Assembly (NCBI GenBank): GCA_022822005.1
Contig: JAJECO010000053.1
Span: forward strand, 1 to 64,000
DNA length: 64,000 bases
Direction: 5' to 3'
DNA from: Candidatus Poribacteria bacterium
GTDB taxonomy: Bacteria > Poribacteria > WGA-4E > PCPOR2b
Shown here: one piece after another, positions 1-64,000 of the stretch
How positions within the stretch are numbered: the first letter of the stretch is position 1
Layout of the letters: every line of letters starts with the position of its first letter
The notes under the pieces: model-generated
The model's input: only the letters and a program-made list of their open reading frames with translations
Database searches by the model: none
Told to the model about the DNA's origin: nothing
Translations under genes and position numbers: made by a program

Positions 1-57
1 AAACCGCACCTACCGGGGGCGAAAGTATTTATTTTTAGAATTCACTATAGTTTGCGT

Positions 58-2388
58 CTAATTCTTCAACGGCTTCCCTGTCTTGAGGGTGTACTCAATT
101 CGCTGATGCGTTTTCTCCTCACCACAGAGACCGAGAAACGCTTCCCGCTCCAGTTCAAGGAGATAGTCCTCGGATACAGATTGCGGGGTAGAAAGTTCCC
201 CACCACAAAGGACGTATGCCAATTGATTCAAGATTTTCACGTCGTGGTCGCTGAGCTGCCCGGCACGATGTGCAAGATCAATCTCCGATCTCAATCGGTC
301 AAGCCCCGTTTCACCCAGTACAAACACCCCCCTCGGTTGCGGCTCCTGATACCCTTCTGCGCCCACCGCCAACACCAGCTGCTTGGCATCCTGAAGGTGA
401 TGCCCTCGATTGATTGAAACGGTGTCGGTATCACGGAGGTAACCGAGCTGCTTTGCGCCCACAGCGCTTTCAGACACTTTGGCGTAGGCAATGGTTTCAA
501 AGGCACACTTAATGTATGGAAACGCTTCATCACCTGTATCCAACGGAACACCCTCCAAGCAGCGGATTGCCATCTCCTTTACGCCGCCCGCAGCGGGGAT
601 AAGCCCAACTCCCACCTCGACTAGGCCGATATAAGTTTCAGCAGCAGCACAGATGCGGTCTGCACCGAACGCAATCTCGCAGCCACCACCAAGCGCCATG
701 CCAGCGGGGGCAGCGACGACCGGCTTCGGGGAGAGTCTGAATCTCATGTTCGCCCTTTGATAAGCGGAGATCATCGTCTCAAGTGCCTCCCAATCCCCGT
801 TTCGCGCCCGCTCAAGCATCAAAGCGAGGTTGGCACCGACAGAGAAGTTGTCCGCGTGATTCCCGATGACAAGTCCCTCAAAATTACGTTCCACCTCATC
901 GAGTGCTTCAAACATCATCTCAATGCTCGGGTTATCGATCGTGTTCATCTTACTGTGAAATTCGAGACATAGGACACCATCACCCATGTCGATGAGACTT
1001 GCGTCTGCATTGGATTTCACAGGCTTACTTGTGGACGATGTCTTGTAGAATGAAGTATGCCCCGATTCCAGTAGGTTCTCCACAAGCGACGGAATGGCAT
1101 AGTTCTCGGATTTTATCCGTGCAGCAGATTCCGGCACACCGATCGCGTCCCACGCTTCAAAGATCCCAAGTTCCCAATTGAACCCCCACTTCATTACCTT
1201 ATCAATACTCTCCAGATCGTCGGCAATTTCGGGGATGCGTGTCGCCGCATAGCACATCGTATGACTGAGGCATTCCCACGCAAACCGACCCGCACGGTCA
1301 GCGCTGCGAATTAGTTCCTTCAGTTGCTCCTCCGCATCGGCAGTTCGTCTGACTTTACCGATCGAATCAAACCGCACCTCCGAACGGGGTGCGTATTCAA
1401 GTGTATTGTAGTCCAGTGTCCAGATTTCGCTGCCGTTTTCGCCGCGGCGTCTCTGATAGAAGCCACTCCCAGTTTTCTCACCAAGCCACCCCTTTTTAAC
1501 CATCTGTAAGATAAAATCAGGAACCCGGAACACTTCACGTCGTTCATCGTTAGGCGCATTTTCGTAGACGTTGTTTGCCACATCCACGAGAACGTCGAGA
1601 CCAATGATGTCTCCCAAGCGAAAGGTCGCGCTGCGAGGACGCCCCATTGGAGGACCCGTAATCGCATCCACCTCATCAATAGTATACCCCTCCTCAAGCA
1701 TTAGGTGGATGGCATGCATAATTGAGAAGATACCGATCCGGTTGGCGATAAAGTTCGGTGTATCCTTACAACGGACGACCCCCTTGCCAAGCGTGTGTTC
1801 TGCAAAACCGGAGATGAATTCGACCAGATCCGGGCGGGTTACCTCCGTTGGAACGACCTCGATCAGGTACATATAGCGCGGCGGATTGAAGAAATGTGTG
1901 CCGAGAAAGCATTCTTGATAATCCGCCGAGAGGTCTTCAGCAATGGTGCGAATTGAAATCCCGGACGTATTGGAACTCACCAGTGTGCCGCCCCTGCGAT
2001 GCTGGTCGATCCGCGCATGTACCCGCTTCTTAACATCAAGGTTTTCGGTTACCGCCTCAATAATCCAGTCCACATCCGCCAACCATTCGGCGTGATCGTG
2101 AAAGTTGCCAACCCGAATCAACCCCGCAGCGTCGGGGACATAAAACGGCGATCGAGTTTTCGCGCCTTTCATCCGATCCAGAGCCGATTGTGCGATCCGA
2201 TTCCGTACAACAGGATTGTCGAGCGTCAGGTAATTGGCACGTTCCTCAGCGGTTAGTTCCGTGGGTGGGATATCCAGCAGATCACATGGAATTCCGACGT
2301 TGGCAATATGGGCAGCAATCTGAGCGCCCATTGTCCCTGCCCCAACCACAGCAACTCTCTTGATTTGGCGATACTGACTGTCTTGCAA
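58..2388 (-). CDS. fadN: 3-hydroxyacyl-CoA dehydrogenase / enoyl-CoA hydratase fusion (FadN type)
   Basis: This 776-residue protein should carry out the hydration and NAD-dependent dehydrogenation steps of fatty-acid beta-oxidation. The N-terminus has a Rossmann motif (GAGTMG, residues 16-21), followed by the 3-hydroxyacyl-CoA dehydrogenase NAD and C-terminal domains. A crotonase domain occupies about residues 460-660, with the oxyanion-hole segment GGGCEIAFGADR and a later GVGLIPAAGG segment. Dehydrogenase first and hydratase second is the FadN order, the reverse of E. coli FadB, and the length is close to FadN. No thiolase gene is adjacent. The gene is transcribed divergently from the epimerase-like gene at 2557. 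Function is confident; the exact substrate range cannot be seen. Confidence 0.9.
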   Translation of the reverse strand: MQDSQYRQIKRVAVVGAGTMGAQIAAHIANVGIPCDLLDIPPTELTAEERANYLTLDNPVVRNRIAQSALDRMKGAKTRSPFYVPDAAGLIRVGNFHDHAEWLADVDWIIEAVTENLDVKKRVHARIDQHRRGGTLVSSNTSGISIRTIAEDLSADYQECFLGTHFFNPPRYMYLIEVVPTEVTRPDLVEFISGFAEHTLGKGVVRCKDTPNFIANRIGIFSIMHAIHLMLEEGYTIDEVDAITGPPMGRPRSATFRLGDIIGLDVLVDVANNVYENAPNDERREVFRVPDFILQMVKKGWLGEKTGSGFYQRRRGENGSEIWTLDYNTLEYAPRSEVRFDSIGKVRRTADAEEQLKELIRSADRAGRFAWECLSHTMCYAATRIPEIADDLESIDKVMKWGFNWELGIFEAWDAIGVPESAARIKSENYAIPSLVENLLESGHTSFYKTSSTSKPVKSNADASLIDMGDGVLCLEFHSKMNTIDNPSIEMMFEALDEVERNFEGLVIGNHADNFSVGANLALMLERARNGDWEALETMISAYQRANMRFRLSPKPVVAAPAGMALGGGCEIAFGADRICAAAETYIGLVEVGVGLIPAAGGVKEMAIRCLEGVPLDTGDEAFPYIKCAFETIAYAKVSESAVGAKQLGYLRDTDTVSINRGHHLQDAKQLVLAVGAEGYQEPQPRGVFVLGETGLDRLRSEIDLAHRAGQLSDHDVKILNQLAYVLCGGELSTPQSVSEDYLLELEREAFLGLCGEEKTHQRIEYTLKTGKPLKN

Positions 2389-2499
2389 GGAGCTATCCTT
2401 TCTTACAACGGCAGCTTTCTATTGCATCGGACGGTGTAACAGTAACATACGTTTTCTTTCGTTTATTATATCATCCTTCAGTGGAGGGGAGGAAAAAAA

Positions 2500-2528
2500 T
2501 TGACAGGGGCAAGCCTTTCTGATATGAT
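2500..2528 (+). promoter_or_regulatory. Sigma-70-type promoter for the 2557 gene
   Basis: TTGACA (2500-2505) is separated by exactly 17 bases from TATGAT (2523-2528). Transcription would begin near 2535, about 22 bases before the ATG at 2557. This placement also argues against the longer reading frame that opens with TTG at 2500, because its first codons would lie inside the promoter. Confidence 0.75.
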
Positions 2529-2556
2529 GAGGAAAAAGGCAAAAGGGGGTAACTCA

Positions 2557-3309
2557 ATGAACATTCTCATTACCGGTGGGTCCAGTCAACTGGCACAGGC
2601 GATAGCGTCTGAACTGAAGGCTGACCACAGCGTGCGCCTCATGGACAGTGTACCGGTTGACGTAGCAGAAGGCTGCGACTTTATTCAGGGAGATATCTTG
2701 GATCCCGACGATTCGTGGGCAGCGGTTCGGGGGATTGATCTCCTCATCCATACCGGCGAGCCACCGACAAACCTACCGTCCGACGAACTAAAGCGTGAAC
2801 AGACCTTGCTCGACTTAGCGACGCGCGGCACCCACGTCCTTTTCAGCGCAGCGGTTAAGGCAGGAATAAAGAAACTTATCTGTGCAGGCACCCTGTCCAT
2901 TTTCAATGGCTACTCCGACGATGTGTACATTACCGAACTCTGGAAACCGCTTCCGTCGCCGGAAATCGTGGAAATGACAAAGTATCTGGGTGAGTTGACT
3001 GCCCGCGAGTTTGCGAGGGACCACTTGGTTACAGTAACAGGGCTGCGGTTAGGCGAGTTGGTTCTTGAGGAAGCGGTTCAGGGAGACACACCAAACCTTG
3101 CGTGGCTGGATATCCGGGATGCCGCGGGTGCGTTCCGCTGTGTTTTAAATCGCGATAACAGCAACAGCGCAGAGTGGACGCAACGGTGGGCGGTCTATCA
3201 CATCTGCGCGGATATCCCTAATCCCAAATTTCTGATCGATCAAGCACGCGGGATTGGGTATCAGCCTGCTCACAATTTTCAGAACCTCTTCCTGAAGACA
3301 ACCGGGTAG
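2557..3309 (+). CDS. NAD(P)-dependent epimerase/dehydratase-like protein
   Basis: A 250-residue extended short-chain dehydrogenase/reductase-type protein. It starts MNILITGGSSQLA, a glycine-rich Rossmann opening. A YLGELTAREFARD segment near residue 145 sits where the family has its catalytic Tyr-x3-Lys, but the lysine is not in the standard place, so catalysis by the usual mechanism is doubtful. The ATG at 2557 is chosen because it is preceded by a GGGGG-rich ribosome site and follows a good promoter. A related gene follows 68 bases downstream, so the two may be co-transcribed paralogues. The substrate is unknown and is probably a nucleotide sugar or other polyol derivative. Confidence 0.75.
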   Translation: MNILITGGSSQLAQAIASELKADHSVRLMDSVPVDVAEGCDFIQGDILDPDDSWAAVRGIDLLIHTGEPPTNLPSDELKREQTLLDLATRGTHVLFSAAVKAGIKKLICAGTLSIFNGYSDDVYITELWKPLPSPEIVEMTKYLGELTAREFARDHLVTVTGLRLGELVLEEAVQGDTPNLAWLDIRDAAGAFRCVLNRDNSNSAEWTQRWAVYHICADIPNPKFLIDQARGIGYQPAHNFQNLFLKTTG

Positions 3310-3377
3310 AACGCATGAAGGAACTCGTCTACGCAATCATATTACATTTTAAGGTTCACGCATAGGAGAAGTCAGTT

Positions 3378-4091
3378 ATGAGAAAGGTGCTTGTGTTGGG
3401 CGCGTCGGGCAATATCGCCCCTTACGTCACGCCAGACTTGGAAAAGGACTACGATCTGTATCTCTCGGATATCGTGCCGCATCCAGATGGAAAACCGATT
3501 ATCAATGTTGACATAACCTCATACCCGGAGGTATTGGAAGTGTGCCGCGGGATGGATGCCATCATAAACTTTGCCGTCTTGCGCGATGATCCGGTAATCA
3601 GTTTTGAGGTGAGCACGAAGGGGGCATATCATGTGATGAAAGCTGCCGCCGAACTCGGGATCAAAAAGGTGGTTCACACCGGTCCTCAGCTGGTACGGAA
3701 CGCATACGATCACGAATTTGGCATTAGTGATCCGCCGTTAGCACCGGGCGTCGGATATTACGGAATTACCAAGTACCTCAGTATGGAGATATGCGAGATT
3801 TTTTCGCGGACATACGATATCCAAACAGTCTGTTTCCTCTTTAACGGTCTCGGTTCTAAGCCAACGGAGGCTGCCCAAGGCGATTTTCCGCCCTTCACAG
3901 TGGTGTGGGAAGATCTGCAACACGCGTGCCGTTTGGCGTTAGAGATTGAGTCCGTTCCCGGTAACTTCCAATCTTTCAACCTACTGAGCTATTTCGCGCA
4001 AGGGAAATATGAGGTCGAGAAAGCGAAACAGATGCTGGGATTCACGCCTATGGGTGGGCTTGAAGATTACTTCCGGCGGACGACGGATTGA
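3378..4091 (+). CDS. NAD(P)-dependent epimerase/dehydratase-like protein
   Basis: A 237-residue SDR-family protein beginning MRKVLVLGASGNIAPYV, which contains the GASGNI nucleotide-binding loop. The motif YYGITKYLSMEI near residue 130 keeps the Tyr-x3-Lys catalytic pair, unlike the neighbour at 2557. An AGGAG-like ribosome site precedes the ATG. It is shorter than typical sugar-nucleotide epimerases (about 310 residues), so the C-terminal substrate domain is reduced. The pair 2557/3378 is probably a small operon. Likely a dehydrogenase or epimerase of a sugar or small alcohol; the specific reaction is not determinable. Confidence 0.78.
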   Translation: MRKVLVLGASGNIAPYVTPDLEKDYDLYLSDIVPHPDGKPIINVDITSYPEVLEVCRGMDAIINFAVLRDDPVISFEVSTKGAYHVMKAAAELGIKKVVHTGPQLVRNAYDHEFGISDPPLAPGVGYYGITKYLSMEICEIFSRTYDIQTVCFLFNGLGSKPTEAAQGDFPPFTVVWEDLQHACRLALEIESVPGNFQSFNLLSYFAQGKYEVEKAKQMLGFTPMGGLEDYFRRTTD

Positions 4092-4751
4092 CAGGTTGCT
4101 GCTCTCAACCCAATCTGTGTTTGTAATGTTTTCTATTACTCGCAACTTAGGTTAATTCATGGTAAATGTGGGCTGCCCTCGGCATCGATTCTATGCCGTT
4201 ATTGATAGCTAATATTGATTTCTAACACCCTATAGGGTAACACACGTTAAGTATAACGTCAAAAATTATGTTAATTTTTTCTCTGTCTGATGCGCCGAAA
4301 CCCAGTCAGGGAGGGGGTTTGGCGGACACGGCAAATTTTGAAAATCACACCGACAAACCGGCTGGAAAACGTTGAAATTTTCTCAAAAGTGTTAGATTTT
4401 GTTAGATTTTGCCAGGTCATTGTGGATAACTTTTCACCGCTGATTCACCAAAGATCTCCACAGCACTTTGCTTACGCATTACGTAAGTTGGTAGTTACCT
4501 GATGGAGGGGTACAAGACCTGCCGCTACAGCGATCCATCATCCACTCTACACGCGCATTTTGCCAAAAGTTTGCTAATGTTCGATTTTGTGCTGGAGCAA
4601 AAGCTAAAAACCTCCAACCTTAATCGCAAACCGCTGGTTTTTTAACACTAGCTACTTACATTATTCTTAGGCAGGTTCTACACTATCAGAGACATTGGCT
4701 GCAGCAAAATAATTATCGCACGTCTAAAACTGTCCGTCAAAGATAACACCA
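4092..4751. other. 660-bp gap, AT-rich, with palindromes and one DnaA-box-like site
   Basis: No convincing gene is visible; the only 70-codon frame (4290-4502) lacks a ribosome site and resembles no known family. The stretch holds a perfect 12-bp palindrome ACCCTATAGGGT (4227-4238), an inverted repeat ACGTTA-agta-TAACGT (4244-4259) and TGTGGATAA (4421-4429), which matches the DnaA consensus in reverse. Either palindrome could be an operator. A single DnaA box does not make an origin. Confidence 0.4.
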
Positions 4752-5489
4752 TCATCTCTGAAGGTCAACGCTACTGGAGAGAATGTGTTCCGTCATCGCC
4801 TGCTGCGCCTGATCCGCGTCTCCCTTTCGGAGAGCATCAAGGATTTTCTGATGCTCCAGTAAGGACAGCTTTGCTCGCGTATCCGTTCTATCCGTTGATG
4901 GCTCGGCAAGGCTCCCTTTAATCCACTCTTGCAGATACCCCCGTATCATGCTCAGAAGACTGTAGAGTATCGAATTTTGTGTTGCGCGTGCAATGGTCAG
5001 GTGAAACTGTAAATCAAACTCCAAGTATTTCTCAGGCTGCCCGATAGACACTTCCATCCCCCGCAAGGTCTCCTCGATTGCTTCAATATTCTCAGGTGTG
5101 ACCCGCTGTGCAGCCAGAAACGCCGTTTGGGATTCTAACATAAGCCGGGTTTCGATCAGGTCTTGGACTCTCTTACGGTCAAGTAGCAACCCCCACTGTA
5201 GCGTTTTTTCTAGATACCGCTTGTTACTGTTAGAGACAAAGGTGCCATCCCCAACCCGTCCGTCTATAATTCCCATGACGGCAAGGGAACGCAACGCCTC
5301 TCTCAAGGAACTCCGCCCCACCCCCAACCGCTTACACAGTTCCCTCTCAGAAGGCAATCGGTCTCCGGGTTTCAGCACGTCGCGGGAAATAAGATCAACC
5401 ACCTGCTCTACAATCCCATCACTCACGGAGGTGCGGGTATTGGGCTTCCTCTCCTTCATCGTCAATTTTTCTGGTTCTTGCGCTTTCAT
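4752..5489 (-). CDS. FadR/GntR-family transcriptional regulator (FCD domain)
   Basis: A 245-residue regulator with an N-terminal winged helix (LPSERELCKRLGVGRSSLRE, about residues 45-64) and a C-terminal all-helical FCD ligand domain. Members of this family usually repress catabolic genes for organic or sugar acids and release DNA on binding the acid. I start it at the ATG at 5489, not at 5651, because the longer frame would read through a MITE-like repeat and add 54 residues unlike any GntR protein. It is convergent with the epimerase pair, and no obvious target gene is adjacent. The mobile-element insertion directly upstream may have replaced its original promoter. Confidence 0.88.
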   Translation of the reverse strand: MKAQEPEKLTMKERKPNTRTSVSDGIVEQVVDLISRDVLKPGDRLPSERELCKRLGVGRSSLREALRSLAVMGIIDGRVGDGTFVSNSNKRYLEKTLQWGLLLDRKRVQDLIETRLMLESQTAFLAAQRVTPENIEAIEETLRGMEVSIGQPEKYLEFDLQFHLTIARATQNSILYSLLSMIRGYLQEWIKGSLAEPSTDRTDTRAKLSLLEHQKILDALRKGDADQAQQAMTEHILSSSVDLQR

Positions 5490-5493
5490 AACA

Positions 5494-5660
5494 TAACCTA
5501 AGTTGCTAGTGATTGGAAATCCATCAGAACCTGTAGGTCGAGATGCACATCTCGACACAAAACCGTCGATTCTGGAAAATCGACCTACAGAAATGCTACA
5601 ATTTGCACAGGAGTTAGGGACTATTGGTTTGAATATGCTAGCTACTAGCAACTTGCGTTA
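5494..5660. mobile_element. 167-bp MITE-like element with IS-type terminal inverted repeats
   Basis: The ends are TAACCTAAGTTGCTAGT (5494-5510) and ACTAGCAACTTGCGTTA (5644-5660), inverted repeats that match at 15 of 17 positions. The first 15 bases are the terminal repeats of the IS at 50911-51837 (two mismatches on the left end, none on the right). There is no transposase gene inside. Most likely it is a non-autonomous derivative mobilised by that IS family. It lies 4 bp upstream of the GntR start codon. Confidence 0.7.
5531..5590. repeat. Palindromic hairpin inside the MITE
   Basis: CTGTAGGTCGA (5531-5541) is a perfect inverted repeat of TCGACCTACAG (5580-5590). A second, nested stem GTCGAGAT/ATCTCGAC lies at 5537-5555. 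Such compact double hairpins are typical of the interior of MITEs or REP-like elements. Confidence 0.6.
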
Positions 5661-5725
5661 ACATACAATAATGAATCACTGAATTATAAAGTTTAGAGGG
5701 TTCAACCGCGTAACCCCTAAGCATG

Positions 5726-6028
5726 TTATTTTTCTGTCTCCGCAAGAGACCAGCCCTTGGCCATTCTCTTCAGTTCCGGCAAATGCTCATGCCAATCATG
5801 TAAGGTCGCTGGATCAAAATCAGCCCCATTTGGCCATACCAACGTATGGACCTCTGGATCAATCTGAACTTGATTGAATAAGGAACCATCGCGAAGTGGA
5901 CCGAACAATTCTCCTTCTAATGTGTCTCGGAAGTCTATAATCTGTTCTGTATCGTCATCAAAACAGACTCGAAGTGTGTAAGGTGCCTGCATTTCAAAAA
6001 AAACAACGCGATATATTGGATGGCTCAT
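5726..6028 (-). CDS. DUF2442-like small protein
   Basis: A 100-residue protein whose N-terminal 80 residues resemble the DUF2442 family: alternating beta-strands in YTLRVCFDDDTEQIIDF, then the segment ELFGPLRDGSLFNQVQIDP and the ending TLVWPNGADFDPATLHDW. DUF2442 proteins are often encoded beside DUF4160 proteins in toxin-antitoxin-like pairs. No partner is present here, so it appears to be an orphan. A good ribosome site (GGAGG, in the complement of 6031-6040) precedes the start. Its biochemical role is unknown. Confidence 0.8.
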   Translation of the reverse strand: MSHPIYRVVFFEMQAPYTLRVCFDDDTEQIIDFRDTLEGELFGPLRDGSLFNQVQIDPEVHTLVWPNGADFDPATLHDWHEHLPELKRMAKGWSLAETEK

Positions 6029-6396
6029 GGCGCCCTCCTTTATCGAAGCGGATCGATACAGTGCTATTGTCTGTACACGGGTTACGGCATACGGAGTATG
6101 CCTACTACTAGCAAGAGGGTTACAATAATGAAAATTTCGCTTTACAATTTCTCAGTTTTGAGTTAAACTTATGCCTTAAAGGTCAGACCATTAATTATTA
6201 TGCGAACAAATTTCTCCATTGTCAAGCAAAAAGAGTGAAACGTGATGCGTGAAACGTGAAGAACGGCAAAGCGGTAGAAGTGTGGAAGATTGCTCGCCAT
6301 CCTGCCTATCTTCCACACTTCCAATTTGAATATCCCTTGCGTCTTTGCGTCCTTGCGTTTATTTAACAGAGCCAAAATGATAACGAGGAGATAGCC
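6029..6396. other. 368-bp gap with inverted repeat and GAAACGTGA repeats
   Basis: No gene is seen. Positions 6240-6260 contain tandem degenerate copies of GAAACGTGA(T/A), a motif that recurs at about 11738 and 55270. A 14-bp inverted repeat follows (listed separately). The promoter of the corrinoid operon should lie here, but I could not identify a clear -35/-10 pair. Confidence 0.4.
6277..6321. repeat. 14-bp perfect inverted repeat
   Basis: GAAGTGTGGAAGAT (6277-6290) and ATCTTCCACACTTC (6308-6321) form a perfect 14-bp stem with a 17-base loop and no T-tract. It lies about 75 bp upstream of the first gene of the corrinoid island and could be a dispersed repeat or an operator/leader structure. 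Confidence 0.6.
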
Positions 6397-7032
6397 ATGG
6401 GTCAAACAGTCGATATTGGAAAACGTATTGAATTGGTCCCGATGGACCCTCATTTCCACGACATAACGATCGCGCTATACCAACAGGGACCGGATGAGAG
6501 CCCCCTGTTCTTAGTGCATACCTACAGCCAGATGGAAGGGGCTCAGGAGCGTATTCAGTTTGCGATCGAAGCGATGACGCACATGGGAAACTTGGTTGTG
6601 ACCGCGAACGGGATGCTCCAGTTCCCCTGTGGGTCAGGACATCAACTCGCTTGCAGACGGACTTTTCTAGAGTCATGTAAGCTCTCCCCGAACGATTCGG
6701 TAGAACCACGTCCCTTACAGATTTTGGACAAAAAATCGGGGCTGACCATCACGGTCGATAGTCTTGGAGAAGGGATTTACCAAGTAAAGGCTGATGGCGA
6801 GGGTAGACGCGCCGACAGACGCATCTCCGCGATTGCTGGCGGTTTAATGAAATTGGGAGAGATGGAAGAGGTAGATGGAACGCTCGATACGGTTGCGTTT
6901 CCGTGTGGCGACTCCCACGACGCGTTGGTCGGTTTACTGCTCGTTCGTGCCCCGAATGTTCGAGCCATCGTACGGGAGCAAGAGATGGCAGCCTCACGCG
7001 GCGTCCTTGCAGCACCCAGCCAACAGAATTAG
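6397..7032 (+). CDS. Unrecognised 211-aa protein, first gene of corrinoid methyltransferase operon
   Basis: I do not recognise this family. The protein is soluble, with no signal peptide or membrane segment. It has two cysteine-containing segments (FPCGSGHQLACRR near residue 70 and FPCGDSHDAL near 172) that look like internal duplicates around the shared pattern FPCG-x-(S)H. Between them lies a beta-rich region. A good ribosome site (AACGAGGAG) precedes the start, and the stop is 9 bases before the MtaA-like gene. That spacing implies co-transcription and a role in the same methyl-transfer pathway, perhaps as a substrate-binding or accessory subunit. This role is inference from position only. 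Confidence 0.7.
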   Translation: MGQTVDIGKRIELVPMDPHFHDITIALYQQGPDESPLFLVHTYSQMEGAQERIQFAIEAMTHMGNLVVTANGMLQFPCGSGHQLACRRTFLESCKLSPNDSVEPRPLQILDKKSGLTITVDSLGEGIYQVKADGEGRRADRRISAIAGGLMKLGEMEEVDGTLDTVAFPCGDSHDALVGLLLVRAPNVRAIVREQEMAASRGVLAAPSQQN

Positions 7033-7041
7033 GAGGAAAAT

Positions 7042-8091
7042 ATGGGAACCGAACAACAAACAGTCGGACCGATGACCGGCAAAGAACGGGTTTTAGCAGC
7101 GTTGAAGAGAGAACCTGTGGATCGAACGCCGATCTGCAACCCAACGTCTGTCGCCACAGTAGAACTGATGGACTTGGTGGACGCACCGTTCCCGGAAGCC
7201 AACAGACAACCTGAGTTGATGGCACGTTTAGCTGCCACCGGGTATACCGAGTTAGGTTTCGATACAATTATGCCTGTTTTCACGATCATCCAAGAATCCT
7301 CTGCGCTCGGGTGCAAGATCCAATGGGAGCAGAAAGACAATTGGCCCACGGTTAGAATGCGCGAACCGATCTGGGAGGATGTCGATGAAATCAAGATTCC
7401 ATCAGATTTCCTGACCCATCCGGATACCAAATGCGTACTCGACGCGATTAAAATCCTTAAGAAGGAATACGGGGATGACGTTGCTATTATTGGAAAAACG
7501 ATGGGACCTTGGTCTCAGGCCTATCACTGTTTCGGCGTGGAGCCGTTTTTGCTGCTATCTCTAGATGATCCGGGCACAACGAAACTCGCGCTGGATAGGT
7601 TGAAGGAAGCCACGATAGAGTTTGGGGTCGCACAGATTGAAGCGGGAGCAGATGCACTGACCCTACCCGACCACGCAACGGGCGATCTGGTCAGTGGTGA
7701 ATACTATGAGCGTTACCTCCGCGATCTACACATTGAGTTCGTCGAGCGGATTCCTATCCCGCTGATTCTTCATATTTGTGGGCGGACAGTCGATAGAATG
7801 GAGTACATCGCTCAGACAGGAATGGCAGCCTTCCACTACGATTCTAAGAATGAGCCTGGTGAATCTATGGAAGTGGTTAAAGAGCGAATCTCTCTAGTGG
7901 GCAACATTAATAACCCTGAGACGCTCTTCTCGAAGGGTCCCGAAGACGTTCGTGGGGAAGTCTACAAGAATCTGGAATCCGGTGTACATCTTATTGGTCC
8001 AGAGTGTGCGATTCCGTTGCAGACCGCTATTGAAAACCTCAAAGAAATTCCCAAAGCAGTGCAGGATTGGCACAAGGAACATGTGAATTAG
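7042..8091 (+). CDS. MtaA/CmuA-type (uroporphyrinogen-decarboxylase fold) methyltransferase
   Basis: A 349-residue member of the UroD-like methylcobamide methyltransferase family. It has the N-terminal family start TGKERVLAALKREPVDRTP and the likely zinc ligands His244, Cys246 (LHICGRT) and Cys322 (GPECAIP). Known members move methyl groups between a corrinoid protein and a thiol or another acceptor through a zinc-bound substrate. The corrinoid protein gene starts only 11 bases after the stop, so the two very probably work as partners. Whether this enzyme loads the corrinoid from an unknown methyl donor (MT1 role) or unloads it (MT2 role) cannot be told from sequence. True heme-pathway UroD is unlikely given the zinc motif and neighbours. 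Confidence 0.87.
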   Translation: MGTEQQTVGPMTGKERVLAALKREPVDRTPICNPTSVATVELMDLVDAPFPEANRQPELMARLAATGYTELGFDTIMPVFTIIQESSALGCKIQWEQKDNWPTVRMREPIWEDVDEIKIPSDFLTHPDTKCVLDAIKILKKEYGDDVAIIGKTMGPWSQAYHCFGVEPFLLLSLDDPGTTKLALDRLKEATIEFGVAQIEAGADALTLPDHATGDLVSGEYYERYLRDLHIEFVERIPIPLILHICGRTVDRMEYIAQTGMAAFHYDSKNEPGESMEVVKERISLVGNINNPETLFSKGPEDVRGEVYKNLESGVHLIGPECAIPLQTAIENLKEIPKAVQDWHKEHVN

Positions 8092-8102
8092 TGGAGAAAG
8101 CT

Positions 8103-8873
8103 ATGGCAGAAATTACCGACATTCAGAATGAAATTATTGTAGACGAGATTGAAGAGTTTATTGAGCGTCCTGATGAACGGGAGCGCACCATTAATACATT
8201 CGCCCAAGCTGCTCCTGAGATGCAGGATATCGCCGCAGCACTCATCGACGGAGATAATGATGGTGTGGATGAGATGACCAAAGCCGCTTTAGAAGCGGGC
8301 ACTGAAGCACTCGAAATCATGGACGACGGACTGATCGCCGGAATGGGGATCGTTGGGATTAAGTTTCGAGAGAACTTTATCTTTGTCCCGGAAGTGCTTG
8401 CTTGTGCGCGTGCAATGAAGGCTGGGATGGCGTATATTGAACCCATTCTATCCGCCTCCGGCATTGACCCCATTGGAACTGTAATTATGGGAACGGTGAA
8501 AGGCGATCTTCACGACATCGGCAAGAACCTTTGCATAATGATGTTGCGTGGCGCGGGGTTCATTGTGCACGACTTGGGAGTGGACACTTCGGACGAAGAG
8601 TTCATTGAAGCGGTAGAGGAGCATGAGGCACCTGTACTCGGAATGTCGGCGTTGCTGACCACAACGATGCCGAACATGGGTAAAACAATCGAAGCCTTTA
8701 TTGATGAAGATCTCCGGGAAGATGTGAAGATTATGGTGGGCGGTGCCCCGGTGACCCAAGAGTTCGCCGATGATATGGGTGCGGACGGCTACGGCAAAGA
8801 CGCGCTTGAATGCGTGGCACTGGCAAAGAGGTTCGTTGAAGAAGAAGAGGACGAAGACTGGGCAGCAGGTTAG
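8103..8873 (+). CDS. Corrinoid (B12-binding) methyltransferase protein, MtbC/MtaC type
   Basis: A 256-residue corrinoid carrier. An N-terminal helical cap (about residues 1-115) is followed by a B12-binding Rossmann domain with the signature D135-L-H137-D-I-G140, where His137 would be the lower axial cobalt ligand. Further signatures are SALLTTTMPNM and MVGGAPV. These proteins shuttle a methyl group on cobalt between methyltransferases. The ATG at 8103 has a GGAG ribosome site and gives the usual N-terminus; the longer frame from 8067 overlaps the preceding gene. The acidic tail (about residues 245-256) is unusual but harmless. It sits between its likely methyltransferase and its reductive activator. 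Confidence 0.93.
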   Translation: MAEITDIQNEIIVDEIEEFIERPDERERTINTFAQAAPEMQDIAAALIDGDNDGVDEMTKAALEAGTEALEIMDDGLIAGMGIVGIKFRENFIFVPEVLACARAMKAGMAYIEPILSASGIDPIGTVIMGTVKGDLHDIGKNLCIMMLRGAGFIVHDLGVDTSDEEFIEAVEEHEAPVLGMSALLTTTMPNMGKTIEAFIDEDLREDVKIMVGGAPVTQEFADDMGADGYGKDALECVALAKRFVEEEEDEDWAAG

Positions 8874-8949
8874 AGGATTTTCTCAAGGCGATCGGGCGTT
8901 ACTCTGGTTTAACCCCAAAAATTAAGGCAAATTTATTGAAACCATAAAA

Positions 8950-10899
8950 ATGAACAAAGAAGAATACCAGAAACGTTTAGATAAAATAACAGACATGTTT
9001 TCAAACATGGTAACCCATGCTGACCAGCAATCGAGGCATCGGTGCCCTTACAAAAACCGCTTCGATCAATGCACCGCTAAGTTCGGGTGTCGAAACCAGC
9101 GAAAACCGTCTACCGAGAATGTGGTTGTTGAGCAGCCCCGCGCCCGTGGCGTACCAAAGGAGAATCTGCTCTTATGTGCTGGGGACGATAAGATTGACTA
9201 TCGGACCGCGTGGGAAACTGAAGTTGCTCAGGGGGCTTTCCTCGAAAATGAAGAAAACTACGGAGCGGGAACAGTAACACACGACGGCAAAACGCATCCG
9301 CTCGCAGCCGGAAAGACCATTTTCGATTACGCTGATGAACTCGCAGTTCAGGTGCCGACCTCCTGCTTCCGGACGGGACAGTGCCACGAATGTATTGTGG
9401 AGATTAAAGAGGGAATGGAGGCGCTGCGAACTCGGAACGAAGCAGAATCGTTTTTGCGGGAGAACTATCGGCTCGCCTGCCAAGCGGTGGTTAAAGACCC
9501 CGATATCGACATAGTGTTCTCGCCAATACGGCGCACCCCCAAGATCCTTACCCATACGCACGAAAAATCCCTTCAAATTGACCCGTTAGTGACGCGTCGC
9601 GAAGATATGGTTTACTATGACGATGAGGTGGTTGATAAATATCGCGGTCATATCTACGGCTTGGCAATTGATCTCGGCACCACAACAGTGGTTATCGACT
9701 TGGTCGATCTGGAGACCGGTGAGAGCGTTCATGTCAGTTCCTTTGAGAACCCACAACGGTTCGGCGGCAGCGATATCATGCACCGCATTTCGTATGATGG
9801 CGAGTTTGGCGGGGAGCTGCGCTGGTCGGTCATCAACGCGCTCAACCATGAAATTCAGGAGATGGGGGCACAGTTAGGGTTCGTCCGTCAAGAAATTTAC
9901 GAAATTGTTGTGGTCGGAAACTCGACAATGCGGGACATCTTTTTTAAGCTGGATGTGCAGAGCATCGGTCAAAAGCCTTACCAATCAACAATCGAGGGTC
10001 AATATCACGCCGGTGAGCGTGAAACCACTGCGCTTATTGAGAAGACACGGCGGCTTGGGATTCGAGCCAATCCCAAGGCGTGGGTGTATGGACTGCCGTT
10101 GATTGGTAGCCATGTCGGTGCCGATGTTGCAGCGGACCTGGTCGCACTCGACATCGCATCCCAAAAAGAGGTTGTCATGCTGGTGGATGTCGGCACGAAC
10201 ACCGAAGTGGTGGTCGGGCATCCGGGACGGTTGATCGCAGCGTCCTGCCCGGCGGGTCCCGCTTTCGAGGGCGGTGGTATCAAGTACGGGATGCCGGGCT
10301 ACGATGAAGCGATTGAGTCTATTCGCTGGATAGACGGTCAGATTGAATATAGTACGATCGGCGGCGTTGCGCCTCAAGGGATTTGCGGTTCCGGCTTAAT
10401 CGATCTATTGGCGGAACTTCGTCGCCACAAACGGATGACCGAAATGGGGGTGTTCGGGGATAGAAAAACACGCGAGATACCGATAGTCCCGGAATACGGC
10501 ATCACCTTCTCCCGTGAAGATGCCAGCAATCTCGCTCAGGCGAAGGCTGCCAACTACTGTGGTCAGTTCATCGTTATGCGAAAGTTCGGGATCAATCCTG
10601 CGGATGTGAGTCGCCTCTATTTAGCGGGTGGTTTCGCCAATTATGTGGATGTTCGTAACGCGATTGAGATCGGCTTTTTGGCACCGGTGGACGAGGATCG
10701 CATCGTCAAGATTGGCAACGCTGCGGTACAAGGTGCGAAGGAGGTTCTCCTCTCGCGGGAGAAGCGTGAGGACATCGAGCGTTTGGTCAAAGGCATTGAA
10801 CATGTAGAATTGGAGACAACCGCCGACTTCTTTGAAGTGTTTGTCGAGGGCTGTCAGTTTAAGCCGATGCCAACAGATTTTGTCGAAAATAGTTCCTAA
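8950..10899 (+). CDS. Reductive activator of corrinoid enzymes: 2Fe-2S ferredoxin plus ASKHA (DUF4445) domain
   Basis: A 649-residue RACE/RamA-like protein that should use ATP and an electron donor to return inactive Co(II) corrinoid to Co(I). An N-terminal extension carries Cys32, Cys41 and Cys47. A plant-type 2Fe-2S domain follows, with Cys139, Cys145, Cys148 and Cys177. The C-terminal ASKHA region begins near residue 237 with the phosphate loop LAIDLGTTTVVID and contains VDVGTNTEVVVG and LAGGFANYVD. The fold and ferredoxin placement match the DUF4445 activators found next to corrinoid methyltransferases. The extra N-terminal three-cysteine segment is not part of the usual layout. The ribosome site is weak (76-bp gap upstream). 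Confidence 0.92.
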   Translation: MNKEEYQKRLDKITDMFSNMVTHADQQSRHRCPYKNRFDQCTAKFGCRNQRKPSTENVVVEQPRARGVPKENLLLCAGDDKIDYRTAWETEVAQGAFLENEENYGAGTVTHDGKTHPLAAGKTIFDYADELAVQVPTSCFRTGQCHECIVEIKEGMEALRTRNEAESFLRENYRLACQAVVKDPDIDIVFSPIRRTPKILTHTHEKSLQIDPLVTRREDMVYYDDEVVDKYRGHIYGLAIDLGTTTVVIDLVDLETGESVHVSSFENPQRFGGSDIMHRISYDGEFGGELRWSVINALNHEIQEMGAQLGFVRQEIYEIVVVGNSTMRDIFFKLDVQSIGQKPYQSTIEGQYHAGERETTALIEKTRRLGIRANPKAWVYGLPLIGSHVGADVAADLVALDIASQKEVVMLVDVGTNTEVVVGHPGRLIAASCPAGPAFEGGGIKYGMPGYDEAIESIRWIDGQIEYSTIGGVAPQGICGSGLIDLLAELRRHKRMTEMGVFGDRKTREIPIVPEYGITFSREDASNLAQAKAANYCGQFIVMRKFGINPADVSRLYLAGGFANYVDVRNAIEIGFLAPVDEDRIVKIGNAAVQGAKEVLLSREKREDIERLVKGIEHVELETTADFFEVFVEGCQFKPMPTDFVENSS

Positions 10900-10940
10900 C
10901 CGGTAAGGGTATCTGATTGTGGACGGATAAAGGGGGCAAC

Positions 10941-11738
10941 ATGCTAACGGTTCAACAAAAGCAGCACTTTGAGACCTTTGGTTTCCTTGTCCTGCGCCAA
11001 CTCTTTGCGCCGCAGGAAATTGACCTCATCCGCCGTGAATCCGATGCGGTGTTACAAGAAAATCGCCAAGGCAAACCGTTCCCCGGAGAGAAGCGTCAAG
11101 CCATGATCCCGTTCTTCGAGTTGAACCCCCGGCTCCAATGGCTTATTGAGGACGACTGTATCTATGCGCTGGGCGAAGACCTCCTCGGACCTGACTTCAT
11201 CCTGAACGCTACTGAAGGGAACCTTCACGTCGGTGATACCCAATGGCACGGCGGTGGGCATGATATGGAACCGGTGCCACATATCAAGATCGCGTTCTAT
11301 CTTGAGTCGAACACCAAAGAGACAGGGGCGCTGCGTTTCATTCCGGGATCTCATAAGTTAGAATTTAGGAAACTGATACAACCGTTGACTGCCCAACAGG
11401 AAGATCCGACTGCGATGCCGTTCGGGGTGGCAGGTGCGGACGTTCCCAGCGTTGTCATCGAATCGCAGCCCGGCGATGTCATCGTCTTTCCAGAATCGCT
11501 ATGGCACGGTGCGTTCGGCGGTCCCCCAGGACGCTCCCAACACGCCATCAGTTTCATGGCAAATCCCGTAACAGAAGAACAGGTCGCTTACGTAAAGGGG
11601 CTATACGACGGCTGGAACTATTCACTGCATCCACCAGAAGAAATGGTCAACAGTGATCGTCCTCGTCTCCGACGAATGGTTTCAAGGTTGGTGAAACTCG
11701 GTTTTGGTCCTCCGGAGCCGACACCCCTTTTTGTATGA
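10941..11738 (+). CDS. Phytanoyl-CoA dioxygenase (PhyH)-like Fe(II)/2-oxoglutarate oxygenase
   Basis: A 265-residue member of the PhyH family. Likely iron ligands are in WHGGGHD (near residue 99) and the distal His in LWHGAFGG (near residue 186). The 2-oxoglutarate-binding arginine would be in GRSQHAISF. ALRFIPGSHKLE is the conserved strand of the fold. I take the ATG at 10941, which follows an AGGGGGC site; the frame also opens with TTG at 10917. It sits inside the corrinoid operon, so a hydroxylation that supports demethylation of the same substrate is plausible but unproven. This family is very broad, so phytanoyl-CoA itself is an unlikely substrate. Confidence 0.85.
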   Translation: MLTVQQKQHFETFGFLVLRQLFAPQEIDLIRRESDAVLQENRQGKPFPGEKRQAMIPFFELNPRLQWLIEDDCIYALGEDLLGPDFILNATEGNLHVGDTQWHGGGHDMEPVPHIKIAFYLESNTKETGALRFIPGSHKLEFRKLIQPLTAQQEDPTAMPFGVAGADVPSVVIESQPGDVIVFPESLWHGAFGGPPGRSQHAISFMANPVTEEQVAYVKGLYDGWNYSLHPPEEMVNSDRPRLRRMVSRLVKLGFGPPEPTPLFV

Positions 11739-11794
11739 AACGTAAAACGTGAAACGTAATCGGTTGGACATTATCGTTGATTTATTCAGTTTTT

Positions 11795-11859
11795 CGCTCC
11801 AGCGGAGCGATATGTCTATAGAATACCGATACCTCCAAACCCCGCGCTCCAGCGGAGCG
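11795..11859. repeat. Two copies of a CGCTCC-AGC-GGAGCG stem-loop
   Basis: Identical 15-base stem-loops occur at 11795-11809 and 11845-11859, separated by 35 bases. Neither is followed by a T-tract, so they look like a dispersed palindromic repeat filling the gap between the dioxygenase and the MetF gene, not a terminator. Confidence 0.6.
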
Positions 11860-11905
11860 CAATTTCGGGTGACTCTGCTTCTATCCACCTTCAGGTAAAT
11901 CAATC

Positions 11906-13516
11906 ATGAACACATCTCCCACCGAAACAGACCACAACCTTGACGCCTCGCAGCAGTCTTCATTTCGCTCTCTGCTTCAGGAAACAGATACATTCCTCAC
12001 CTGTGTGGAAGTGGTAACCTCGCGTGGAACTATCACCGATCCCGACGGACGTCAGGTACTGGAGTTAGCGCAAAAACTGGCAGATAATCCGCGGATACAC
12101 GGTCTGAGTATCACCGACAATCCGGGCGGTAACGCGATGATCGGTCCCGACACCTTGGGGCGGGATCTCCTCTCCCGCGATCAGGAAGTGATTATCCACC
12201 TTTCCTGCAAAGACTGGAACAGAAACGCGCTTCAGAGCCGGGCTTGGCAGCTTGCGAGCGAAGGATTTCACAATATCTTAGCTTTATCGGGCGATTACCC
12301 GATCGATGGCTATCGTGGTCAAGCGAACCCCGTCTTTGACACCGACTCAGTAGGATTGCTGAAGATGTTCACGGACATGAACGCCGGTATGAAGGTAGGG
12401 GCAGGGAGCAGATCGCAGGTACTGGAGCGCACCAACTTCTTTGTAGGGGCAGTGGCCAATAACCACAAACGTTACGAACGCGAGGTTATGCCGCAGTACT
12501 TCAAACTGAAAAAGAAGATTGAGAACGGTGCTGCGTTTATCATCAATCAGATTGGTTACGACTCACGCAAACAGGATGAGTTGTTGAAATATATGGCAAT
12601 CCACGATCTGGATGTCCCCGTGATTGGCAATGTCTACGTCCTAAATCGGGCCGTCGCTCGCTTCTTCAACAAGGGTAACATCCCCGGCGTGACCGTAACC
12701 GATGCGTTACTGGGTTTAGTCGAAAAAGAGGCAAAATCGAAGGATAAAGGCAAAGCCTTCTTTTTGGAATTTGCTGCCAAGCAGTGTGCCATCGCCAAGG
12801 GATTGGGCTATCGAGGCGCGTATTTAGGAGGTCATATACGCTACAGGGACTATGAGCGAATCCTGAAGATGGTAGACCGTTTTGGAGAAAACGATTGGAA
12901 GGACTTCGCAAAGGAGATCTGTTTCCATTACCCCGACGAATTTTACCTTTTTGAACCGGAACCGGAGACCGGACTCAGTTCAACCGAGATTAGCCGCCAG
13001 TACCTCTTTTCAAAACGGCCAGAAGCCTTAAAAACTGGTAAACAGCAACTCTCCTTGATCTATAAGATTAATCGCGCGGTGCACGATCAGGTTTTTGAAA
13101 AAGGCAGCTGGGGATTCACAATCGGCAAGCGGATCGCTCAGGCAATCGACGGGGCAAGCGAGGGGGTCAAGAAAGTCATGCACGGTGCTGAACAAGCGGT
13201 TAAGGTTACTGGCTTTGATTGTCGCGACTGCGGTGACTGTTCATTGCCGGACATCGCGTATCTGTGTCCCGAATCGCAGTGTGTGAAAAACCAGCGCAAC
13301 GGACCGTGTGGCGGGACCCGTCAGGGCAAATGCGAAATTGGGGAGAAGGACTGTATCTGGGCACGGGCGTATGACCGCCTCAAAGCCTACGGCGAAGAAG
13401 AGAAGATGTTGGATGGCCCAGCGATTTTCAAGGATGGAGCCCTCAAAGGCACAAGTGCTTGGGGCAATACCTTTCTGGAGCGGGATCATCATGCCCAGAA
13501 AAAATCTGACAACTGA
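11906..13516 (+). CDS. Methylenetetrahydrofolate reductase fused to a MetV-like cysteine domain
   Basis: A 536-residue protein. Residues about 25-330 are a MetF-type flavoprotein TIM barrel (EVVTSRGT at the start, LSGDYP, the segment GGHIRYRDYERI near residue 310). Residues about 438-483 carry eight cysteines (439, 442, 445, 454, 459, 468, 476, 483), with CRDCGDC and GPCGGTRQGKCE, as in the MetV/MTHFR C-terminal domain (PF12225). In acetogens MetV is normally a separate partner of a short MetF; here both are one chain. The reaction interconverts methyl-THF and methylene-THF. In this context the oxidative direction, feeding methyl groups from the corrinoid route to methylene-THF, is likely. 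The next gene starts 62 bases downstream. Confidence 0.88.
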   Translation: MNTSPTETDHNLDASQQSSFRSLLQETDTFLTCVEVVTSRGTITDPDGRQVLELAQKLADNPRIHGLSITDNPGGNAMIGPDTLGRDLLSRDQEVIIHLSCKDWNRNALQSRAWQLASEGFHNILALSGDYPIDGYRGQANPVFDTDSVGLLKMFTDMNAGMKVGAGSRSQVLERTNFFVGAVANNHKRYEREVMPQYFKLKKKIENGAAFIINQIGYDSRKQDELLKYMAIHDLDVPVIGNVYVLNRAVARFFNKGNIPGVTVTDALLGLVEKEAKSKDKGKAFFLEFAAKQCAIAKGLGYRGAYLGGHIRYRDYERILKMVDRFGENDWKDFAKEICFHYPDEFYLFEPEPETGLSSTEISRQYLFSKRPEALKTGKQQLSLIYKINRAVHDQVFEKGSWGFTIGKRIAQAIDGASEGVKKVMHGAEQAVKVTGFDCRDCGDCSLPDIAYLCPESQCVKNQRNGPCGGTRQGKCEIGEKDCIWARAYDRLKAYGEEEKMLDGPAIFKDGALKGTSAWGNTFLERDHHAQKKSDN

Positions 13517-13578
13517 TGTCACGCACAGACACAGATCTCAATCGGTGCCAGTCATGCACAGCGTCAGGAGGAGTAAAG

Positions 13579-14613
13579 ATGCAACTAAACGGTCAAGATT
13601 TTATCATTATCGGCGAGAATGTCCATACCACGCGTGTGGTACGCCGAACAGGAAAACTGGTTACTAACAACCCAGACGGCCTTGAATCCGTTCGCTATCT
13701 GAACACAAACAAAAAACGCCGCTACCTTGTCATTCCCGACTCGATTAAGAAATCCCAAGAGTATGAGGAAGGGCGCGTCAAACACGTCATCATCGCGGTT
13801 CAAGCAGCAATGTCGGGTGAAGAACCCCACGCCAGCGAAGGTATAGAATACATACGCAAAATCGTTCAACGGCAGGTCGATTCCAACACTGACTTCCTCG
13901 ATGTTAACGTGGATGAAATTTCGTGGCGGCTTGAAGAGCAGAAGGAAGCCATGCGCTGGTTGGTGCAAGCCCTTCAGCAGATGTCCGATACACCCCTATC
14001 CATCGATTCGTCAAATAGCGAAATTATTGAAGCAGGTCTCGAAGTGTATGATAGCAGCGTCGGGCGAGCGCTACTCAACTCCGCTTCACTGGAACGCGTT
14101 GATGCGTTGGACCTCACCAAGCAGTACAATACGAAGGTTATGGTGACAGCCGCCAGCGAGTCTGGAATGCCACAAACCCCCGAAGAGCGTGTTACCAACG
14201 CCTCGCGCATGGTAGACGCATCGAACGACAAGGGAATAGCGATTGAGGATATCTTCATCGACCCGTTGTTCTTCCCGATCGGGGTGGACACGGAGAACGG
14301 AAACCACGCCTTTGACGCTATCCGGCAACTCCGTGAGAAGTACGGTTCAGACATCCATATCAGCGGTGGGTTCAGCAATGTCTCTTTCCAAATGCCCTCC
14401 CGTCGTCTTATCAATGACGTGTTTATGATTCTCGCGGTCGAGGCCGGTGCGGATAGCGGGATTATCGATCCTGTGACCAATAACCCGAAAAAAGCGCTTG
14501 ACCTTGACCGAACCTCAAAGGCTTATCAACTGACGGAAGATATGCTGCTGGGCAAAGATCGCTTTTGCAGGACATTCCTGCGTGCCTATCGCAAAGGAGA
14601 ATTGGAGGGCTGA
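13579..14613 (+). CDS. Pterin-binding methyltetrahydrofolate methyltransferase (MeTr/MtgA type)
   Basis: A 344-residue TIM-barrel enzyme of the dihydropteroate-synthase/MeTr superfamily. Pterin-pocket signatures are FLDVNVDE (near residue 107), LSIDSSN (near 141), FIDPLFFPIG (near 231) and ISGGFSNVSFQMPSR (near 265). Related enzymes move a methyl group between corrinoid protein and tetrahydrofolate. The longer frame from 13516 lacks a ribosome site; a strong GGAGG lies just before the ATG at 13579. Together with the corrinoid protein and the MetF-MetV fusion this gives a coherent methyl-to-folate route. Neither an AcsCD-type nor a MetH partner is nearby, so the donor is most likely the 8103 corrinoid protein. 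Confidence 0.88.
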   Translation: MQLNGQDFIIIGENVHTTRVVRRTGKLVTNNPDGLESVRYLNTNKKRRYLVIPDSIKKSQEYEEGRVKHVIIAVQAAMSGEEPHASEGIEYIRKIVQRQVDSNTDFLDVNVDEISWRLEEQKEAMRWLVQALQQMSDTPLSIDSSNSEIIEAGLEVYDSSVGRALLNSASLERVDALDLTKQYNTKVMVTAASESGMPQTPEERVTNASRMVDASNDKGIAIEDIFIDPLFFPIGVDTENGNHAFDAIRQLREKYGSDIHISGGFSNVSFQMPSRRLINDVFMILAVEAGADSGIIDPVTNNPKKALDLDRTSKAYQLTEDMLLGKDRFCRTFLRAYRKGELEG

Positions 14614-14617
14614 AACC

Positions 14618-14884
14618 GTGGCAATGTATCAGATCCTGTATTGGAAGGATATCCCGGCGCAGGTCAGAGTCTATGAAGGCAGGAAGCCTATTTCAAGGCA
14701 AATGCCTAAGCGTTTTCAGGTTGAGATTGATCGCACCGCGATGGAACTGGGTTTAGCCGGAACTGACGATTATCTTGATCAGTGGCAGTGGACAGAAAAG
14801 CGAGAACGCCCCGGCGAGCCGGAGGAAATTCTGAACGCACTTGTACAAGAGCTTGAAACGGAACACAACGCTAAAACCCAATAA
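14618..14884 (+). CDS. Small Virulence_fact-domain-like protein
   Basis: An 88-residue protein with the pattern YQILYWKDIPAQVRV near its start and RFQVEIDRTAM in the middle, which I recognise as the small domain named Virulence_fact (PF13769). Such genes often lie beside MetF-like and pterin methyltransferase genes in methyl-transfer clusters, so the name is misleading and a role in C1 metabolism is more likely. GTG at 14618 is chosen because a GGAGGG site lies 8 bases upstream; the internal ATG at 14624 is an alternative. The biochemical role is unknown. Confidence 0.72.
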   Translation: MAMYQILYWKDIPAQVRVYEGRKPISRQMPKRFQVEIDRTAMELGLAGTDDYLDQWQWTEKRERPGEPEEILNALVQELETEHNAKTQ

Positions 14885-14952
14885 TAAAAGGCGTCATAAA
14901 AACTTGCCCTGACCGGACGAAATAGCAATACATAGATCAGAAAGGACTTTTC

Positions 14953-16014
14953 ATGCCTACATTCCACCCCGATGCCTTGCGGCAGATCGGCTATGATCTC
15001 TTTGAAGCCGCAGGTTGCACAACGGAAGATACTCGATCGGTTGTTGACCACCTGATTGAATCCAACCTTTTCGGACACGATTCCCACGGTGCAATCCGTT
15101 TCTACGAATATGCCCGCGCCATACGAGATGGCAGATTCCAACCCACCGCAAAGCCCGAAATTGTGAGTGACAATCCCTGTGCCGCGGTGGTAGATGGACA
15201 CAGTGCACTTGGACAGGTTGGGGCAACCTTCGCAATGAACCTCGCGATCGAAAAAGCACGACAATACGGAACAGGCACTGTCGCGCTACGGAACACGAGC
15301 CATGTCGGGCGGGCGGGCGCCTATCCCTTGATGGCGGCTCGGAATGAGATGCTGGGGATCGCTTTCGTCAACGCTGGTAACCTCGGTTACCAGATTGCGC
15401 CCTTCGGTGGCCTCGACGGTCGCCTTAGCACAAATCCAATTGCGTTCTCCGCCCCACGCCGAAACGACGAACCGATCTTAGTGGATATGACCACCTCCGT
15501 GGTGGCTGAAGGTAAGGTCCGCGTCGCAATCAATCAAGGCAAGCAGGTACCGGAAGGCTGGCTGATCGATTCAGAGGGCAACCCGACCACCGACCCAAAT
15601 GACTTCAGAGCGGATCCGCCGGGCGCGATCCTTCCGATGGGCGGTGTCGTGGCACATAAAGGTTACGGTCTCAGTTTTGTGGTGGAGCTTTTGGGTGGAA
15701 CTCTCAGCGGCGAAGGGTGTGCTGCCGGTGAGCGCACCATGGTGAGCAACGGTGTGCTCTTCACCGTTTACAGTATCAGTCACTTCACCAGTCTCAATGC
15801 CTATTACGACGAGGTAGAGGACCTAATTCGGCACGTCAAATCAAGTCGCCTTGCTCCGGGCTTTCAGGAGATTCTGAGTCCCGGCGAACCTGAATTCCGC
15901 ACCGCCGTGCGAAAGCAGGTTGAAGGTGTTGAAATTGATGAGACAACGTGGTCGGCTATCTGCGAGGAGGCACGCGGCTTCGGTCTTAATCCAGATCGTT
16001 GGGCAACAGAATAG
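14953..16014 (+). CDS. Ldh/malate-dehydrogenase-family NAD(P)-dependent oxidoreductase
   Basis: A 353-residue member of the type-2 malate/L-lactate dehydrogenase family (ComC, YlbC, ureidoglycolate dehydrogenase relatives), which oxidise 2-hydroxy acids. Family signatures include SNLFGHDSHGAIRFYEY near residue 36, NTSHVGRAGAYPLMAA near 115 with the catalytic His, and LSTNPIAFSAPR near 157. The C-terminal GGVVAHKGYGLSFVVELL is also typical. It lies 68 bases after the C1 genes, so the route may involve a 2-hydroxy or 2-oxo acid, but the actual substrate is unknown. A modest AAAGGAC site precedes the ATG. Confidence 0.88.
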   Translation: MPTFHPDALRQIGYDLFEAAGCTTEDTRSVVDHLIESNLFGHDSHGAIRFYEYARAIRDGRFQPTAKPEIVSDNPCAAVVDGHSALGQVGATFAMNLAIEKARQYGTGTVALRNTSHVGRAGAYPLMAARNEMLGIAFVNAGNLGYQIAPFGGLDGRLSTNPIAFSAPRRNDEPILVDMTTSVVAEGKVRVAINQGKQVPEGWLIDSEGNPTTDPNDFRADPPGAILPMGGVVAHKGYGLSFVVELLGGTLSGEGCAAGERTMVSNGVLFTVYSISHFTSLNAYYDEVEDLIRHVKSSRLAPGFQEILSPGEPEFRTAVRKQVEGVEIDETTWSAICEEARGFGLNPDRWATE

Positions 16015-16105
16015 AAATTGTCTAAACTGGATTCGATAGATCGAGTAGGAAAGGAGTGAACCTCGAAGTAGGAAAAATTATTGATGAAATATCAGAGGAT
16101 TTTAG

Positions 16106-17134
16106 ATGAAGACATTTTTGGATAGATTAAAAGAGCCCACCCCAATGATTTATGACGGTGGGTTTGGCTCGCAGCTTTTTATTGCGGGCATCGCATTGAC
16201 AAACAGCACCCTTGCAAATGAATTGCACCCGGAAGCTGTTGTTGACATCCATTCGGCTTACATTGAAGCGGGCGCGGACGCAATCGGAACGAACACATTT
16301 GTTGCTTCTCCCCTGCACCTCGAAATGGCAGGAAAAGATGCAGCCGAAGCAGAGAAACTGACAAGACAAGCCGTGGCACACGCGAAGGCAGCCGTTGAGA
16401 GGGGTGGCAGAGATGTATACATCGCCGGTTCAGTCGGACCTTCGCCGGGCGCGATTGAAGCCGATAGTGGTGGCGTTGATTTTGGTATTGCAAATGACGC
16501 TGTCAGAGATGCACATGAGCGAATAGTAAATGCCCTTGCAGAGGAAGGGGTGGATTTTCTCTGTATTGAAACCATGTTCTCCGCAAAGGAAGCAGCAATC
16601 GCTGTTGATGTGGCAAGAAACACGGGACTTCCCATCGCCGTGAATATGACCTATAAATATACCAGAGATCGGCGGACGAAAGAGGTAATATACAAAACGG
16701 ATTGGGGCCATTCGGCTGCATCCCTCATCGAGATTTTAGCCGAAGGTGAATTCTCCAACGGAGATAATCTACTCGATAATGTCCAGATCTTAGGATTAAA
16801 CTGCGGCGCAGAATCAAGGCGTGATGAGCATACGGGAATGCCCTATGCGATAAGTGGAATCCAGCAGCTGCGCAAAGCGATGGAGGAGAGGGGAATTAAT
16901 TCAAAACGATTGATGGCTTATCCAAATGCAGGTATGGCGCGTTTAGACAAAAATCAGCAGACATATTGGCCCCAGGCACCGGAGGATATGTCGCCTTACC
17001 TACTGGAGTTGATTAAGGAGGGAGCCTACCTGATCGGTGGCTGTTGCGGCACGTGTCCCGCGCACGTCAAGGCGTTTCGGGAAACCTTATCTCAGATAGA
17101 GCGAATCGGCATAGATGTAAATCCCATTCATTAG
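16106..17134 (+). CDS. Homocysteine S-methyltransferase family protein (BHMT/MetH-N type)
   Basis: A 342-residue zinc-dependent methyltransferase. The start IYDGGFGSQLF is the family opening. The zinc ligands are Cys in LGLNCGAES (near residue 232) and the pair in GGCCGTCPAH (near residue 310). Members transfer a methyl group to homocysteine or another thiol from betaine, S-methylmethionine or, in MetH, a corrinoid. Located directly after the corrinoid and MeTr genes, it could accept methyl groups from the 8103 protein or from a betaine-like donor. The choice between these is open. It gives the cluster an alternative outlet towards methionine. Confidence 0.88.
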   Translation: MKTFLDRLKEPTPMIYDGGFGSQLFIAGIALTNSTLANELHPEAVVDIHSAYIEAGADAIGTNTFVASPLHLEMAGKDAAEAEKLTRQAVAHAKAAVERGGRDVYIAGSVGPSPGAIEADSGGVDFGIANDAVRDAHERIVNALAEEGVDFLCIETMFSAKEAAIAVDVARNTGLPIAVNMTYKYTRDRRTKEVIYKTDWGHSAASLIEILAEGEFSNGDNLLDNVQILGLNCGAESRRDEHTGMPYAISGIQQLRKAMEERGINSKRLMAYPNAGMARLDKNQQTYWPQAPEDMSPYLLELIKEGAYLIGGCCGTCPAHVKAFRETLSQIERIGIDVNPIH

Positions 17135-17182
17135 TAGAACGCAAACCCACAGATTTATTCAAAATCGTATGAGGAAGCCGAA

Positions 17183-18196
17183 ATGAAGATTACGAAAGTA
17201 GAGCAGTTCATCACAGCCGTACCGCACATTCCTGCTATTGAGAAAAATCGTCCCGGCGACTACCTCGAACGCCCAATCCCAATCATCAAAGTCCACACAG
17301 ATGAGGGCATCTACGGCTTAGGGGAAGGTGGCAGGGGACAGCGATTTGATGACGCAATTGAGGGTTGGATCGGTGTAGACGTGATGGAACTCAAGTGGCA
17401 AAATCTCGGCGGTGCCTTCGGTTCGGCGGTCTTCGATATTGTCGGCAAGGCGCTCGGCGTGCCCGCTCATAAACTGATGGGCGCGCAGCACTGGGAAAAG
17501 GTTCCCGTGGGCTACTGGTCGTGCCCGATGGAGCCGGAGGAGTTCGCTGCAGAGGCGGAGGTCGGTGCCAAGCTGGGTTTCAAGACACACAAGCTCAAGG
17601 CGCGTCCGTGGAACATCGTCGAGACCGTTCACCTCATGACAGAGGCAGCGGGGGAGGATTACGGGATTATCGTCGATCCGAACTTTACCTTTGAGACTCC
17701 AGAGCAGTCGATTCAGCTGGCACACGAACTGGAAAAATACAATGTCGAAGCGTTTGAAGATCCATTTTCGTATCGTGAATACGGCTGGGACAGTTATCGT
17801 GACTTTCGCAGTCAGACCCGAATTCCTCTCGCACCCCACGTTGCAGATCCAAAGATGATTATAGACGCTATCAAAGCAGATGCTGCGGATATGTTCAACA
17901 CTGCTGGCAGTCCGATGAGCGCGCAGCAAAACGCCGGCATCGCCGAAGGGGCAGGATTGCCGGTGTGGCTGCAGGTTGTCGGACTCGGCTTGGGCGTGTC
18001 GGGCGCTTTTGGCACGCACGTTCACGCGGTCATCAAAAACGCAACAATTCCGAGTGACTCCCTCCATTTCGTCCGCGAGAACGACCTCATTCACGGCGCA
18101 TTGACCCCGAAAGATGGTTTTGTCGAAGTACCCACTACGCCCGGATTGGGGATTGAATTGGATATGGCTGCGGTGGAGAAGTATCGAATCGCGTAA
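17183..18196 (+). CDS. Mandelate racemase / muconate-lactonizing enzyme (enolase superfamily)
   Basis: A 337-residue enolase-superfamily enzyme that would abstract a proton alpha to a carboxylate. The Lys-x-Lys catalytic pair is seen in THKLKARPW (near residue 140). Metal-site acids lie in VDPNF (near 170) and AFEDPF (near 196). The third metal ligand and the second-half catalytic base are not clear, so subgroup and reaction are uncertain. The protein starts MKITKVEQF with an AGGAAG ribosome site. It follows the C1 genes by 48 bases and may process the acid skeleton left after demethylation. This is inference. Confidence 0.85.
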   Translation: MKITKVEQFITAVPHIPAIEKNRPGDYLERPIPIIKVHTDEGIYGLGEGGRGQRFDDAIEGWIGVDVMELKWQNLGGAFGSAVFDIVGKALGVPAHKLMGAQHWEKVPVGYWSCPMEPEEFAAEAEVGAKLGFKTHKLKARPWNIVETVHLMTEAAGEDYGIIVDPNFTFETPEQSIQLAHELEKYNVEAFEDPFSYREYGWDSYRDFRSQTRIPLAPHVADPKMIIDAIKADAADMFNTAGSPMSAQQNAGIAEGAGLPVWLQVVGLGLGVSGAFGTHVHAVIKNATIPSDSLHFVRENDLIHGALTPKDGFVEVPTTPGLGIELDMAAVEKYRIA

Positions 18197-18243
18197 TGGA
18201 ACTCCCCAGAACGTGCACCCGTCGCAAGAGAAAAGGCAATATC

Positions 18244-19212
18244 ATGCACGTAATCGGTTGGAAAACATTATGCTACCTGTTCTGTTTGCCAATTATTCTG
18301 ATTCTTAGCCTGTCCCCACTCCCGCTGCATGGTGAAACTGAGGAAGCGTGGGAGGTGCTCGAAAGTGAGCATTTCCTGATCTACTACCAGCTCGACGAGA
18401 CCCAGCCCCAAGCTATCGCCGATATTGCCGAGGATTTCTATCCACACATGAATCGCCTGATGGATGGGATGGAGATCGGCAAAATCGAGATTTGGATGTG
18501 TAAGACACAAGAGCAATTCCAAGCCGCCGCCCACGCCCCCATCCAAGACTGGGCGGTCGGTTGCGCGTTCCCTCTCAGTCGCCGTATCGTAATTCAGAAC
18601 CCGCGCGTTATCATTGATCGGAAGTTTCAACTCTCCCAAGTCCTCCGCCACGAAATCGTCCATATCGCTTTTGGGCAACGCACAAAATCCACAATCGGAA
18701 ATATACCCTTATGGTTTATCGAGGGGGTTGCGATCTACCTCTCCGGGGAGTGGGCGCCCCACCGTCACGATGTCATGTTCGAGCACATCCTATCGAGATC
18801 AATCATCCCGCTCGCAGATCTGACGGAACGGTTTCCAAGCGCCGAAAGAGGCGCACAGTTGGCTTACGCAGAAAGCTTGAATGCGGTTGCGTGGTTGGTA
18901 AAAATTGCGGGGGTCGAAAAGCTGTGGGAGGTGATTGACCTTCTCAGCGCAGGAAACGATCTGGATACCGCCTATAAACAGGCAATCGGCTGGGATCTCG
19001 CAACATTCGACGCGGAATGGCAAGCCTCGCTCTCCCAGCGTTACTATTGGGCAGCGATATTCTCAAATTCATATCTCTTTTGGGGAAGCCTCGGGTTGGT
19101 GTTTATCGTTGTGTATATTCGATGCCGCCAGCGTACCCGACGACGACTCAACGAACTTGAGCAGGAAGAGTCACAAGTTGATGCGTTTTTCGAGCAAGAT
19201 CACCAAAGCTAA
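18244..19212 (+). CDS. Membrane-anchored MA-like zinc metallopeptidase
   Basis: A 322-residue protein with an N-terminal signal or membrane segment (residues 8-27), an extracytoplasmic peptidase domain and a second membrane segment near residues 276-296. A short basic tail follows. The zinc motif HEIVH lies near residue 140 and the downstream glutamate in PLWFIEGVAIYLSG near 165, the gluzincin arrangement. This is the peptidase MA (PF13485-like) layout. Substrates are unknown; family members are thought to act on envelope or secreted proteins. ATG 18244 is chosen because the longer frame from 18196 adds a basic stretch overlapping the previous gene's end. Confidence 0.8.
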   Translation: MHVIGWKTLCYLFCLPIILILSLSPLPLHGETEEAWEVLESEHFLIYYQLDETQPQAIADIAEDFYPHMNRLMDGMEIGKIEIWMCKTQEQFQAAAHAPIQDWAVGCAFPLSRRIVIQNPRVIIDRKFQLSQVLRHEIVHIAFGQRTKSTIGNIPLWFIEGVAIYLSGEWAPHRHDVMFEHILSRSIIPLADLTERFPSAERGAQLAYAESLNAVAWLVKIAGVEKLWEVIDLLSAGNDLDTAYKQAIGWDLATFDAEWQASLSQRYYWAAIFSNSYLFWGSLGLVFIVVYIRCRQRTRRRLNELEQEESQVDAFFEQDHQS

Positions 19213-19283
19213 TCCGACGGTGGGGGAGATTGTAAATCCTACCATTACTTTCATACCCTCAATGTACAGCTAACCCCCTAAAT

Positions 19284-19427
19284 CCCCCTTGTCAGGGGGA
19301 CTTTGAGGCTTCAATTCTTCATCACCAATGCGGGGTAGGATGCCCCGCCTACGATGGAATTGAAGGCTGAACATCGCCTCGACGTGCAATGAACTGCGCT
19401 ACTACCAACTCAAATGCGTAAGTCTTA
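19284..19427. repeat. Composite dispersed repeat (two hairpins and a TGCGTAAGTC end)
   Basis: CCCCCT-tgtc-AGGGGG (19284-19299) is followed by GCGGGG-N7-CCCCGC (19330-19348), then by TGCGTAAGTCTTA (19415-19427). The first hairpin recurs at 63442-63457, the second at 55397-55415, and the end motif at 46097, 55342 and 63368 in one orientation or the other. It looks like a member of a MITE or REP-type family, placed just past the stop of the zinc-ribbon gene. Confidence 0.55.
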
Positions 19428-19976
19428 GGGCTTTTCGACCAGTTCGACGGGTGCTTGGCAACATACGCAATCCCCCGGCGCAGCGGCACGTATCGCACAG
19501 GTGTCGCAGTAGTAGTAGAGGTCGTGGACAACCCCATCGTGCAGGGATTGGAGCCGAATCGCTTCCAGCAGATGCGTTTTTGGAAAGGTTCTTCCCGTAA
19601 TGATGAGTGTTCTTTGGTGCAAGCGTTCATCTACGAACAACGCCTCCGACAGATCTGTGCGAAGCAGCGTGTAGAATACATCTTCTGCCGTTTCAAAGCC
19701 ATACAGGTGCTCGTGATTAGCAGGGAGATCTGCACGGTACAAATTGTGCATCACTTCCGCAAGACACACTATACGTCCCTGGATCTGAATCTCCTTTGCA
19801 GCACCAGCATTATCTACGACCTGCGATTCCGTTGTTTCGGTATTTTGACCCGCTATGTTAGCTGCTGCAACGACTGCAAGGCCAAAAATCAGCGCGCCAA
19901 ACCAAAAACCCCCGTACTTTTGTCGATCAAAGATCGGGGACCTCTCCTTGTTTTGAATGCCATTAATGAATTCCAT
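19425..19976 (-). CDS. Membrane-anchored protein with C-terminal zinc ribbon (unknown function)
   Basis: A 183-residue protein with one N-terminal membrane segment (about residues 23-43) and an extracytoplasmic or cytoplasmic domain containing two alpha/beta segments. It ends in a four-cysteine cluster CDTC-x11-CVCC typical of a zinc ribbon or metal site. One further cysteine is in IVCLAEV near residue 71. I do not recognise the family; CcmH-like or copper/haem-handling roles are possible but not supported by a diagnostic motif. A GGGGAGCG site precedes the ATG. It is convergent with the metallopeptidase gene, and the shared gap carries repeats. Confidence 0.7.
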   Translation of the reverse strand: MEFINGIQNKERSPIFDRQKYGGFWFGALIFGLAVVAAANIAGQNTETTESQVVDNAGAAKEIQIQGRIVCLAEVMHNLYRADLPANHEHLYGFETAEDVFYTLLRTDLSEALFVDERLHQRTLIITGRTFPKTHLLEAIRLQSLHDGVVHDLYYYCDTCAIRAAAPGDCVCCQAPVELVEKP

Positions 19977-20100
19977 TTCTATCGCTCCCCTCGTTGCACA
20001 ATATCCTATTAGTGGCTAACCCTCTGTCATGTTGGGTGATCTCATCTCACCGCCTTCATATTTTCCCATCCGAGTGGAATTCTGTCCATCCATTTTTGGC

Positions 20101-20129
20101 TTGACTTCGATTTTTTCAGGTGATAGACT
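20101..20129 (+). promoter_or_regulatory. Possible promoter of the 20280 dioxygenase gene
   Basis: TTGACT (20101-20106) and TAGACT (20124-20129) are separated by exactly 17 bases. The -10 match is only 4 of 6, so the call is weak. Apart from this, the 303-bp gap 19977-20279 shows nothing I can name. Confidence 0.35.
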
Positions 20130-20279
20130 TCTGCGAACGAGAGGAGGGGAAAATGCCCTTCCATATTTCCTTTTTCACTCACGTTTTCGCGTTGGGTTTC
20201 ACTATTGTTCAACCCAACCTACTTTTGCTATAGGTACCACATACAATTCATAAGAACTTATGTAGAAGGATAAGGAAAA

Positions 20280-21152
20280 ATGGCAATATCAACGCAGAAC
20301 ACAGAGACAGAGAACACCCATAATCTCCCTACCGATGCACCTGTATCCATGACGCCAGAGCAGAAGTTTTTCTTCGATCTTCGCGGCTGGATACTCCTGC
20401 CCTCCGTACTCCCGGAAGCCGACATTGAGGAGATGAAGGCAGAGGTGTATGCCGGTGCCAGACAAAGCTATGAAGGTGCGCTTCAGCGATTGTTAGACCA
20501 TCCGGCGATTGTGGGCGTTTTGAACGAGATCCTGTCTGAAGATCCTTTTGTGAAAGATGATTGCTACGGGTTTCGATGCGAGGGTTCTTTCACCACCGTC
20601 CGACCGACCGGTTGGAGTAAGTCAGAACGAGGCGACGGAGGGCTGCCACATGTCGTACGTCCACCACAGCAAGCCAACGCCATGCGATATCAGGTCGCAG
20701 GCGGCAAGATATTCTCCGGACTTACACGGGTGGTATGGGAGCTTGAGGAGGTGAAGGAAGGAACCGGAGGCACCACCTTTCTTAGTGGGTCACACAAAGC
20801 GCATTTCAATTACGGCGGTCCGGATCCATACCGTCCAAATATTAGTGATTCTCCATGGGAAACGAGCATGAGAGCGGCAATGGATGAATACAGCTGCCCA
20901 CCGGGATCGGTGGTTATTTTCACAGAAAGCCTCGTTCACGCGGCAAACGACTGGACCAATCCGGACAACCCACGCTGCGCGGTCTTTAACTGTTATAACT
21001 CGATATGGGCGCAGTGGCACCGGCTCAACCTCAGCCACGAGACAATCGAAGCGATGCCGCCGAAACGACAGTCCCTCTTCCGCGGCACTTGGGCAATTGG
21101 CGGAGGCCCTGAGGGTAACCGTGAGTACTCGCTGGATAATAGAACTGTGTAA
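20280..21152 (+). CDS. Phytanoyl-CoA dioxygenase-like protein
   Basis: A 290-residue PhyH-family protein, recognised by the start KFFFDLRGWILLPSVLPEADIEEM and the core GTGGTTFLSGSHKAHF near residue 160. The distal His is in TESLVHAANDW near 220 and the 2-oxoglutarate Arg in NPRCAVFNCY. The proximal HxD pair is not obvious: the region near residue 120 reads GGLPHVVRPPQQ, which has one His but no clear Asp two residues later. It may therefore be atypical in iron binding. RBS AAGGATAAGG precedes the ATG. It lies 19 bases before the GH32/43-like gene and is probably co-transcribed with it. Confidence 0.78.
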   Translation: MAISTQNTETENTHNLPTDAPVSMTPEQKFFFDLRGWILLPSVLPEADIEEMKAEVYAGARQSYEGALQRLLDHPAIVGVLNEILSEDPFVKDDCYGFRCEGSFTTVRPTGWSKSERGDGGLPHVVRPPQQANAMRYQVAGGKIFSGLTRVVWELEEVKEGTGGTTFLSGSHKAHFNYGGPDPYRPNISDSPWETSMRAAMDEYSCPPGSVVIFTESLVHAANDWTNPDNPRCAVFNCYNSIWAQWHRLNLSHETIEAMPPKRQSLFRGTWAIGGGPEGNREYSLDNRTV

Positions 21153-21171
21153 CAGTAAAGGAGAAACGCGA

Positions 21172-22617
21172 ATGCACCTCGACCTAATCGATCCGAAAAG
21201 ATACAGGCAGCTTTTCTTAGATGACTACGCGATAGAAAGCACTAAGAGTATCAGACGTACGCTGCACTCCCCAAAGAAATGGGGCCCCGTCATCAATGGC
21301 GAGGGGGTTCAGAGCCGATCCTGTCCGCAATGGAATTCGGAGAAGCAATTGTGGGAATGGTGGTACTTCGGGCAGCATTTGTACTACGCGGTTTCTGAAG
21401 ATGGCGAGCATTGGGAAAAACCGTCCCTGGGGTTGTACGAATCGAACGGTTCCAAAGACAACAACATTGCCTTCGACCCAGAGTACAAGGGACCGGGACG
21501 GCCATATCATGTTGTACGCGATGAAACAGATCCTGATCCCGGACGCCGCTATAAAGGCTTGTTTGGCGCTCACAACCGCCCTCCCGCTGTGTCGCCGGAT
21601 GGATTTGATTGGACCTTGGTTGATACGCCTCCCATACCCAGCCAAGACGAATCTCAGTTCACACACGATCACGAGTCGAACCAATTTCTCGCTATGGTCA
21701 AGCTAAGCACAGAATGGGGACGTTCCGTGTGGCTCTCGACCAGCACCGATTTCAATACCTTTTCTGAACCGAAGCTGATTTTTCACACCGACGAAACCGA
21801 TCGAGAAAACCGCCGTCGTCGTGTCCGCAAAATTATTGAAGATCCAGCATATATCACCCCACCCATCATCGACGACGAGGATTACATCGCCGAGTGTTAC
21901 AACATGGCAGTCCTACCGTATCAAGGATTTTATATCGGCTTCCCAACCATATTCAATCCTTTCGGTGCTGTTCCGCCACCGGCGACAAACTATACCCGCA
22001 TCAATCAGATTGAAATGACAGTTTCACGCGATCTCCACCACTGGGAACGTGTTGCCGATCGTAAGCTGTTCATCGAACTTGAACCGTTTGATGGTGAGAA
22101 TTATGGATGCAGCCAACTCCTGATGGCAGGACACCCCATCGTGCGTGAGGACGGTGAGATCTGGTGCTACTACAACGCCCTACGAATGCCTTCAAACATC
22201 GAGCGGTATAAAGAGTTCAACCGTGCCAAGGAACTGTTCCGACTGAATGTCAAACCCGAACATTTTGAAGATACGGGTGCGTTGAGCCTTGCCAAGCTAC
22301 GACCCGACGGTTTCGTGTCGCTCGACGGGGATGAATGCGGGACGATTATAACAAAACCGTTTGAACTGAAAGGCGAAGAGGTCTACATCAATGCGGATGC
22401 AACTTGGGGCGAGATATACAGCGAAATTATTGATGCAGAGACACAGCGACCGCATGAGGGATTCTGGGTTCCGGGAGAGGAACCGCCGCCGTTTACCGGC
22501 GACAGTACCAAAGCAAAGGTTCGGTGGAAATACCCACACGACTTGGTCTTTGAGAAGCCGGTCCGTTTGAAGTTCTATCTGCGTCAAGCGCAACTCTTCT
22601 CATTTTGGATCGAGTAA
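21172..22617 (+). CDS. GH32/GH43-like five-bladed beta-propeller protein
   Basis: A 481-residue cytoplasmic protein with no signal peptide. It begins MHLDLIDPKRYRQLFLDDYAIES, which resembles the family of bacterial glycosidase-like proteins annotated as GH32 or GH43 relatives. Repeated W- and D-rich blocks (YFGQHLYYAVSEDGEHWEKP, VSPDGFDWTLVD, TVSRDLHHWERVADR) are the repeating strands of a beta-propeller. The longer frame from 20884 overlaps the dioxygenase gene and is rejected; AAAGGAG precedes the ATG at 21172. Sugar-related function is likely, but no catalytic acids can be assigned with certainty. The gene sits between a dioxygenase and the methylcitrate genes. Confidence 0.68.
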   Translation: MHLDLIDPKRYRQLFLDDYAIESTKSIRRTLHSPKKWGPVINGEGVQSRSCPQWNSEKQLWEWWYFGQHLYYAVSEDGEHWEKPSLGLYESNGSKDNNIAFDPEYKGPGRPYHVVRDETDPDPGRRYKGLFGAHNRPPAVSPDGFDWTLVDTPPIPSQDESQFTHDHESNQFLAMVKLSTEWGRSVWLSTSTDFNTFSEPKLIFHTDETDRENRRRRVRKIIEDPAYITPPIIDDEDYIAECYNMAVLPYQGFYIGFPTIFNPFGAVPPPATNYTRINQIEMTVSRDLHHWERVADRKLFIELEPFDGENYGCSQLLMAGHPIVREDGEIWCYYNALRMPSNIERYKEFNRAKELFRLNVKPEHFEDTGALSLAKLRPDGFVSLDGDECGTIITKPFELKGEEVYINADATWGEIYSEIIDAETQRPHEGFWVPGEEPPPFTGDSTKAKVRWKYPHDLVFEKPVRLKFYLRQAQLFSFWIE

Positions 22618-22629
22618 AAGAGGTCAGAC

Positions 22630-23523
22630 ATGAGTCATACATCCTCCCCTGGGCGTCGTTTACATGAGGCACTGGCGATTGAAACCCCCTTGCAAGTGGT
22701 TGGGACGATTAACGCCTACTCCGCGTTGATGGCGGAACGCGTGGGTTTTCGGTCAATCTATCTGTCAGGCGGGGGCGTGGCGAATGCGTCCTACGGTCTG
22801 CCAGACTTAGGTATGACCACCTTGAATGACGTTCTGGAAGATGTGCGCCGGATCACCGGCACAACAGAACTTCCACTTCTCGTTGACGCTGATACTGGTT
22901 GGGGGAATGCGTTTATGATCGCCAAAACCATCCGCCAGATGATTCGGGCGGGCGCCGCCGGTGTGCATATCGAAGACCAGGTACAGGCAAAGCGTTGTGG
23001 CCACCGTCCGAACAAGGAGATTGTGAGCACAGCAGAGATGGCAGACCGGATGAAAGCCGCTGCCGATGCCAAAACAGACGCAGACTTTGTCCTGATGGCG
23101 CGGACAGACGCCGCAGCTGTCGAGGGATTAGACGGTGCCATTGAACGTGCATGTTGCTACACGGACGCTGGGGCAAACATGATCTTTGCCGAAGCCCTGA
23201 CCGAATTGGATCAATACAAAAAGTTTGTAGACGCGGTTGACGTTCCCGTTTTAGCGAATATCACTGAGTTTGGTAAAACCCCGCTTTATACGATAGAGGA
23301 ACTCAGGAGTGCTGGAGTCAGTCTCGTACTTTATCCGCTGTCGGCATTCCGCGCAATGAGTGCGGCTGCGCTCAACGTGTATACGACGTTACGCCATGAA
23401 GGAACACAAAAAAGTGTGATTGATGCCATGCAAACGCGGACAGAATTGTATGAGTTCTTAGACTACCACGAGTATGAGCGTAGACTCGATCAATTGTTGA
23501 ACGCGGACGGAGAAGAAGATTAG
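22630..23523 (+). CDS. prpB: Methylisocitrate lyase
   Basis: A 297-residue member of the isocitrate lyase/PEP mutase superfamily. It has DADTGWG (residues 86-92) for magnesium binding and the loop KRCGH (121-125), the 2-methylisocitrate lyase signature. It would cleave 2-methylisocitrate to pyruvate and succinate, the last step of the methylcitrate cycle for propionyl-CoA. Oxaloacetate decarboxylase-like relatives share the fold but usually not KRCGH. The gene is 12 bases after the GH-like gene and 42 bases before prpC. Confidence 0.87.
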
Positions 23524-23565
23524 CCCTTCCAACAGTTCTCACTAAATGAACAGAGGAGGAAACCA

Positions 23566-24687
23566 ATGCAGTCTAAAAAAACTGGCGGTTTAGCAGGTGT
23601 CATCGCAGGCGAAACCGCGATCGCTACGGTGGGGAAGGAGGGGGTTGGCCTCACCTACCGCGGGTATTCCATTCACGATTTAGCAGAACATGCTACCTTT
23701 GAAGAGACTGCCTATCTGCTAATCCACGGCAAGTTACCGACCCAGACCGAACTCGATGATTATAGAAGAAAACTGATGGATCTGCGCGGACTGCCGGATG
23801 GACTCAAAATAACCCTTGAGCAGGTGCCGGAGGATGCACATCCGATGGACGTCCTACGCACCGGCTGCTCAGTTTTGGGAACGATCAAGAGTGAAAACAA
23901 CGACAGTGATCCGCTTCACATTGCTGACCGACTGACCGCTTGTTTCGGCTCAATGCTGCTCTATTGGCATCATTTCCATACGAACGGCAAACAAATCGAC
24001 GTTGAAACAGACGATGAAACTACCGCCGGACACTTTCTACACCTGCTGCACGGAAAACAACCGAACGAATTGCAACGCAGAGCCGTTGATGTATCGTTAA
24101 TTCTTTACGCGGAACATGAATTTAACGCATCAACGTTTGCAGCGCGGGTCGCAACGTCCACCCTATCCGACTTCTACTCCGCTATTGTTGGGGCTATCGG
24201 AACGCTGCGTGGTCCCCTACACGGCGGTGCAAACGAAGCCGCGATGGAACTGATCGAACGATTCCAGACGCCGGACGAAGCCGAATCCGCTATTCTGGAT
24301 ATGCTTGAACAGAAACAGCTGATCATGGGTTTTGGTCACCGCGTCTACACCATCTCCGATCCACGCTCGGATATCATCAAGGGTTGGTCGCAAAAACTCT
24401 CCGAATCGAGCGAAGACAGGTCGCTTTATGAGGTCTCCGAGCGCATTGAGCAGGTAATGTGGCGGGAAAAGGAACTATTCCCGAATCTCGATTTCTACAG
24501 TGCCTCTGCGTATCATTTGTGCGGTATTCCAACACCGATGTTCACGCCCATCTTCGTGATGTCGCGGATCACCGGCTGGGCTGCCCATGTCATTGAACAA
24601 CGAGGCGATAATCGACTGATTCGTCCGCGAGCAGATTACATCGGTCCCGAACCAAAGATATTTGAGCAGATCGAAGAACGGACGTAG
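23566..24687 (+). CDS. prpC: 2-methylcitrate synthase / citrate synthase
   Basis: A 373-residue citrate-synthase-fold enzyme beginning GGLAGVIAGETAIATVG, the short type II-like start of PrpC proteins. The catalytic His is in GPLHGGANEAAME (near residue 222) and MGFGHRVY near 262, and Asp in the segment around PNLDFYSA near 310. With prpB alongside, condensation of propionyl-CoA with oxaloacetate is the likely reaction. prpD or acnD is not in the window, so the cycle is incomplete here. AGAGGAGG precedes the start. Confidence 0.88.
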   Translation: MQSKKTGGLAGVIAGETAIATVGKEGVGLTYRGYSIHDLAEHATFEETAYLLIHGKLPTQTELDDYRRKLMDLRGLPDGLKITLEQVPEDAHPMDVLRTGCSVLGTIKSENNDSDPLHIADRLTACFGSMLLYWHHFHTNGKQIDVETDDETTAGHFLHLLHGKQPNELQRRAVDVSLILYAEHEFNASTFAARVATSTLSDFYSAIVGAIGTLRGPLHGGANEAAMELIERFQTPDEAESAILDMLEQKQLIMGFGHRVYTISDPRSDIIKGWSQKLSESSEDRSLYEVSERIEQVMWREKELFPNLDFYSASAYHLCGIPTPMFTPIFVMSRITGWAAHVIEQRGDNRLIRPRADYIGPEPKIFEQIEERT

Positions 24688-24741
24688 AACTCAATTGGAG
24701 CGACAGGTTATAGCAACACTAAAAAATTAGGAGCAATACTC

Positions 24742-24993
24742 ATGCTTACAACTATTGAAGGCGTATATCGCGATGGCAAGATTGAATTCTCACAAATACC
24801 CCATGATGTGTGCGACGGCACACCCGTTATTGTAACCTTTCTATCATCTGATTCAGTAGATTTACAGGAACGTGGTATTGATAGAGCACAGGCGGCAGGT
24901 TTGCGTGCCCAGTTAGCAACCTTTGCCGAAGACTGGGAAAGTCCTGAGATGAATGTCTATGACAACTATGACGAAACAAAATCCGACCTATAA
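24742..24993 (+). CDS. AF2212/DUF104-like antitoxin
   Basis: An 83-residue protein with the N-terminal beta pattern TIEGVYRDGKIEF and a short acidic C-terminus, as in AF2212-type antitoxins. It overlaps by 41 bases the MazF-like gene, a typical toxin-antitoxin arrangement. GGAGCAATACTC precedes the ATG. It probably binds and neutralises the toxin and represses the operon; the family label is by pattern only. Confidence 0.72.
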   Translation: MLTTIEGVYRDGKIEFSQIPHDVCDGTPVIVTFLSSDSVDLQERGIDRAQAAGLRAQLATFAEDWESPEMNVYDNYDETKSDL

Positions 24994-25327
24994 ACGCGGT
25001 GATGTAATCTTAGTGCTCTTTCCAAGCTCCAATTTGCTTACAGCCAAGCGACGTCCAGCGTTAATCGTCCAAACTGACAATCTCCAAACAGGTTTGCCGC
25101 AAGTGATCGTGGCGATGATTACTAGCAAGATGTTCCGCGCCAATCACCCCAGCCGTGTCCCTATTTTACGTTCCACACAGGAGGGGCAACAATCGGGGTT
25201 ACTTACGGACTCAGTAGTAGTAACTGACAATCTTGCTACAATTGTTGAATCAGCAATTGACTGTGTCATTGGTTTTATTCCAATGACCGACATTGACATC
25301 GTTTTACGACATACGCTGAATCTATAA
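24953..25327 (+). CDS. MazF/PemK-type endoribonuclease toxin
   Basis: A 124-residue MazF/PemK-fold protein. The strand YKRGDVILVLFPSSN (near residue 13) holds the conserved Arg-Gly-Asp-Val. RRPALIVQ near residue 35 is the second family strand, and a later SVVVTDNLATI segment follows. These toxins cut single-stranded mRNA at short sequence motifs. The start could also be the ATG at 24959 or 24968; the first in-frame ATG is given. The gene overlaps the antitoxin. No sign of disruption. Confidence 0.85.
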   Translation: MSMTTMTKQNPTYKRGDVILVLFPSSNLLTAKRRPALIVQTDNLQTGLPQVIVAMITSKMFRANHPSRVPILRSTQEGQQSGLLTDSVVVTDNLATIVESAIDCVIGFIPMTDIDIVLRHTLNL

Positions 25328-25407
25328 TTTGATGCGGCAATCATCAGCCCCAAAGCCTTAGCGGGGCAAGAAATGTATTACAGTTACAATTTCATAAATA
25401 AAAAATT

Positions 25408-26799
25408 ATGGCTACTATTCTCATTGTTGATGACGAAGAAAATGCTTCAAAGATGCTCGCGCAAGCTTTAGAATCAGAAGGCTACGACACACTGATAGCT
25501 TCGAGCGGTGAAGAGGCGCTGCAGCTGTGTGCGTCGAAAACCGTTGATTTGGTATTACTGGATATCCTGATGCCCGGCGGTATAGATGGCGTTGAGACGT
25601 TGACTCGGCTGCGGCAGATTAAGCCACAGTTGAACATTGTGATGATGTCTGCACAGAAAGAGATTGAAACGGCAGTCAAAACAATGGAACTGGGTGCGAA
25701 ACGTTACCTGACAAAACCCTCCAGCATCGACGAAATTGTGTACGCTATTGAGCCATTTCTGGAGCTTTCACGCCTATCCCAAGAAAACGAGGTGCTTAAA
25801 GAACAGATAGGGACTCAAGATCAGATGGTTGGCGAGAGTGTTGCAATGCAGCAACTCCGATCACAGGTCAGCCAGGTGGCGTCGAGCAATTTGGGGGTGC
25901 TGATCGCTGGAGAGAACGGCACCGGCAAGGAATTGGTCGCCAACGCAATTCATCAGCAGAGCCAGCGCAATCGAAAGCCGTTTATCCGACTCAACTGTGC
26001 GGCATTGCCAGAGGAACTCATCGAAAGTGAGCTGTTTGGACATGAACGCGGTGCCTTCACGGGCGCAACAGCACGGCGACAGGGAAAATTTGAACTTGCA
26101 GACGGAAGTGCACTATTCCTTGATGAGATTGGTGATATGAGCTTGAAGGCACAAGCGAAGGTGTTGCGTGTGCTGGAATACGGCGAACTGGAACGGCTCG
26201 GTGGCTCCCAAACGCTGCATGTGGATGTTCGGATCATTGCTGCGACCAATAAGAACCTTGAGCGAGAAATTGAGGAGGGAAGGTTCCGGCAAGATCTCTA
26301 CTATCGTCTGAGTGTGGTCCCGATTACTGTTCCTCCGCTCCGCAACCGTACTGACGATCTCCCAGTCTTGGTGAAGCACTTTGTTGAGCGGTTCCACAAA
26401 GATAGCGCGCGCACCCCCAAAGTCATCGATTCATCTGCAATTCAGGTGATGCAGTTATACCATTGGCCCGGCAACATACGGGAGTTAAAGAATATTGTCG
26501 AACGCCTGCTCATCATGGTCAATCAAGATGTCATCCTGCCGGCGGATGTGGAGAACGTTTTGCCAATTCCAAAGACCATTTCCCAACCTGATACTGTCGC
26601 CGTCTCCCAAGAAAATCGAATCCAAGCAGGTAAATCCTTGCTGGAGATGGTTGACAACGCCGAAGCGAACCTCATCCGCAATGCCCTTGACGCAAATAGC
26701 TGGAACATCAAACGAACCGCAGAGCAGTTGAAAATCGAGCGTAGTAACTTCTATAAAAAGCTGGAAAAATTTAACATCAAACGTCCCGATGATCTATGA
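25408..26799 (+). CDS. NtrC-family sigma-54-dependent response regulator
   Basis: A 463-residue regulator. The receiver domain has the phosphoacceptor Asp52 (LVLLDILMPG). The AAA+ domain carries Walker A GENGTGKE (residues 167-174) and GAFTGA (214-219), the loop that contacts sigma-54 RNA polymerase. A Fis-type helix-turn-helix ends the protein (WNIKRTAEQLKIERSNFYKKLEKF). GAFTGA makes sigma-54 dependence very likely. No histidine kinase is beside it, and the next gene, 44 bases downstream, is prepilin peptidase, so pili or secretion could be under its control. ATG 25408 has no strong ribosome site. Confidence 0.92.
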   Translation: MATILIVDDEENASKMLAQALESEGYDTLIASSGEEALQLCASKTVDLVLLDILMPGGIDGVETLTRLRQIKPQLNIVMMSAQKEIETAVKTMELGAKRYLTKPSSIDEIVYAIEPFLELSRLSQENEVLKEQIGTQDQMVGESVAMQQLRSQVSQVASSNLGVLIAGENGTGKELVANAIHQQSQRNRKPFIRLNCAALPEELIESELFGHERGAFTGATARRQGKFELADGSALFLDEIGDMSLKAQAKVLRVLEYGELERLGGSQTLHVDVRIIAATNKNLEREIEEGRFRQDLYYRLSVVPITVPPLRNRTDDLPVLVKHFVERFHKDSARTPKVIDSSAIQVMQLYHWPGNIRELKNIVERLLIMVNQDVILPADVENVLPIPKTISQPDTVAVSQENRIQAGKSLLEMVDNAEANLIRNALDANSWNIKRTAEQLKIERSNFYKKLEKFNIKRPDDL

Positions 26800-26843
26800 A
26801 ATATTCGCTTGGAATCGCAATCATGGAAGGAGAATAAGCACCG

Positions 26844-27641
26844 ATGATAGCGATGCCCATCCTCATATTTGCGCTCGGATTGGCAATCGGCAGTTTTCTG
26901 AATGTGTGCATCTACCGCCTCCCCCAAGGGCTCTCCATCCATTCCCCGCGCCGTTCATTTTGCCCCGAATGTCGAACAACCATTCGCTTCTACGATAACC
27001 TCCCACTCCTGAGCTACCTCTTCCTGAAAGGACGTTGTCGATACTGTGGCACAGAAATTTCAAAGGTCTACCCGTTGGTTGAACTGACGACAGGGATCTT
27101 GTTTCTGGTCTCGCTGTACCGGTTTGGACCGACGCTCGCACTCCTGCACAGTTGTCTGTTCATAGGTTTACTAATCCCCATCGCTTGGATTGATGTACGA
27201 TGGTATATCATCCCAAACGCTATTATTCTTGTTGGGTTGATTGCCGGTACTGTAGTAACTCTCCTCATTGCATTGACTCGCCATGATCTGGGCTATCTGA
27301 TTGATCACCTAATAGGAGCAGTAGCGGGGGGCACCTCAATGGCATTAATTGCGGGTGCGGGATCGCTTGTCTTTCGCAAGCAGGCGATGGGCGGCGGCGA
27401 TATCAAATTGATGATCCTAATTGGACTGTTCCTCGGCGCATGGCCCCATCTGCTGATTGTGATTATGACCTCTGCTATCACCGGTTCACTTGTCGGATTA
27501 TGCCTTATCGTGCTCGGCAAAAGAAGTGGGGGAGGCGGTCGGATACCTTACGGTCCTTTTCTGGTGATTGGTGCAGTCTTAGATATGTTTTGGAGCAGTC
27601 AAATTTGGAATTGGTATTTAAGGCTTATCGGCTGGCAATAG
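26844..27641 (+). CDS. pilD: Prepilin peptidase / N-methyltransferase
   Basis: A 265-residue integral membrane aspartic protease of family A24. It processes type IV prepilins or type II pseudopilins and may N-methylate their new N-terminus. Two Cys-x2-Cys pairs (CPEC and CRYC, near residues 33 and 57) mark the N-terminal zinc-binding loop. The active-site Asp residues are in AWIDVRWYIIPN (near 112) and MGGGDIKLM (near 178). Six or more hydrophobic segments span the membrane. GGAAGGAG precedes the start. No pilin genes are nearby. Confidence 0.92.
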   Translation: MIAMPILIFALGLAIGSFLNVCIYRLPQGLSIHSPRRSFCPECRTTIRFYDNLPLLSYLFLKGRCRYCGTEISKVYPLVELTTGILFLVSLYRFGPTLALLHSCLFIGLLIPIAWIDVRWYIIPNAIILVGLIAGTVVTLLIALTRHDLGYLIDHLIGAVAGGTSMALIAGAGSLVFRKQAMGGGDIKLMILIGLFLGAWPHLLIVIMTSAITGSLVGLCLIVLGKRSGGGGRIPYGPFLVIGAVLDMFWSSQIWNWYLRLIGWQ

Positions 27642-27684
27642 CCAAATGTGCCATCCCACCTACCCGTTTCATTTTTCATCCCAC

Positions 27685-27713
27685 TTTACAGAGATAGAAT
27701 TTAGTGATAAAAT
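27685..27713 (+). promoter_or_regulatory. Sigma-70-type promoter of argB
   Basis: TTTACA (27685-27690) and TAAAAT (27708-27713) are 17 bases apart. Transcription would start near 27720, leaving a leader of about 65 bases to the ATG at 27786. The match is good but not exact. Confidence 0.55.
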
Positions 27714-27785
27714 ATTTCCAAAATCAAGGGGATTATTTAGGGGCAACAGAACTGAACGGTGAAATCAAGAGATAGGAGACTGGCA

Positions 27786-28673
27786 ATGGACGAATTGGTC
27801 AGAAAAGCAGAAATTTTGATCGAGGCGCTGCCCTACATTCAGACTTTCGCTGGAAAAACCATCGTGATAAAATACGGTGGCGCTGCAATGGAGAACGACG
27901 CCCTCAAACATAGTGTGATGCAGGACGTCGTATTGATGAAGTATATTGGCATGAATCCCGTTATCGTGCATGGTGGTGGCAACCAGATTAGCGAATGGAT
28001 GCGGCGAATTGGCAAAGAGGCAGAGTTCGTACAAGGCTTACGGGTCACCGATGCGGAAACCGTTGAAATCGCTGAAATGGTACTCGCGGGAGTAATCAAC
28101 AAAGAAATTGTCTCACTGATTAACCTACACGGTGGGAAAGCCGTTGGGCTTTGTGGCAAGGATGCGAATCTCATCCGCGTGCAGAAGCACTGTCCAGAGG
28201 TCGTCGATGAAAACGGAAATACAACCACTGTGGATATCGGTTTTGTCGGAGAGATTATCGGAGTTAAACCAGATGTGCTCTTCGCTCTGGATCGGGACGG
28301 TTATATCCCGGTGCTCGCACCAAACGGTGTAGGCGACGACGATTGCACATATAACATCAATGCGGATACCATGGCAGGGAAAATAGCTGCCGCGCTGCAG
28401 GCGGAAAAACTGATTTTGCTGACCGATCAACGCGGCATCCTACGAGATCTGGACGATGAATCCACGCTGATATCCAGAATAAGAACGGACGAAATTGAAG
28501 GGTTAATTGCCGATGGAATAATTAGTTCAGGCATGTTACCGAAAATCATGGCATGCGTGACGGCCCTCGAAGGCGAGGTGTGGAAAACACACATTATTGA
28601 CGGTCGAGTTAGCCACGCAATTTTGCTGGAGGTGTTTACGCAATCGGGCATTGGCACTGAGATTCTCGTATAG
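27786..28673 (+). CDS. argB: Acetylglutamate kinase
   Basis: A 295-residue amino-acid kinase that phosphorylates N-acetylglutamate in arginine synthesis. The glycine-rich substrate loop VIKYGGAAM lies near residue 27 and IVHGGGNQIS near 58. Later signatures are NINADTMAGKIAAAL (near 195) and LLTDQRGIL. ATG 27786 with AGGAG at 27774 is preferred to the GTG at 27759, which would add 9 residues. It is convergent with, and 12 bp from, the beta-RFAP synthase-like gene. No other arginine gene is in the window. Confidence 0.93.
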   Translation: MDELVRKAEILIEALPYIQTFAGKTIVIKYGGAAMENDALKHSVMQDVVLMKYIGMNPVIVHGGGNQISEWMRRIGKEAEFVQGLRVTDAETVEIAEMVLAGVINKEIVSLINLHGGKAVGLCGKDANLIRVQKHCPEVVDENGNTTTVDIGFVGEIIGVKPDVLFALDRDGYIPVLAPNGVGDDDCTYNINADTMAGKIAAALQAEKLILLTDQRGILRDLDDESTLISRIRTDEIEGLIADGIISSGMLPKIMACVTALEGEVWKTHIIDGRVSHAILLEVFTQSGIGTEILV

Positions 28674-28685
28674 GCAGCACGAAGT

Positions 28686-29699
28686 CTAAGTGACTTTGAC
28701 CGCTGCACCAACGTTGCTTGCCCGCGTAATAAAGCAGCTGCCGCCTCCCGGCAGCGCTTGGAGAAACGCCTCCGTCTGCTCCTTTAAGACGCACAGGTCC
28801 TCTCCAACGGCAAAAATCGCTGGTCCCCAACTGCTCACCCCTGCGCCCATAGCACCGTTGTCCCGTAAAAAATCGAGAGTCTGTTGCAGAACACCACCTT
28901 GCGCATCAATTTCGACCTTCTTCCAGCCAAAAGTTTGAATCTCATTGATTGCGGCTCCAAAGGCACGACGATCCGCCTCGAAGATTGCTGGCAACAGCTG
29001 GAGGAGGATGAGATGGGAGAGCTGTTCAGCGGTGGATCGAGGTTGGGGGCAGAGGGTTTTGAAAAGTTGGATCTCTGTTTCGCCAGAGATATGCGTGCAG
29101 CGTGGAATCACAATGAGTAGTTCCCAAGCCGGAAAGGGATGACGGAGGAGGAGTGGAGGCGCGGGAACGTTACCCGCTGCGGAAGAAGGCAAGAACGAGG
29201 ATTTTTGGTCGGGATAACGGTGCCCACCATCGAGGATGAACCCACCCCGTTCAAATGCGGTTATGCCGATCCCCGATGTCCCACCGCGCCCAACAACTTC
29301 TGCCAAATCTGCTACGCTCAAGTTTAGGTTGTAGAGCATATTTACCGCTTGGGCAATACCTAAGGCAAGCTGCGTCCCGGAGCCAAACCCGGAATGTGGC
29401 GGAATTTCGGAGACAAGCTGAAGATTGATGCCCGGAAAGCCGTACTCTGCCTGAAGCTTTTCGAGGATGCCTCCCGCTCGTTCTGTGTATTGGGTAGACT
29501 CGATCTGGATCTGATCTGCCGTAGTAGCGACAATTTCAAAATGCGGGTCATTGATTGCGAGACCGATACTCCCGTCGATCCTGCCCAGCGAGCCGTTGAG
29601 ATCAATGAGGGCGAAGTGGAGCCGGGCGGGGGTCCTGATTATAACCAGGTTGCCGTCAGCGTTCATTCGTCTTCGAGAAGTATCTGCCAATCCACTCAT
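28686..29699 (-). CDS. Beta-ribofuranosylaminobenzene 5'-phosphate synthase-like GHMP-family protein
   Basis: A 337-residue protein with the GHMP-kinase fold. The start TPARLHFALIDLNGSLGRID, the glycine-rich HSGFGSGTQLALG and GRGGTSGIGI-TAFERGGFI blocks, and the later FLPSSAAGN and GAMGAGVSSWGP blocks all match the beta-RFAP synthase family. That enzyme joins PRPP and 4-aminobenzoate in the first committed step of tetrahydromethanopterin synthesis. Its start overlaps the ABC ATPase stop by one base (TAATG), so it is translationally coupled to an export operon, an unexpected context. Whether the substrate is the canonical one here is unproven; a related function is possible. Confidence 0.8.
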   Translation of the reverse strand: MSGLADTSRRRMNADGNLVIIRTPARLHFALIDLNGSLGRIDGSIGLAINDPHFEIVATTADQIQIESTQYTERAGGILEKLQAEYGFPGINLQLVSEIPPHSGFGSGTQLALGIAQAVNMLYNLNLSVADLAEVVGRGGTSGIGITAFERGGFILDGGHRYPDQKSSFLPSSAAGNVPAPPLLLRHPFPAWELLIVIPRCTHISGETEIQLFKTLCPQPRSTAEQLSHLILLQLLPAIFEADRRAFGAAINEIQTFGWKKVEIDAQGGVLQQTLDFLRDNGAMGAGVSSWGPAIFAVGEDLCVLKEQTEAFLQALPGGGSCFITRASNVGAAVKVT

Positions 29700-30379
29700 T
29701 AACCTGTCTTTTCATCTCTCTCAATCAATCCATCTCGGATGTGCAGGATGCGTCGGGCATGTGCTGCAACCTCAGGCTCGTGTGTGACCATGATAATAGT
29801 GTTCCCCACTTCGTTTAAGTGGTCAAAAATCGACATAATTTCTCCGCCAGAACGGGTATCAAGGTTTCCCGTCGGCTCATCAGCGAAAATCATAGACGGG
29901 GCGTTCACAAGTGCGCGTGCAATTGCTACGCGCTGGATTTGGCCCCCTGACATCTCATTCGATTTGTGATGAATGCGATCCGCGAGTCCGACAGCTTCCA
30001 ACGCCTCAAACGCTTTGCCTCGCCGATTCTTGCGCCCCAGTCCACTGTAGATGAGTGGTAACTCGACGTTGTGCAGCGCGGTGGTTCGTTGTAAGAGATT
30101 GAATGACTGAAAGACAAATCCGATCTTACGATTGCGAATCTCAGCAAGGCGATTATCCGACAGTTTACCAACCTCTTCCCCTTCGAGATAGTATTCCCCT
30201 TCTGTCGGCTTTGCAAGACAGCCGAGGATATCCATCATCGTGGATTTCCCTGAACCGGAGGGTCCCATAATGGCAATAAATTCACCACTTTCGACGGTAA
30301 ACGTAACACCTCTCAGCGCGTGAACCTGCACATCTCCCATTTCATACACTTTTGTCAGATTACGAACATCAATTAGCAT
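29699..30379 (-). CDS. ABC transporter ATP-binding protein (MacB/LolD type)
   Basis: A 226-residue ATPase. Walker A is GPSGSGKS (near residue 39), the signature [15 protein letters not shown] (near 140) and Walker [12 protein letters not shown] (near 160). The [11 protein letters not shown] start and the FQSFNLL segment are typical of the MacB/LolD group that power export or lipoprotein release. The ATG at 30379 is used because the longer frame reads the preceding coding region. It follows the membrane-fusion gene by 10 bases. No FtsX/MacB-type permease is in the operon. Confidence 0.92.
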
Positions 30380-30389
30380 TGTCGCCTCT

Positions 30390-32378
30390 CTATTTAGTAT
30401 CAGAAACCTTTTTTGTGAGTTGTTCCATAGAGGGAACAAAGACACGGTCTTCCTCGACGAGACCGCTAAGCAACTCAAAATGGGTGTTGTTCCGTTGTCC
30501 GATCTCAATACGGGTCCGAATTCCCTTCTCGTCCTCTTTCTTGTCCTTCTTCTTTTTCTTCCCGGCATCCGCTTTCGACGCTTCTTTGTCAAGCATAACG
30601 AAATATTTCTTTTCGCTCTCGACCTCCGCCTCAAGCCGTTCAATCTTATCCGTCTCAGAGAACAGGACATGCACCTGAGTGGGCCCCGAGCGTAAACCGC
30701 GCGGTGTGCCGTCAAGTAAGATCTCGACATTGCCACGTGCGCTGCCTGGCGAAATCTTACCGACCTTGCCGGAAAACTTCTTCCCAATAAGATTCTGTAC
30801 CTCCACCTCCTGATCAGATTTGAAACGATCTATCGAGTTAGAGGGCACATTGACCTTAACCGTCAACACCTCAGAATCGATCACCGAATCAATGGGAAGT
30901 TGGAGAACACTATCCTCTTCCATGACAATGATGTCTACATCCGCTGACATACCGGGCAGAAGTTCGGGAGGCGATCCAACCACTTCGATCACGACCTCAA
31001 AGGTAATCGTGCCATCTCCTTGTTGACCTCCCCGTGGATCAGGTGTATACGCACTCGGTGCGATCTCGCTGACTCTGCCGGCAAAGACCTTATCGCGGTA
31101 AGCATCAACGCGGATTTCTACCCTCTGTCCCAGTTCGATCTTAGCAATATCCACTTCGTTGATCCGCGTTTTGACAACCATTCTGGAGAGATCTGCAATG
31201 GCCAAGACAGCGGGACCTTGCGAAAAAGCAGAACGACCGGAGGTGACAATCTCGCCCTCCTCAACGTTAAGGCGCGTAATCGTTCCTGACATCGGTGCGA
31301 CAACGGTTGTCCAAGTAACACGTTCTTGCTGGGCTTTCAGGGTACTATCCGCTTCCAGGAGCGCTGCTGCTGCACCGGCCTTCGCATGAACAGTCAGCTC
31401 CTTTTCTTCATCCGTTGTTCCTAAGATCTGTTGAAGTCGAGTATCCGCATTTTCCAACTCGGCGGTCAATTGTTTTCTCTGCGCCTCCTGTGACTCTTTA
31501 ATCGTACCCAGATTCTTTGTATGAAGTTCAAGGGTTACCTGACGGCTTTCAAGCGCCTTTTTCCGGGCATCAATGGTTTCTTGCTCGGATTCAACCGCCT
31601 TAATCTGAGATTCGACATTTTTTTTAGCGGTTTCGTGTTGGGAAAGGGCATTTGCACGGGCTGCTTCCGCTTCTTCAAGCACTCGCTTCGAGACCAATTT
31701 TTTCTCGAACAGTCCCTGATTTCGCTTCAACTCCGATTCAGCCGTCTCAAAAGCGACCTTTGCTGATTCTTCTGTCGCGCGTGCACGCTCAAGTGTGAGA
31801 GCAGCTTGCTCTCGTCCGATTTCGGACTGACGTAGCGAAATTTTGTCCTGCTGAAGTGCGTTTTGCGTTGTGGAAATTTGGGTTTCCGCTTCCGTAACCC
31901 GTTGACGCGTGTTTGCATCCAGCGAATCGAGCGCCGCCCTTGCAGCTGTGACAGCGTTTTGGGCTTGCGTGATTGCACTCTCCTGCTGTTTCTTTGTCAT
32001 TTCAATGCGCAGTGATGCCTGTTCCAGTTGTGCCCGTCGCGCATCTCGATTCGCCGATGCCTGCTTCTTCTGTTCAAGGACCTGCTCATCATCAATTTTG
32101 AGTAATGCCTGTCCTTTTTCAACAACATCGCCCTCTTTGATATAAAGCGCCTCAATCTCTCCTTCGACATTTGAGCGCACATCAACAGAAATCAAGGGTT
32201 CAAGATTACCAGATTCCCTAACTTTGACAATGAATTCACCGCGCCGGACCACCTCTTTTTTTTCGTCCGCGCCCTCATTTTTATCTTTCTTGCCGAATAT
32301 CTTGGTCGCCCCGATGGCAACCACAGCAACAAGAACCAACACACTGATGATAAAAACAATTGTTCGTTTCCTGATCAC
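30390..32378 (-). CDS. Membrane-fusion (periplasmic adaptor) protein with long coiled coil
   Basis: A 662-residue HlyD/MacA-type adaptor. A membrane anchor spans residues 7-26. A lipoyl/barrel-sandwich half-motif [22 protein letters not shown] (near 63-84) is interrupted by a very long helical hairpin of Ala/Glu/Gln-rich coiled coil (about 100-340), and the other half [11 protein letters not shown] follows. It bridges the ABC pump and the outer-membrane channel. The start is GTG (32378), which overlaps the TolC stop (TAGTG). The C-terminal Lys-rich segment ([14 protein letters not shown]) is unusual and could be a flexible tether. Confidence 0.9.
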
Positions 32379-33703
32379 TAGATAACTCCCATCGCCCGCT
32401 GCAAAGCAACTTGCGCAATTTTGTAATCATAAAAAGCTCGGACCTGATTGGTCAAGGCACGCGCAAACTTCGTCTGGGCATTGAGTAGTTCAAGCAGAAT
32501 GGAGAGTTCCTGCTCAAAACGTCCCCGGATAACTTGGAGGCTTAGCTCGGCGTTCCGCACCTGCGTATTAGAGATGTCCACCGCCCTTTCTGCTCGCCGC
32601 AAGTTTAAGTAAGCTTGACGAACGTCGAGGGCAACAGAGCGTTCAAGATCGCTCGCATCCTCACGGACCTGCTCAAGCGATAGCTCCGCCTCCTGAATCC
32701 GCCGTGTCCTGAAACCGCCATCGAAAATTGGAAAATTCAGCGTCGTTCTGACTTCCCAACTTCGGAAGTCCGTGAAATTCTCACGCTCATGGAGGTAATC
32801 ATCGAGATTGACGTTGTAATTATACTCTGCATTGAGTTGGGGCCAACGACTCAACCTTGCCAGCGTCAAGTCCCACTCCAACCGGTTTATTGTTGATTGA
32901 AGTTCCTTAAATTCAGGGCGAGTCTCAAAAGCTCTTTGGATAGCCTCCTCAATAGATAACACTACGGCTTCAATCTGTCCTTTATCCCTATATAGCGCGT
33001 AATCGGTATCTTCAGCAACAGTGATAAGCGTAGCAGGATCTAATCCCATGATCCGGGGCAAGGTTGCCATTGCAATTTCCAGCGCATTCTGATCATTCAG
33101 TAGACTTAGTTCATCGTTTGCTTCCGTGACTTGCGCCGTTGCAACATCAGCTTCAATCTGAATACCCGCCTCAACAAAGGCTCTCACCCGGTTCGTATTC
33201 TCTCGCGATCGTTCCAAGATTTCCAGATCGACCTTTACCAATTCCTGCGCCTTGAGGACGTTATAGTATGCTTGCGTGACCTGAAAAATCAGGTTCTGCT
33301 TTGTCTGTTCGTTGCGATTTAACGTCGCATCACGTCGGTCCTTTGCCTGCGAGAAATTTGCCTCTCTTTGTCCGTTGTCCCACAACGTATACTGGCCGCC
33401 CATACCTAAGTCATAATTCTCACGCTCAAATCCAAAATCCACTGCATCTGAAAAATCGTAACGACCGTTCACGAAAATATCTGGATAGTAGCGGGCACGT
33501 GCGTCTTTGACACGTAAGCCATCGATGGCAAGATTGATGCGCGCATTCCGCATATCGGTGGAATTTTCAACGGCAAGCTGAATACATTGTTCTAAGGTAA
33601 GCGGTTGGGCGAGATCAATCTCTTGTTCTTCTTGGGCAATGGCTGTGAGGGCAACAAGGATTAAGGCACAAGTCAAAACGGACCGCATCCTCCATCGGAT
33701 CAT
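32378..33703 (-). CDS. TolC-family outer-membrane efflux channel
   Basis: A 441-residue protein with a signal peptide (residues 1-23, ending ALTAIAQ) and two outer-membrane efflux repeats. Repeat 1 begins LTLEQCIQLAVENS near residue 35 and repeat 2 near residue 235. Helical stretches with SQAKDRRDATLNRNEQTKQN and AELSLEQVREDASDLERS are the periplasmic alpha-barrel. It would form the exit duct for the pump encoded downstream. It is the first gene of the minus-strand operon TolC, adaptor, ATPase, beta-RFAP-synthase-like protein. The 504-bp gap upstream should hold its promoter. Confidence 0.9.
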   Translation of the reverse strand: MIRWRMRSVLTCALILVALTAIAQEEQEIDLAQPLTLEQCIQLAVENSTDMRNARINLAIDGLRVKDARARYYPDIFVNGRYDFSDAVDFGFERENYDLGMGGQYTLWDNGQREANFSQAKDRRDATLNRNEQTKQNLIFQVTQAYYNVLKAQELVKVDLEILERSRENTNRVRAFVEAGIQIEADVATAQVTEANDELSLLNDQNALEIAMATLPRIMGLDPATLITVAEDTDYALYRDKGQIEAVVLSIEEAIQRAFETRPEFKELQSTINRLEWDLTLARLSRWPQLNAEYNYNVNLDDYLHERENFTDFRSWEVRTTLNFPIFDGGFRTRRIQEAELSLEQVREDASDLERSVALDVRQAYLNLRRAERAVDISNTQVRNAELSLQVIRGRFEQELSILLELLNAQTKFARALTNQVRAFYDYKIAQVALQRAMGVI

Positions 33704-34207
33704 TCTAATCTCCTATCGGTTATTTATATTAATTTGTTTCGTTCGGACAGAAGTAAATTCTGTGAGATTACACTAAATAGATGACATGCAATATTTTTGC
33801 CACTGACTTTGTAGTATATGCCTGTAGTTGATTTGACAGTGATTTTTGACGGAATTCAAGGTCGAAAGTTTAGACTGAAGACAGGAGCCATATCGGTCAA
33901 CCTATTACCGTCAGCATCACTCAGCGGAAAAAGTATCGTTCTCAAGTGAAATGCGATATGCGGTAAGGAGTTTGCCACGGTTTTGAGAATCCCTGTTTTT
34001 CCTTGCAACCTCTTGATAAATTCTGCTAAACTTATTTTGCACTTTGATCCCCAGAAGGCGTGGCTTAAACAGTCAATATTGACCCATGCAAAAGAGCAGT
34101 TTGGTCGGTCAACCTATGATTTACATACGCTCAACCCGAAGTGTAAAGCGCAAAGAGAAACCGAGTTTTTTGGCTTTTGTGTTGCATACTTCGCCACTGT
34201 GGGGTAA
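33704..34207. other. 504-bp gap, no supported gene
   Basis: A 74-codon frame at 33983-34207 ends just before the next ATG, but it has no ribosome site and no recognisable fold, so I leave it out. GAGAAACCGAGTTTTTTGG (34157-34175) is half of the hairpin that appears complete at 56526-56558, a fragment of a dispersed repeat. The promoters of the flanking divergent genes were not identified. Confidence 0.4.
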
Positions 34208-35899
34208 ATGATGAAACAAATTTTAGTATGTATCGTATTTTTTATTGGAGTCTCACTTATCACGATTTCATCGTTAGATGCTCAATTTGTCGATACGAAA
34301 ACTTGGTGGCTGATTGTGAGTCCTGACGCTGACACGCGCTCTCGAAGCAATCTGGATTCGCTGGTTAGATTATTGAAAGAGCGCGGAAAAATTCCGTCGA
34401 ACCATATCCGCCGCATCGAAGGCAGCGAGTGCACCCACGACGGTATCAAGGCTGTCTTGGACGATCTTGATAGTGAGATGCGAGAGGGGGACCACCTCAT
34501 CTTCTACTTTCGTAGCTTTGTTACAAAACCGAGAAGATCAAACTCAATCTCCTTTTTCACATACGGAGCAACGCGGGAAAATTTGGCGGATGCGCTCAAA
34601 GACCGTCAACTAAACGGTTGGCTCCGTGAGCTATCCCCAAATAAGGTGTTCATCATTCTTGACGGTTATACCAGAGATCGGAATTTAATGGCTTACTACG
34701 GCAATCGTGGGATGCCTGGATCCGGAGGGTTTGTATCGATTCAGCGCGCGGCTTTAAGTACAGAGGATCTATTAGCGCAAACGGTATTGGACGTGCTGGG
34801 AACCGACGAAACGGACCTTGATGACAATCGGCAGATCTCGATTGAAGAACTCCATGCAAACCTTACTTCAAATATGGATGAACGCACCTTACCGCTTACA
34901 CAGGGAGTTTTGCTATCGCTGGGAAGGGTCCAAGAGAAGACAATCCTCAAATTAAGCCCAATGCTCAGAATTGTGACGGTGCCTGAGGGTGCCTCCGTCT
35001 CCCTCAACGGACAAGAGATAGGGGTAACGCCGCAACAGCTGACCGAGAATCTCGAACAGGGGACGTTTAGCGTAGAAGTCAGTAAACCGGGATACCTGAC
35101 CCCACCGGCACGTTCCATAGAAATTAAACTGGTTCAGGGAGAGTCGATAAATCTTTTATGGGATTTGGAATCTATCGCTGTTCACGGCAGTGTCGAAGCG
35201 CCCGATGGTGTTCCCCTTGAAGAAGCAGCGGTGTGGATAGATGGAACAGCCTATGAACAGAATCCACTATTCCTCAAAGCAGACGGTCAATATAGACTTT
35301 CTGCCAATGTAGCAGAGGTTACACCCGAAGCAGGTCGATTGGATAAAAAGGTATTAGAGCCGGGTACAACATATACCCTGCGGGCTGCAAGCGGTGCACT
35401 CTATCATGCGGAGGTAAATTTTACACTCGCCTCACACGAGTCCACTGAGCGCAGCCTGACCCTTAGTAAAAAGACGTGGTTTGAAGTCGCTCAAATGCAG
35501 TTCAATCGAAAAGCGTACGAAGACGCAATTGCCGCATTCCAAAATGGTATCGAGGAAACCATCGAATTTCCGCCAATGTCCCCGGAGTTTACCAAATTGC
35601 TCTTCGACTCCTTCTCGGAGGTAGTAGATAAAGTAAACGTCCAAAACATCGCCTACGTCCTCGTAACAGCAAAACTGGCAGATAGACTTAACCTTGAAGA
35701 GAAATCCAAGGTTTATTGGGAACAAGTAAAATCACAGGCGGTAAAAGGTTCTGTATCTTATGAACTTGCAGCAGAGCGATTGCGAGAACTTAATTTGGGA
35801 CGTCGGTTAATGAATATTGGCATTTTGGTCTTATTTATTGTGGTGCTAATATCTGGAGGATACGCTATCCGTAAGGCGATGCGTCGTTCCAAAACATGA
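34208..35899 (+). CDS. Caspase-fold pseudoprotease with PEGA domain and C-terminal membrane anchor
   Basis: A 563-residue protein with a signal peptide (about residues 1-25). A caspase-like (peptidase C14) domain follows (30-230). Canonical FYF-SGHG becomes FYFRSF at 99-104, putting Phe where the catalytic His should be, and canonical LDACHSG becomes LDGYTRD at 151-157, with Tyr154 in place of Cys. The protein should therefore be inactive as a protease. A PEGA domain (about 256-325) with TVPEGASVSLNG follows, then an alpha-helical region and a membrane segment (about 536-555) with a short basic tail. Likely a surface or periplasmic sensing or binding protein; partners unknown. Confidence 0.72.
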   Translation: MMKQILVCIVFFIGVSLITISSLDAQFVDTKTWWLIVSPDADTRSRSNLDSLVRLLKERGKIPSNHIRRIEGSECTHDGIKAVLDDLDSEMREGDHLIFYFRSFVTKPRRSNSISFFTYGATRENLADALKDRQLNGWLRELSPNKVFIILDGYTRDRNLMAYYGNRGMPGSGGFVSIQRAALSTEDLLAQTVLDVLGTDETDLDDNRQISIEELHANLTSNMDERTLPLTQGVLLSLGRVQEKTILKLSPMLRIVTVPEGASVSLNGQEIGVTPQQLTENLEQGTFSVEVSKPGYLTPPARSIEIKLVQGESINLLWDLESIAVHGSVEAPDGVPLEEAAVWIDGTAYEQNPLFLKADGQYRLSANVAEVTPEAGRLDKKVLEPGTTYTLRAASGALYHAEVNFTLASHESTERSLTLSKKTWFEVAQMQFNRKAYEDAIAAFQNGIEETIEFPPMSPEFTKLLFDSFSEVVDKVNVQNIAYVLVTAKLADRLNLEEKSKVYWEQVKSQAVKGSVSYELAAERLRELNLGRRLMNIGILVLFIVVLISGGYAIRKAMRRSKT

Positions 35900-36090
35900 T
35901 GTCGGTTAAATTCTAATGATGATAAAGTGTGGTGAGTAGTTGCTTCTACGGCTTTAGCCCTCATTATACCAAATAACAGATTACATCGGGAAGATCAGGC
36001 GCACCTTCGATTGAGACACATTGACCGCCCTTCAACTTCCCGATCCTTGACGATTTCGGCCACGCCCAAAGCAGCAAAGGGGATGAATTG

Positions 36091-37038
36091 ATGTCTTTGT
36101 TTGGATTTAGGATTTTAAATCGCGCACAATACCATAATCTGACTAATCGGCAAAAGAATCTGCGCCGCCAACTCCATGAGCTCGAAGAACAACTCAAAGC
36201 TGTAAAAGCGGAGAAAGATGAACTTGAGGTTCTTCATCAGGAGGAAACATCGACACTCAATCAGCAACTAGAAATGCTGCGGCAGCGCATCGCAGAAGAT
36301 GTGGAAAGTGTGATACAAGAATTTGGGTTAAGTCGAACGCAAATCGAGACACTCTGGGCGGATAGATTAGACCTTATCAATCTATATATTGATAAGCTGT
36401 ACTCGCTCGCGAAGGATTTCGCGTGCGCCAACCGGGAGATGCGCAAAAATCGTGGGTTGTTTTTATTGTTGATAGATCGCCGGGCTATGGATCAGAACAA
36501 CTTTTCGGAATTCCACGATGGCCAGATCGAGCACTTAACAGAGGAGCGGTATCAGGGGATCGGTCAGATACCGCAGATTTTTTCCCCTAAAATCGAAGAG
36601 ATATTCAGCTATATGGGAGAAAAAGTCATATTAAAGGACAAAAGCGGTGAGATCACTGGACATGAAGAACGGGACGGCGCAATCTTGATCGATTTGAATG
36701 GAGTTGTCTTTAGATCTCGTGTGATGGTAGAAGGAGTACGAACACATCGTGTCTTCGATAAAGTGGAACGTTTACACAAAGGAAGTGCAAGACATAACGC
36801 TGCGATTTATGCCTCAGCGCTCGATGAGGTTCTGGCATCTATTGTGATTAGCGAGGAAACGAGTGAGGTTACACTCTTCCGGGAGGGACGTTTTGTGGAG
36901 AGCTACGATCCCTACACCGATCAGGGAACATTGCGTGAAGAAAAAGTAGTACCTATGAAGCGTAAAGAGCCTTCGGAAGAATCTACGGATATAGAGGTTG
37001 AAGAGGGCGCAACAGTGACTCAAGGGGCCGCAGAATGA
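36091..37038 (+). CDS. Coiled-coil protein with diadenylate-cyclase (DAC)-like domain
   Basis: A 315-residue protein. The N-terminal half (about 15-70) is an E/K/Q-rich coiled coil. Residues about 190-265 resemble the DAC domain of c-di-AMP synthases. DGA is at 195-197, and ISEET-SEVTLFREGRF (253-268) matches the DAC end. The RHR motif reads RHN (234-236), with Ala where Thr normally precedes it. Enzyme activity is therefore uncertain. The layout (coiled coil, about 110-residue middle, DAC-like) does not match CdaA, CdaS or DisA that I know. ATG 36091 has an AAAGGGG site; the TTG at 36088 is the alternative. Confidence 0.65.
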   Translation: MSLFGFRILNRAQYHNLTNRQKNLRRQLHELEEQLKAVKAEKDELEVLHQEETSTLNQQLEMLRQRIAEDVESVIQEFGLSRTQIETLWADRLDLINLYIDKLYSLAKDFACANREMRKNRGLFLLLIDRRAMDQNNFSEFHDGQIEHLTEERYQGIGQIPQIFSPKIEEIFSYMGEKVILKDKSGEITGHEERDGAILIDLNGVVFRSRVMVEGVRTHRVFDKVERLHKGSARHNAAIYASALDEVLASIVISEETSEVTLFREGRFVESYDPYTDQGTLREEKVVPMKRKEPSEESTDIEVEEGATVTQGAAE

Positions 37039-37173
37039 TTAAGCCAGTCAATAAGACGCGATGTCCTACAAAATAGAATTGTTACATTTCCGACAACAGA
37101 TGGGGTGAGAAGTATCCATTTCGCAAAATTGATATTGGTCATCCAAAATTGCATAACGTAAGAGGCAGAGAAG

Positions 37174-37208
37174 CGCCCCGGCGTCGAGATTTGGCATCGG
37201 GGCGTTTT
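37174..37208 (+). terminator. Possible terminator after the DAC-like gene
   Basis: CGCCCCG (37174-37180) pairs with CGGGGCG (37198-37204), followed by TTTT. The loop is 17 bases, and the T-tract is short, so it is a modest candidate. It lies 136 bases after the gene. Confidence 0.45.
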
Positions 37209-37444
37209 AGGTTGAACGGCGTTTTGTTCAAACGGAGGAGACATCTCATCAATATCTCAAACAGCTGTCACACCCCTCCTTCGCTAGCCGTCTAACGCCA
37301 CCCCTAGGGTCATTTAGTTTTTCTGTAGGAGGGATTTCCCAATCCCGACACGTCGCTCTATGAGCGACTTCCCGACTCCGACTTTTTAAACAAAACGGGT
37401 AAAAAGCCTAAAACTGAATAGCCCTAACGCCACCCCAAAAAGGC

Positions 37445-37473
37445 TTGAAAAGGGTGAGGGGCGGTGATATAAT
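37445..37473 (+). promoter_or_regulatory. Strong promoter of the TPR/barrel/ExbB/TonB operon
   Basis: TTGAAA (37445-37450) and TATAAT (37468-37473) are exactly 17 bases apart. The ATG at 37511 lies about 30 bases past the expected start of transcription. This also rules out the longer reading frame from 37445. Confidence 0.7.
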
Positions 37474-37510
37474 AGCTATTTTGAACCGGCGAAATCCTGA
37501 AAGGTCAACG

Positions 37511-40500
37511 ATGACACGCCAAGCAGCACTCTCATTTTGCAAAATATTGGTCATCATAGTAACTACTACATGGATGATCTATCCCACATTTGCGGGTGAG
37601 CGGGATGAATACGTTTTTGCTTACAAACTCTTTCAAGAGGGAGTCTATGTTATTGCCAAAGATGAACTTAAAGCGTTCATCCAAGACTACCCACAGAGTG
37701 CAGATGCCGATGACGCACGTTTTCTCATAGGAGAATGTGCGTTGCAGCTTGAGCAATATGACGAGGCAATCCAACATTATAAGCAGCTCCAAATTGATTA
37801 TCCAGACAGCCCACTGCGTTTAGATGCAGTTCGCGGCACAGCAACGGCTTGGTTCCGTCAGGGTAGATATGAAGAGGCAATCAAGGCTTACGAAAAAGTT
37901 GTCACAAGTTCAGACGACGCTTCTGTCATATCGCACAGCCTCTATCTCATCGGCGAGTCCTATGATAACTTAGGGCTCTACCAGAAATCCGGCGAATATT
38001 ATGAGCAAGTCCTTACTAAATATCCTCAATCGGAGGAAGCATCGGACGCTTTATACGCAAAGGGTTGGAGCCTATATAGACTTAAAAAATATGGTGAGGC
38101 ATACGACGCACTAACAAATTTTATCAAACAATATCCCACCCATTATGCGATCCCAGAAGCTTCCTACCGTGCAGCCGAATCCCTCTTCAACCTTGGAGAG
38201 TGGGCAAAGGCACAACAGGCTTACCAACACGTTATTGATACCTACCAGACAGACGAAACACACCGGCAACTTGCTGTAGATGCGCGATTCAGACTTGGTG
38301 AGTGCTATTTTCAGCAGAAATTGATGGGAGAGGCAAAGAATACTTTTGAACTCTTGCTACGCGAACACGGAGTGTCGCCTATCGTAGCGGAAGCGCAATA
38401 TTGGATCGCCGAAGTGCTACTGGAAGAAGATAAATACCCCGAAGCAATACATGAATATCAAAAGGTTGTTACCCTGTACCCACAGAGCGAGGTTGTCGAT
38501 GATGCCCAATACGGCATTGCAATGGCACATTTTCTAAAGGGCGACTACCCTAAAGCAGGTAGTGAGTTCAAGAAGGTTGCAGAGAACCGGCGTTCTGAGC
38601 TCAGCGATGCTGCCCGTTTCCGTTTAGGCGAATGCTACCGTTTACAACGAGAGTTCAATACCGCTATCCTTCACTATAAGAAAGTGAGAGCAAAATCTGG
38701 GTACATAGATGACGCGCTGTATGGAAAAGCTACCAGTGCATTTGAACTGCGAGATTATTCGCAAACTATCGAAGTATTAAATGCGCTGTTGAGTTCTCAG
38801 CCCTCAAGTCCGCTCAGACCTTATGTCCTTTACCAACTCGGACTCGCGTATTTTAACCAACAAGCATATCAGGAAAGCTCTCAAGCCCTTGATAGTTTCT
38901 TATCCGAAAACCGTGACGCCAACCTGGAAACTGCCCCCACCGATGAAGCGCTGTTTTGGAAAGCGCGTGCCCGGTTTGAGTTAGAAGATTATTCGGCTAC
39001 CCTCCAAGCCTGTGAGGAGTTGCTTCAGCGCTTTCCGAATAGCCGCCTACGCTATCGGGCAGAATTCTTTATTGCAGAAAGTACCTACTGGCGTGAGCAG
39101 ACCCCACAAGCCTATCAATCAGCACGCCAAAAATATCAAGCGTTGTTGGAGAAACAATCGCAGATTGCGTCCAACGCTCTCGGGGCTGAGTGGGCTGAAA
39201 AATGCCGCTATGGAATCGGTTGGACCCACTTCTCGGAGGCAACGCTCTCAAAAGACAGTGCTGAGCAGCAGAAACACTATCAAGCAGCGGTATCAGCTTG
39301 GAAGGAAGTGCTCGCAAACCATCCAAACGGTGCACTTGCCGACAAAACGCAGTACCACATCGGTATCGCTCATGTCAATCTCAAGAAGTATAATGAGGGA
39401 ATTCAGGCTTTCAGAGAGGTGCTGTCTAACTATCCGGGCAGCAATTGGGGTGATAATGCACGGTATCAGACAGCCTGGGTACTCTATAAACAGGAAAGAT
39501 ATCCCCAAGCAATTACCGCCTTCAATGAAATGCTCAAAGTGCACCCCGGGTCACAACTCGTTCCGAGAGCCATTTTTGGTATCGCCAATGCCTACTTCAA
39601 GCAAGGAAAATACGCACAAGCGATGCGCGAATACCAACGGGTCGTCGACAAGTATCCTAACCCTATTCGCGAAGCGGGTGCCGAGAAGGCTATAGATCTC
39701 CGTCCCGAAGCGCAATACTATATCGCGGAAAGTCTCTTGAATCTTCAGAACTATTCTGAAGCAATTGCCGCTTATGAAAAGGTGCTCCAACACCATCCCA
39801 AAAGTGACTGGGCAGATGATGCACAGTATGGGATTGCAATTGCTTACGAAAATTTAGACCAAAAAGAGAAGGCAATACAGGCATATCGGACCCTAACGCA
39901 GAAATATCCTAACCGCGAACTTGCCCCAGATGTCCAACTCCAGATCGGTCGTCACTACTATAATGAAAAAGACTATAAACGAGCGATTGCTGAATTTCAG
40001 AGCGCGATTAATCAATATCCCGACACCTCATCGGCGTGGTTAGCGCAGTACAACATCGGTAAATGTTACATCGCGCTCGGATCCTACCGCCAAGCGATTG
40101 GAGCATTTGAAGCGGTTGACCCGCGGAGCGACTTTGCAGCGACTGCAGCGTATGAAATCGGTTACACGTGGTACGACCAAAATAACCCAATCCGCAATCT
40201 CGGTAATGCAGTGAAAGCCCTTCTTGCCGTACCTGAAAAATATCCGCAAAGTGCTGATGTTCCGCGCGCCCTATTGGTTGCCGGTGAATGCTACAAAGAG
40301 TTGGTCGAATTGGACCAAGCCGTTGCGGTATACCATCGTCTCCTAAACGACTATCCTGAATCGGAACAAGCACAGTGGGCGCAACTGGCATTGGGAGAGA
40401 CCTATCGCGCCCAGCAAAAATATGAGCAAGCGATTGAAGCTTACGATGTAATTCGCAAAGCGGGTACGGACCGATTCTCTGTTGATATTGTAATCGAAGG

Positions 40501-40822
40501 GTTACTCCGTCTGGCAGATACGCAAGCACAGACAGGAGCACATAGAGATGCTGGTACAACCTATCTGCGCATCCGCTACCTGTATAAGGATCATGACCCG
40601 TTCAGGGCATTCCAAGCGACCGTTTATGCTGCCGATTCTTTTGCCAAAGCCGGTGACACCTTAGCCCAAGCAGCATACACTCATCAGGCGAAGGATGAGT
40701 ACGAAAACGCGATTGAGTTTTATGAATCAATTATTTCACAGGTACAGGATGCGGGCGAGCGGAAGAAATGGGACGCACTATACGATTATGCACAAAGCAA
40801 GCTTCAACAACTTTTTGAGTAA
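37511..40822 (+). CDS. Large tetratricopeptide (TPR) protein, exported
   Basis: An 1103-residue protein with a signal peptide (about 1-28, ending PTFAG) and a nearly continuous array of about 30 TPR-like helical pairs. They carry the recurring pattern A-x2-RLGECY or A-x2-GIA at turn sites and YPxSE/YPQS at the loops, as in the YbgF/CpoB/BamD-type outer-membrane-linked repeat family. Such proteins act as periplasmic scaffolds. The gene opens an operon with a beta-barrel, ExbB, a TonB-like protein and a second TPR lipoprotein, so it probably scaffolds or couples an envelope machine. Function beyond that is unknown. Confidence 0.82.
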   Translation: MTRQAALSFCKILVIIVTTTWMIYPTFAGERDEYVFAYKLFQEGVYVIAKDELKAFIQDYPQSADADDARFLIGECALQLEQYDEAIQHYKQLQIDYPDSPLRLDAVRGTATAWFRQGRYEEAIKAYEKVVTSSDDASVISHSLYLIGESYDNLGLYQKSGEYYEQVLTKYPQSEEASDALYAKGWSLYRLKKYGEAYDALTNFIKQYPTHYAIPEASYRAAESLFNLGEWAKAQQAYQHVIDTYQTDETHRQLAVDARFRLGECYFQQKLMGEAKNTFELLLREHGVSPIVAEAQYWIAEVLLEEDKYPEAIHEYQKVVTLYPQSEVVDDAQYGIAMAHFLKGDYPKAGSEFKKVAENRRSELSDAARFRLGECYRLQREFNTAILHYKKVRAKSGYIDDALYGKATSAFELRDYSQTIEVLNALLSSQPSSPLRPYVLYQLGLAYFNQQAYQESSQALDSFLSENRDANLETAPTDEALFWKARARFELEDYSATLQACEELLQRFPNSRLRYRAEFFIAESTYWREQTPQAYQSARQKYQALLEKQSQIASNALGAEWAEKCRYGIGWTHFSEATLSKDSAEQQKHYQAAVSAWKEVLANHPNGALADKTQYHIGIAHVNLKKYNEGIQAFREVLSNYPGSNWGDNARYQTAWVLYKQERYPQAITAFNEMLKVHPGSQLVPRAIFGIANAYFKQGKYAQAMREYQRVVDKYPNPIREAGAEKAIDLRPEAQYYIAESLLNLQNYSEAIAAYEKVLQHHPKSDWADDAQYGIAIAYENLDQKEKAIQAYRTLTQKYPNRELAPDVQLQIGRHYYNEKDYKRAIAEFQSAINQYPDTSSAWLAQYNIGKCYIALGSYRQAIGAFEAVDPRSDFAATAAYEIGYTWYDQNNPIRNLGNAVKALLAVPEKYPQSADVPRALLVAGECYKELVELDQAVAVYHRLLNDYPESEQAQWAQLALGETYRAQQKYEQAIEAYDVIRKAGTDRFSVDIVIEGLLRLADTQAQTGAHRDAGTTYLRIRYLYKDHDPFRAFQATVYAADSFAKAGDTLAQAAYTHQAKDEYENAIEFYESIISQVQDAGERKKWDALYDYAQSKLQQLFE

Positions 40823-40828
40823 ATTTGG

Positions 40829-42760
40829 ATGACAGGGATGAACAGAAGAAGGACGAGTAAGAATAGAGGGCGGAACCGACAGGCAAAGCATTCTATGCGA
40901 TATGCTCGACGCAATACCTTCTCCGTTTTATGTTTTACGCTTTGTGTTCTGATCAGTTTATCACAAGTCTACGCTCAAACGTTGAAACCATCGGAAGAAC
41001 AGTTAGAGTCAGATCTACCGGATGAAGTCATCGCAGAGGTCATTGATACCACCCAAATCGTACTTGAACCGCGGAGTCGCTTTAGCGACCCGCTGGTGCC
41101 CCAACTAATTCACGCTATCGCACTATATCCCAAAGAACGTCTCTGGAATCTACCCGCCACGACCACACCCCAAAAAGCTGTCAAGCCCACCGCTCCACCA
41201 CCAAAAAACTATAGGGTTCACCTCAGCGCTTATCCAAGTTTGCCAGAATCATTGGCCTATCAGGTCCTTTTTGCGGGGCGCACGGCACAGACACACGGTT
41301 TCCTCCACCTGAACCGACAGCAATTGGGTGATACACGGACCAAGGAACGAGGAGATTATAACCTCGATGGGATTCGCGGTGGATTTAGTCATCAGTATCA
41401 GAAGTTGAGTGAAATCTCCCTTGACCTCGGATTAAATCTCAAGTCCTTAGAGTGGCTGTCCACAGTGGAGAATTTAAACCCTCAGAAGGATCTGCTGCTT
41501 GTCCGCTCTGATCTGAATTGGCACCACCAAATTTCCGATACAACATGGTCAACATTGAATCTCGATACGACGCGACTCCGCGTTGATCATAACGGATCTG
41601 AGTTGTGGGATGAAGCGGAGGATTGGCGCTTTAACTTTGATATGGCAGCTTCGTGGCCCTTCTTGAACCCAATCCACACTGGCGGTAAGGTAGAATATTT
41701 TTCCGCGGGAGATACCAGGGAAATAATCGCTCGACTGTATGCCCGCGATGAATTCACGCCATTTGGTCCCTTTGTCTGCAGCATAGGCTTGGAGGGGGTT
41801 AGTCTCCGCAAAGATGACGACGCCCGCGGGGATACCGCAGGCACGCAGTCAATCATGGAAGACGCAACTCAACAGTCTAACACTGAAACTGGCGAAGAGA
41901 TGTCGGACTTGCCGTTAAATATGGAAGCTGCAACCAGCGAAGAGACACCAGGCCTACCCTCAGAGATGGAAGGCAAAACGCAACAACCTGGCACCGAAGT
42001 TGGTAACGACGAAGCCAATTTTCAGTTAAATCCATCGTTCGCGTTGACAACCCATCTTAACAATAACTGGCTAATCCAACTTGACGGATCCCGGGCAATC
42101 GCACGGCACCGATTGTCGACACTTTATTTCGACACAGATTACATAAGCCTCAATCCCACCCTTCGTCCGGAAAAAGTTTGGAATGGACAGATCACACTAA
42201 AGCATCATCGCGGCGCAAAGTTTGAAGTGGATTTCTCGGGTTTCGTAAAACAGATTAATGATCTTGTTACCTTGATTCCTCAAACGGAACCTCCCGAAGG
42301 GAACGGTGTGCAACCGACCGATACTGGTGAAACGGAACTTGCGTGGATGCCGACGAACATTGATGCGTCAATTTACGGCGGGCAGCTGCTTATTTCCGCT
42401 CGTATTGTTGAGCAGCTCGACCTACGATTTAAGTACACACATGAGATCGCTGTACCAGAGATGGGTGAGCAGATTCCTTATAGGGCAGCGGATCGCATCG
42501 ATTTGGATGCGGTATACCATCTCCCATCGGAGTTCCATGTTACCCTTAAAGCCGAATTGCGGGGACCGAGGTATGTAGACAGCACCACCGATGAAACGCT
42601 GCAAGGCTATCTCCTATTGAAACCTAAACTGAGCAAAAAAATTGGGGGCTATATTGATGCCTTCGTTGGTGGGGCATTTGCGGTTGGAGAGTATCGTCTG
42701 TTAGAGTTGTACGAACTTTCGCAGAGTAATTTTGATTTTGGGATTGAGTTGAAATTTTGA
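40829..42760 (+). CDS. Outer-membrane beta-barrel (TonB-dependent-receptor-like, no plug)
   Basis: A 643-residue protein. A hydrophobic signal segment lies at residues 33-47 (LCFTLCVLISLSQVYA), so translation may really start at the ATG for residue 23 (40895), although no strong ribosome site favours it. The C-terminal half is made of alternating amphipathic strands and ends in F, as in outer-membrane barrels (LSQSNFDFGIELKF). The strand segments GQITLKHHRGAKFEVDFSGF and LTTHLNNNWLIQLDGS resemble TonB-dependent receptors. There is no N-terminal plug or TonB box. A 70-residue acidic Glu/Thr-rich insertion (about 345-400) looks like a flexible loop. Confidence 0.68.
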   Translation: MTGMNRRRTSKNRGRNRQAKHSMRYARRNTFSVLCFTLCVLISLSQVYAQTLKPSEEQLESDLPDEVIAEVIDTTQIVLEPRSRFSDPLVPQLIHAIALYPKERLWNLPATTTPQKAVKPTAPPPKNYRVHLSAYPSLPESLAYQVLFAGRTAQTHGFLHLNRQQLGDTRTKERGDYNLDGIRGGFSHQYQKLSEISLDLGLNLKSLEWLSTVENLNPQKDLLLVRSDLNWHHQISDTTWSTLNLDTTRLRVDHNGSELWDEAEDWRFNFDMAASWPFLNPIHTGGKVEYFSAGDTREIIARLYARDEFTPFGPFVCSIGLEGVSLRKDDDARGDTAGTQSIMEDATQQSNTETGEEMSDLPLNMEAATSEETPGLPSEMEGKTQQPGTEVGNDEANFQLNPSFALTTHLNNNWLIQLDGSRAIARHRLSTLYFDTDYISLNPTLRPEKVWNGQITLKHHRGAKFEVDFSGFVKQINDLVTLIPQTEPPEGNGVQPTDTGETELAWMPTNIDASIYGGQLLISARIVEQLDLRFKYTHEIAVPEMGEQIPYRAADRIDLDAVYHLPSEFHVTLKAELRGPRYVDSTTDETLQGYLLLKPKLSKKIGGYIDAFVGGAFAVGEYRLLELYELSQSNFDFGIELKF

Positions 42761-42794
42761 TCGCTTTGATAGTCGATAAGGAGAACCAACTATC

Positions 42795-43499
42795 ATGGGC
42801 AACCCGATTGAGATGATAATTTCAGGATTAGAGCAGTTAAGCGGGGGCGGGATCCTCCTCATTCCCCTGATTGGTTGCTCAATCTGTGCACACGCGATTA
42901 TTATGGAACGTATTTATCATCTGCGTCGCGAGCGGGTCATCCCATCACAGTTTGTAACCCGTAGCATCTACCACGAGCTTGTGCAGGGCAATCCCGAAAT
43001 CGCAATCCAGATGTGTGAGAGACGCCCAGGTCCTTTGACAAATATCCTCCGTGCTGGAATAGAACACAGAAACGCCGATGAAGAAACACTCAAACGGGTC
43101 ATTCGTTTATCCATCAGCAGCGAAAAACCGAAATTGACGCGATACCTCCATATTTTGGGGATGCTGTCCGGTGTTGCGATATACACCGGTCTACTCGGCA
43201 CGTTTCTCGGCATGATAGTCTCATTTGGCAACCTGTATGAGATAGAAGGGCAGGTGGGGCAGTCGAGTGAGATTGCGAGCGGCATCTCGCAAGCCTTAAT
43301 CACAACAGCCGCCGGATTGATGGTTGCGCTACCAACATACGTCGCTTACTATTATTTCAACAGCAAGACACAACTCTTTTTAACAGAGTTGGAAAGACAC
43401 GGCATGTCCCTGGTCCGTTTTCTTGTCGCTGAAGAGCATAAGCTGTTTCGGGACGGATTTGAAGATATTCAGCGTTTGATCCAAGAGGAACCGAACTGA
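42795..43499 (+). CDS. exbB: MotA/TolQ/ExbB proton-channel protein
   Basis: A 234-residue membrane protein with three hydrophobic segments (about residues 19-37, 117-140 and 162-184). The conserved TolQ/ExbB block GLLGTFLGMIVSFGNLYEI (near 135) and GISQALITTAAGLMVALP (near 158) are clear. It should use the proton gradient to energise the TonB-like partner. The stop overlaps the next ATG by one base (TGATG), so the pair is translationally coupled. No ExbD or TolR gene follows; that subunit is either encoded elsewhere or replaced. Confidence 0.92.
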   Translation: MGNPIEMIISGLEQLSGGGILLIPLIGCSICAHAIIMERIYHLRRERVIPSQFVTRSIYHELVQGNPEIAIQMCERRPGPLTNILRAGIEHRNADEETLKRVIRLSISSEKPKLTRYLHILGMLSGVAIYTGLLGTFLGMIVSFGNLYEIEGQVGQSSEIASGISQALITTAAGLMVALPTYVAYYYFNSKTQLFLTELERHGMSLVRFLVAEEHKLFRDGFEDIQRLIQEEPN

Positions 43500-44395
43500 T
43501 GAACGCGAGAGGTGAAGTTAAACTCAGCACCTTTTTTGGGATTGCAATCGTTGAACATCTGGTTCTGATTCTGGTGTTGGCAATGGCAGCCTATACCAAA
43601 CCTGTGCCAAAGGTTCATGACACAGCCATAACTGTGGACATTTTGATAAATCAGCCAGAGCAGAAGCGTAGGGAAGAAGAAATTTCTATCGCAATCCCCC
43701 CGACGCTCCGCCCTGAAACCTCCACCGAATTGCCGCCAATCCAAGCTTCCCACGATGTCCAGCGATACCTAAATCCTGGTGGTCCGTCCGGGGGTTTACC
43801 CACCCGCGCCCTGGCGCGGACCACCAACCAAGATCCAAATCGTTTGGCGTTAGGTGCAGCCCCTGCAAAAGGACGAAACCAGCCCCTGATAGACGACTTA
43901 GAGTCAACGAATGCAAGGGTCAGGGACAAACCGCGAGTTGATGAGGAGGGACACTTCGGTGCTTCAGCGCGTCGAGGTGTTCGAAATACGGATAGAGTGA
44001 AACATAGAGGAGAACGTGGGCGCAGCTTGACCCGACACGTGTCCACAGGAAACGGCACCCAAACCGGGCAAAGTAGCGTGACCGATGGTGTTGGTTTCGA
44101 GTTTGAAATTTCCGGTGAAGTTAGCGGGCGCGGCTATCGTCTGGGTAAACCCATTCAGACACAAGGCAAGCAGGGCGGAGGCGTCCAACTCAGTTTCAAG
44201 GTGAGACCGGATGGTACGGTGTACGAGGTTCGAGTGAAACCCGGTTTTCTGACAACAGTAGGCGAAGTTCGACTCAAAGAACAAGCCAAACGCTATGTCG
44301 AAAGGATTCGATTCAACGCTTTGCCCAAGACAGGGCCGCAGATTAGTCAATCCGGGGAGATCTTCATTAACTTCACAACACAACTAAGCGATTGA
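43499..44395 (+). CDS. TonB-like energy transducer with C-terminal TonB domain
   Basis: A 298-residue protein. One N-terminal membrane segment (residues 10-31) is followed by a long linker rich in Arg, Pro and Thr (about 55-180) and a C-terminal TonB-type domain (about 215-296). The C-terminus contains the two-helix/strand pattern LSFKVRPDGTVYEVRVKPG and an ending ISQSGEIFINFTTQL. The linker is Arg-rich, unlike the Pro/Lys-rich span of classical TonB. With ExbB upstream and a barrel earlier in the operon, it probably couples the inner and outer membranes. Confidence 0.8.
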   Translation: MNARGEVKLSTFFGIAIVEHLVLILVLAMAAYTKPVPKVHDTAITVDILINQPEQKRREEEISIAIPPTLRPETSTELPPIQASHDVQRYLNPGGPSGGLPTRALARTTNQDPNRLALGAAPAKGRNQPLIDDLESTNARVRDKPRVDEEGHFGASARRGVRNTDRVKHRGERGRSLTRHVSTGNGTQTGQSSVTDGVGFEFEISGEVSGRGYRLGKPIQTQGKQGGGVQLSFKVRPDGTVYEVRVKPGFLTTVGEVRLKEQAKRYVERIRFNALPKTGPQISQSGEIFINFTTQLSD

Positions 44396-44463
44396 ACTTA
44401 TCTTGCGTAATGCCAGATTATCTAACGATATCGGTTGCTTCCCCAGAACACTTAAAATGGTTG

Positions 44464-44492
44464 TTGACAATTTTTGGGAAAACGATTATAAT
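44464..44492 (+). promoter_or_regulatory. Consensus promoter of the TPR lipoprotein gene
   Basis: A perfect TTGACA (44464-44469) and a perfect TATAAT (44487-44492) are separated by exactly 17 bases. The ATG at 44568 is about 70 bases past the expected start, so the lipoprotein can be made apart from the upstream operon. Confidence 0.85.
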
Positions 44493-44567
44493 GGGATAAT
44501 AACCTCAAACAGGATTCCTGAGAATCCTGCTAATCCACCAATATAGTTAAAGTTAGGAGGAATAACC

Positions 44568-46025
44568 ATGAATCGCTGTTTTGTAAACCTTGCCCCATAC
44601 ATCGCGCTCGTAATAATAGCAGCGGTGATCACCGGCTGCACAGGTATGATGCCGTTAAGTATAAAAGTACAAAATGCAGACCGTAAATTTGAGGCGGCAG
44701 AAGGTATGAACATTCGTGCGGATACCCTAGAAAATAAAAAAGAAGACCTCGCCAAACGGAAAGAGCTGTTTGATACCGCACTTGAAGGGTATCTCGAAAT
44801 TATTGCAGCCGATCCGATCGGAAAATATGCAACCTATTCACACTTTCAAGCAGCGGCAATCTACAAAAAACGTTTTGAATGGGATAAATCCACAGAGCAT
44901 TATCAAGCTATCGTAGATATGGCGCCCGCTGGCTTCTTGGGAGGCCGTGCAAAGAGTAGTATCGCTGATATTCGCAAAAATCGGGACGTTATTAAAGAGA
45001 ACAGGCGTACCTATCAGAACCACGCGCCTCTCAGCAAAGACTTAGCCCAGCGCGCGAAGGCGGCTACTGTCCCTGAGGATATAGAGCTGTACACGCAACA
45101 AGCACAAGATAGCAACGATAAAGCTGTACGTGCGCTTTACGATGAAGCACGCGCGTACCAAACACTCGGTAACTCCGAAGAAGCAATTAAGAAGTTTGAA
45201 AGAGTGGTTACAGAGTTTCCCGAACATAGATTGGCACCCCAAGCCCAATTCCAAGTTGGTAACATCTACTTTTATGAACTCTACGACTACATAGGTGGAT
45301 GGCCCGCGTATGTTAAAGTCATTGAGAAATTTCCGGATTCTTATGAAGCCTCCGACGCGGAGACCTTGCTGAAGGAATCAGAAACGACTCTGACAGAAAT
45401 TGCTCAAGATCAAGCTGACATTAAAAAGTACACCAACCAGAAAGCACTCGCTTACCTAAAAGCGGGGCGGAAGGTGCTGCCAAGTGATCTGTACGTCGCA
45501 GGGTACGCAGACCGTATCGCCCAGAATTTCCAGAATATCGGATCCGGCTGGGTGAAGTTGAGAAACTACCCGGCTGCAATTGTTGCGTATCGCACATTGG
45601 CAGAAAATCTGTCATACAAAAAGTTTCACGCTGCAGACGCACTGTTCCGAATCGGCGATTTGTACCAAAAAGATGGGCAATATCAGCGTGCAATCTCCGC
45701 GTTCCAAGATATGTTAGATAAAGCACCCGAGTCCACTTGGCGGGACGAGGCAGTATATCAGCAAGCCGTTTGCTTTCGGGCTGTCCGTGAATTCGAGGAA
45801 GCCTACAGGGGCTTCAAGGCTTATATGAGTTTGGATAAAGAAGGAAAGTACTACCGTGAAGCCGAGCAGATTGTCCGTCAGTACGAACTAGACCAAGATG
45901 GAGATGGCTTTGAGTTCTACGTCGAACAGGAAGCCGGTACTTCCGATAAAGATCCTAATGACAACCCGGACGTCAAGAAACAACAGGCTGAAGCAGCCGA
46001 AGACGCACAGGCTGGCGGAGAGTAA
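44568..46025 (+). CDS. TPR lipoprotein
   Basis: A 485-residue protein with a lipoprotein signal (ITGC, Cys24). After that come TPR-like repeats. Helical repeats centred on AIKKFERVVTEFPEHRLAPQA and AISAFQDMLDKAPESTW are of the BamD/YbgF kind. The tail is acidic and contains DQDGDGFEFYVEQEAGTSDKDP, a possible calcium-binding D-x-D-x-D-G loop. It likely sits at the inner face of the outer membrane, together with the other TPR protein of the operon. AGGAGG precedes the ATG. A dispersed palindromic element follows the stop directly, then a terminator. Confidence 0.88.
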   Translation: MNRCFVNLAPYIALVIIAAVITGCTGMMPLSIKVQNADRKFEAAEGMNIRADTLENKKEDLAKRKELFDTALEGYLEIIAADPIGKYATYSHFQAAAIYKKRFEWDKSTEHYQAIVDMAPAGFLGGRAKSSIADIRKNRDVIKENRRTYQNHAPLSKDLAQRAKAATVPEDIELYTQQAQDSNDKAVRALYDEARAYQTLGNSEEAIKKFERVVTEFPEHRLAPQAQFQVGNIYFYELYDYIGGWPAYVKVIEKFPDSYEASDAETLLKESETTLTEIAQDQADIKKYTNQKALAYLKAGRKVLPSDLYVAGYADRIAQNFQNIGSGWVKLRNYPAAIVAYRTLAENLSYKKFHAADALFRIGDLYQKDGQYQRAISAFQDMLDKAPESTWRDEAVYQQAVCFRAVREFEEAYRGFKAYMSLDKEGKYYREAEQIVRQYELDQDGDGFEFYVEQEAGTSDKDPNDNPDVKKQQAEAAEDAQAGGE

Positions 46026-46106
46026 GGCTTACGCAGCTGACTGTAGGTGCCTACATCCCGATTTATCGGGGCGGGGCATTTTGCCCTACCCTTAAATGCG
46101 TAAGTT
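46026..46106. repeat. 81-bp MITE-like element with GGCTTACGCA ends
   Basis: The left end GGCTTACGCA (46026-46035) and the right end TGCGTAAGTT (46097-46106) are nearly perfect inverted repeats (9 of 10). Inside is CCCGAT-tt-ATCGGG (46057-46070). It sits 1 base after the lipoprotein stop, so it is transcribed with that gene. Confidence 0.6.
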
Positions 46107-46124
46107 TAATATCTGCAGAAAAAA

Positions 46125-46151
46125 GCAGGGAAGACCATTCCCTGCTTTTTT
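46125..46151 (+). terminator. Intrinsic terminator of the operon
   Basis: GCAGGGAA (46125-46132) pairs perfectly with TTCCCTGC (46138-46145) over a 5-base loop. A run of T (46146-46151 and beyond) follows, and an A-run precedes, so it can work in both directions. It ends the 37511-46025 operon. Confidence 0.88.
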
Positions 46152-46238
46152 TATTTCTACATTCTGATCTCAATTCTAAATCTAATAAGACAGCGGGTTG
46201 AGTGACAACTGATTCTCAATCGTACAGCTTCCCTTTCT

Positions 46239-47966
46239 GTGATGCAGCGAAAATCTCCCGGCAGTTGGAATCACTTTTGGCGTGAACCGTCCCTCTTGAT
46301 CACCGTCATTCTCATCAATACGTTGCTCGTCCTGTTCGTGGTGTTTCCGCTGTTTCAGGTTTTCAAAACCTGTTTCATCGCGAAAGATGGATCAACGCTC
46401 ACTCTGAAGTATGCCTGGGAACTGTTTTCCAAATCGTACAATCGACAGCCGCTCTATAACAGTATCGTCTTGGGCATCTGCGTCGCGTTGCTCGGCACAA
46501 TCGTCGGATTCGCCTGCGCGTACGCCGTCACAAAGACGGATATGCGGTTCAAACGATTCCTCCAAGCTACTACCCTCTTGCCGATTATCTCCCCACCTTT
46601 TGTTATCGCCCTCTCCGCAATTCTCCTGTTTGGCAGAAACGGCATAATCACCCGGAAACTGCTCCTCGACAGGCTCGGCATCGATCTCTACGCAGCAGGT
46701 TTCGACATCTATGGCTTGACGGGCTTGGTCGTCGTTGAAACGCTCGCCTACTTCCCGACTGCCTATCTGGTATTGGTCGGTGCGTTGTCGTCCATTGAGC
46801 CGGCGTTGGAAGAAGCCGCATCAAATCTCGGTGCGTCCCGGTGGAAGGTCTTCCGAACCGTTACCGTGCCGCTTGCACTGCCGGGAATTGCGAGCGCGAT
46901 GCTGCTGCTGTTTATCGAGTCAATGGCAGATTTTGGGAATCCGCTTATCTTGGCGGGCCGATTCAACGTCCTTTCCGTGCAGGCGTATCTCCAGATCACC
47001 GGCAACGATAACCTTCCCGGCGGTGCAACACTGGCGATGGCACTGCTACTTCCCTCTCTCGCTGTCTACTTCTTACAACACTATCTCCTACGTCAACGGG
47101 CCTTTGTCGCAGTGACAGGAAGGGCTTCAGGAGCGGGGATGCAAACGACTGATAAGCGGATACACTATCCGCTGATAGCTATCTGTTGGGGAGCGGTGGG
47201 ATGTGTCTTTCTTTTTTACGGATTGGTCCTGGTTGGATCATTCACCAGGTTGTGGGGTGTCGATTATTCACTGACGTTGAACAACTACGCCGAAGCCTTT
47301 CGACTGGGAGCGGATTATATCTGGGACTCTCTCCTGCTCGCGGCGATTGCCACGCCGTTAACTGGACTGCTGGGAATGGTCGTTGCCTATATAGTTAAGC
47401 GAAAGCAGTTTGTGGGGCGCAGGCTGACGGATATAACATCCATGTTAAGTTTTGCTGTGCCGGGGACGGTGGTCGGCATCGGCTACATCCTCGCCTTTAA
47501 CCAGCCACCGCTTATGTTGAGAGGAACAGCGGCCATTATTGTGGTGCTGTTTATCTTCCGTAATATGCCCGTCGGGATCCGTGCTGCCGCCGCCTCGTTG
47601 GACCAAATAGATTCATCGCTGGAGGAGGCGTCGACCAATTTGGGGGCGGGCAGCCTGACCACGTTTCGTCGGATCCTGTTGCCGCTGATCGCGCCGGCGT
47701 TTTTTGCTGGGCTCGCCTACAGTTTCGTCCGATGTATGACCGCTATCAGTGCGGTGATTTTTGTTGTCTCCGGTCAGTGGAATCTGATTACCGTGGCAAT
47801 TCTGGGGTTTGTTGAAAACAGCGACTTCTCACAGGCGGCTGCGCTCTCGATTATCCTCATCGCCTTTGTAATGGCTGCTTTGGGACTGATTCAGCTTATG
47901 TTGACGTTGGTTTTCAAGCGGCGTATCACGGATTTTTTTGGATATGCAAACACATCTTGCAACTAA
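46239..47966 (+). CDS. FbpB-type iron/thiamine ABC transporter permease (two-domain)
   Basis: A 575-residue protein with about 12 membrane segments, in two homologous halves, each with the EAA loop. The loop segments are EEAASNLGASRWKVFRTVTVPL near residue 190 and EEASTNLGAGSLTTFRRILLPL near 465. This is the architecture of Fe(III)/sulfate/thiamine-type permeases such as FbpB. The binding protein and ATPase genes are absent on both sides, so it is either an orphan or its partners lie elsewhere. The start could be GTG 46239 or ATG 46242. The region beyond its stop is the peptide island. Confidence 0.85.
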   Translation: MMQRKSPGSWNHFWREPSLLITVILINTLLVLFVVFPLFQVFKTCFIAKDGSTLTLKYAWELFSKSYNRQPLYNSIVLGICVALLGTIVGFACAYAVTKTDMRFKRFLQATTLLPIISPPFVIALSAILLFGRNGIITRKLLLDRLGIDLYAAGFDIYGLTGLVVVETLAYFPTAYLVLVGALSSIEPALEEAASNLGASRWKVFRTVTVPLALPGIASAMLLLFIESMADFGNPLILAGRFNVLSVQAYLQITGNDNLPGGATLAMALLLPSLAVYFLQHYLLRQRAFVAVTGRASGAGMQTTDKRIHYPLIAICWGAVGCVFLFYGLVLVGSFTRLWGVDYSLTLNNYAEAFRLGADYIWDSLLLAAIATPLTGLLGMVVAYIVKRKQFVGRRLTDITSMLSFAVPGTVVGIGYILAFNQPPLMLRGTAAIIVVLFIFRNMPVGIRAAAASLDQIDSSLEEASTNLGAGSLTTFRRILLPLIAPAFFAGLAYSFVRCMTAISAVIFVVSGQWNLITVAILGFVENSDFSQAAALSIILIAFVMAALGLIQLMLTLVFKRRITDFFGYANTSCN

Positions 47967-48052
47967 TTTGAAGCGTTATGACATATTATGTCAAAACGCC
48001 CCCAAAGGTGGTTGGTATTTTTATTAGTTGGATGGTATTTTATAATTGCGAC

Positions 48053-48250
48053 TAGGATAGATAGTGATGATGGCTCCGAGTTACCGCTCGGAACCACCTT
48101 GGAGCAACACGAGACACAACCTCGAATCGCTTCGTCATTGTTAGGCATTCACCCTAACAATTATTTTATAGTATAACCCTTTTAGCCACCTGTTTCTACC
48201 TAAAACAAAGGGCGGCGCGATTCGGGATTACCCATCATGCAGCCCTTTTT
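48053..48250 (+). ncRNA. Leader RNA candidate, copy 1, upstream of a secreted-peptide gene
   Basis: A TATAAT lies at 48041-48046. From about 48053 to the T-run at 48250 lies a conserved stretch shared with 50452-50629. Shared features are a CTCCGAG hairpin, the segment CGAATCGCTTCGTCATTGTT, a TGTTAGG/CCTAACA stem, an ATAGTATA tract and a terminator-like stem (GGGCGGC/GCAGCCC plus T5). The copies differ in stem positions but keep the hairpins. No protein frame is conserved here. It may be a regulatory leader, a small RNA or an attenuator. Confidence 0.5.
48210..48250 (+). terminator. Terminator-like hairpin before the first secreted-peptide gene
   Basis: GGGCGGC (48210-48216) pairs with GCAGCCC (48239-48245), with one mismatch and a 22-base loop, followed by TTTTT. 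It lies 41 bases before the ATG at 48291, so it would end the leader unless read through. The paired second copy (50596-50629) has a perfect stem. Confidence 0.5.
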
Positions 48251-48290
48251 CTGTTTTTAGATGGAAACATGGCACTTCAGGAGAGAAACG

Positions 48291-48632
48291 ATGTCAGTAA
48301 AAGAACGCTTCAAAACGTTAGTGTTTGCTGTTAGCCTATTGTCCATCGGGCTTGTTGGTAATTTCCCCCCGCTTTTGTTTGAGGCTGAAGCAGGCGCAGA
48401 CAAGAAGATAAAGATAACAAATTATATAAAATATTACGATGCAGGTGGTGCTTACTGCGCTAACCTTTCAGGACCTGTAACCTCCTATGAGCCAGTTGTA
48501 TACAACGGATATGGTCACTACTATAACTACCATATCATGGGTCAATCAGGACACCCCAATGGTCACGGTTATTTGGTCACGGGAAAATACGTGATTCATA
48601 CTGTTTTTAACATTTCCAGTTGTTATACTTAA
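48291..48632 (+). CDS. Small secreted Gly/Tyr/His-rich protein
   Basis: A 113-residue protein with a signal peptide (about 1-35, ending FEAEAGA) and a mature part rich in Tyr, Gly and His, with two cysteines (in GGAYCANLSG and at the end, SSCYT). The strand-turn-strand pattern (YNGYGHYYNYHIMG, PNGHGYLVTGKY) suggests an all-beta mini-domain, possibly metal-binding. AGGAGAG precedes the ATG at 48291, so the longer frame from 48261 is not used. It follows leader copy 1. No known family is recognised. The position equals that of the six-cysteine peptide in the second copy. Confidence 0.7.
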   Translation: MSVKERFKTLVFAVSLLSIGLVGNFPPLLFEAEAGADKKIKITNYIKYYDAGGAYCANLSGPVTSYEPVVYNGYGHYYNYHIMGQSGHPNGHGYLVTGKYVIHTVFNISSCYT

Positions 48633-48661
48633 GCACTTTAGCATCGTTAGAAAGATAGGCA

Positions 48662-48697
48662 GCCCAGCCTCTACCAGCGTCTCCGTAGAGGCTGGGC
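48662..48697. repeat. 13-bp perfect stem-loop
   Basis: GCCCAGCCTCTAC (48662-48674) and GTAGAGGCTGGGC (48685-48697) form a 13-bp perfect stem over a 10-base loop. There is no T-run. It lies 30 bases after the peptide stop and may end or stabilise that transcript. Confidence 0.65.
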
Positions 48698-48797
48698 GTC
48701 AGACGTCTGCCGTCACAGCGGTAAAATCTTCAAACGAGAATAGTATGTGACAAGGGGAAACACACATTTCAGCGATTTCAGAAGGGACGGTATTTTG

Positions 48798-49871
48798 ATG
48801 CGAAAGTTTATTCTATTTATGTCAGTGATAGTCGTTCTAATAGCAGGCGGGATTTTCTACTTAAACGAGGAAAAAAAGCACTTTATAGAAAATCTACTTC
48901 AATCCCCTGTAGCTGTAAACCAATCTATTGACAAATCCTCCTCATCGGGAAATGAAATGTTTGAAGTGGATGGGGAGAGATTCATTCCTGAAGACGGCGT
49001 GCATGAGACACTTCCACAGGAGCAGACCGCAACAGCAGAAAAAACGTCTTCAGAAACGCCCTCTCCGGACGAGAAAGCGGACGAGAAAGCAGATTTTGTC
49101 CGCGACCAATGGATTGAAATGTTTGGAGACATTCCAGAGGTCCATGCCGCCTCCGAATACATGCGAAAAATATACAAGAAGGAACGACATATACCCATTA
49201 ATGAAGTGATTTCTGGCTTAGAAGCGTCACATTACCTTTTCCCAAACGGTGGGCATGGAATACTCTTGGAAATGCGAAAATCTCAGAAAGCACTGGGGAT
49301 CCACGAGGTTGAGTTCATATATGAGGAGGATCCTGAGAATGTAAGGTATGCGGAGAATCTTGAGGTGATTTATTTAAATTCCCCTGAGCCTTTTCCGTCC
49401 CATCCCCCTGCATCTGATAGTGTTTCTTCAGGAAGTATTGATGAGGATATAGATGTTCTGCCGGCTCGCTCTGAGGGAACCCCTGTAATGCCAGAATCTA
49501 AGACCTCCGTCATGTCTGAGCATGTTCACCACGAAGATGGGCATGCACACGAAACACAAACTATCAAAACACCTGCGCCGGCAGCTGCTAAAGGCGTTGA
49601 AGCAGACGGTTGGGTGGGATTATCGTCTGAACAACGGGAGCGGGCGAAACGGTTATTTGACGAATATGGCACAACGGAGGGGCTTCGTCGGTTGAAGGAG
49701 TCTGACCCGGAAGCGGCGCGGCGGTTTGAGTCCGATCCCGATTCCATCGAGGATGCCGAGAATCGGCATAAATCGAGATCCCGACGAGTCGGGACAGGGC
49801 GGGAGCGTCGTCCGGTGCCTTCCCGTGATGTGCCTGATGGGGGGCAACCGGAATCAGGATCAAAAGATTAA
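48798..49871 (+). CDS. Membrane-anchored protein with C-terminal EGLRRL motif
   Basis: A 357-residue protein with an N-terminal membrane anchor (residues 5-22) and a long extracytoplasmic part. A structured section (about 85-195: PEVHAASEYMRKIYKK...) is followed by a low-complexity His/Glu/Pro region with HVHHEDGHAHE near 255. The C-terminal domain (about 285-325) has the pattern LFDEYGTTEGLRRLKESDPE. The same domain is seen in the 51877 protein. The last 30 residues contain a palindromic repeat (TCCCGAC-ga-GTCGGGA, 49779-49794) read in frame, so the true end may have been altered. ATG 48798 is used; GTG 48747 is possible. Confidence 0.68.
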   Translation: MRKFILFMSVIVVLIAGGIFYLNEEKKHFIENLLQSPVAVNQSIDKSSSSGNEMFEVDGERFIPEDGVHETLPQEQTATAEKTSSETPSPDEKADEKADFVRDQWIEMFGDIPEVHAASEYMRKIYKKERHIPINEVISGLEASHYLFPNGGHGILLEMRKSQKALGIHEVEFIYEEDPENVRYAENLEVIYLNSPEPFPSHPPASDSVSSGSIDEDIDVLPARSEGTPVMPESKTSVMSEHVHHEDGHAHETQTIKTPAPAAAKGVEADGWVGLSSEQRERAKRLFDEYGTTEGLRRLKESDPEAARRFESDPDSIEDAENRHKSRSRRVGTGRERRPVPSRDVPDGGQPESGSKD

Positions 49872-49922
49872 CGCGATTTTCAGGATTAAGCGGTTGTTAC
49901 CCAAGCTATCCTGATACAGACT

Positions 49923-49965
49923 GGGGGTATATCTTCGGAATTTGAAGAATATGCCCCCTTTTTTT
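49923..49965 (+). terminator. Intrinsic terminator, copy 1
   Basis: GGGGGTATATCTTC (49923-49936) pairs with GAAGAATATGCCCCC (49944-49958) with one bulge, and is followed by seven T. It is the same kind of element as 54125-54163. Confidence 0.82.
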
Positions 49966-49981
49966 ATGTCTCGTCCCGCGT

Positions 49982-50012
49982 AGCAAGGATTTCGATTCGA
50001 TCGAAGTTTGCT
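49982..50012. repeat. Conserved post-terminator hairpin, copy 1
   Basis: AGCAA/TTGCT (49982-49986/50008-50012) surrounds TTTCGAT/ATCGAAG (49990-49996/50000-50006) with a TCG loop. The copy at 54180-54210 has the same shape but T-A is replaced by C-G at 49992/50004, a compensatory change. Confidence 0.55.
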
Positions 50013-50307
50013 CTTAGGGGTGGTGAATAGTTTTCCGATGTGTGCTGTAAAAAAGAGTAAGACGAGGACAGAAGCAGCTATCTGAGAGCGGTATGTCGGA
50101 GGGGCGAAAGTAGAGGTTCACAAGAGGGAAAATTCTTAAGTATCGGAAAGGCTGATATAAAAAGAAAGTGCAATACACGAAGCAAAACCGCAGCTGTTGA
50201 AAGTGAGGGGCGGGGTGGAAGAGGGGAGGGAAAATCTCAGATTCTCGGTACGGAGATTGGCTCAATTCGTCAAATCTCAAAAACAATGAAAAATTTATCA
50301 AAGTATT
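50013..50307. other. 295-bp purine-rich gap, no gene
   Basis: The + strand is rich in A and G. The opposite strand has a 95-codon frame (50014-50301), but it has no ribosome site and an F/P/S-rich translation typical of a purine-rich antisense; I do not accept it. The segment GGTGAA(T/C)AGTTTTCCGATGTG near 50021-50040 is shared with 54220-54239. Confidence 0.4.
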
Positions 50308-50344
50308 TTCTTCAACTTGAAACTATTTGTTTCAAGTTGAAGAA
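50308..50344. repeat. 16-bp perfect stem-loop upstream of leader copy 2
   Basis: TTCTTCAACTTGAAAC (50308-50323) and GTTTCAAGTTGAAGAA (50329-50344) form a 16-bp perfect stem with a TATTT loop. It lies directly before the promoter at 50352 and may be an operator or a two-way terminator. Confidence 0.7.
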
Positions 50345-50351
50345 TTCAAAT

Positions 50352-50380
50352 TTGCAGCTGCACATTTTTTGTTGTATAAT
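50352..50380 (+). promoter_or_regulatory. Promoter of leader copy 2
   Basis: TTGCAG (50352-50357) and a perfect TATAAT (50375-50380) are 17 bases apart. Transcription would start near 50387. Confidence 0.6.
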
Positions 50381-50386
50381 CGGACA

Positions 50387-50629
50387 TTAGAAAGGAAAAT
50401 GGTCCAGTGGGCCGGTTTCCAGCTTTCTAATCAAGGATATTCCTTGAGTTTTGTGGGAGCTCCGAGTTGCCGCTCGAAGCCCCCTGAAGCAACACGAGAC
50501 ACAACCTCGAATCGCTTCGTCATTGTTAGGGTGAACGCCTAACAATTGTTTGATAGTATACCCTTTGATGCCATTCGTTTCAATCGAAAACAAGGGGGCT
50601 GCGCGATTTGAGGACGCAGCCCTTTTTTT
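50387..50629 (+). ncRNA. Leader RNA candidate, copy 2
   Basis: This stretch from the promoter to the terminator (50596-50629) holds the conserved block 50462-50570 shared with copy 1. The stem TGTTAGG/CCTAACA reappears (50525-50545), but its loop GTGAACG resembles the reverse complement of the copy-1 loop (CATTCAC), as if the hairpin were inverted. The transcript should end 38 bases before the peptide ATG, unless read through. Confidence 0.5.
50596..50629 (+). terminator. Terminator before the second secreted-peptide gene
   Basis: GGGCTGCG (50596-50603) pairs perfectly with CGCAGCCC (50615-50622) over an 11-base loop, then seven T. It ends leader copy 2 and is 38 bases upstream of the ATG at 50668, consistent with attenuation or with a free small RNA. 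Confidence 0.85.
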
Positions 50630-50667
50630 GTTTTCGGTCGGGACGGTGGTAATGAGGAGATTTGAGT

Positions 50668-50913
50668 ATGTTAAGTTTTCGGCGTTTTATAGCAATGTTT
50701 CTGATTATCGCGTTAGTCGCTGTCGTTTTCTATGTACAAGAGGTTAAGGCGGATCCTTGTGAAGACGCCATGGATTTGTGTAAATCATATTGGGATTTTG
50801 CAGATCTCGTATGTGACCATTATGGCCATTCCTCCCTTACGTGTTTAGCGGCAATAGATTATACGATTCAAGTCTGTGCATACTATATTGCTCGGCATTG
50901 TAATACAGCATAA
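50668..50913 (+). CDS. Six-cysteine small secreted peptide, copy A
   Basis: An 81-residue precursor with a signal peptide (about 1-28, ending VKA) and a mature part of about 53 residues. Its cysteine spacing is C-x6-C-x10-C-x9-C-x10-C-x7-C, nearly the same as in the 53316 peptide. Shared residues include LC, VCD-x-YG and CAY. Three disulfides are likely, giving a small stable fold. No known family is recognised. GAGGAG precedes ATG 50668. Its stop TAA is formed by the left end of the IS at 50911; precise loss of the IS would restore TAG, so the protein end is unchanged. Confidence 0.78.
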   Translation: MLSFRRFIAMFLIIALVAVVFYVQEVKADPCEDAMDLCKSYWDFADLVCDHYGHSSLTCLAAIDYTIQVCAYYIARHCNTA

Positions 50914-51837
50914 CGCAAGTTGCTAGTGGATTATTTAATAAAGAGTGTAATCATAGTAGTAATTAGAAACAAAACCACCTTAATCTCAAATCCAGCGGCA
51001 GTGACCGCATGAATAGCACGTGGCATGCGTTGGGTGATTAGACTATTTGTAACCTCCACCTGCTTCCTGCGGTGATGGTGTAGGTAAACTTTCCATGGTG
51101 GATATTGCCGCTTACTGTTTCTCTTACGCAACGGTTTGAGCAGGATGCCAGCTTCAGTCAACGCATCTTCAATCCCATAATTACAGTAGGCTTTATCTGC
51201 ATAAACAACCGCTCCGTGAGGTAAGTCAAAAGGATAACACCGCACCCCCCCAACATCGGCAAAGCTACCCGGTGTTAAGAAAAACTCAACCGGTACACCA
51301 CTTTCAGTGACCATCAGATGCAGTTTGAGTCCATAGAAGTATCTACGTTTACTGGGTATCACCCCTCGCCACACTTCACCTTGATACCGTTTGGCACCAG
51401 AGATACGAATGGGGTCACATGCTGGGACGGGATAAGAGTCAATCGCATAGATTTGATGCGAGTTTTGTGCTTTACAGTCTGTGGCAAGGGAGTCAAAAAG
51501 TGTCTGAAACATCGGGGCAATTTGGTGGAGTCTTCGGTTGAATCGTGCTTTACTGAGCATATTAGGAATATACCCCTGTTCTTTGAGGACCTGGCGTGCC
51601 GTCTGTTGATTGCCACCGAACAGTTCTACTGCTACTAATGCCGTTGTCATCACTTCGGCGGCAGACATTTTGGTTCGTGGGTCATCTTGGTATCCCTGTT
51701 GAATTAACAGATCGTCACAAAGCGTATAAAATACTACAATTACTAAGTCCATGGGATTCTCCTGTTTATCAGTGTTGTTATGGATAACAAACACTCTAAC
51801 GGAAATTCCATGGATATTCAAATAGCAACTTGCGTTA
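50911..51837. mobile_element. IS982-like insertion sequence (927 bp)
   Basis: The ends are perfect 15-bp inverted repeats TAACGCAAGTTGCTA (50911-50925) and TAGCAACTTGCGTTA (51823-51837). They begin with TA, which may be the target duplication. The single gene inside is a DDE transposase. The IS appears complete and recent, since both ends are intact. The 167-bp element at 5494-5660 shares these ends. Confidence 0.85.
50931..51752 (-). CDS. IS982-family-like DDE transposase
   Basis: A 273-residue transposase. The first catalytic Asp is in YAIDSYPVPACDPIR (near residue 120), the second likely in ADKAYCNYG (near 197), and the final Glu in the Lys/Glu-rich C-terminal region. The pattern GVIPSKRRYFYGLKLHLMVTESG fits IS982-type enzymes. 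I use ATG 51752, preceded by AGGAGA, instead of the longer frame from 51821. The frame is intact, so the element may be active. IS5-type remains an alternative label. Confidence 0.82.
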   Translation of the reverse strand: MDLVIVVFYTLCDDLLIQQGYQDDPRTKMSAAEVMTTALVAVELFGGNQQTARQVLKEQGYIPNMLSKARFNRRLHQIAPMFQTLFDSLATDCKAQNSHQIYAIDSYPVPACDPIRISGAKRYQGEVWRGVIPSKRRYFYGLKLHLMVTESGVPVEFFLTPGSFADVGGVRCYPFDLPHGAVVYADKAYCNYGIEDALTEAGILLKPLRKRNSKRQYPPWKVYLHHHRRKQVEVTNSLITQRMPRAIHAVTAAGFEIKVVLFLITTMITLFIK

Positions 51838-51876
51838 GCATAGTAGACTGATGAGTCACAATAGGAGCGTCAAAGC

Positions 51877-53010
51877 ATGAAAAAAAAGTGTTTTTATATG
51901 GGTGGCACCTTGTTGATAGGGGTAATTGTTTGTGTATCGGTGTTTTTTTTACTTCGAGAGCGCAAGGGAAATGAGCTTCAGCGCCAACTTCCCCCCACTA
52001 CCGTAAGGCATCGGAATAGGGAGGCAAGCCCAAATAAAAACCTCCCACAACAGGGAAAAAACCCTGATGCCCGCCCGATTCCTATTGAGAAAATCATACA
52101 GCAAAACAAAAGTCAGATGATGTCCATATTGAGCGAAAAACAACTCGCAAACCCTGAGATACAAAAACGGCTTGCGCTTATGGATTCGCCAGCGTACCGC
52201 GAATTTATGAAAGACGCTTATGCAACAGGACTGAATCAACGGAAAATGAACGACTTTTGGGAATCGCAAGGATTCAGAGTAAAACGGGAGTACCCTGAGA
52301 TGTTCCGTCATTACTTTCCCACCGGTGAACCAGAGGATTATGACCAGAAGATGCGTCTAAAGATAGCGGAGATGTTTCTCACCCAAGAACCGGTAGACTT
52401 GACAGACCCACTAGCAGCAGCTCGCCAACGTCTTAACGTCGTTAGCGAGCTGATAAAAGACAAGACTGATGCGGTGTGGTATCTTGGACGTTTCGGTGAC
52501 GAGTGGGACGGTCCAATGCAAGGGGTTATGGGAGTGGAACAGGGAGAGGAGCGCAGAAACGCTGCAACTGAATGGATGATTGACATACAGCGAAACGCGG
52601 CGAGTATTGTAGAAGCCGCAGAGACAGCAGGCGTTGGTCAGGCATCAGCTCCTTCATGGGATATGTCGTCCGTCGTAGAAAGCTCCTCAGCACCTCATAG
52701 CGAAACGGAAGTGTCCACTACGGTTGACACATCAGAGCGGGATCCAATGACTGGCGCAGAGATTGAAAGATCGTTGACACGTCAGCCGCCCGATATACCC
52801 CAAAATCAAAAGCCTGATACACCCAGCGAGCTTCCAAGCAATTTGGAAGCTTCCCTGAAATCGCAGTTTTCATCAGAGCGTTTCGATCGGGCGATGTCTA
52901 CTTTAGAGCAGTATGGACCCGAAGAAGGGCTCCGCCGTCTTCGTCAAAGCGATCCAGACTTTGCCAAGCAAGTAGAACAACATCGTAACCGAGAGGAGGT
53001 TTCCAAATGA
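51877..53010 (+). CDS. Membrane-anchored protein with C-terminal EGLRRL motif
   Basis: A 377-residue protein with an N-terminal membrane anchor (residues 8-26) and a long extracytoplasmic part. A predicted helical domain (about 68-255) carries KRLALMDSPAYREFMKDAYATG and DYDQKMRLKIAEMFLTQEP. A low-complexity Ser/Thr/Pro linker leads to the C-terminal domain LEQYGPEEGLRRLRQSDPDF (about 342-361), which it shares with the 48798 protein. The middle domains are not obviously alike, so the shared tail may be a common binding module. Its stop overlaps the next gene's start (ATGA). GGAG precedes the ATG. Confidence 0.68.
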   Translation: MKKKCFYMGGTLLIGVIVCVSVFFLLRERKGNELQRQLPPTTVRHRNREASPNKNLPQQGKNPDARPIPIEKIIQQNKSQMMSILSEKQLANPEIQKRLALMDSPAYREFMKDAYATGLNQRKMNDFWESQGFRVKREYPEMFRHYFPTGEPEDYDQKMRLKIAEMFLTQEPVDLTDPLAAARQRLNVVSELIKDKTDAVWYLGRFGDEWDGPMQGVMGVEQGEERRNAATEWMIDIQRNAASIVEAAETAGVGQASAPSWDMSSVVESSSAPHSETEVSTTVDTSERDPMTGAEIERSLTRQPPDIPQNQKPDTPSELPSNLEASLKSQFSSERFDRAMSTLEQYGPEEGLRRLRQSDPDFAKQVEQHRNREEVSK

Positions 53011-53261
53011 AAGTGTTTATGATAACGTGGATAGCCCTCTGCTTCTTGGTGGTTGTGGGATTGTTCATTGCGTATGCAACAGACAACTTTCCCGGTGTCC
53101 CCGCTCCCCAATCCCGTTCCGAGTCGCCCGATAAATCGGGACAGGTTGGGTTGGAAACGGAGGAGGAGTGTTCGCCGTGTGAAGAAAATCTGAAACGGCT
53201 AAAAGAGGTAATAGAACAGGCAGAGCGCAAGCGACAAGCACGCAAAAGCCTAGCACAGTAA
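53007..53261 (+). CDS. Small single-pass membrane protein with CxxC
   Basis: An 84-residue protein. One membrane segment (residues 5-23) is followed by a short low-complexity linker, the pair ECSPCEEN and a basic helix (LKRLKEVIEQAERKRQARKS). The linker is encoded partly by a CCCGAT-aa-ATCGGG palindrome (53127-53140), a sign that a REP-type repeat inserted in frame. Its ATG overlaps the preceding stop by four bases, so it is translationally coupled. The CxxC could bind a metal or be redox active. No family is recognised. Confidence 0.62.
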   Translation: MKVFMITWIALCFLVVVGLFIAYATDNFPGVPAPQSRSESPDKSGQVGLETEEECSPCEENLKRLKEVIEQAERKRQARKSLAQ

Positions 53262-53315
53262 GATAGTCTTATTCTGTATTGACAGTTCCCTAACTACCAA
53301 AGAAAGGATTTTCAC

Positions 53316-53570
53316 ATGAAATCACGCAGTTTGAAAGTAGCGATTCTGATAATAGTGATTGTGTCAGTCGGATTTGGACTGTTGCCAAGTCCATTGGTTC
53401 AGGATGCCAACGCGGTAAGTTGTGACGATGCCATAAAATTATGTGAAGCGGATTGGAGGATGACAGATATCGTATGTGATTTTTATGGCTATGACTCATC
53501 GGTGTGTTACGCGGCAGTACTTGATACCTCTGAATATTGTGCATACCTATTTTGGTATTGTGAAGACTAA
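53316..53570 (+). CDS. Six-cysteine small secreted peptide, copy B
   Basis: An 84-residue precursor with a signal peptide (about 1-33, ending ANA) and a mature part of about 51 residues. The cysteine spacing is C-x6-C-x10-C-x9-C-x10-C-x6-C, like copy A at 50668 except for the last loop. Shared positions include DA(I/M), LC, D(I/L)VCD-x-YG, AA and CAY. AAAGGA precedes the ATG. It is encoded 54 bases after the CxxC membrane protein and 8 bases before the beta-repeat gene, so these are likely co-transcribed. Confidence 0.78.
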   Translation: MKSRSLKVAILIIVIVSVGFGLLPSPLVQDANAVSCDDAIKLCEADWRMTDIVCDFYGYDSSVCYAAVLDTSEYCAYLFWYCED

Positions 53571-53578
53571 GGCGAAAG

Positions 53579-54097
53579 ATGAATCATAAACAAAAGGCTT
53601 TATATACCCTATTTGGTGCTGCAATTATGCTGATGGGGTTAAGTGTAGGGTCACTCGTTTGTCCCCCGGTGATTGCACTAAAAGAAAAAGTCCTCGATGA
53701 GATTTACTGCACTGGACTAACGGTGATCAATTCGTCGGGTGAGCCTGCGATCGTCTTACGCACCGATGAAACATTGGGCAACGGGCTTGTTATCCACACG
53801 CCTCGGGGTGAGCCTGCGCTGCTCTTGGTCGCGGATGAAACCGCAAACAGTGTTGCTGTTACTGACAAGTCGGGTGAGCCTGCGGTTCTCTTACGCACCA
53901 GTGATTTGGCGAATCGTGTTATCGTCCGCAGTCCTTTAGGGAAAGATGGGGTTCGTTTATCTGCGGGTAAAGTTGCCAATCGGGTAACGGTATCCAATCC
54001 TGAGGAGACAAATGCGGTACAATTATACGCCGATGAAGTTGCCAATCGTGTTACCGTTCACAACCAAGTGGGTATCATCAGGTGGGAAGCACCGTAA
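53579..54097 (+). CDS. Membrane-anchored beta-repeat protein
   Basis: A 172-residue protein. A signal or anchor segment (about residues 9-34) precedes five 22-residue repeats (about 48-160) with the pattern V-x4-GEPA-x2-L-x5-AN-x-V. The DNA GGGTGAGCCTGCG occurs three times (about 53739, 53810 and 53870). The repeat period and V/L/G pattern suggest a right-handed beta-helix or beta-solenoid. It ends in a short tail, VGIIRWEAP. It follows copy B of the six-cysteine peptide by 8 bases and closes the island. Function is unknown; adhesive or scaffold roles are typical for such repeats. Confidence 0.68.
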   Translation: MNHKQKALYTLFGAAIMLMGLSVGSLVCPPVIALKEKVLDEIYCTGLTVINSSGEPAIVLRTDETLGNGLVIHTPRGEPALLLVADETANSVAVTDKSGEPAVLLRTSDLANRVIVRSPLGKDGVRLSAGKVANRVTVSNPEETNAVQLYADEVANRVTVHNQVGIIRWEAP

Positions 54098-54124
54098 CAG
54101 GCAATCTCAATCGAATCAGAATAG

Positions 54125-54163
54125 GGGTGTATCTTTGGATTTCTAAGGATACACCCTTTTTTT
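54125..54163 (+). terminator. Intrinsic terminator, copy 2
   Basis: GGGTGTATC (54125-54133) pairs perfectly with GATACACCC (54148-54156), followed by seven T. It ends the island operon. Confidence 0.85.
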
Positions 54164-54179
54164 ATGTCTCGTCCCGCGA

Positions 54180-54210
54180 AGCGAGGACTCCGATTCGATC
54201 GGAGCTTGCT
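54180..54210. repeat. Conserved post-terminator hairpin, copy 2
   Basis: AGCGA/TTGCT (with one G-T pair) surrounds CTCCGAT/ATCGGAG (54188-54194/54198-54204) with a TCG loop. It matches copy 1 (49982-50012) in shape, length and neighbours. The remaining gap up to 54472 shows no gene; TCCCGAC-ga-GTCGG lies at 54274-54287. Confidence 0.55.
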
Positions 54211-54472
54211 CTTGGCTTGGTGAACAGTTTTCCGATGTGTGCTGTGAACGATGGACGGGTTCCGTTTCGAGAATCCCGACGAGTCGGAATTAGTTTGCGG
54301 GGTGGATCACAATCTAACAGATCGTGCTACAAATTTGGGTGCGTATGGGTATCGAGCAATGTTGTGCCTTGAATTACGGATATGCCTCACATAAATGTCA
54401 GCATATCCTAACAACTTGTGTTAAAATATCATTCCTAATCCAATAATAACCCATTTCAGGAGGAGTATATTT

Positions 54473-55237
54473 ATGGCAGCATCACAATTGGCGGCACAAC
54501 TGTATACGGTCCGCGACTTCACAAACACCCCAGCCGAGATTGCCACAACAATGAAGAAAGTCAAGCAACTCGGTTATGACGCTGTGCAATGTTCGGCACT
54601 CGGCACTATTGATGCCCACGAATTGAAAAGAATCGCTGATGGCGAAGGCTTAACGATATGCGCTACACATACAGACTATGAGCGTATGCGTGACGAACCG
54701 CAAGCGGTCATCGACGAGCACAACCTCTGGGGCTGCAGACATGCAGCAATCGGTGGCTTGCCCCAAGCGTATCGCAGCGCTGAAGGCTACGCGAGGTTCG
54801 CCAAAGAAGCCTCGGAAGTTGCCAAACGGCTCGCGGAAGGCGGACTGACCTTTTCCTACCACAACCATAGTTTTGAATTGGAGAGGTTCAACGGGCGCAC
54901 GGGACTGGAAATCTTGTATGAGGATAGCGATCCAAAATATTTCAAGAGCGAACTCGATACATACTGGATCCAGCACGGCGGCGGCGATCCGGCGGCGTGG
55001 ATCCGAAAACTGAAAGGACGTGCGGATATCGTTCACCTAAAAGATATGGCTATGGACGATCGCACACAGTTGTTCGCAGAGGTCGGTGAGGGAAATCTGA
55101 ATTGGCCCGCAATCCTTGATGCCTGTAAAGAAGCTGGCACGGAATGGTATATCATTGAACAGGATACCTGCCAGCGCGATCCGTTCGAGAGCCTGGGGAT
55201 TAGCCTGAAGAATCTCAAGGCGATGGGGCTTCACTAA
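54473..55237 (+). CDS. Xylose-isomerase-like TIM-barrel sugar epimerase/isomerase
   Basis: A 254-residue AP-endonuclease-2-type TIM barrel (IolE/IolI/TIM-sugar isomerase group). Metal-binding residues are expected in FSYHNHSFELE (near residue 125) and in SELDTYWIQHGGGDP (near 160). A late VHLKDM (near 185) and WYIIEQD (near 223) complete the family set. It would isomerise or epimerise a keto sugar or inositol derivative. AGGAGG precedes the start. It is convergent with a Gfo/Idh oxidoreductase, a common pairing in polyol use. Confidence 0.88.
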   Translation: MAASQLAAQLYTVRDFTNTPAEIATTMKKVKQLGYDAVQCSALGTIDAHELKRIADGEGLTICATHTDYERMRDEPQAVIDEHNLWGCRHAAIGGLPQAYRSAEGYARFAKEASEVAKRLAEGGLTFSYHNHSFELERFNGRTGLEILYEDSDPKYFKSELDTYWIQHGGGDPAAWIRKLKGRADIVHLKDMAMDDRTQLFAEVGEGNLNWPAILDACKEAGTEWYIIEQDTCQRDPFESLGISLKNLKAMGLH

Positions 55238-55341
55238 TAATGAATGGTGCTAGCTTGCAACTGTTAATACGAAACGTGAAGTGTAAACACAATTGGTGAC
55301 AGGTTCATTAGCACATTGGTTCATTGGGTAATTAATGAACT

Positions 55342-55415
55342 TAGGACTTACGCAGCTGAATGATGAGGCGTTGTAATTCGATGCTTCGTCGCTAGTGCGG
55401 GGCAAGATGCCCCGC
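55342..55415. repeat. Dispersed repeat (TAGGACTTACGCA end and GCGGGGC hairpin)
   Basis: TAGGACTTACGCAGCTGA (55342-55359) is followed by GCGGGGC-aagat-GCCCCGC (55397-55415). The first matches the ends near 46026 and 63368, and the hairpin matches 19330-19348. It lies between convergent genes, whose ends may use it as a terminator. Confidence 0.55.
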
Positions 55416-55452
55416 CTACGGAGGGTTCCAAAGTACATAGATCCTATGATAG

Positions 55453-56505
55453 CTAAAAATCGTTGAACACTTTCACCGGTTGTCCCGTTTGGATCGACTC
55501 CCATGCGGCGACGCCGACGGCGACCGATTTCGCCCCATCAACTGCGTTCGGTGATGGCTCCAGATCTTCTTCGAGACAGGTCTGGAAATGTTGCATATAG
55601 CGGATGACAGTTTGACCATGCCCGTAAACGCTGGTATCAATCTCAGGCGGGCACGTCATCTCCAACGGTTCTTTCGATGCCAACTTATCCAAGATTAATT
55701 TGACCTGTCCGCCTTTGTTGTCGGTGAAGTCCCCGATCATCGTGCCGCCTGTGCCGTACATCGAAACTTGCATCATCGGCATAGGGGGATGGACGATGTC
55801 ATACAGTCCCATCGCTCGCGCAATCTGCCCCTCCTTAAACTTTAGGTTGAGGAAGAAGTTATTCATTATCGGATATTCGGGCGTGAGTTTCCCTTTTGCC
55901 CCGTAGGCGTGTACCTCTTCGACATCGCCCAAGAAACTGCGCAAGATATCGACCGGATGCACCACGCCGCCGAACATCAGATCCTGCGGATCGTGCAACC
56001 GCCAAGGAGTGAAGTCATAGACAGGGCGCATATCGTGGACATAGTAAGCGTCTGCCGCCATAATCTCCCCAAGTTCACCGTCATCGAAGAAGCGGCGCAT
56101 CGTCTGGAATTGTAGATCAAAGCGCATCGTTTGACCGACCAGAAACTTAACTCCCTTTTCCCGGACCAGTCCGACCAGTCGTTTGGCGTCCTCAAGATTC
56201 GTCACCATCGGTTTCGTGCAGACTACGTGCTTTCCGGCTTCAATCGCGGCAGCACAGTGCTCGGCATGAAGATGATCGGGCGAATAGACCGCCACCACAT
56301 CTATGTCGTCGCGGGAAACCAACTCTTGATAGTCTGTTGTCCAAAAACCCACCCCAATCTCCGCTGCATAACCCTCTAAGACATCCGCCCTTTTAGCGCA
56401 CATCCCCCGAAGTTCGTATTTGAGATCGGGTACATCCTTGAGCAACGTCGCAGTCGACCCCATGTTGGTGGGGTTCATTCCAATAACGCCTAATCCAATT
56501 GCCAT
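55453..56505 (-). CDS. Gfo/Idh/MocA-family NAD(P)-dependent oxidoreductase
   Basis: A 350-residue protein. It has an N-terminal Rossmann fold with GLGVIGMNPTNMGS and the EKP-like motif here reading CTKPMVTN (near residue 93). The C-terminal dehydrogenase domain has HPVDILRSFLGDVEEV near residue 183. These enzymes oxidise sugars, inositols or related polyols with NAD(P). ATG 56505 has AAGGAGGG upstream and gives the normal length; the longer frame from 56544 is not used. The neighbour at 54473 suggests both act on one polyol substrate. Confidence 0.9.
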   Translation of the reverse strand: MAIGLGVIGMNPTNMGSTATLLKDVPDLKYELRGMCAKRADVLEGYAAEIGVGFWTTDYQELVSRDDIDVVAVYSPDHLHAEHCAAAIEAGKHVVCTKPMVTNLEDAKRLVGLVREKGVKFLVGQTMRFDLQFQTMRRFFDDGELGEIMAADAYYVHDMRPVYDFTPWRLHDPQDLMFGGVVHPVDILRSFLGDVEEVHAYGAKGKLTPEYPIMNNFFLNLKFKEGQIARAMGLYDIVHPPMPMMQVSMYGTGGTMIGDFTDNKGGQVKLILDKLASKEPLEMTCPPEIDTSVYGHGQTVIRYMQHFQTCLEEDLEPSPNAVDGAKSVAVGVAAWESIQTGQPVKVFNDF

Positions 56506-56525
56506 CTTATCCCTCCTTAGTACGA

Positions 56526-56558
56526 AGAAACCGAGTTTTTCCAAAAAACTCGGTTTCT
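56526..56558. repeat. 15-bp perfect hairpin of a dispersed repeat
   Basis: AGAAACCGAGTTTTT (56526-56540) pairs with AAAAACTCGGTTTCT (56544-56558), leaving a 3-base CCA loop. Half of this sequence also lies at 34157-34173. It sits between divergent genes, so it is not a terminator for either. Confidence 0.65.
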
Positions 56559-56670
56559 CTAAGCTGCTTTATTCTTTCTTTTAAAATGAGTCTAGTTGTT
56601 TAACACAACTTTTACAAAAAACCGCCTCTTATGTTGAAGATGATTCCGTATAGCGGATACGGTTTTTTGA

Positions 56671-56699
56671 GTTTACCCAGAGGTGAAAGTTTGGTATAT
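56671..56699 (+). promoter_or_regulatory. Promoter of the acyl-CoA dehydrogenase operon
   Basis: TTTACC (56671-56676) and TATATT (56694-56699) are 17 bases apart. The ATG at 56750 lies about 45 bases beyond the expected transcript start. Confidence 0.5.
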
Positions 56700-56749
56700 T
56701 GTAACTCATAACCGAACCAAAATGAATCTTTTTCTGGGAGCAACACACT

Positions 56750-57940
56750 ATGGACTTCACATTGACCGCAGACCATGCCGCTATCCGTGAGACCGCGCGA
56801 GCGTTCTGTCGCCGCGAACTTGTGCCACACCTCCGTGACTGGGACCGCGCAGCGCAGCTGCCGCGCGAAGTTATACAGAAGATGGGGGCAGCGGGTCTGT
56901 TGGGAGTTTGCATCCCGCAGCGTTACGGTGGACTCGGCTTTGATTACTTGAGCCTCGGCATTGTCTCCGAAGAACTGGAGCGTGCAGACAGTGCGTTCCG
57001 TGTACTGATTGCCGTCCACCTTGGGCTGAACTCGCTGGCGTTGTTGCAGTGGGGAAATGAAGTGCAGAAACAGGGTTATCTTGTCCCGCAGGCGCGTGGT
57101 GAGAAGTTGGGGGCGTTCGGATTGACAGAACCGGGTGCCGGCAGCGATGTCGCCAATATCAGAACAACCGCCCAGCACGATGGCAGCGTTTACCTCCTCA
57201 ATGGCGAGAAGATGTGGATTGGCTGCGCCGATATCGCGGACCATCTCCTTATTTTCGCTTATACAGATCGCGCAGCGAAACACCGTGGTATCTCTGCATT
57301 TATTGTTGAACGAAATTATAATGGCGTCTCCACTTCCAGCATCCAGCACAAATTAGGGGGTCGCATCGGCAACGTGGGCAGCATCAGCTTGAAGGATGTG
57401 CGTGTACCGGTTGCAAATCGTGTCGGCGAGGAAGGCGATGGTTTTAAGATCGCGATGAGTGCGTTGGACAACGGACGCTACACTGTTGCGTCAGGCGCGG
57501 TCGGTTTGATAGAGGCGTGTCTTGAGGCAAGCGTGGCGTATGCAAAGAAACGTGAGACCTTCGGGCAACCTATCGGCAAACACCAGCTTGTGCAGCAGAA
57601 AATCGCTAACATGGTGGCTGGACGCGACATCGGGCGGCTGCTTTACCACCAAGTTGGCTGGTTGAAGAATCAGGGGATGCGTTGTACACGTGAGGTGAGC
57701 TTGGCTAAGTGGACGAACTGCCAGAACGCCTTCCAAGCCGCGGACGACGCGATACAAATTCACGGCGCACACGGCTATAGCGATGAATACCCTGTGGAAC
57801 GTTATTTTCGCAACGCGCGTGGGGCACTGATCTACGAGGGGACACAGGAAATCCACCAGTTGATTCAAGCGGGATACGCGCTCGGAGATCGGGTTGATAA
57901 ACCGGTGACACAACCACTGCCAGCTTATCCGTTTGAGTAA
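56750..57940 (+). CDS. Acyl-CoA dehydrogenase
   Basis: A 396-residue flavoprotein that introduces a 2,3-double bond into acyl-CoA. FAD-binding signatures are GAFGLTEPGAGSDVANIRT (near residue 121-139) and QIHGAHGYSDEYPVERYFRNAR (near residue 341-362). The likely catalytic base is the Glu in LIYEGTQEIHQ. The pairing with a CaiB-type CoA transferase 32 bases downstream fits a route where an acid is activated by CoA transfer and then oxidised, as for glutarate- or carnitine-type substrates. The exact substrate is not readable from sequence. Confidence 0.92.
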   Translation: MDFTLTADHAAIRETARAFCRRELVPHLRDWDRAAQLPREVIQKMGAAGLLGVCIPQRYGGLGFDYLSLGIVSEELERADSAFRVLIAVHLGLNSLALLQWGNEVQKQGYLVPQARGEKLGAFGLTEPGAGSDVANIRTTAQHDGSVYLLNGEKMWIGCADIADHLLIFAYTDRAAKHRGISAFIVERNYNGVSTSSIQHKLGGRIGNVGSISLKDVRVPVANRVGEEGDGFKIAMSALDNGRYTVASGAVGLIEACLEASVAYAKKRETFGQPIGKHQLVQQKIANMVAGRDIGRLLYHQVGWLKNQGMRCTREVSLAKWTNCQNAFQAADDAIQIHGAHGYSDEYPVERYFRNARGALIYEGTQEIHQLIQAGYALGDRVDKPVTQPLPAYPFE

Positions 57941-57972
57941 TACACCGATAGTAGAAGGAGGAAAATGCATAA

Positions 57973-59166
57973 ATGACCGTGAGTCCATTGGATGGTATCC
58001 ACGTTCTTGACCTGTCACGGCACTTGGCAGGACCCTACTGCGCCATGATGTTAGGCGATATGGGTGCAGAAGTCATAAAAGTTGAGCGCCCCGGCATCGG
58101 CGACGAAACCCGTCAGTGGGGACCGCCATTCCTCGGTGACGAATCGGCATATTACCTCTCCTGCAACCGCAACAAAAAGAGCCTCACACTCAATCTCAAG
58201 GACGAACAGGGCGTCGCTATTGCGCGGAAGCTTGCAGCACAGAGCGATATTTTCATTGAGAATTTCCGCATCGGTGGCTTAGACGCAATGGGGCTGGATT
58301 ACGCAGCGCTCAAGGAGATTAACCCACGCCTGATCTACTGTTCCATCAGCGGCTTTGGACACACGGGACCTGACCACGAGTTGCCAGGTTATGACTTTAT
58401 GATTCAGGGACGTGGCGGTTTCATGTCCATTACAGGCGAACGCGACGGCACCCCTCTGAAAGTTGGCGTGGCGATTGTGGATCTTGCGTCCGCGCTGTTT
58501 GCGTGCAACGCTATTCTGGCTGCGTTACTTGCCCGTGGGCGCACCGGTGAAGGGCAGCATATCGACATCGCATTGCTCGACTCACAGATCGCACTCTTAG
58601 CGAACGTTGGCAGCAACTACCTCTGTTCAGGTGAAATACCAGAACGTTGGGGTAACGCGGTATCCAGCATTGTGCCGTATCAGGCATTTCAAGCGAAGGA
58701 CGATTACCTTATCCTTGCCATTGGCAATGATGGACAGTGGGAACGCTTCTGCGCGGCGGCGGGGGTAAGCGCGTGGTCGGCGGATGAACGGTTTGCCACG
58801 AACCCACAACGCGTCGCTCACCGAGCGGTGTTGCTCCCGATGCTGGAGGAGTTATTCCGTCAAAAGACTGTTGCGGAGTGGTTGCAGCACTGCGCTGACG
58901 CAGATGTTCCTGCGGGACCGGTCAACTCTCTTGATAAGGTATTCGCCGACCCACAAACGCTGGCAAGAGGGATGCGGGTGGAGATGCCACATCCAACGGC
59001 GGAGACCGTGCAAATGGCTGGCACACCCCTTAATTTATCAGGGACACCGACACAGATGCGCCTGCCGCCGCCGCTGCTTGGAGAGCACACCGACGAAATT
59101 CTTACCAACCTGCTTGGATTGAATGACGAAACGATTGCAGATCTGCGCCAAAATGGAGTCATCTGA
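57973..59166 (+). CDS. CaiB/BaiF (formyl-CoA-transferase family) CoA transferase
   Basis: A 397-residue family III CoA transferase. Signatures are HVLDLSRHLAGPYCAMMLGDMGAEVIKVE at the start, the catalytic-Asp region GVAIVDLASALFACNAILAALL (near residue 165) and GEGQHIDIALLDSQ. It would move CoA between carboxylic acids. AAGGAGG precedes the ATG. It is encoded directly after the acyl-CoA dehydrogenase. Confidence 0.92.
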   Translation: MTVSPLDGIHVLDLSRHLAGPYCAMMLGDMGAEVIKVERPGIGDETRQWGPPFLGDESAYYLSCNRNKKSLTLNLKDEQGVAIARKLAAQSDIFIENFRIGGLDAMGLDYAALKEINPRLIYCSISGFGHTGPDHELPGYDFMIQGRGGFMSITGERDGTPLKVGVAIVDLASALFACNAILAALLARGRTGEGQHIDIALLDSQIALLANVGSNYLCSGEIPERWGNAVSSIVPYQAFQAKDDYLILAIGNDGQWERFCAAAGVSAWSADERFATNPQRVAHRAVLLPMLEELFRQKTVAEWLQHCADADVPAGPVNSLDKVFADPQTLARGMRVEMPHPTAETVQMAGTPLNLSGTPTQMRLPPPLLGEHTDEILTNLLGLNDETIADLRQNGVI

Positions 59167-59168
59167 AA

Positions 59169-60713
59169 ATGTGGAAGATATCAAAAATCTGTATCTGGTT
59201 TTGCACACTGCTCTGTTGTACTGTATTGTACAGTTGTGGAACACCTTCAACGGTCGAAGTTTCACTACCCCCACCGCCTGCACCGCCAAAACCGTCAGAA
59301 GCCGTTCAACGATTACAGGCAGAAATCGAAGCTATATTGAACGATCCGCTCCTCGCCTCGTCAAATATTGGGATAAAGGTTGCCTCACTTGGGACGGGAG
59401 AAGTGCTTTATGAGAAAGCCTCCAAGAAGTTGTATCATCCAGCCTCGACGATGAAATTGATTACCGCAGCAACGGCACTGGTTAAAATCGGTCCAAACCA
59501 CCGTTTTCATACCACGCTTTATATGGGGCATCTTGAAGACAATCAGACCCCGAGAAATATCTATCTCAAAGGTGGCGGAGATCCTGTGTTCAACAGCAAC
59601 GATCTGGAGAAGATGGTTGAAAAATTGGTAGAAATGAACCTGAAGGATCTTCAAGGCGATATTGTGGTAGATGAAACCTACTTTGACGCTGTCCGGTGGG
59701 GCAAAGGTTGGATGTGGGACGATGGTCCTATCGGTGGATACTACCCGCATCTAAGTGCGCTGACGATTAATCGTAACGGTGTGCTTGTCCGTATCTCCCC
59801 CGGTACTGAAGTTGACGATCCTGTTCGCGTTCAGCTTCACCCGCCCACACAATATATGAAAATTGTTAATGAAGCCATTACCGTAGGACACTCGGAAAAA
59901 ACACGCCTGACGATTAAACGGAAGGATGGATCCATCAAGCAGAACCTCCTAATGATTGATGGAGTGATGGCAATAGGTCAAGCTGGGATGAACCGACGTG
60001 TAGATGTACTTGATCCGGCACTCTACTGTGGCACTCTATTACGAGAAATGCTCGCAAAGCGGGGAGTTACCCTCCAAGGAAGAGTGCGTTATGGCGAAGT
60101 ACCTGAAGGAACAGCGGAAATCATCACGCATGTATCCCCACCATTATCCCGTATCCTTTGGGAGATGAACAAGCCGAGCGATAATCTGATTGCCGAACTT
60201 CTGTTGAAAACAATCGGTGCTGAACTGAGCGGAAGTCAGGGAACGGCGAAGAAGGGACTGGGAGCGATTAGCAATTTTTTAGGTGAAATTGGGATGGATT
60301 GGGAACATTATACCCTTGCCGATGGTTCGGGGGTATCTCGCTATAATTTAGTAACCGCTTCCCTCCTGACGGATCTGTTAGTCTATATGTTCCGCAATTT
60401 TGCGGTGATGCCGGAATATCTGGCGTCGCTGCCGGTTGGGGGGGTGGATGGAACGCTGACACGACGGATGCGGGGCATGAAAGCGGAAGGGGTGTTACGC
60501 GCCAAAACCGGAACCTTGCGGGGGCTAACAGCACTTGCTGGTTATACCGTAACTGCGGATGGGGAAACGGTGGCGTTCTCGATTATAATGAGCAATTATC
60601 ACGGTCTCGTCAGCCCGCGGCGTGCCCTACAAGATAAAATTGGCGATATACTCACACGGTTCAGCAGGCAGGATTCTTATGAAGAATTGGAAAATAGAAA
60701 AAGGGACAATTAG
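59169..60713 (+). CDS. dacB: D-alanyl-D-alanine carboxypeptidase/endopeptidase, PBP4 (S13) type lipoprotein
   Basis: A 514-residue penicillin-binding protein 4-like enzyme with a lipoprotein signal (LYSCG, Cys23). Active-site motifs are S-T-M-K (residues 93-96), SDN (near 338) and KTG (near 441), the usual three of S13 peptidases. A short proline-rich tether (about 31-42) links the lipid anchor to the enzyme. It would trim or cut peptidoglycan peptides in the periplasm. It starts 2 bases after the CoA-transferase stop, without a clear ribosome site, so expression may depend on coupling. Confidence 0.9.
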   Translation: MWKISKICIWFCTLLCCTVLYSCGTPSTVEVSLPPPPAPPKPSEAVQRLQAEIEAILNDPLLASSNIGIKVASLGTGEVLYEKASKKLYHPASTMKLITAATALVKIGPNHRFHTTLYMGHLEDNQTPRNIYLKGGGDPVFNSNDLEKMVEKLVEMNLKDLQGDIVVDETYFDAVRWGKGWMWDDGPIGGYYPHLSALTINRNGVLVRISPGTEVDDPVRVQLHPPTQYMKIVNEAITVGHSEKTRLTIKRKDGSIKQNLLMIDGVMAIGQAGMNRRVDVLDPALYCGTLLREMLAKRGVTLQGRVRYGEVPEGTAEIITHVSPPLSRILWEMNKPSDNLIAELLLKTIGAELSGSQGTAKKGLGAISNFLGEIGMDWEHYTLADGSGVSRYNLVTASLLTDLLVYMFRNFAVMPEYLASLPVGGVDGTLTRRMRGMKAEGVLRAKTGTLRGLTALAGYTVTADGETVAFSIIMSNYHGLVSPRRALQDKIGDILTRFSRQDSYEELENRKRDN

Positions 60714-60749
60714 GGCCAATCGAGGAAGGACTCAGAACCTGAGAGTCAA

Positions 60750-60929
60750 TTATCTTTTTTCATAATTCTTTATCTCTTGTTCAATCTGTTCGATATGTTC
60801 ACGGACTCCTAATGAGTAAAACTCGAAATCTTCAGGGCGGGGGTGCTGTTTTTTTAATTTTAAGAATGCTTGTCGAAATTCTTTTAATCGCTGCTGCGAT
60901 ATTTTTAGTTCGTGTTCATTTTTAATCAT
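60750..60929 (-). CDS. 59-aa helical protein coupled to the nucleotidyltransferase-like gene
   Basis: A short, charged protein, MIKNEHELKISQQR at the start, mostly helical, with the motif HPRPEDFEFYSLG in the middle and a helix ending EIKNYEKR. Its ATG overlaps the stop of the upstream gene (ATGA), so it is translationally coupled. It may be the small partner of a toxin-antitoxin-like pair. No family is recognised. Confidence 0.65.
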   Translation of the reverse strand: MIKNEHELKISQQRLKEFRQAFLKLKKQHPRPEDFEFYSLGVREHIEQIEQEIKNYEKR

Positions 60930-61381
60930 AAGAGTACCTCCACAAGTCCTTTTGGAGCTCCGTTTCTGTCATGTCCAAAGAATGCTATCCAGTGTTGGAA
61001 GAATTCATCATCTCCTTCTCGCACAGGAAAAAGATGGATGTTGAATCGAATTCGTGATTCCAACAAAATACGAGCCTCGCGGGTTGTTGTGTCAAAGGTA
61101 TCAGGTAATACAAGAATCACGTCAATGTCAGCGGGGTTTTCCTTGGCTGTGACGAAAGAACCATCAAGGATAAGTTTTTGTGCACCAACGCTACGGACAA
61201 GTTCTACAAAATTATCAAGATGTCTTAAAAGTGCTCTTCTTGTGTCATTACTTCCAAATCGTTGCTGAACTTCCACAAGCTCGGCACGATGCAGTCCCGG
61301 GGGAAGATAACCGCTCTCACTGAATTCTGGAAGCAAGATATGCCTTTCGTAACGTGGTAGCAAACTTTTTTGGGAGAACAT
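60926..61381 (-). CDS. DUF6932/MNT-like nucleotidyltransferase-domain protein
   Basis: A 151-residue protein with the minimal nucleotidyltransferase motif GSFVTAKENPADIDVIL: Gly74-Ser75 and the metal-binding Asp85 and Asp87. The flanking strands fit the DUF6932 group. MNT domains of this kind act as antitoxins or small-molecule-modifying enzymes in toxin-antitoxin modules, often with a helical partner. Here the partner may be the 59-residue gene coupled to its 3' end. No HEPN motif (R-x4-6-H) is found in that partner, so a classical HEPN/MNT pair is not established. Confidence 0.7.
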   Translation of the reverse strand: MFSQKSLLPRYERHILLPEFSESGYLPPGLHRAELVEVQQRFGSNDTRRALLRHLDNFVELVRSVGAQKLILDGSFVTAKENPADIDVILVLPDTFDTTTREARILLESRIRFNIHLFPVREGDDEFFQHWIAFFGHDRNGAPKGLVEVLL

Positions 61382-61579
61382 TCCCGAAAAGGCGCGACAA
61401 AAAAGCCGATCCCTAAAATAGCGGCTCCACCATCAGAGGATATGGTTGTCACGCAACCGCAGCGCAAAAGTTTCCGGTCTTACCTACACAAAATATATCA
61501 TAATGTTACTGGGTCGTCAATAGATCTTTCGTCATCTCAGAAACTGTCTATCCGACCTCGCATAACTGAGGAGGGAACG

Positions 61580-62503
61580 ATGTCCACGACCATAGAGAAT
61601 AGAGAGACAGAATTCGGGGATGTCATTATCGAGCGACCTGCGGCGGGGCAACCTCATAAAGGCAAGGTGCTAGCTGCAGTTCAACCACATGCGGACGATA
61701 TCCCGCTTTTCTGTGGCGGCACAATCGCAAAATTCATCGCAGAAGGTTACACAGGCTACATCATCCAAACGACCAACGATGAAAAGTGTGGACCGACAAC
61801 AAGCATCGGCGAAACTATCTTGAGCAACGAGCGCGAGGTTGACGAATTGGCAAAAGTGTTGGGATTCAAGGAGGTCTTTAATCTGGGATACCGAAACCAC
61901 CGCCTTGATGAAGCATCACCGTTAGAACTGCGGGCGCGGCTGGTTTTTCTCTTTCGTACCCTAAAGGTTGATACTGTATTCACCTTCAACCCTTGGGGCC
62001 ACAGCGAGGAGAACCCGGACCACTATGTAACTGCACAAGCAGTCGAAGCCGCACGTTGGATGGCTGGCATGGGCAAGGATTATCCAGAACAGGTAGCACT
62101 CGGCGTTGCACCGCACACAGTGAAAGAGCAGTATTATTGGGTTGCGCGCCAAGGACAGTCCTACAATCGCGTGGTGGACATCAGCGATTATATGGAGGAA
62201 AAGGTGGCTTCGATGAGCGTCAATAAATCGCAGGGACCGGCAGGCTCAAGCGGATCGAGGCTCAAGACGCGACTCTCAAAACAGGGACTACGCCTGCCCG
62301 CGCTCGACGGCGATGACGAAACGGCAGACCGTGCGTACATCAGGCTGTTCGGTCTAAAAGCGTACCAAGAAATCGGTCAGGAGTACGGGCTTGAATATGC
62401 GGAAAATTTCTACTATGTCGGTCCCGGAGGGACCTTTGTGGGTTGTGTGGAGCAAGAAGAGGTTGAGCAGTATATCGCCGAAAACGCAGCGCCCATCAAA
62501 TAG
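61580..62503 (+). CDS. PIG-L (LmbE-like) deacetylase
   Basis: A 307-residue zinc-dependent deacetylase. The metal motif P-H37-A-D39-D40 is in VQPHADDIPLFCGG, and a later His in HYVTAQAVE (near residue 152) would complete the site. Such enzymes remove acetyl groups from N-acetylglucosamine-type conjugates. The strong GGAGGG before the ATG at 61580 sets the start; the frame open from 61370 would overlap the opposite-strand gene. It is 37 bases upstream of the third PhyH gene. Confidence 0.85.
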   Translation: MSTTIENRETEFGDVIIERPAAGQPHKGKVLAAVQPHADDIPLFCGGTIAKFIAEGYTGYIIQTTNDEKCGPTTSIGETILSNEREVDELAKVLGFKEVFNLGYRNHRLDEASPLELRARLVFLFRTLKVDTVFTFNPWGHSEENPDHYVTAQAVEAARWMAGMGKDYPEQVALGVAPHTVKEQYYWVARQGQSYNRVVDISDYMEEKVASMSVNKSQGPAGSSGSRLKTRLSKQGLRLPALDGDDETADRAYIRLFGLKAYQEIGQEYGLEYAENFYYVGPGGTFVGCVEQEEVEQYIAENAAPIK

Positions 62504-62540
62504 CGGAGAAGCCAAGCGAACTAAAGAGAGGTAAATTCAG

Positions 62541-63347
62541 ATGAAAACCGACGCAAAACTAACCCCGGCACAACGCTACTTCTACGATGTAAACGGCTAC
62601 GTCCTACTCAAGGGTATCTTCAGTCCAGCGGAATGTCAACATCTCATCGATCTCGCGGATCAGATGGACACCGATGACGGGTGTGCCTACAAACACGATG
62701 GATATCCGAAAACGCCGATACTTACTGTTCTTTCACGGTGCGCTTGGTATCATCCGCATCTGCTGGAGACAGCGATGCACCCGATTTTACTCCCTATTAT
62801 TGAGGAAGTGGTCGGCGGTGACGTGCGCCTTGAGGAGCATCAATATCTGATTAACTATCCAAATGTAACGGAAAATGGAAACGGCAATAAAGCGTCCGAG
62901 GTCAAGGACGAAGGATGGCACCGGGGCACCGCCCCGAACTTCGGCAGTTTTGAGGCGGACGGGCACTATCACTGTATGTTCAGCAAAGCCTTCATCTACC
63001 TGACCGACAACGGTCCGGGTGAGGGCACTTGGGTGGTGCCGGGCAGCCATCGAATAGACATGCCCACAAAAGCACTGCGCGAGTTCATGGACGAAACCCT
63101 GGCGAAACAGCTACAATCCCAAGCCGGGGATGTCCTCATCTTGAGCGAAACGCTGATCCATGCCGGTCCAAAACTCAAAGCGGGTTCATCTCCGCGCTAT
63201 TCATTGGTCTACGGATACACCCCGCCGTTCATGCAAACGTGGCGGCGCTATGATCCGCCGGAAGATCTGGTTGGACGGGTGACACCGGAGCAACAGCAGT
63301 TTTTGACAGGTGAGATTCGCTACGGATTCCGTCGAGGCGAATTTTGA
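62541..63347 (+). CDS. Phytanoyl-CoA dioxygenase-like protein
   Basis: A 268-residue PhyH-family protein. It starts with the family segment TPAQRYFYDVNGYVLLKGIFS. The proximal iron ligand is likely in EGWHRGTAPN (near residue 127), and the distal His is in SETLIHAGPKL (near 215), with the 2-oxoglutarate Arg in SPRYSLVYGY. The gene sits 37 bases after a PIG-L deacetylase and may hydroxylate an amino-sugar-linked or lipid-like substrate. AGAGAGG precedes the ATG. Confidence 0.85.
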   Translation: MKTDAKLTPAQRYFYDVNGYVLLKGIFSPAECQHLIDLADQMDTDDGCAYKHDGYPKTPILTVLSRCAWYHPHLLETAMHPILLPIIEEVVGGDVRLEEHQYLINYPNVTENGNGNKASEVKDEGWHRGTAPNFGSFEADGHYHCMFSKAFIYLTDNGPGEGTWVVPGSHRIDMPTKALREFMDETLAKQLQSQAGDVLILSETLIHAGPKLKAGSSPRYSLVYGYTPPFMQTWRRYDPPEDLVGRVTPEQQQFLTGEIRYGFRRGEF

Positions 63348-63367
63348 TAGGCAGGTTTCACAGTGTC

Positions 63368-63502
63368 AGGACTTACACAAATTTAGCAGGCGGCGCGAGA
63401 TTGTTCTATTTTTAACCCCCTAAATCCCCAACCCCCTAAATCCCCCTTGTCAGGGGGACTTTGGAAAATCAGGGGGACTTGTGAACCAATTGCATACGTA
63501 AG
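63368..63502. repeat. Dispersed repeat with CTTAC ends and CCCCCT hairpin
   Basis: AGGACTTACACA (63368-63379) and the inverted TACGTAAG (about 63495-63502) flank two copies of CCCCTAAATCCCC and the hairpin CCCCCT-tgtc-AGGGGG (63442-63457). The interior hairpin also occurs at 19284-19299. It fills the gap between convergent genes. Confidence 0.6.
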
Positions 63503-63513
63503 CCCCAAGTGTA

Positions 63514-64000
63514 TTAGATGCCGGGTGAAAAGACGAAAATCGCTTCGCGGAACTGTCCGAGCGGACGTCCATGATAAGTTACCTCCAGCGGAATAACGGT
63601 GCGTTGTACGCCGTTAGCGTGTATCGGAATTGGGATCGAAAAGGTGATATGACCCTCCTGCTTGGGTGGGATAGTCGCCGTCTGTTCGGGAACGTCCACG
63701 CCCCACGCTTCAGGCAGGATCAGACGGCAACTCGCAACCCGTGCCTGTGAGGAATGATTGGTAACAGTCAGCTGCAAGGTTGCTGTCTCGCCGGGGATAA
63801 CATCTTGCTCGTAGGGAGAGGGACGTACCCAGTGTTCGTCCATTCCGTAGTTGGGATGGTCCCACGGAAAGAGTTCGGCATAGAGGCGTTCTCTTTCAGC
63901 GAGGTTCGTGCGCATCTGCTTAATCTCTTCGTCCGTAAAAGCAAAGGCACACTGCACGTGGCAGTTGAAGATATGGGTCGGTCGTAGTTCAGCAATCCAA
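63514..64000 (-). CDS. Partial gene: C-terminal part of an unidentified enzyme with beta-sandwich tail
   Basis: The frame is open from 63999 to the stop at 63514 with no upstream stop inside the window, so the 5' part lies beyond the end. The visible N-terminal stretch PTHIFNCHVQCAFAFTDEE and YGMDEHWVRPSPYE precede a C-terminal Ig-like (NEW3-type) strand set (VIPGETATLQLTVTNHSS...). The His-rich PTHIFNCH suggests a metal site, perhaps of a metallo-beta-lactamase-fold hydrolase. This is only a guess from the tail. Confidence 0.6.
   Translation of the reverse strand, partial: WIAELRPTHIFNCHVQCAFAFTDEEIKQMRTNLAERERLYAELFPWDHPNYGMDEHWVRPSPYEQDVIPGETATLQLTVTNHSSQARVASCRLILPEAWGVDVPEQTATIPPKQEGHITFSIPIPIHANGVQRTVIPLEVTYHGRPLGQFREAIFVFSPGI

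Follow-up and report, generated by a model that had tools for sequence, protein, structure and literature searches.

A duplicated module of leader RNAs and genes for exported proteins

The window, by which we mean the whole 64,000 nt stretch of DNA analysed here, originates from Candidatus Poribacteria and contains a duplicated module. Both copies are located at approximately the positions given in an earlier note, which had described a leader, a peptide, an EGLRRL protein and a terminator. Each copy consists, in this order, of a leader, its terminator, a ribosome-binding site, a small signal-peptide ORF, the gene of an EGLRRL membrane protein and an end-of-operon terminator. All features are on the plus strand unless stated otherwise.

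The leader RNA of copy 1 (48065..48255), composed of the helices P1, P2 and P3, a linker and an intrinsic terminator, was matched by covariance model R2 with 172.6 bits (E = 2.9e-47; alignment A3). It is followed by the 3′ strand of a further helix, P4 (GATGGAAACATGGC, whose partner is the linker segment GCCACCUGUUUCUAC), together with a Shine-Dalgarno (SD) sequence (48260..48285). Gene 1 (48291..48632), an ORF with SD sequence that starts 35 nt past the end of the leader match, encodes a small secreted protein of 113 aa with a signal peptide and two Cys in the mature part, for which we obtained no Pfam or NCBIfam match. Sequence inspection revealed a 12-bp hairpin without a U-run in the interval between genes 1 and 2 (48660..48700, CCCAGCCTCTAC...GTAGAGGCTGGG). 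Gene 2 (48798..49871) encodes a membrane-anchored EGLRRL protein of subtype 1, as assigned from alignment A4 and the phylum search, and the operon ends with an intrinsic terminator (49933..49966, GGGGGTATATCTTC...GAAGAATATGCCCCC-T7) whose stem is conserved among relatives.

In copy 2, a probable promoter recognized by inspection (TTGCAG-17-TATAAT, 50352..50380) is located ~70 nt upstream of the leader and is weaker than the promoters of relatives. The leader itself (50451..50632; R2 189.1 bits, E = 4.3e-52), with the same P1, P2, P3, linker and intrinsic terminator, precedes a gene for a six-Cys secreted peptide (50668..50913; A10 family, E = 1.9e-21). An IS982-family insertion sequence on the minus strand (50911..51837; NF033520, E = 2e-49), bordered by 24-bp terminal inverted repeats (I2) and a GCA target duplication, separates this gene from that of a membrane-anchored EGLRRL protein of subtype 2 (51877..53010; A4, AF2 model). 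All the extra components that the earlier note had listed for copy 2 were present, namely this insertion sequence, a small CxxC membrane protein (53007..53261) whose orthologues (CSPC or CGCC) come after EGLRRL genes in relatives, a second six-Cys secreted peptide (53316..53570; A10, E = 2.3e-26) and an exported protein with ~22-aa beta-strand repeats (53579..54097; repeat families D1 and D5, orthologues in G004 and G001). An end-of-operon intrinsic terminator (54124..54163) was identified by inspection and comparison with relatives.

Two descriptions of the module had to be narrowed. A small signal-peptide ORF heads both copies, but only in copy 2 does it encode a six-Cys peptide; that of copy 1 encodes a different secreted protein. 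A conserved hairpin does follow the terminator in both copies (tail blocks at 49967..50051 and 54164..54248), but comparison with the genome and its relatives yielded only these two copies and the same locus in two relatives, in one of which the hairpin is not conserved. We therefore rejected the tail block as a second, recurring RNA element.

The leader folds into two mutually exclusive states

The leader is a structured RNA of ~190 nt with a TTGACA-17-TAnnAT promoter on its 5′ side and a ribosome-binding site on its 3′ side. Its fold is far more stable than chance would give, with z-scores of -4.0 (copy 2) and -7.2 (C77 copy). Across 20-21 leader sequences, the positions of P1, P2, P3 and the terminator were 90% paired and two-sided changes occurred at 12 pairs, compared with 4.9 in shuffles. 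A conserved structured RNA with compensatory changes is thus found in the 5′ leader of the gene it would control, as in riboswitches. P3 is missing from several leaders; this absence, along with the inverted order of the two core boxes, led us to discard the reading of its GTTAGG...CCTAAC hairpin as an integron attC site.

Folding and covariation show two exclusive states, as in the expression platform of a riboswitch. In one, the P2 hairpin coexists with the intrinsic terminator; in the other, the P2 3′ strand (CUCGAAUCGC) pairs with the 5′ arm of the terminator (GCGAUUCGAG) to form an antiterminator. The antiterminator was 97.5% paired, compared with at most 47.5% in slid controls. Column 68 covaries with its P2 partner (column 44) and with its antiterminator partner (column 167), although this triple covariation was seen in two paralogous leaders of one genome only and may be a single event. 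An additional pairing, CCCUUU::AAAGGG, was 91.7% paired, but its covariation was no better than in shuffles. In predicted ensembles, the antiterminator predominated in 17 of 21 leaders before the 3′ arm of the terminator exists, and the terminator in 19 of 21 once it does.

P4 is a long-range helix between the linker and the sequence just upstream of the ribosome-binding site. Its cognate strands gave a duplex energy of -14.1 kcal/mol, compared with -11.8 kcal/mol for swapped partners (1/20,000 permutations) and -6.7 kcal/mol for shuffled sequence, and the pair counts were consistent with this result.

The leader recurs in Poribacteria upstream of genes for exported proteins

The earlier note had treated the leader as part of the duplicated locus and proposed a covariance-model search for it elsewhere. 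It belongs to both copies but is not limited to them: the genome of the window harbours four full copies per 6 Mb, two of which, plus a fragment, are outside this locus. Matches were found in 14 of 85 Poribacteria genomes, and 16 of the 17 matches of a pattern search across 85,000 species were from Poribacteria; the match in Bradymonadales (L070) was rejected as a true leader because only P2 matched. As judged from these sequences, the leader is effectively confined to Poribacteria among the species searched. Searches against Rfam, including T-box and c-di-GMP-I/II, gave no match above the gathering score in the window and eight related loci, and a permissive scan of 47980-50700 returned only sub-threshold noise; an isrD match at 50570-50628 was below its cut-off and corresponds to the terminator region.

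Promoters scored at least 10 of 12 for 18 of 21 leaders, compared with 3% of shuffles, and were mostly TTGACA-17-TAnnAT, 12-14 nt upstream of P1. An SD sequence and start codon follow 29-46 nt downstream of the leader in most copies. No ORF was conserved across the leaders, and for lack of a conserved short ORF with SD sequence we rejected a ribosome-mediated leader-peptide attenuator. The first gene behind the leader encodes a protein with a hydrophobic N-terminus in 18 of 21 cases, compared with 17 of 49 ORFs of the window (Fisher p = 1.7e-4), which bears out the association with exported-protein genes. Since the leader also precedes other exported-protein genes, it is better regarded as a regulator than as part of a protein machine.

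A candidate transcription attenuator

Based on these sequence comparisons, the leader is probably an attenuator of transcription that acts in cis in Candidatus Poribacteria and gates operons for exported proteins, most likely as an orphan riboswitch. Transcription would begin at the leader or just upstream, and P1 and P2 would fold first. As transcription reaches the terminator's 5′ arm, the P2 3′ strand could detach from P2 and pair with this arm; we propose that this pairing and CCCUUU::AAAGGG block the terminator and turn the genes on. Binding of a ligand or protein that holds P1 and P2 together would instead let the terminator form and turn the genes off. We infer this direction of switching, as well as attenuation in the cell and the existence of a ligand. 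In the read-through RNA, the linker would pair with the stretch just upstream of the ribosome-binding site (P4), leaving the site itself exposed. The switch would govern operons whose products are exported. At this locus, these are a small, rapidly changing secreted protein, in many cases predicted to be a disulfide-laddered helical hairpin, and a membrane-anchored EGLRRL partner. Several observations speak against an attenuator: both copies in the window have weaker promoters than their relatives, a clear export signal is missing from three of the 21 first genes, and certain leaders (C63, G033) are not followed by an intact gene. The downstream genes, unlike those of most riboswitches, point to no metabolite.

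The same attenuator might respond to an RNA-binding protein, a tRNA or an RNA acting in trans instead of a small molecule, which we consider unlikely, though not to be neglected. The regulated exported proteins have no pathway in common, which suits a global protein regulator, and the long conserved unpaired stretches AGUAUAACC and GUUUCRAUC could bind a protein; yet GUUUCRAUC is accounted for by P4, searches for T-box and other known protein-binding leaders gave no match, and ligand aptamers typically have the form seen here, a compact, highly conserved multi-helix domain 5′ of the expression platform. It is very improbable that the leader is an independent small RNA, ending at the terminator and followed only incidentally by a gene. 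Such an RNA would fit the leader's own promoter and terminator and the copies without an intact gene, but P4 joins the linker to sequence past the terminator and covaries with it, the SD sequence and start codon keep their distance in most copies, and a conserved antiterminator would serve no purpose. Least probable of all is a mobile or dispersed repeat beside unrelated genes, the outcome that the earlier note had named as fatal to its proposal: IS3-family remnants adjoin two copies (C63, C77) and IS982 lies within copy 2, but the few full copies in the genome share no flanks, terminal repeats or target duplications, occupy a fixed place between promoter and SD sequence in the orientation of the gene, and carry compensatory base changes.

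Many orphan riboswitch candidates use a terminator as expression platform, with ~100 classes awaiting a ligand (PMC10043782). The leader resembles them in its compact conserved 5′ domain, exclusive antiterminator/terminator pairing, confined lineage and downstream genes of similar type. It differs in its association with exported proteins instead of metabolic genes, in the lack of an Rfam match and in P4, which joins the linker to pre-SD sequence around the terminator. With T-box leaders (RF00230) it shares terminator/antiterminator attenuation in a 5′ leader, but it precedes neither aminoacyl-tRNA synthetase nor amino-acid genes. Control of surface and secreted proteins by riboswitches has a precedent in the c-di-GMP riboswitches (RF01051, RF01786), from which the leader differs in conserved core and secondary structure.

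Six-Cys peptides and EGLRRL proteins

Of 85 Poribacteria genomes, 54 encode EGLRRL membrane proteins, in up to 17 copies, and across the phylum 34 of 44 six-Cys peptide genes are within 3 kb of an EGLRRL gene. Both families are undescribed but not orphans; as judged from sequence, they recur across the phylum and show linkage with one another and with oligosaccharyltransferases. Together with the fixed spacing of the leader beside exported-protein genes, this supports the initial proposal of a coherent, undescribed system, in which peptide and EGLRRL protein may cooperate. The roles suggested in the earlier note, namely bacteriocin/immunity, contact signalling or surface display, are hypothetical. 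Searches of the module proteins against Pfam, NCBIfam, PADLOC and PDB matched only the transposase, with no PADLOC anti-phage defence model among the hits; Foldseek gave no match at E < 1 for either AF2 model, and no EGLRRL relatives were found in viral contigs. The copy 2 EGLRRL protein was modelled with an N-terminal TM helix, disordered linkers and a helical C-terminal domain, and the mature second six-Cys peptide as a helical hairpin (pLDDT 95), in which three predicted disulfides are nested as C1-C6, C2-C5 and C3-C4. In the L127 sequence, Cys2 and Cys5 are missing together.

In sister genera, six-Cys and EGLRRL genes have sigma-54-type promoters and adjoin genes for STT3 oligosaccharyltransferases (STT3/AglB/PglB, PF02516), to which neither family is homologous. 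No conserved leader-like RNA was found upstream of the six-Cys genes of genus g8, which have sigma-54-type sites instead; as this genus has the same protein module, the RNA is not essential to it. The peptides might belong, as exported substrates or as components, to a cell-surface structure that STT3 glycosylates and EGLRRL proteins anchor or assemble, a plausible view that nevertheless falls short of an even chance. In genus g8, six-Cys genes are directly upstream of STT3 or in EGLRRL, CGCC and STT3 operons; among the genes listed, 14 of 128 EGLRRL genes are <3 kb from STT3, compared with ~0.2 expected by a rough estimate, and multi-copy families fit surface components. Against it, searches for STT3 came back empty for the genome of the window and for most of its genus, and only some peptides carry N-x-S/T sequons.

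We regard as rather unlikely a bacteriocin-like role, with six-Cys peptides as secreted antimicrobials and the EGLRRL protein as membrane-bound immunity or maturation partner. It would suit the small, disulfide-rich predicted hairpin, mature parts that diverge beneath related signal peptides, an EGLRRL subtype that tracks the cargo type, and the duplication and IS traffic at the locus, but the module encodes neither a transporter nor a modification enzyme, nor any known immunity family, and many EGLRRL proteins have no six-Cys gene nearby. Glycocins include sublancin, glycocin F and a three-disulfide thermoglycocin (PMC12457901). The six-Cys peptides resemble them as secreted, predicted nested-disulfide hairpins with C-x6-C at both outer ends (A8/A10 spacing; AF2) and in the glycosyltransferase genes near relatives. 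However, their precursors carry a signal peptide instead of a double-glycine leader, the third rung is within the hairpin and not in a C-terminal loop, no PCAT transporter or SunS/GccA-type enzyme was found among the module proteins, and STT3, present only in relatives, is an oligosaccharyltransferase.

Implications

In the literature we found no riboswitch described for Poribacteria. The leader provides a concrete, testable regulatory RNA for an uncultured, sponge-symbiotic phylum, and the six-Cys hairpins and EGLRRL proteins define two protein families that are in none of the family libraries searched. The targets of the leader are secreted and surface proteins, where symbiont-host signals could act. 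Rather speculatively, it might represent a new riboswitch class confined to sponge-associated Poribacteria that couples a signal, perhaps a second messenger or a cue from the host, to changeable secreted, disulfide-laddered hairpin peptides and their EGLRRL partners, while sister genera would use sigma-54 control and STT3 modification.

Genomic context of the duplicated module

The duplicated module reported in the earlier note was borne out. Copies 1 (about 48041-50012) and 2 (50375-54210) lie on contig C54 of the 6.0-Mb draft genome, between the gene of an ABC-transporter permease (46239-47966, PF00528) and that of a xylose-isomerase-like protein (54473-55237, PF01261). The interval between these flanks is variable in relatives, with one module each in genomes G002 and G004 and two in G003. 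Directly behind gene 1 of copy 2 lies an IS982 element (50911-51837; NF033520, E = 2e-49). Its target duplication, GCA, re-creates the final codons and stop of the peptide gene, which are therefore intact. The same IS was found behind the first gene in G003 (end of locus L041, contig C68); since its orientation is reversed relative to the window, the two insertions are probably independent. A 12-bp GC-rich hairpin without a U-run (48660-48700) separates the secreted-protein and EGLRRL genes of copy 1 and could set the ratio of their products. The window also encodes an exported protein (53579-54097) built of ~22-aa repeats (xxVTVxNxxGexAvxLyADE), with orthologues at further leader loci in G004 and G001.

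A leader RNA with mutually exclusive structures

The best explanation for the ~190-nt leader RNA (48065-48255 in copy 1, 50451-50632 in copy 2) is a new RNA attenuator, which is probably an orphan riboswitch. Its elements are, in order, a promoter, helices P1 and P2 (GAAGCAAMACGAG...CUCGAAUCGCUUC), an optional P3, AGUAUAACCCUUU and GCCAUUnGUUUCRAUC, followed by the terminator AAAGGGGCUGCGCGAUUCGGG...CGCAGCCCC-U6, GGUYGRnACnAUGGC, the Shine-Dalgarno sequence and the start codon. The ground state (P1, P2, P3 and terminator) is 90% paired, with two-sided changes at 12 pairs versus 4.9 in shuffles. Incompatible with it is a second helix between the P2 3′ strand and the 5′ arm and loop of the terminator, paired in 97.5% of cells (at most 47.5% in slid controls). 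Alignment column 68 has to pair both with column 44 in P2 and with column 167 in this alternative helix. Two leaders from G006 show joint change at all three columns; no other observation points as strongly to a switch, although one evolutionary event may account for it. Six further pairs, CCCUUU::AAAGGG, are 91.7% paired but constitute weaker evidence because their covariation does not exceed that of shuffles. A third helix, P4, joins GCCAUUnGUUUCRAUC to the stretch immediately 5′ of the Shine-Dalgarno sequence; mean binding was -14.1 kcal/mol for cognate, -11.8 for swapped and -6.7 for shuffled partners, pair counts were consistent with these energies, and 1 of 20,000 permutations matched the cognate pairing in the swap test.

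In thermodynamic ensembles, the alternative helix wins in 17 of 21 leaders before the 3′ arm of the terminator exists, and the terminator wins in 19 of 21 once that arm is made, as is typical of the kinetics by which attenuators work. Stabilization of P1/P2 would correspond to the off state.

Most copies carry a TTGACA-17-TAnnAT promoter 12-14 nt upstream of P1, and 18 of 21 leaders scored at least 10 of 12, compared with 3% of shuffles. The window promoters are weaker, namely TATAAT with a poor -35 box in copy 1 and TTGCAG-17-TATAAT, ~70 nt upstream, in copy 2.

Distribution of the leader and the genes behind it

Covariance models built from four copies (R1) and then twenty (R2) detected the leader in 14 of 85 Poribacteria genomes from three families, most strongly in the window's own genus; Rfam contained no match. 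Scanning 85,000 species with a pattern yielded 16 Poribacteria matches and one in Bradymonadales, which was set aside since its agreement was limited to hairpin P2. Wherever close relatives were hit in named records, these belonged to Candidatus Poribacteria.

Several variants were noticed. The P3 hairpins of copy 1 (48137-48161) and copy 2 (50522-50546) are near-perfect reverse complements (96%), as if inverted between the copies. Two more full leaders of the same genome, L008/L003 on contig C63 (no intact gene downstream) and L009 on C77, adjoin IS3-family remnants. Degenerate leaders retain the linker and terminator and nothing else (L054:6820-6921, contig C20 of the same genome) or the pre-Shine-Dalgarno half of P4 plus the Shine-Dalgarno sequence before a six-Cys/EGLRRL pair (L138:5885-6038, G003 contig C48). 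L052, L053 and L068 (in G039, G031 and G041) combine a promoter with P1-like and P2 hairpins and UAUAAC, without a terminator, a possible second, shorter class of the RNA.

The first reading frame starts 29-46 nt after the terminator in nearly all copies having a gene. A hydrophobic N-terminus is present in 18 of 21 first genes; among window ORFs with 100 aa or more it is present in 17 of 49 (Fisher p = 1.7e-4), a rough comparison because the background ORFs are mechanical. Among the targets are small Cys proteins, lipoproteins and proteins with coiled coils or membrane anchors; they share no apparent metabolic pathway, and any ligand therefore cannot be deduced from the genes.

Secreted peptides and their putative membrane partners

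Secreted hairpin peptides and their putative membrane partners make up the protein half, an undescribed family of Poribacteria. EGLRRL proteins were found in 54 of 85 genomes, at up to 17 copies per genome, and searches of Pfam, NCBIfam, PADLOC and PDB gave no match. They begin with a membrane helix, which a disordered linker connects to a short, conserved helical domain at the C-terminus (YGxEEGLRRLrxSDPExA). Of the same 85 genomes, 30 encode six-Cys peptides, and 34 of 44 such peptides have an EGLRRL gene within 3 kb. Three disulfide rungs (C1-C6, C2-C5, C3-C4) are predicted, based on the symmetric spacing in the window (C-x6-C-x10-C-x9-C-x10-C-x6-C), the helical hairpin modelled by AlphaFold2 (pLDDT 95) and a family member lacking exactly Cys2 and Cys5. 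Within the window's genus, the type of cargo tracks the EGLRRL subtype: subtype 2 is accompanied by the CxxC protein and six-Cys peptides, subtype 1 by other secreted proteins, which hints at a specific partnership.

The sister genus g8 has the gene order six-Cys, EGLRRL, CGCC protein, ~265-aa exported protein and STT3 oligosaccharyltransferase (PF02516, E = 5.8e-18), and at three loci a six-Cys gene is followed by STT3 without an EGLRRL gene. A phylum search showed as many as 12 STT3-like genes per genome in genera g6 and g8, several adjoining EGLRRL genes; the genome of the window itself gave no match. Among the candidate roles of peptide and membrane partner, a glycosylated surface is in our view slightly more likely because of the STT3 link, ahead of a bacteriocin or signalling.

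A TGGCAC-N5-TTGC site lies upstream in 12 of 30 six-Cys loci and nowhere in the background. Sigma-54-type promoters were noted 5′ of the g8 six-Cys genes at L147, L149, L150, L153, L156, L157 and L160-L165, with an NtrC-like regulator adjoining L165. Because the g8 six-Cys loci have such sites and no leader RNA, the same cargo appears to be conditionally controlled in both lineages by differing means.

Follow-up and report, generated by a model that had tools for sequence, protein, structure and literature searches.

Paired RNA leaders before exported-protein genes in Candidatus Poribacteria, a candidate lineage-specific dual attenuator

What do two similar leaders, each closed by a terminator just before a small gene, do for the genes behind them? 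Such a pair lies in the window, a 64,000-nt stretch of a Candidatus Poribacteria contig analysed here as a whole. Poribacteria are uncultured symbionts, and to our knowledge gene regulation in them has hardly been studied. A full-text literature search found no relevant paper on Poribacteria riboswitches or small RNAs. A first, sequence-only reading had described the pair as homologous and as having the layout of an attenuator, a riboswitch-like switch or a small RNA. We consider it probable that the leaders are a lineage-specific cis-acting switch, a dual transcription and translation attenuator for genes of exported proteins. This view draws on four kinds of sequence evidence: homology, pairings that the copies maintain, promoters ahead of the leaders and the kind of gene found downstream.

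The homology of the two leaders is clear, with 84% identity over 150 nt and 79% identity from −218 to −34 relative to the ATG. The blocks that the sequence-only reading had named were all found in both leaders: the CTCCGAG hairpin (P1 in Table 1), the block CGAATCGCTTCGTCATTGTT, the TGTTAGG/CCTAACA stem (P3), the tract ATAGTATA and, at the end of each leader, a terminator with a U-tract (48210-48250 and 50596-50629) that stops about 40 nt 5' of the ATG. The loops of P3 had looked inverted between the copies. The inversion is real and takes in the entire 25-nt hairpin, as P3 of copy 1 matches the opposite strand of copy 2 at 24 of 25 positions (96%), a mutation that inverts the hairpin and leaves its stem intact. 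The folding energy of both leaders beats that of all 200 dinucleotide shuffles (z = −4.5 for copy 1 and −4.0 for copy 2). R1, a covariance model for the core in which both copy sequences were included, finds them with E-values of about 1e-30 and 1e-25, the next match in the window having an E-value of 0.1.

Table 1. Positions of leader parts and first downstream genes for the two copies in the window
Copy	Feature	Position	Strand	Remarks
1	Promoter region	48033..48059	+	TATAAT ~48041-48046, TAGGAT ~48053-48058; from comparison with L039/L087 upstream sequence
1	Hairpin P1	48071..48096	+	From folding
1	Hairpin P2	48101..48133	+	3' arm CTCGAATCGC (48121-48130), proposed switching strand
1	Hairpin P3	48137..48161	+	Inverted relative to copy 2
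1	AGTATAA tract, then strand CCCTTTTAGCCA (putative antiterminator or anti-SD strand)	48170..48188	+	Near-invariant columns
1	AAAGGG and terminator hairpin, loop GCGATTCGGG (48217-48226), U-tract	48207..48250	+	
1	CATGGC...AGGAG, post-terminator strand and SD	48268..48283	+	Predicted pairing to leader weak, −8.0 kcal/mol
1	Gene behind leader 1	48291..48632	+	113-aa protein, N-terminal signal segment, no Pfam family
2	Promoter TTTGCA-18-TATAAT	50351..50380	+	
2	Additional 5' stem-loops	50387..50447	+	Between promoter and P1; from folding
2	Hairpin P1	50455..50484	+	
2	Hairpin P2	50486..50518	+	3' arm CTCGAATCGC at 50506-50515
2	Hairpin P3	50522..50546	+	
2	AGTATA tract and strand CCCTTTGATGCCATT	50555..50575	+	Predicted partner: terminator AAGGG or SD region
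2	AAGGG, terminator GGGCTGCG...CGCAGCCC, U-tract	50592..50629	+	
2	Terminator loop strand GCGATTTGAG	50603-50612	+	Complementary to P2 3' arm
2	GGTGGTAATGAGG and SD GAGGAG	50645..50659	+	Complementary to leader strand 50561-50575, −11.3 kcal/mol
2	Gene behind leader 2	50668..50913	+	81-aa secreted six-cysteine protein, heads apparent operon

Are these two leaders one of a kind? The genome itself (6.0 Mb) holds four full copies and one fragment, and R1 places the RNA in 12 of the 84 Poribacteria genomes examined, that is, in 11 besides this one. A scan of 85,000 species for the P2 pattern gave 51 loci, among which all R1 matches with E < 1e-3 belong to Poribacteria and the remaining matches, outside Poribacteria, reach at most 23 bits. 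The scan demands the exact P2 motif, so diverged relatives could escape it. The P2 pattern had no match in viral contigs. Neither the window nor nine homologous loci gave an Rfam 15 match at the gathering threshold. Below that level, the Rfam family isrD (RF01388) scored 28.6 bits on copy 2, under its curated cut-off of 37 and over the terminator only, and was treated as chance. The leaders thus appear to form an uncatalogued RNA family that is confined to sponge-associated Candidatus Poribacteria. Four copies with no gene behind them (L017, L122, L016 and L094) lie within shared units of about 500 nt that are 89-94% identical between genomes, and one pair of these units spans GTDB families. 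This sharing suggests mobility. A degenerate copy was also seen at 3040-3220 of L078, in which the P2 3' arm runs directly into GATTCGAG and makes one long hairpin before a terminator.

For the full analysis, 21 copies were parsed and aligned (alignment A3). They share one order of elements: a promoter, an optional 5' hairpin, P1, P2, P3, AGUAUAA with CCCUUU..GCCAUU, a small hairpin around GUUUCAAUC, and the terminator. The 3' part runs from AAAAGGGG into the terminator, with the loop GCGAUUCGRG, then the U-tract, about 20 nt ending in GAUGGC..AAGGAG, and the ATG; from terminator to start codon there are about 35-48 nt in most copies. P3 is optional, being missing in five of the 21. Sequence varies in the loops of the hairpins and on the 5' side of the internal loop in P2, and the terminator helix is 96% paired. 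RNAalifold recovered only P2 and part of P1 from alignment A2, a result limited by the poor alignment of P1 and P3.

The sequence-only reading needs transcription to start before the leaders. Promoters, as consensus matches, were placed 5' of the leaders and none 3' of the terminators. By consensus matching only, a sigma70-type promoter with at least 10 of 12 positions lies upstream of 19 of the 21 copies, and TTGACA with exactly 17-nt spacing precedes 17. The best promoter match of copy 1 is weak (9/12). Copy 1 lacks the TTGACA box of relatives; the ancestral −35 box was apparently lost by a deletion of about 24 nt, and the nearby TATAAT may be used instead. The motif ATAGTATAAC was considered as an internal promoter because it resembles −10 boxes, and was rejected, no matching −35 box being found by inspection. 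Directly 5' of the copy 2 promoter, at 50300-50344, there is a near-perfect inverted repeat (TCTTCAACTTGAAAC..GTTTCAAGTTGAAGA), possibly an operator or a terminator.

A covariation analysis of the 21 copies, of the kind that had been proposed as a check, revealed covariation in P2, P3 and the terminator, and in a new helix that would sequester the SD sequence. Together these helices make up what we call the OFF fold. In it, 92.6% of 747 cells are paired and 10 pairs changed on both sides. Its covariation score was 0.172 against 0.120 in shuffles, a value that none of 500 shuffles reached, and slid controls were exceeded as well. The SD helix shows co-changes between its two strands in several copies (for example GCUGUU/GAUGGC, GCUGUU/AAUAGC, GCUAUU/GAUAGC and GCCAUU/GAUGGC), and in one form a shifted solution, CCUUAAUG/CAUUAAGG. 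The copies' own SD helices average −11.8 kcal/mol against −10.7 kcal/mol for permuted partners (p = 0.013) and are 8.5 sd better than shuffled ones. The strands of this helix and of the ON helices described next were spotted by eye before testing, the tests used these 21 related copies, and their permutation p-values ignore kinship. Copy 1, L028 and L071a have only a weak form of the SD helix.

A second set of pairings, the ON fold, competes with the first. The P2 3' arm CUCGAAUCGC is complementary to the terminator loop GCGAUUCGRG, with 97.1% of cells paired and two compensated changes, and the two make a 10-bp duplex in 18 of the 21 copies; own partners are better than permuted ones (p = 0.001, kinship ignored). 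In genome G006, two copies with CUCGAAUCAC have GUGAUUCGAG, and a third copy, 400 nt from one of these, has the usual CUCGAAUCGC with GCGAUUCGAG. In L071b the loop strand is kept in a terminator stem that is otherwise rewritten, and in L047 the terminator-loop pairing is broken. The P2 3' arm hardly varies, so few independent changes back the antiterminator. The other ON helix, CCCUUU with AAAGGG, is present but shows no covariation across the 21 copies (p = 0.43), and taken together the ON structure stands out only marginally from shuffles (23 of 500 for pairing and 71 of 500 for covariation score). The ON helices are nested, and they are exclusive with P2, the terminator and the SD helix. 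Predicted energies of an RNA that ends before the terminator 3' arm average −48.6 kcal/mol for the P2 fold and −49.9 kcal/mol when this arm of P2 sits on the terminator loop instead; in RNA that includes the whole terminator, the OFF fold gains a lead of about 12.6 kcal/mol. Folds predicted to be nearly isoenergetic before the terminator 3' arm is made are as expected of a kinetically controlled attenuator. The attenuator or riboswitch-like part of the sequence-only reading is supported by the covariation and by the conserved alternative pairing of P2 3' arm and terminator loop.

Which genes would such a switch control? All 17 genes behind leaders encode an N-terminal hydrophobic segment (signal, lipoprotein or membrane), against 42% in the background, by a threshold set after viewing the 17 genes, of which the one behind the C77 copy may be a remnant. 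A Pfam scan of ten downstream proteins found mostly orphans; two lipoproteins with a Big_5-like domain and one coiled-coil protein stood above marginal. The downstream genes have no common pathway or domain. Copy 1 lies 3' of an ABC-transporter permease gene, an arrangement also found in three relatives. At this locus the leader is conserved, but homology ends at about the start codon or within reach of the signal peptide, and different species have different genes there.

From these elements the dual attenuator would work as follows. Transcription of the leader would start at the upstream promoter. In the OFF state P2 would form, the terminator would fold and RNA polymerase would stop; in RNA that is read through, the freed strand CCCUUU..GCCAUU would pair with GAUGGC..AAGGAG and hide the ribosome site. 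In the ON state the P2 3' arm would give up its P2 partner for the loop of the terminator as this emerges, and CCCUUU would pair with AAAGGG on the terminator 5' arm. These pairings would block termination, and since CCCUUU/AAAGGG consumes the strand that hides the SD sequence, the latter would be left exposed. We infer that the RNA can pass from one fold to the other in the cell, one of them being the default, and that the balance is set by a ligand, a protein or another RNA that binds P1/P2 or the tract AGUAUAACC. More tentatively, the leaders could represent a new class, a lineage-specific switch that senses a signal via P1/P2 and AGUAUAACC, in which one shared strand couples termination to SD sequestration, and which serves as a conserved cassette before fast-changing secreted proteins of sponge symbionts. 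If the shared strand sets both termination and SD exposure, this would be a compact dual-control design. A leader before orphan exported proteins would also mark a candidate host-interaction regulon and give a handle for finding the signal.

The small RNA named in the first reading would be a stand-alone transcript of about 180 nt that acts in trans, the downstream genes being incidental. It would make use of the element's own promoter and terminator and of the multiple copies per genome, and the terminator loop and P2 3' arm could pair between separate RNA molecules. The copies C63, C77, G032 and G002:C14, which have no intact gene directly behind them, also suit it. However, gene-less copies keep an AAGGAG remnant and therefore look like broken units. 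An open reading frame follows 17 copies, in most cases with an RBS and with its ATG at the spacing given above. Past the terminator, the strand GAUGGC..AAGGAG is kept among copies and covaries with the leader. Given this conserved RBS region and its pairing to the leader, we regard the small RNA as unlikely.

A classical small-molecule riboswitch with P1-P2-P3 as aptamer would be a special case of the dual attenuator with another trigger. Transcription-terminating riboswitches such as those for SAM and TPP have a 5' leader, a terminator before the gene and one strand with alternative pairing, as the Poribacteria leaders do, and the mutually exclusive folds resemble transcriptional riboswitch expression platforms. 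The tract AGUAUAACC hardly varies between copies, and neither proposed fold pairs its AGUAUAA part. Unlike SAM and TPP riboswitches, however, the leaders match no Rfam model, show no evident conserved aptamer core and precede unrelated exported proteins; the variable loops and P2 internal loop and the dispensable P3 also speak against an aptamer. A compact pocket of conserved letters is not visible, and the genes behind are of mixed kinds; both points favour a protein or an RNA as the factor over a small molecule, and a small-molecule riboswitch seems improbable to us.

A further alternative is a constitutive leader, in which a leaky terminator or an mRNA-stabilising element acts with no switching. 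In full-length RNA the terminator state prevails, and covariation backs the ON structure weakly, both of which fit this alternative; it is nonetheless quite unlikely, in that the 10-nt complementarity of terminator loop and P2 3' arm survives a rewrite of the terminator stem and the SD helix covaries. A leader-peptide (ribosome-mediated) attenuator was rejected as very improbable, for the GTG-started frame that crosses P1/P2 and encodes similar peptides in several copies has no SD before its GTG by inspection, meets an early stop or shift in L021, L023, L046, L047 and L048, and spans a P2 loop whose length varies by 1 nt, so that a conserved short frame with an RBS was not found.

The closest known parallel to the proposed dual attenuator is perhaps the B. 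subtilis trp leader, in which TRAP promotes termination and also a fold that covers the ribosome site, and both transcription and translation are controlled (PMC4347634). As in that leader, antiterminator and terminator of the proposed switch would be exclusive, and RNA refolding would also block the ribosome site. The Poribacteria leaders differ in that they share no sequence sign with the trp leader and precede other genes, that one proposed strand would be both antiterminator and anti-SD, and that the terminator loop would be the antiterminator target. A TRAP-type trp leader proper was rejected, there being by inspection no 9-11 NAG repeats, and secreted orphans in place of trp genes behind.

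Copy 2 heads an operon-like row in which the gene of the six-cysteine secreted peptide is followed by one for a membrane-anchored protein of 377 aa and by other small genes. The gene order at this locus is shared by the relatives L115 and L124, where no IS copy intervenes. In the window, that row is split by an element at 50914-51840, with ends CGCAAGTTGCTA/TAGCAACTTGCG and a transposase gene at 50931-51821 on the minus strand, inserted where the six-cysteine gene has its stop codon. The six-cysteine protein has a paralogue with 45% identity, encoded at 53316-53570 with no leader of this RNA family. The syntenic slot from the ABC permease to a 254-aa gene at 54473 (46239-54473) keeps the leader, and its small secreted genes vary by species. 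Two membrane-anchored proteins, encoded at 48798-49871 and 51877-53010, have a common C-terminal motif of the EGLRRLKESDPEAARRFESDP type.
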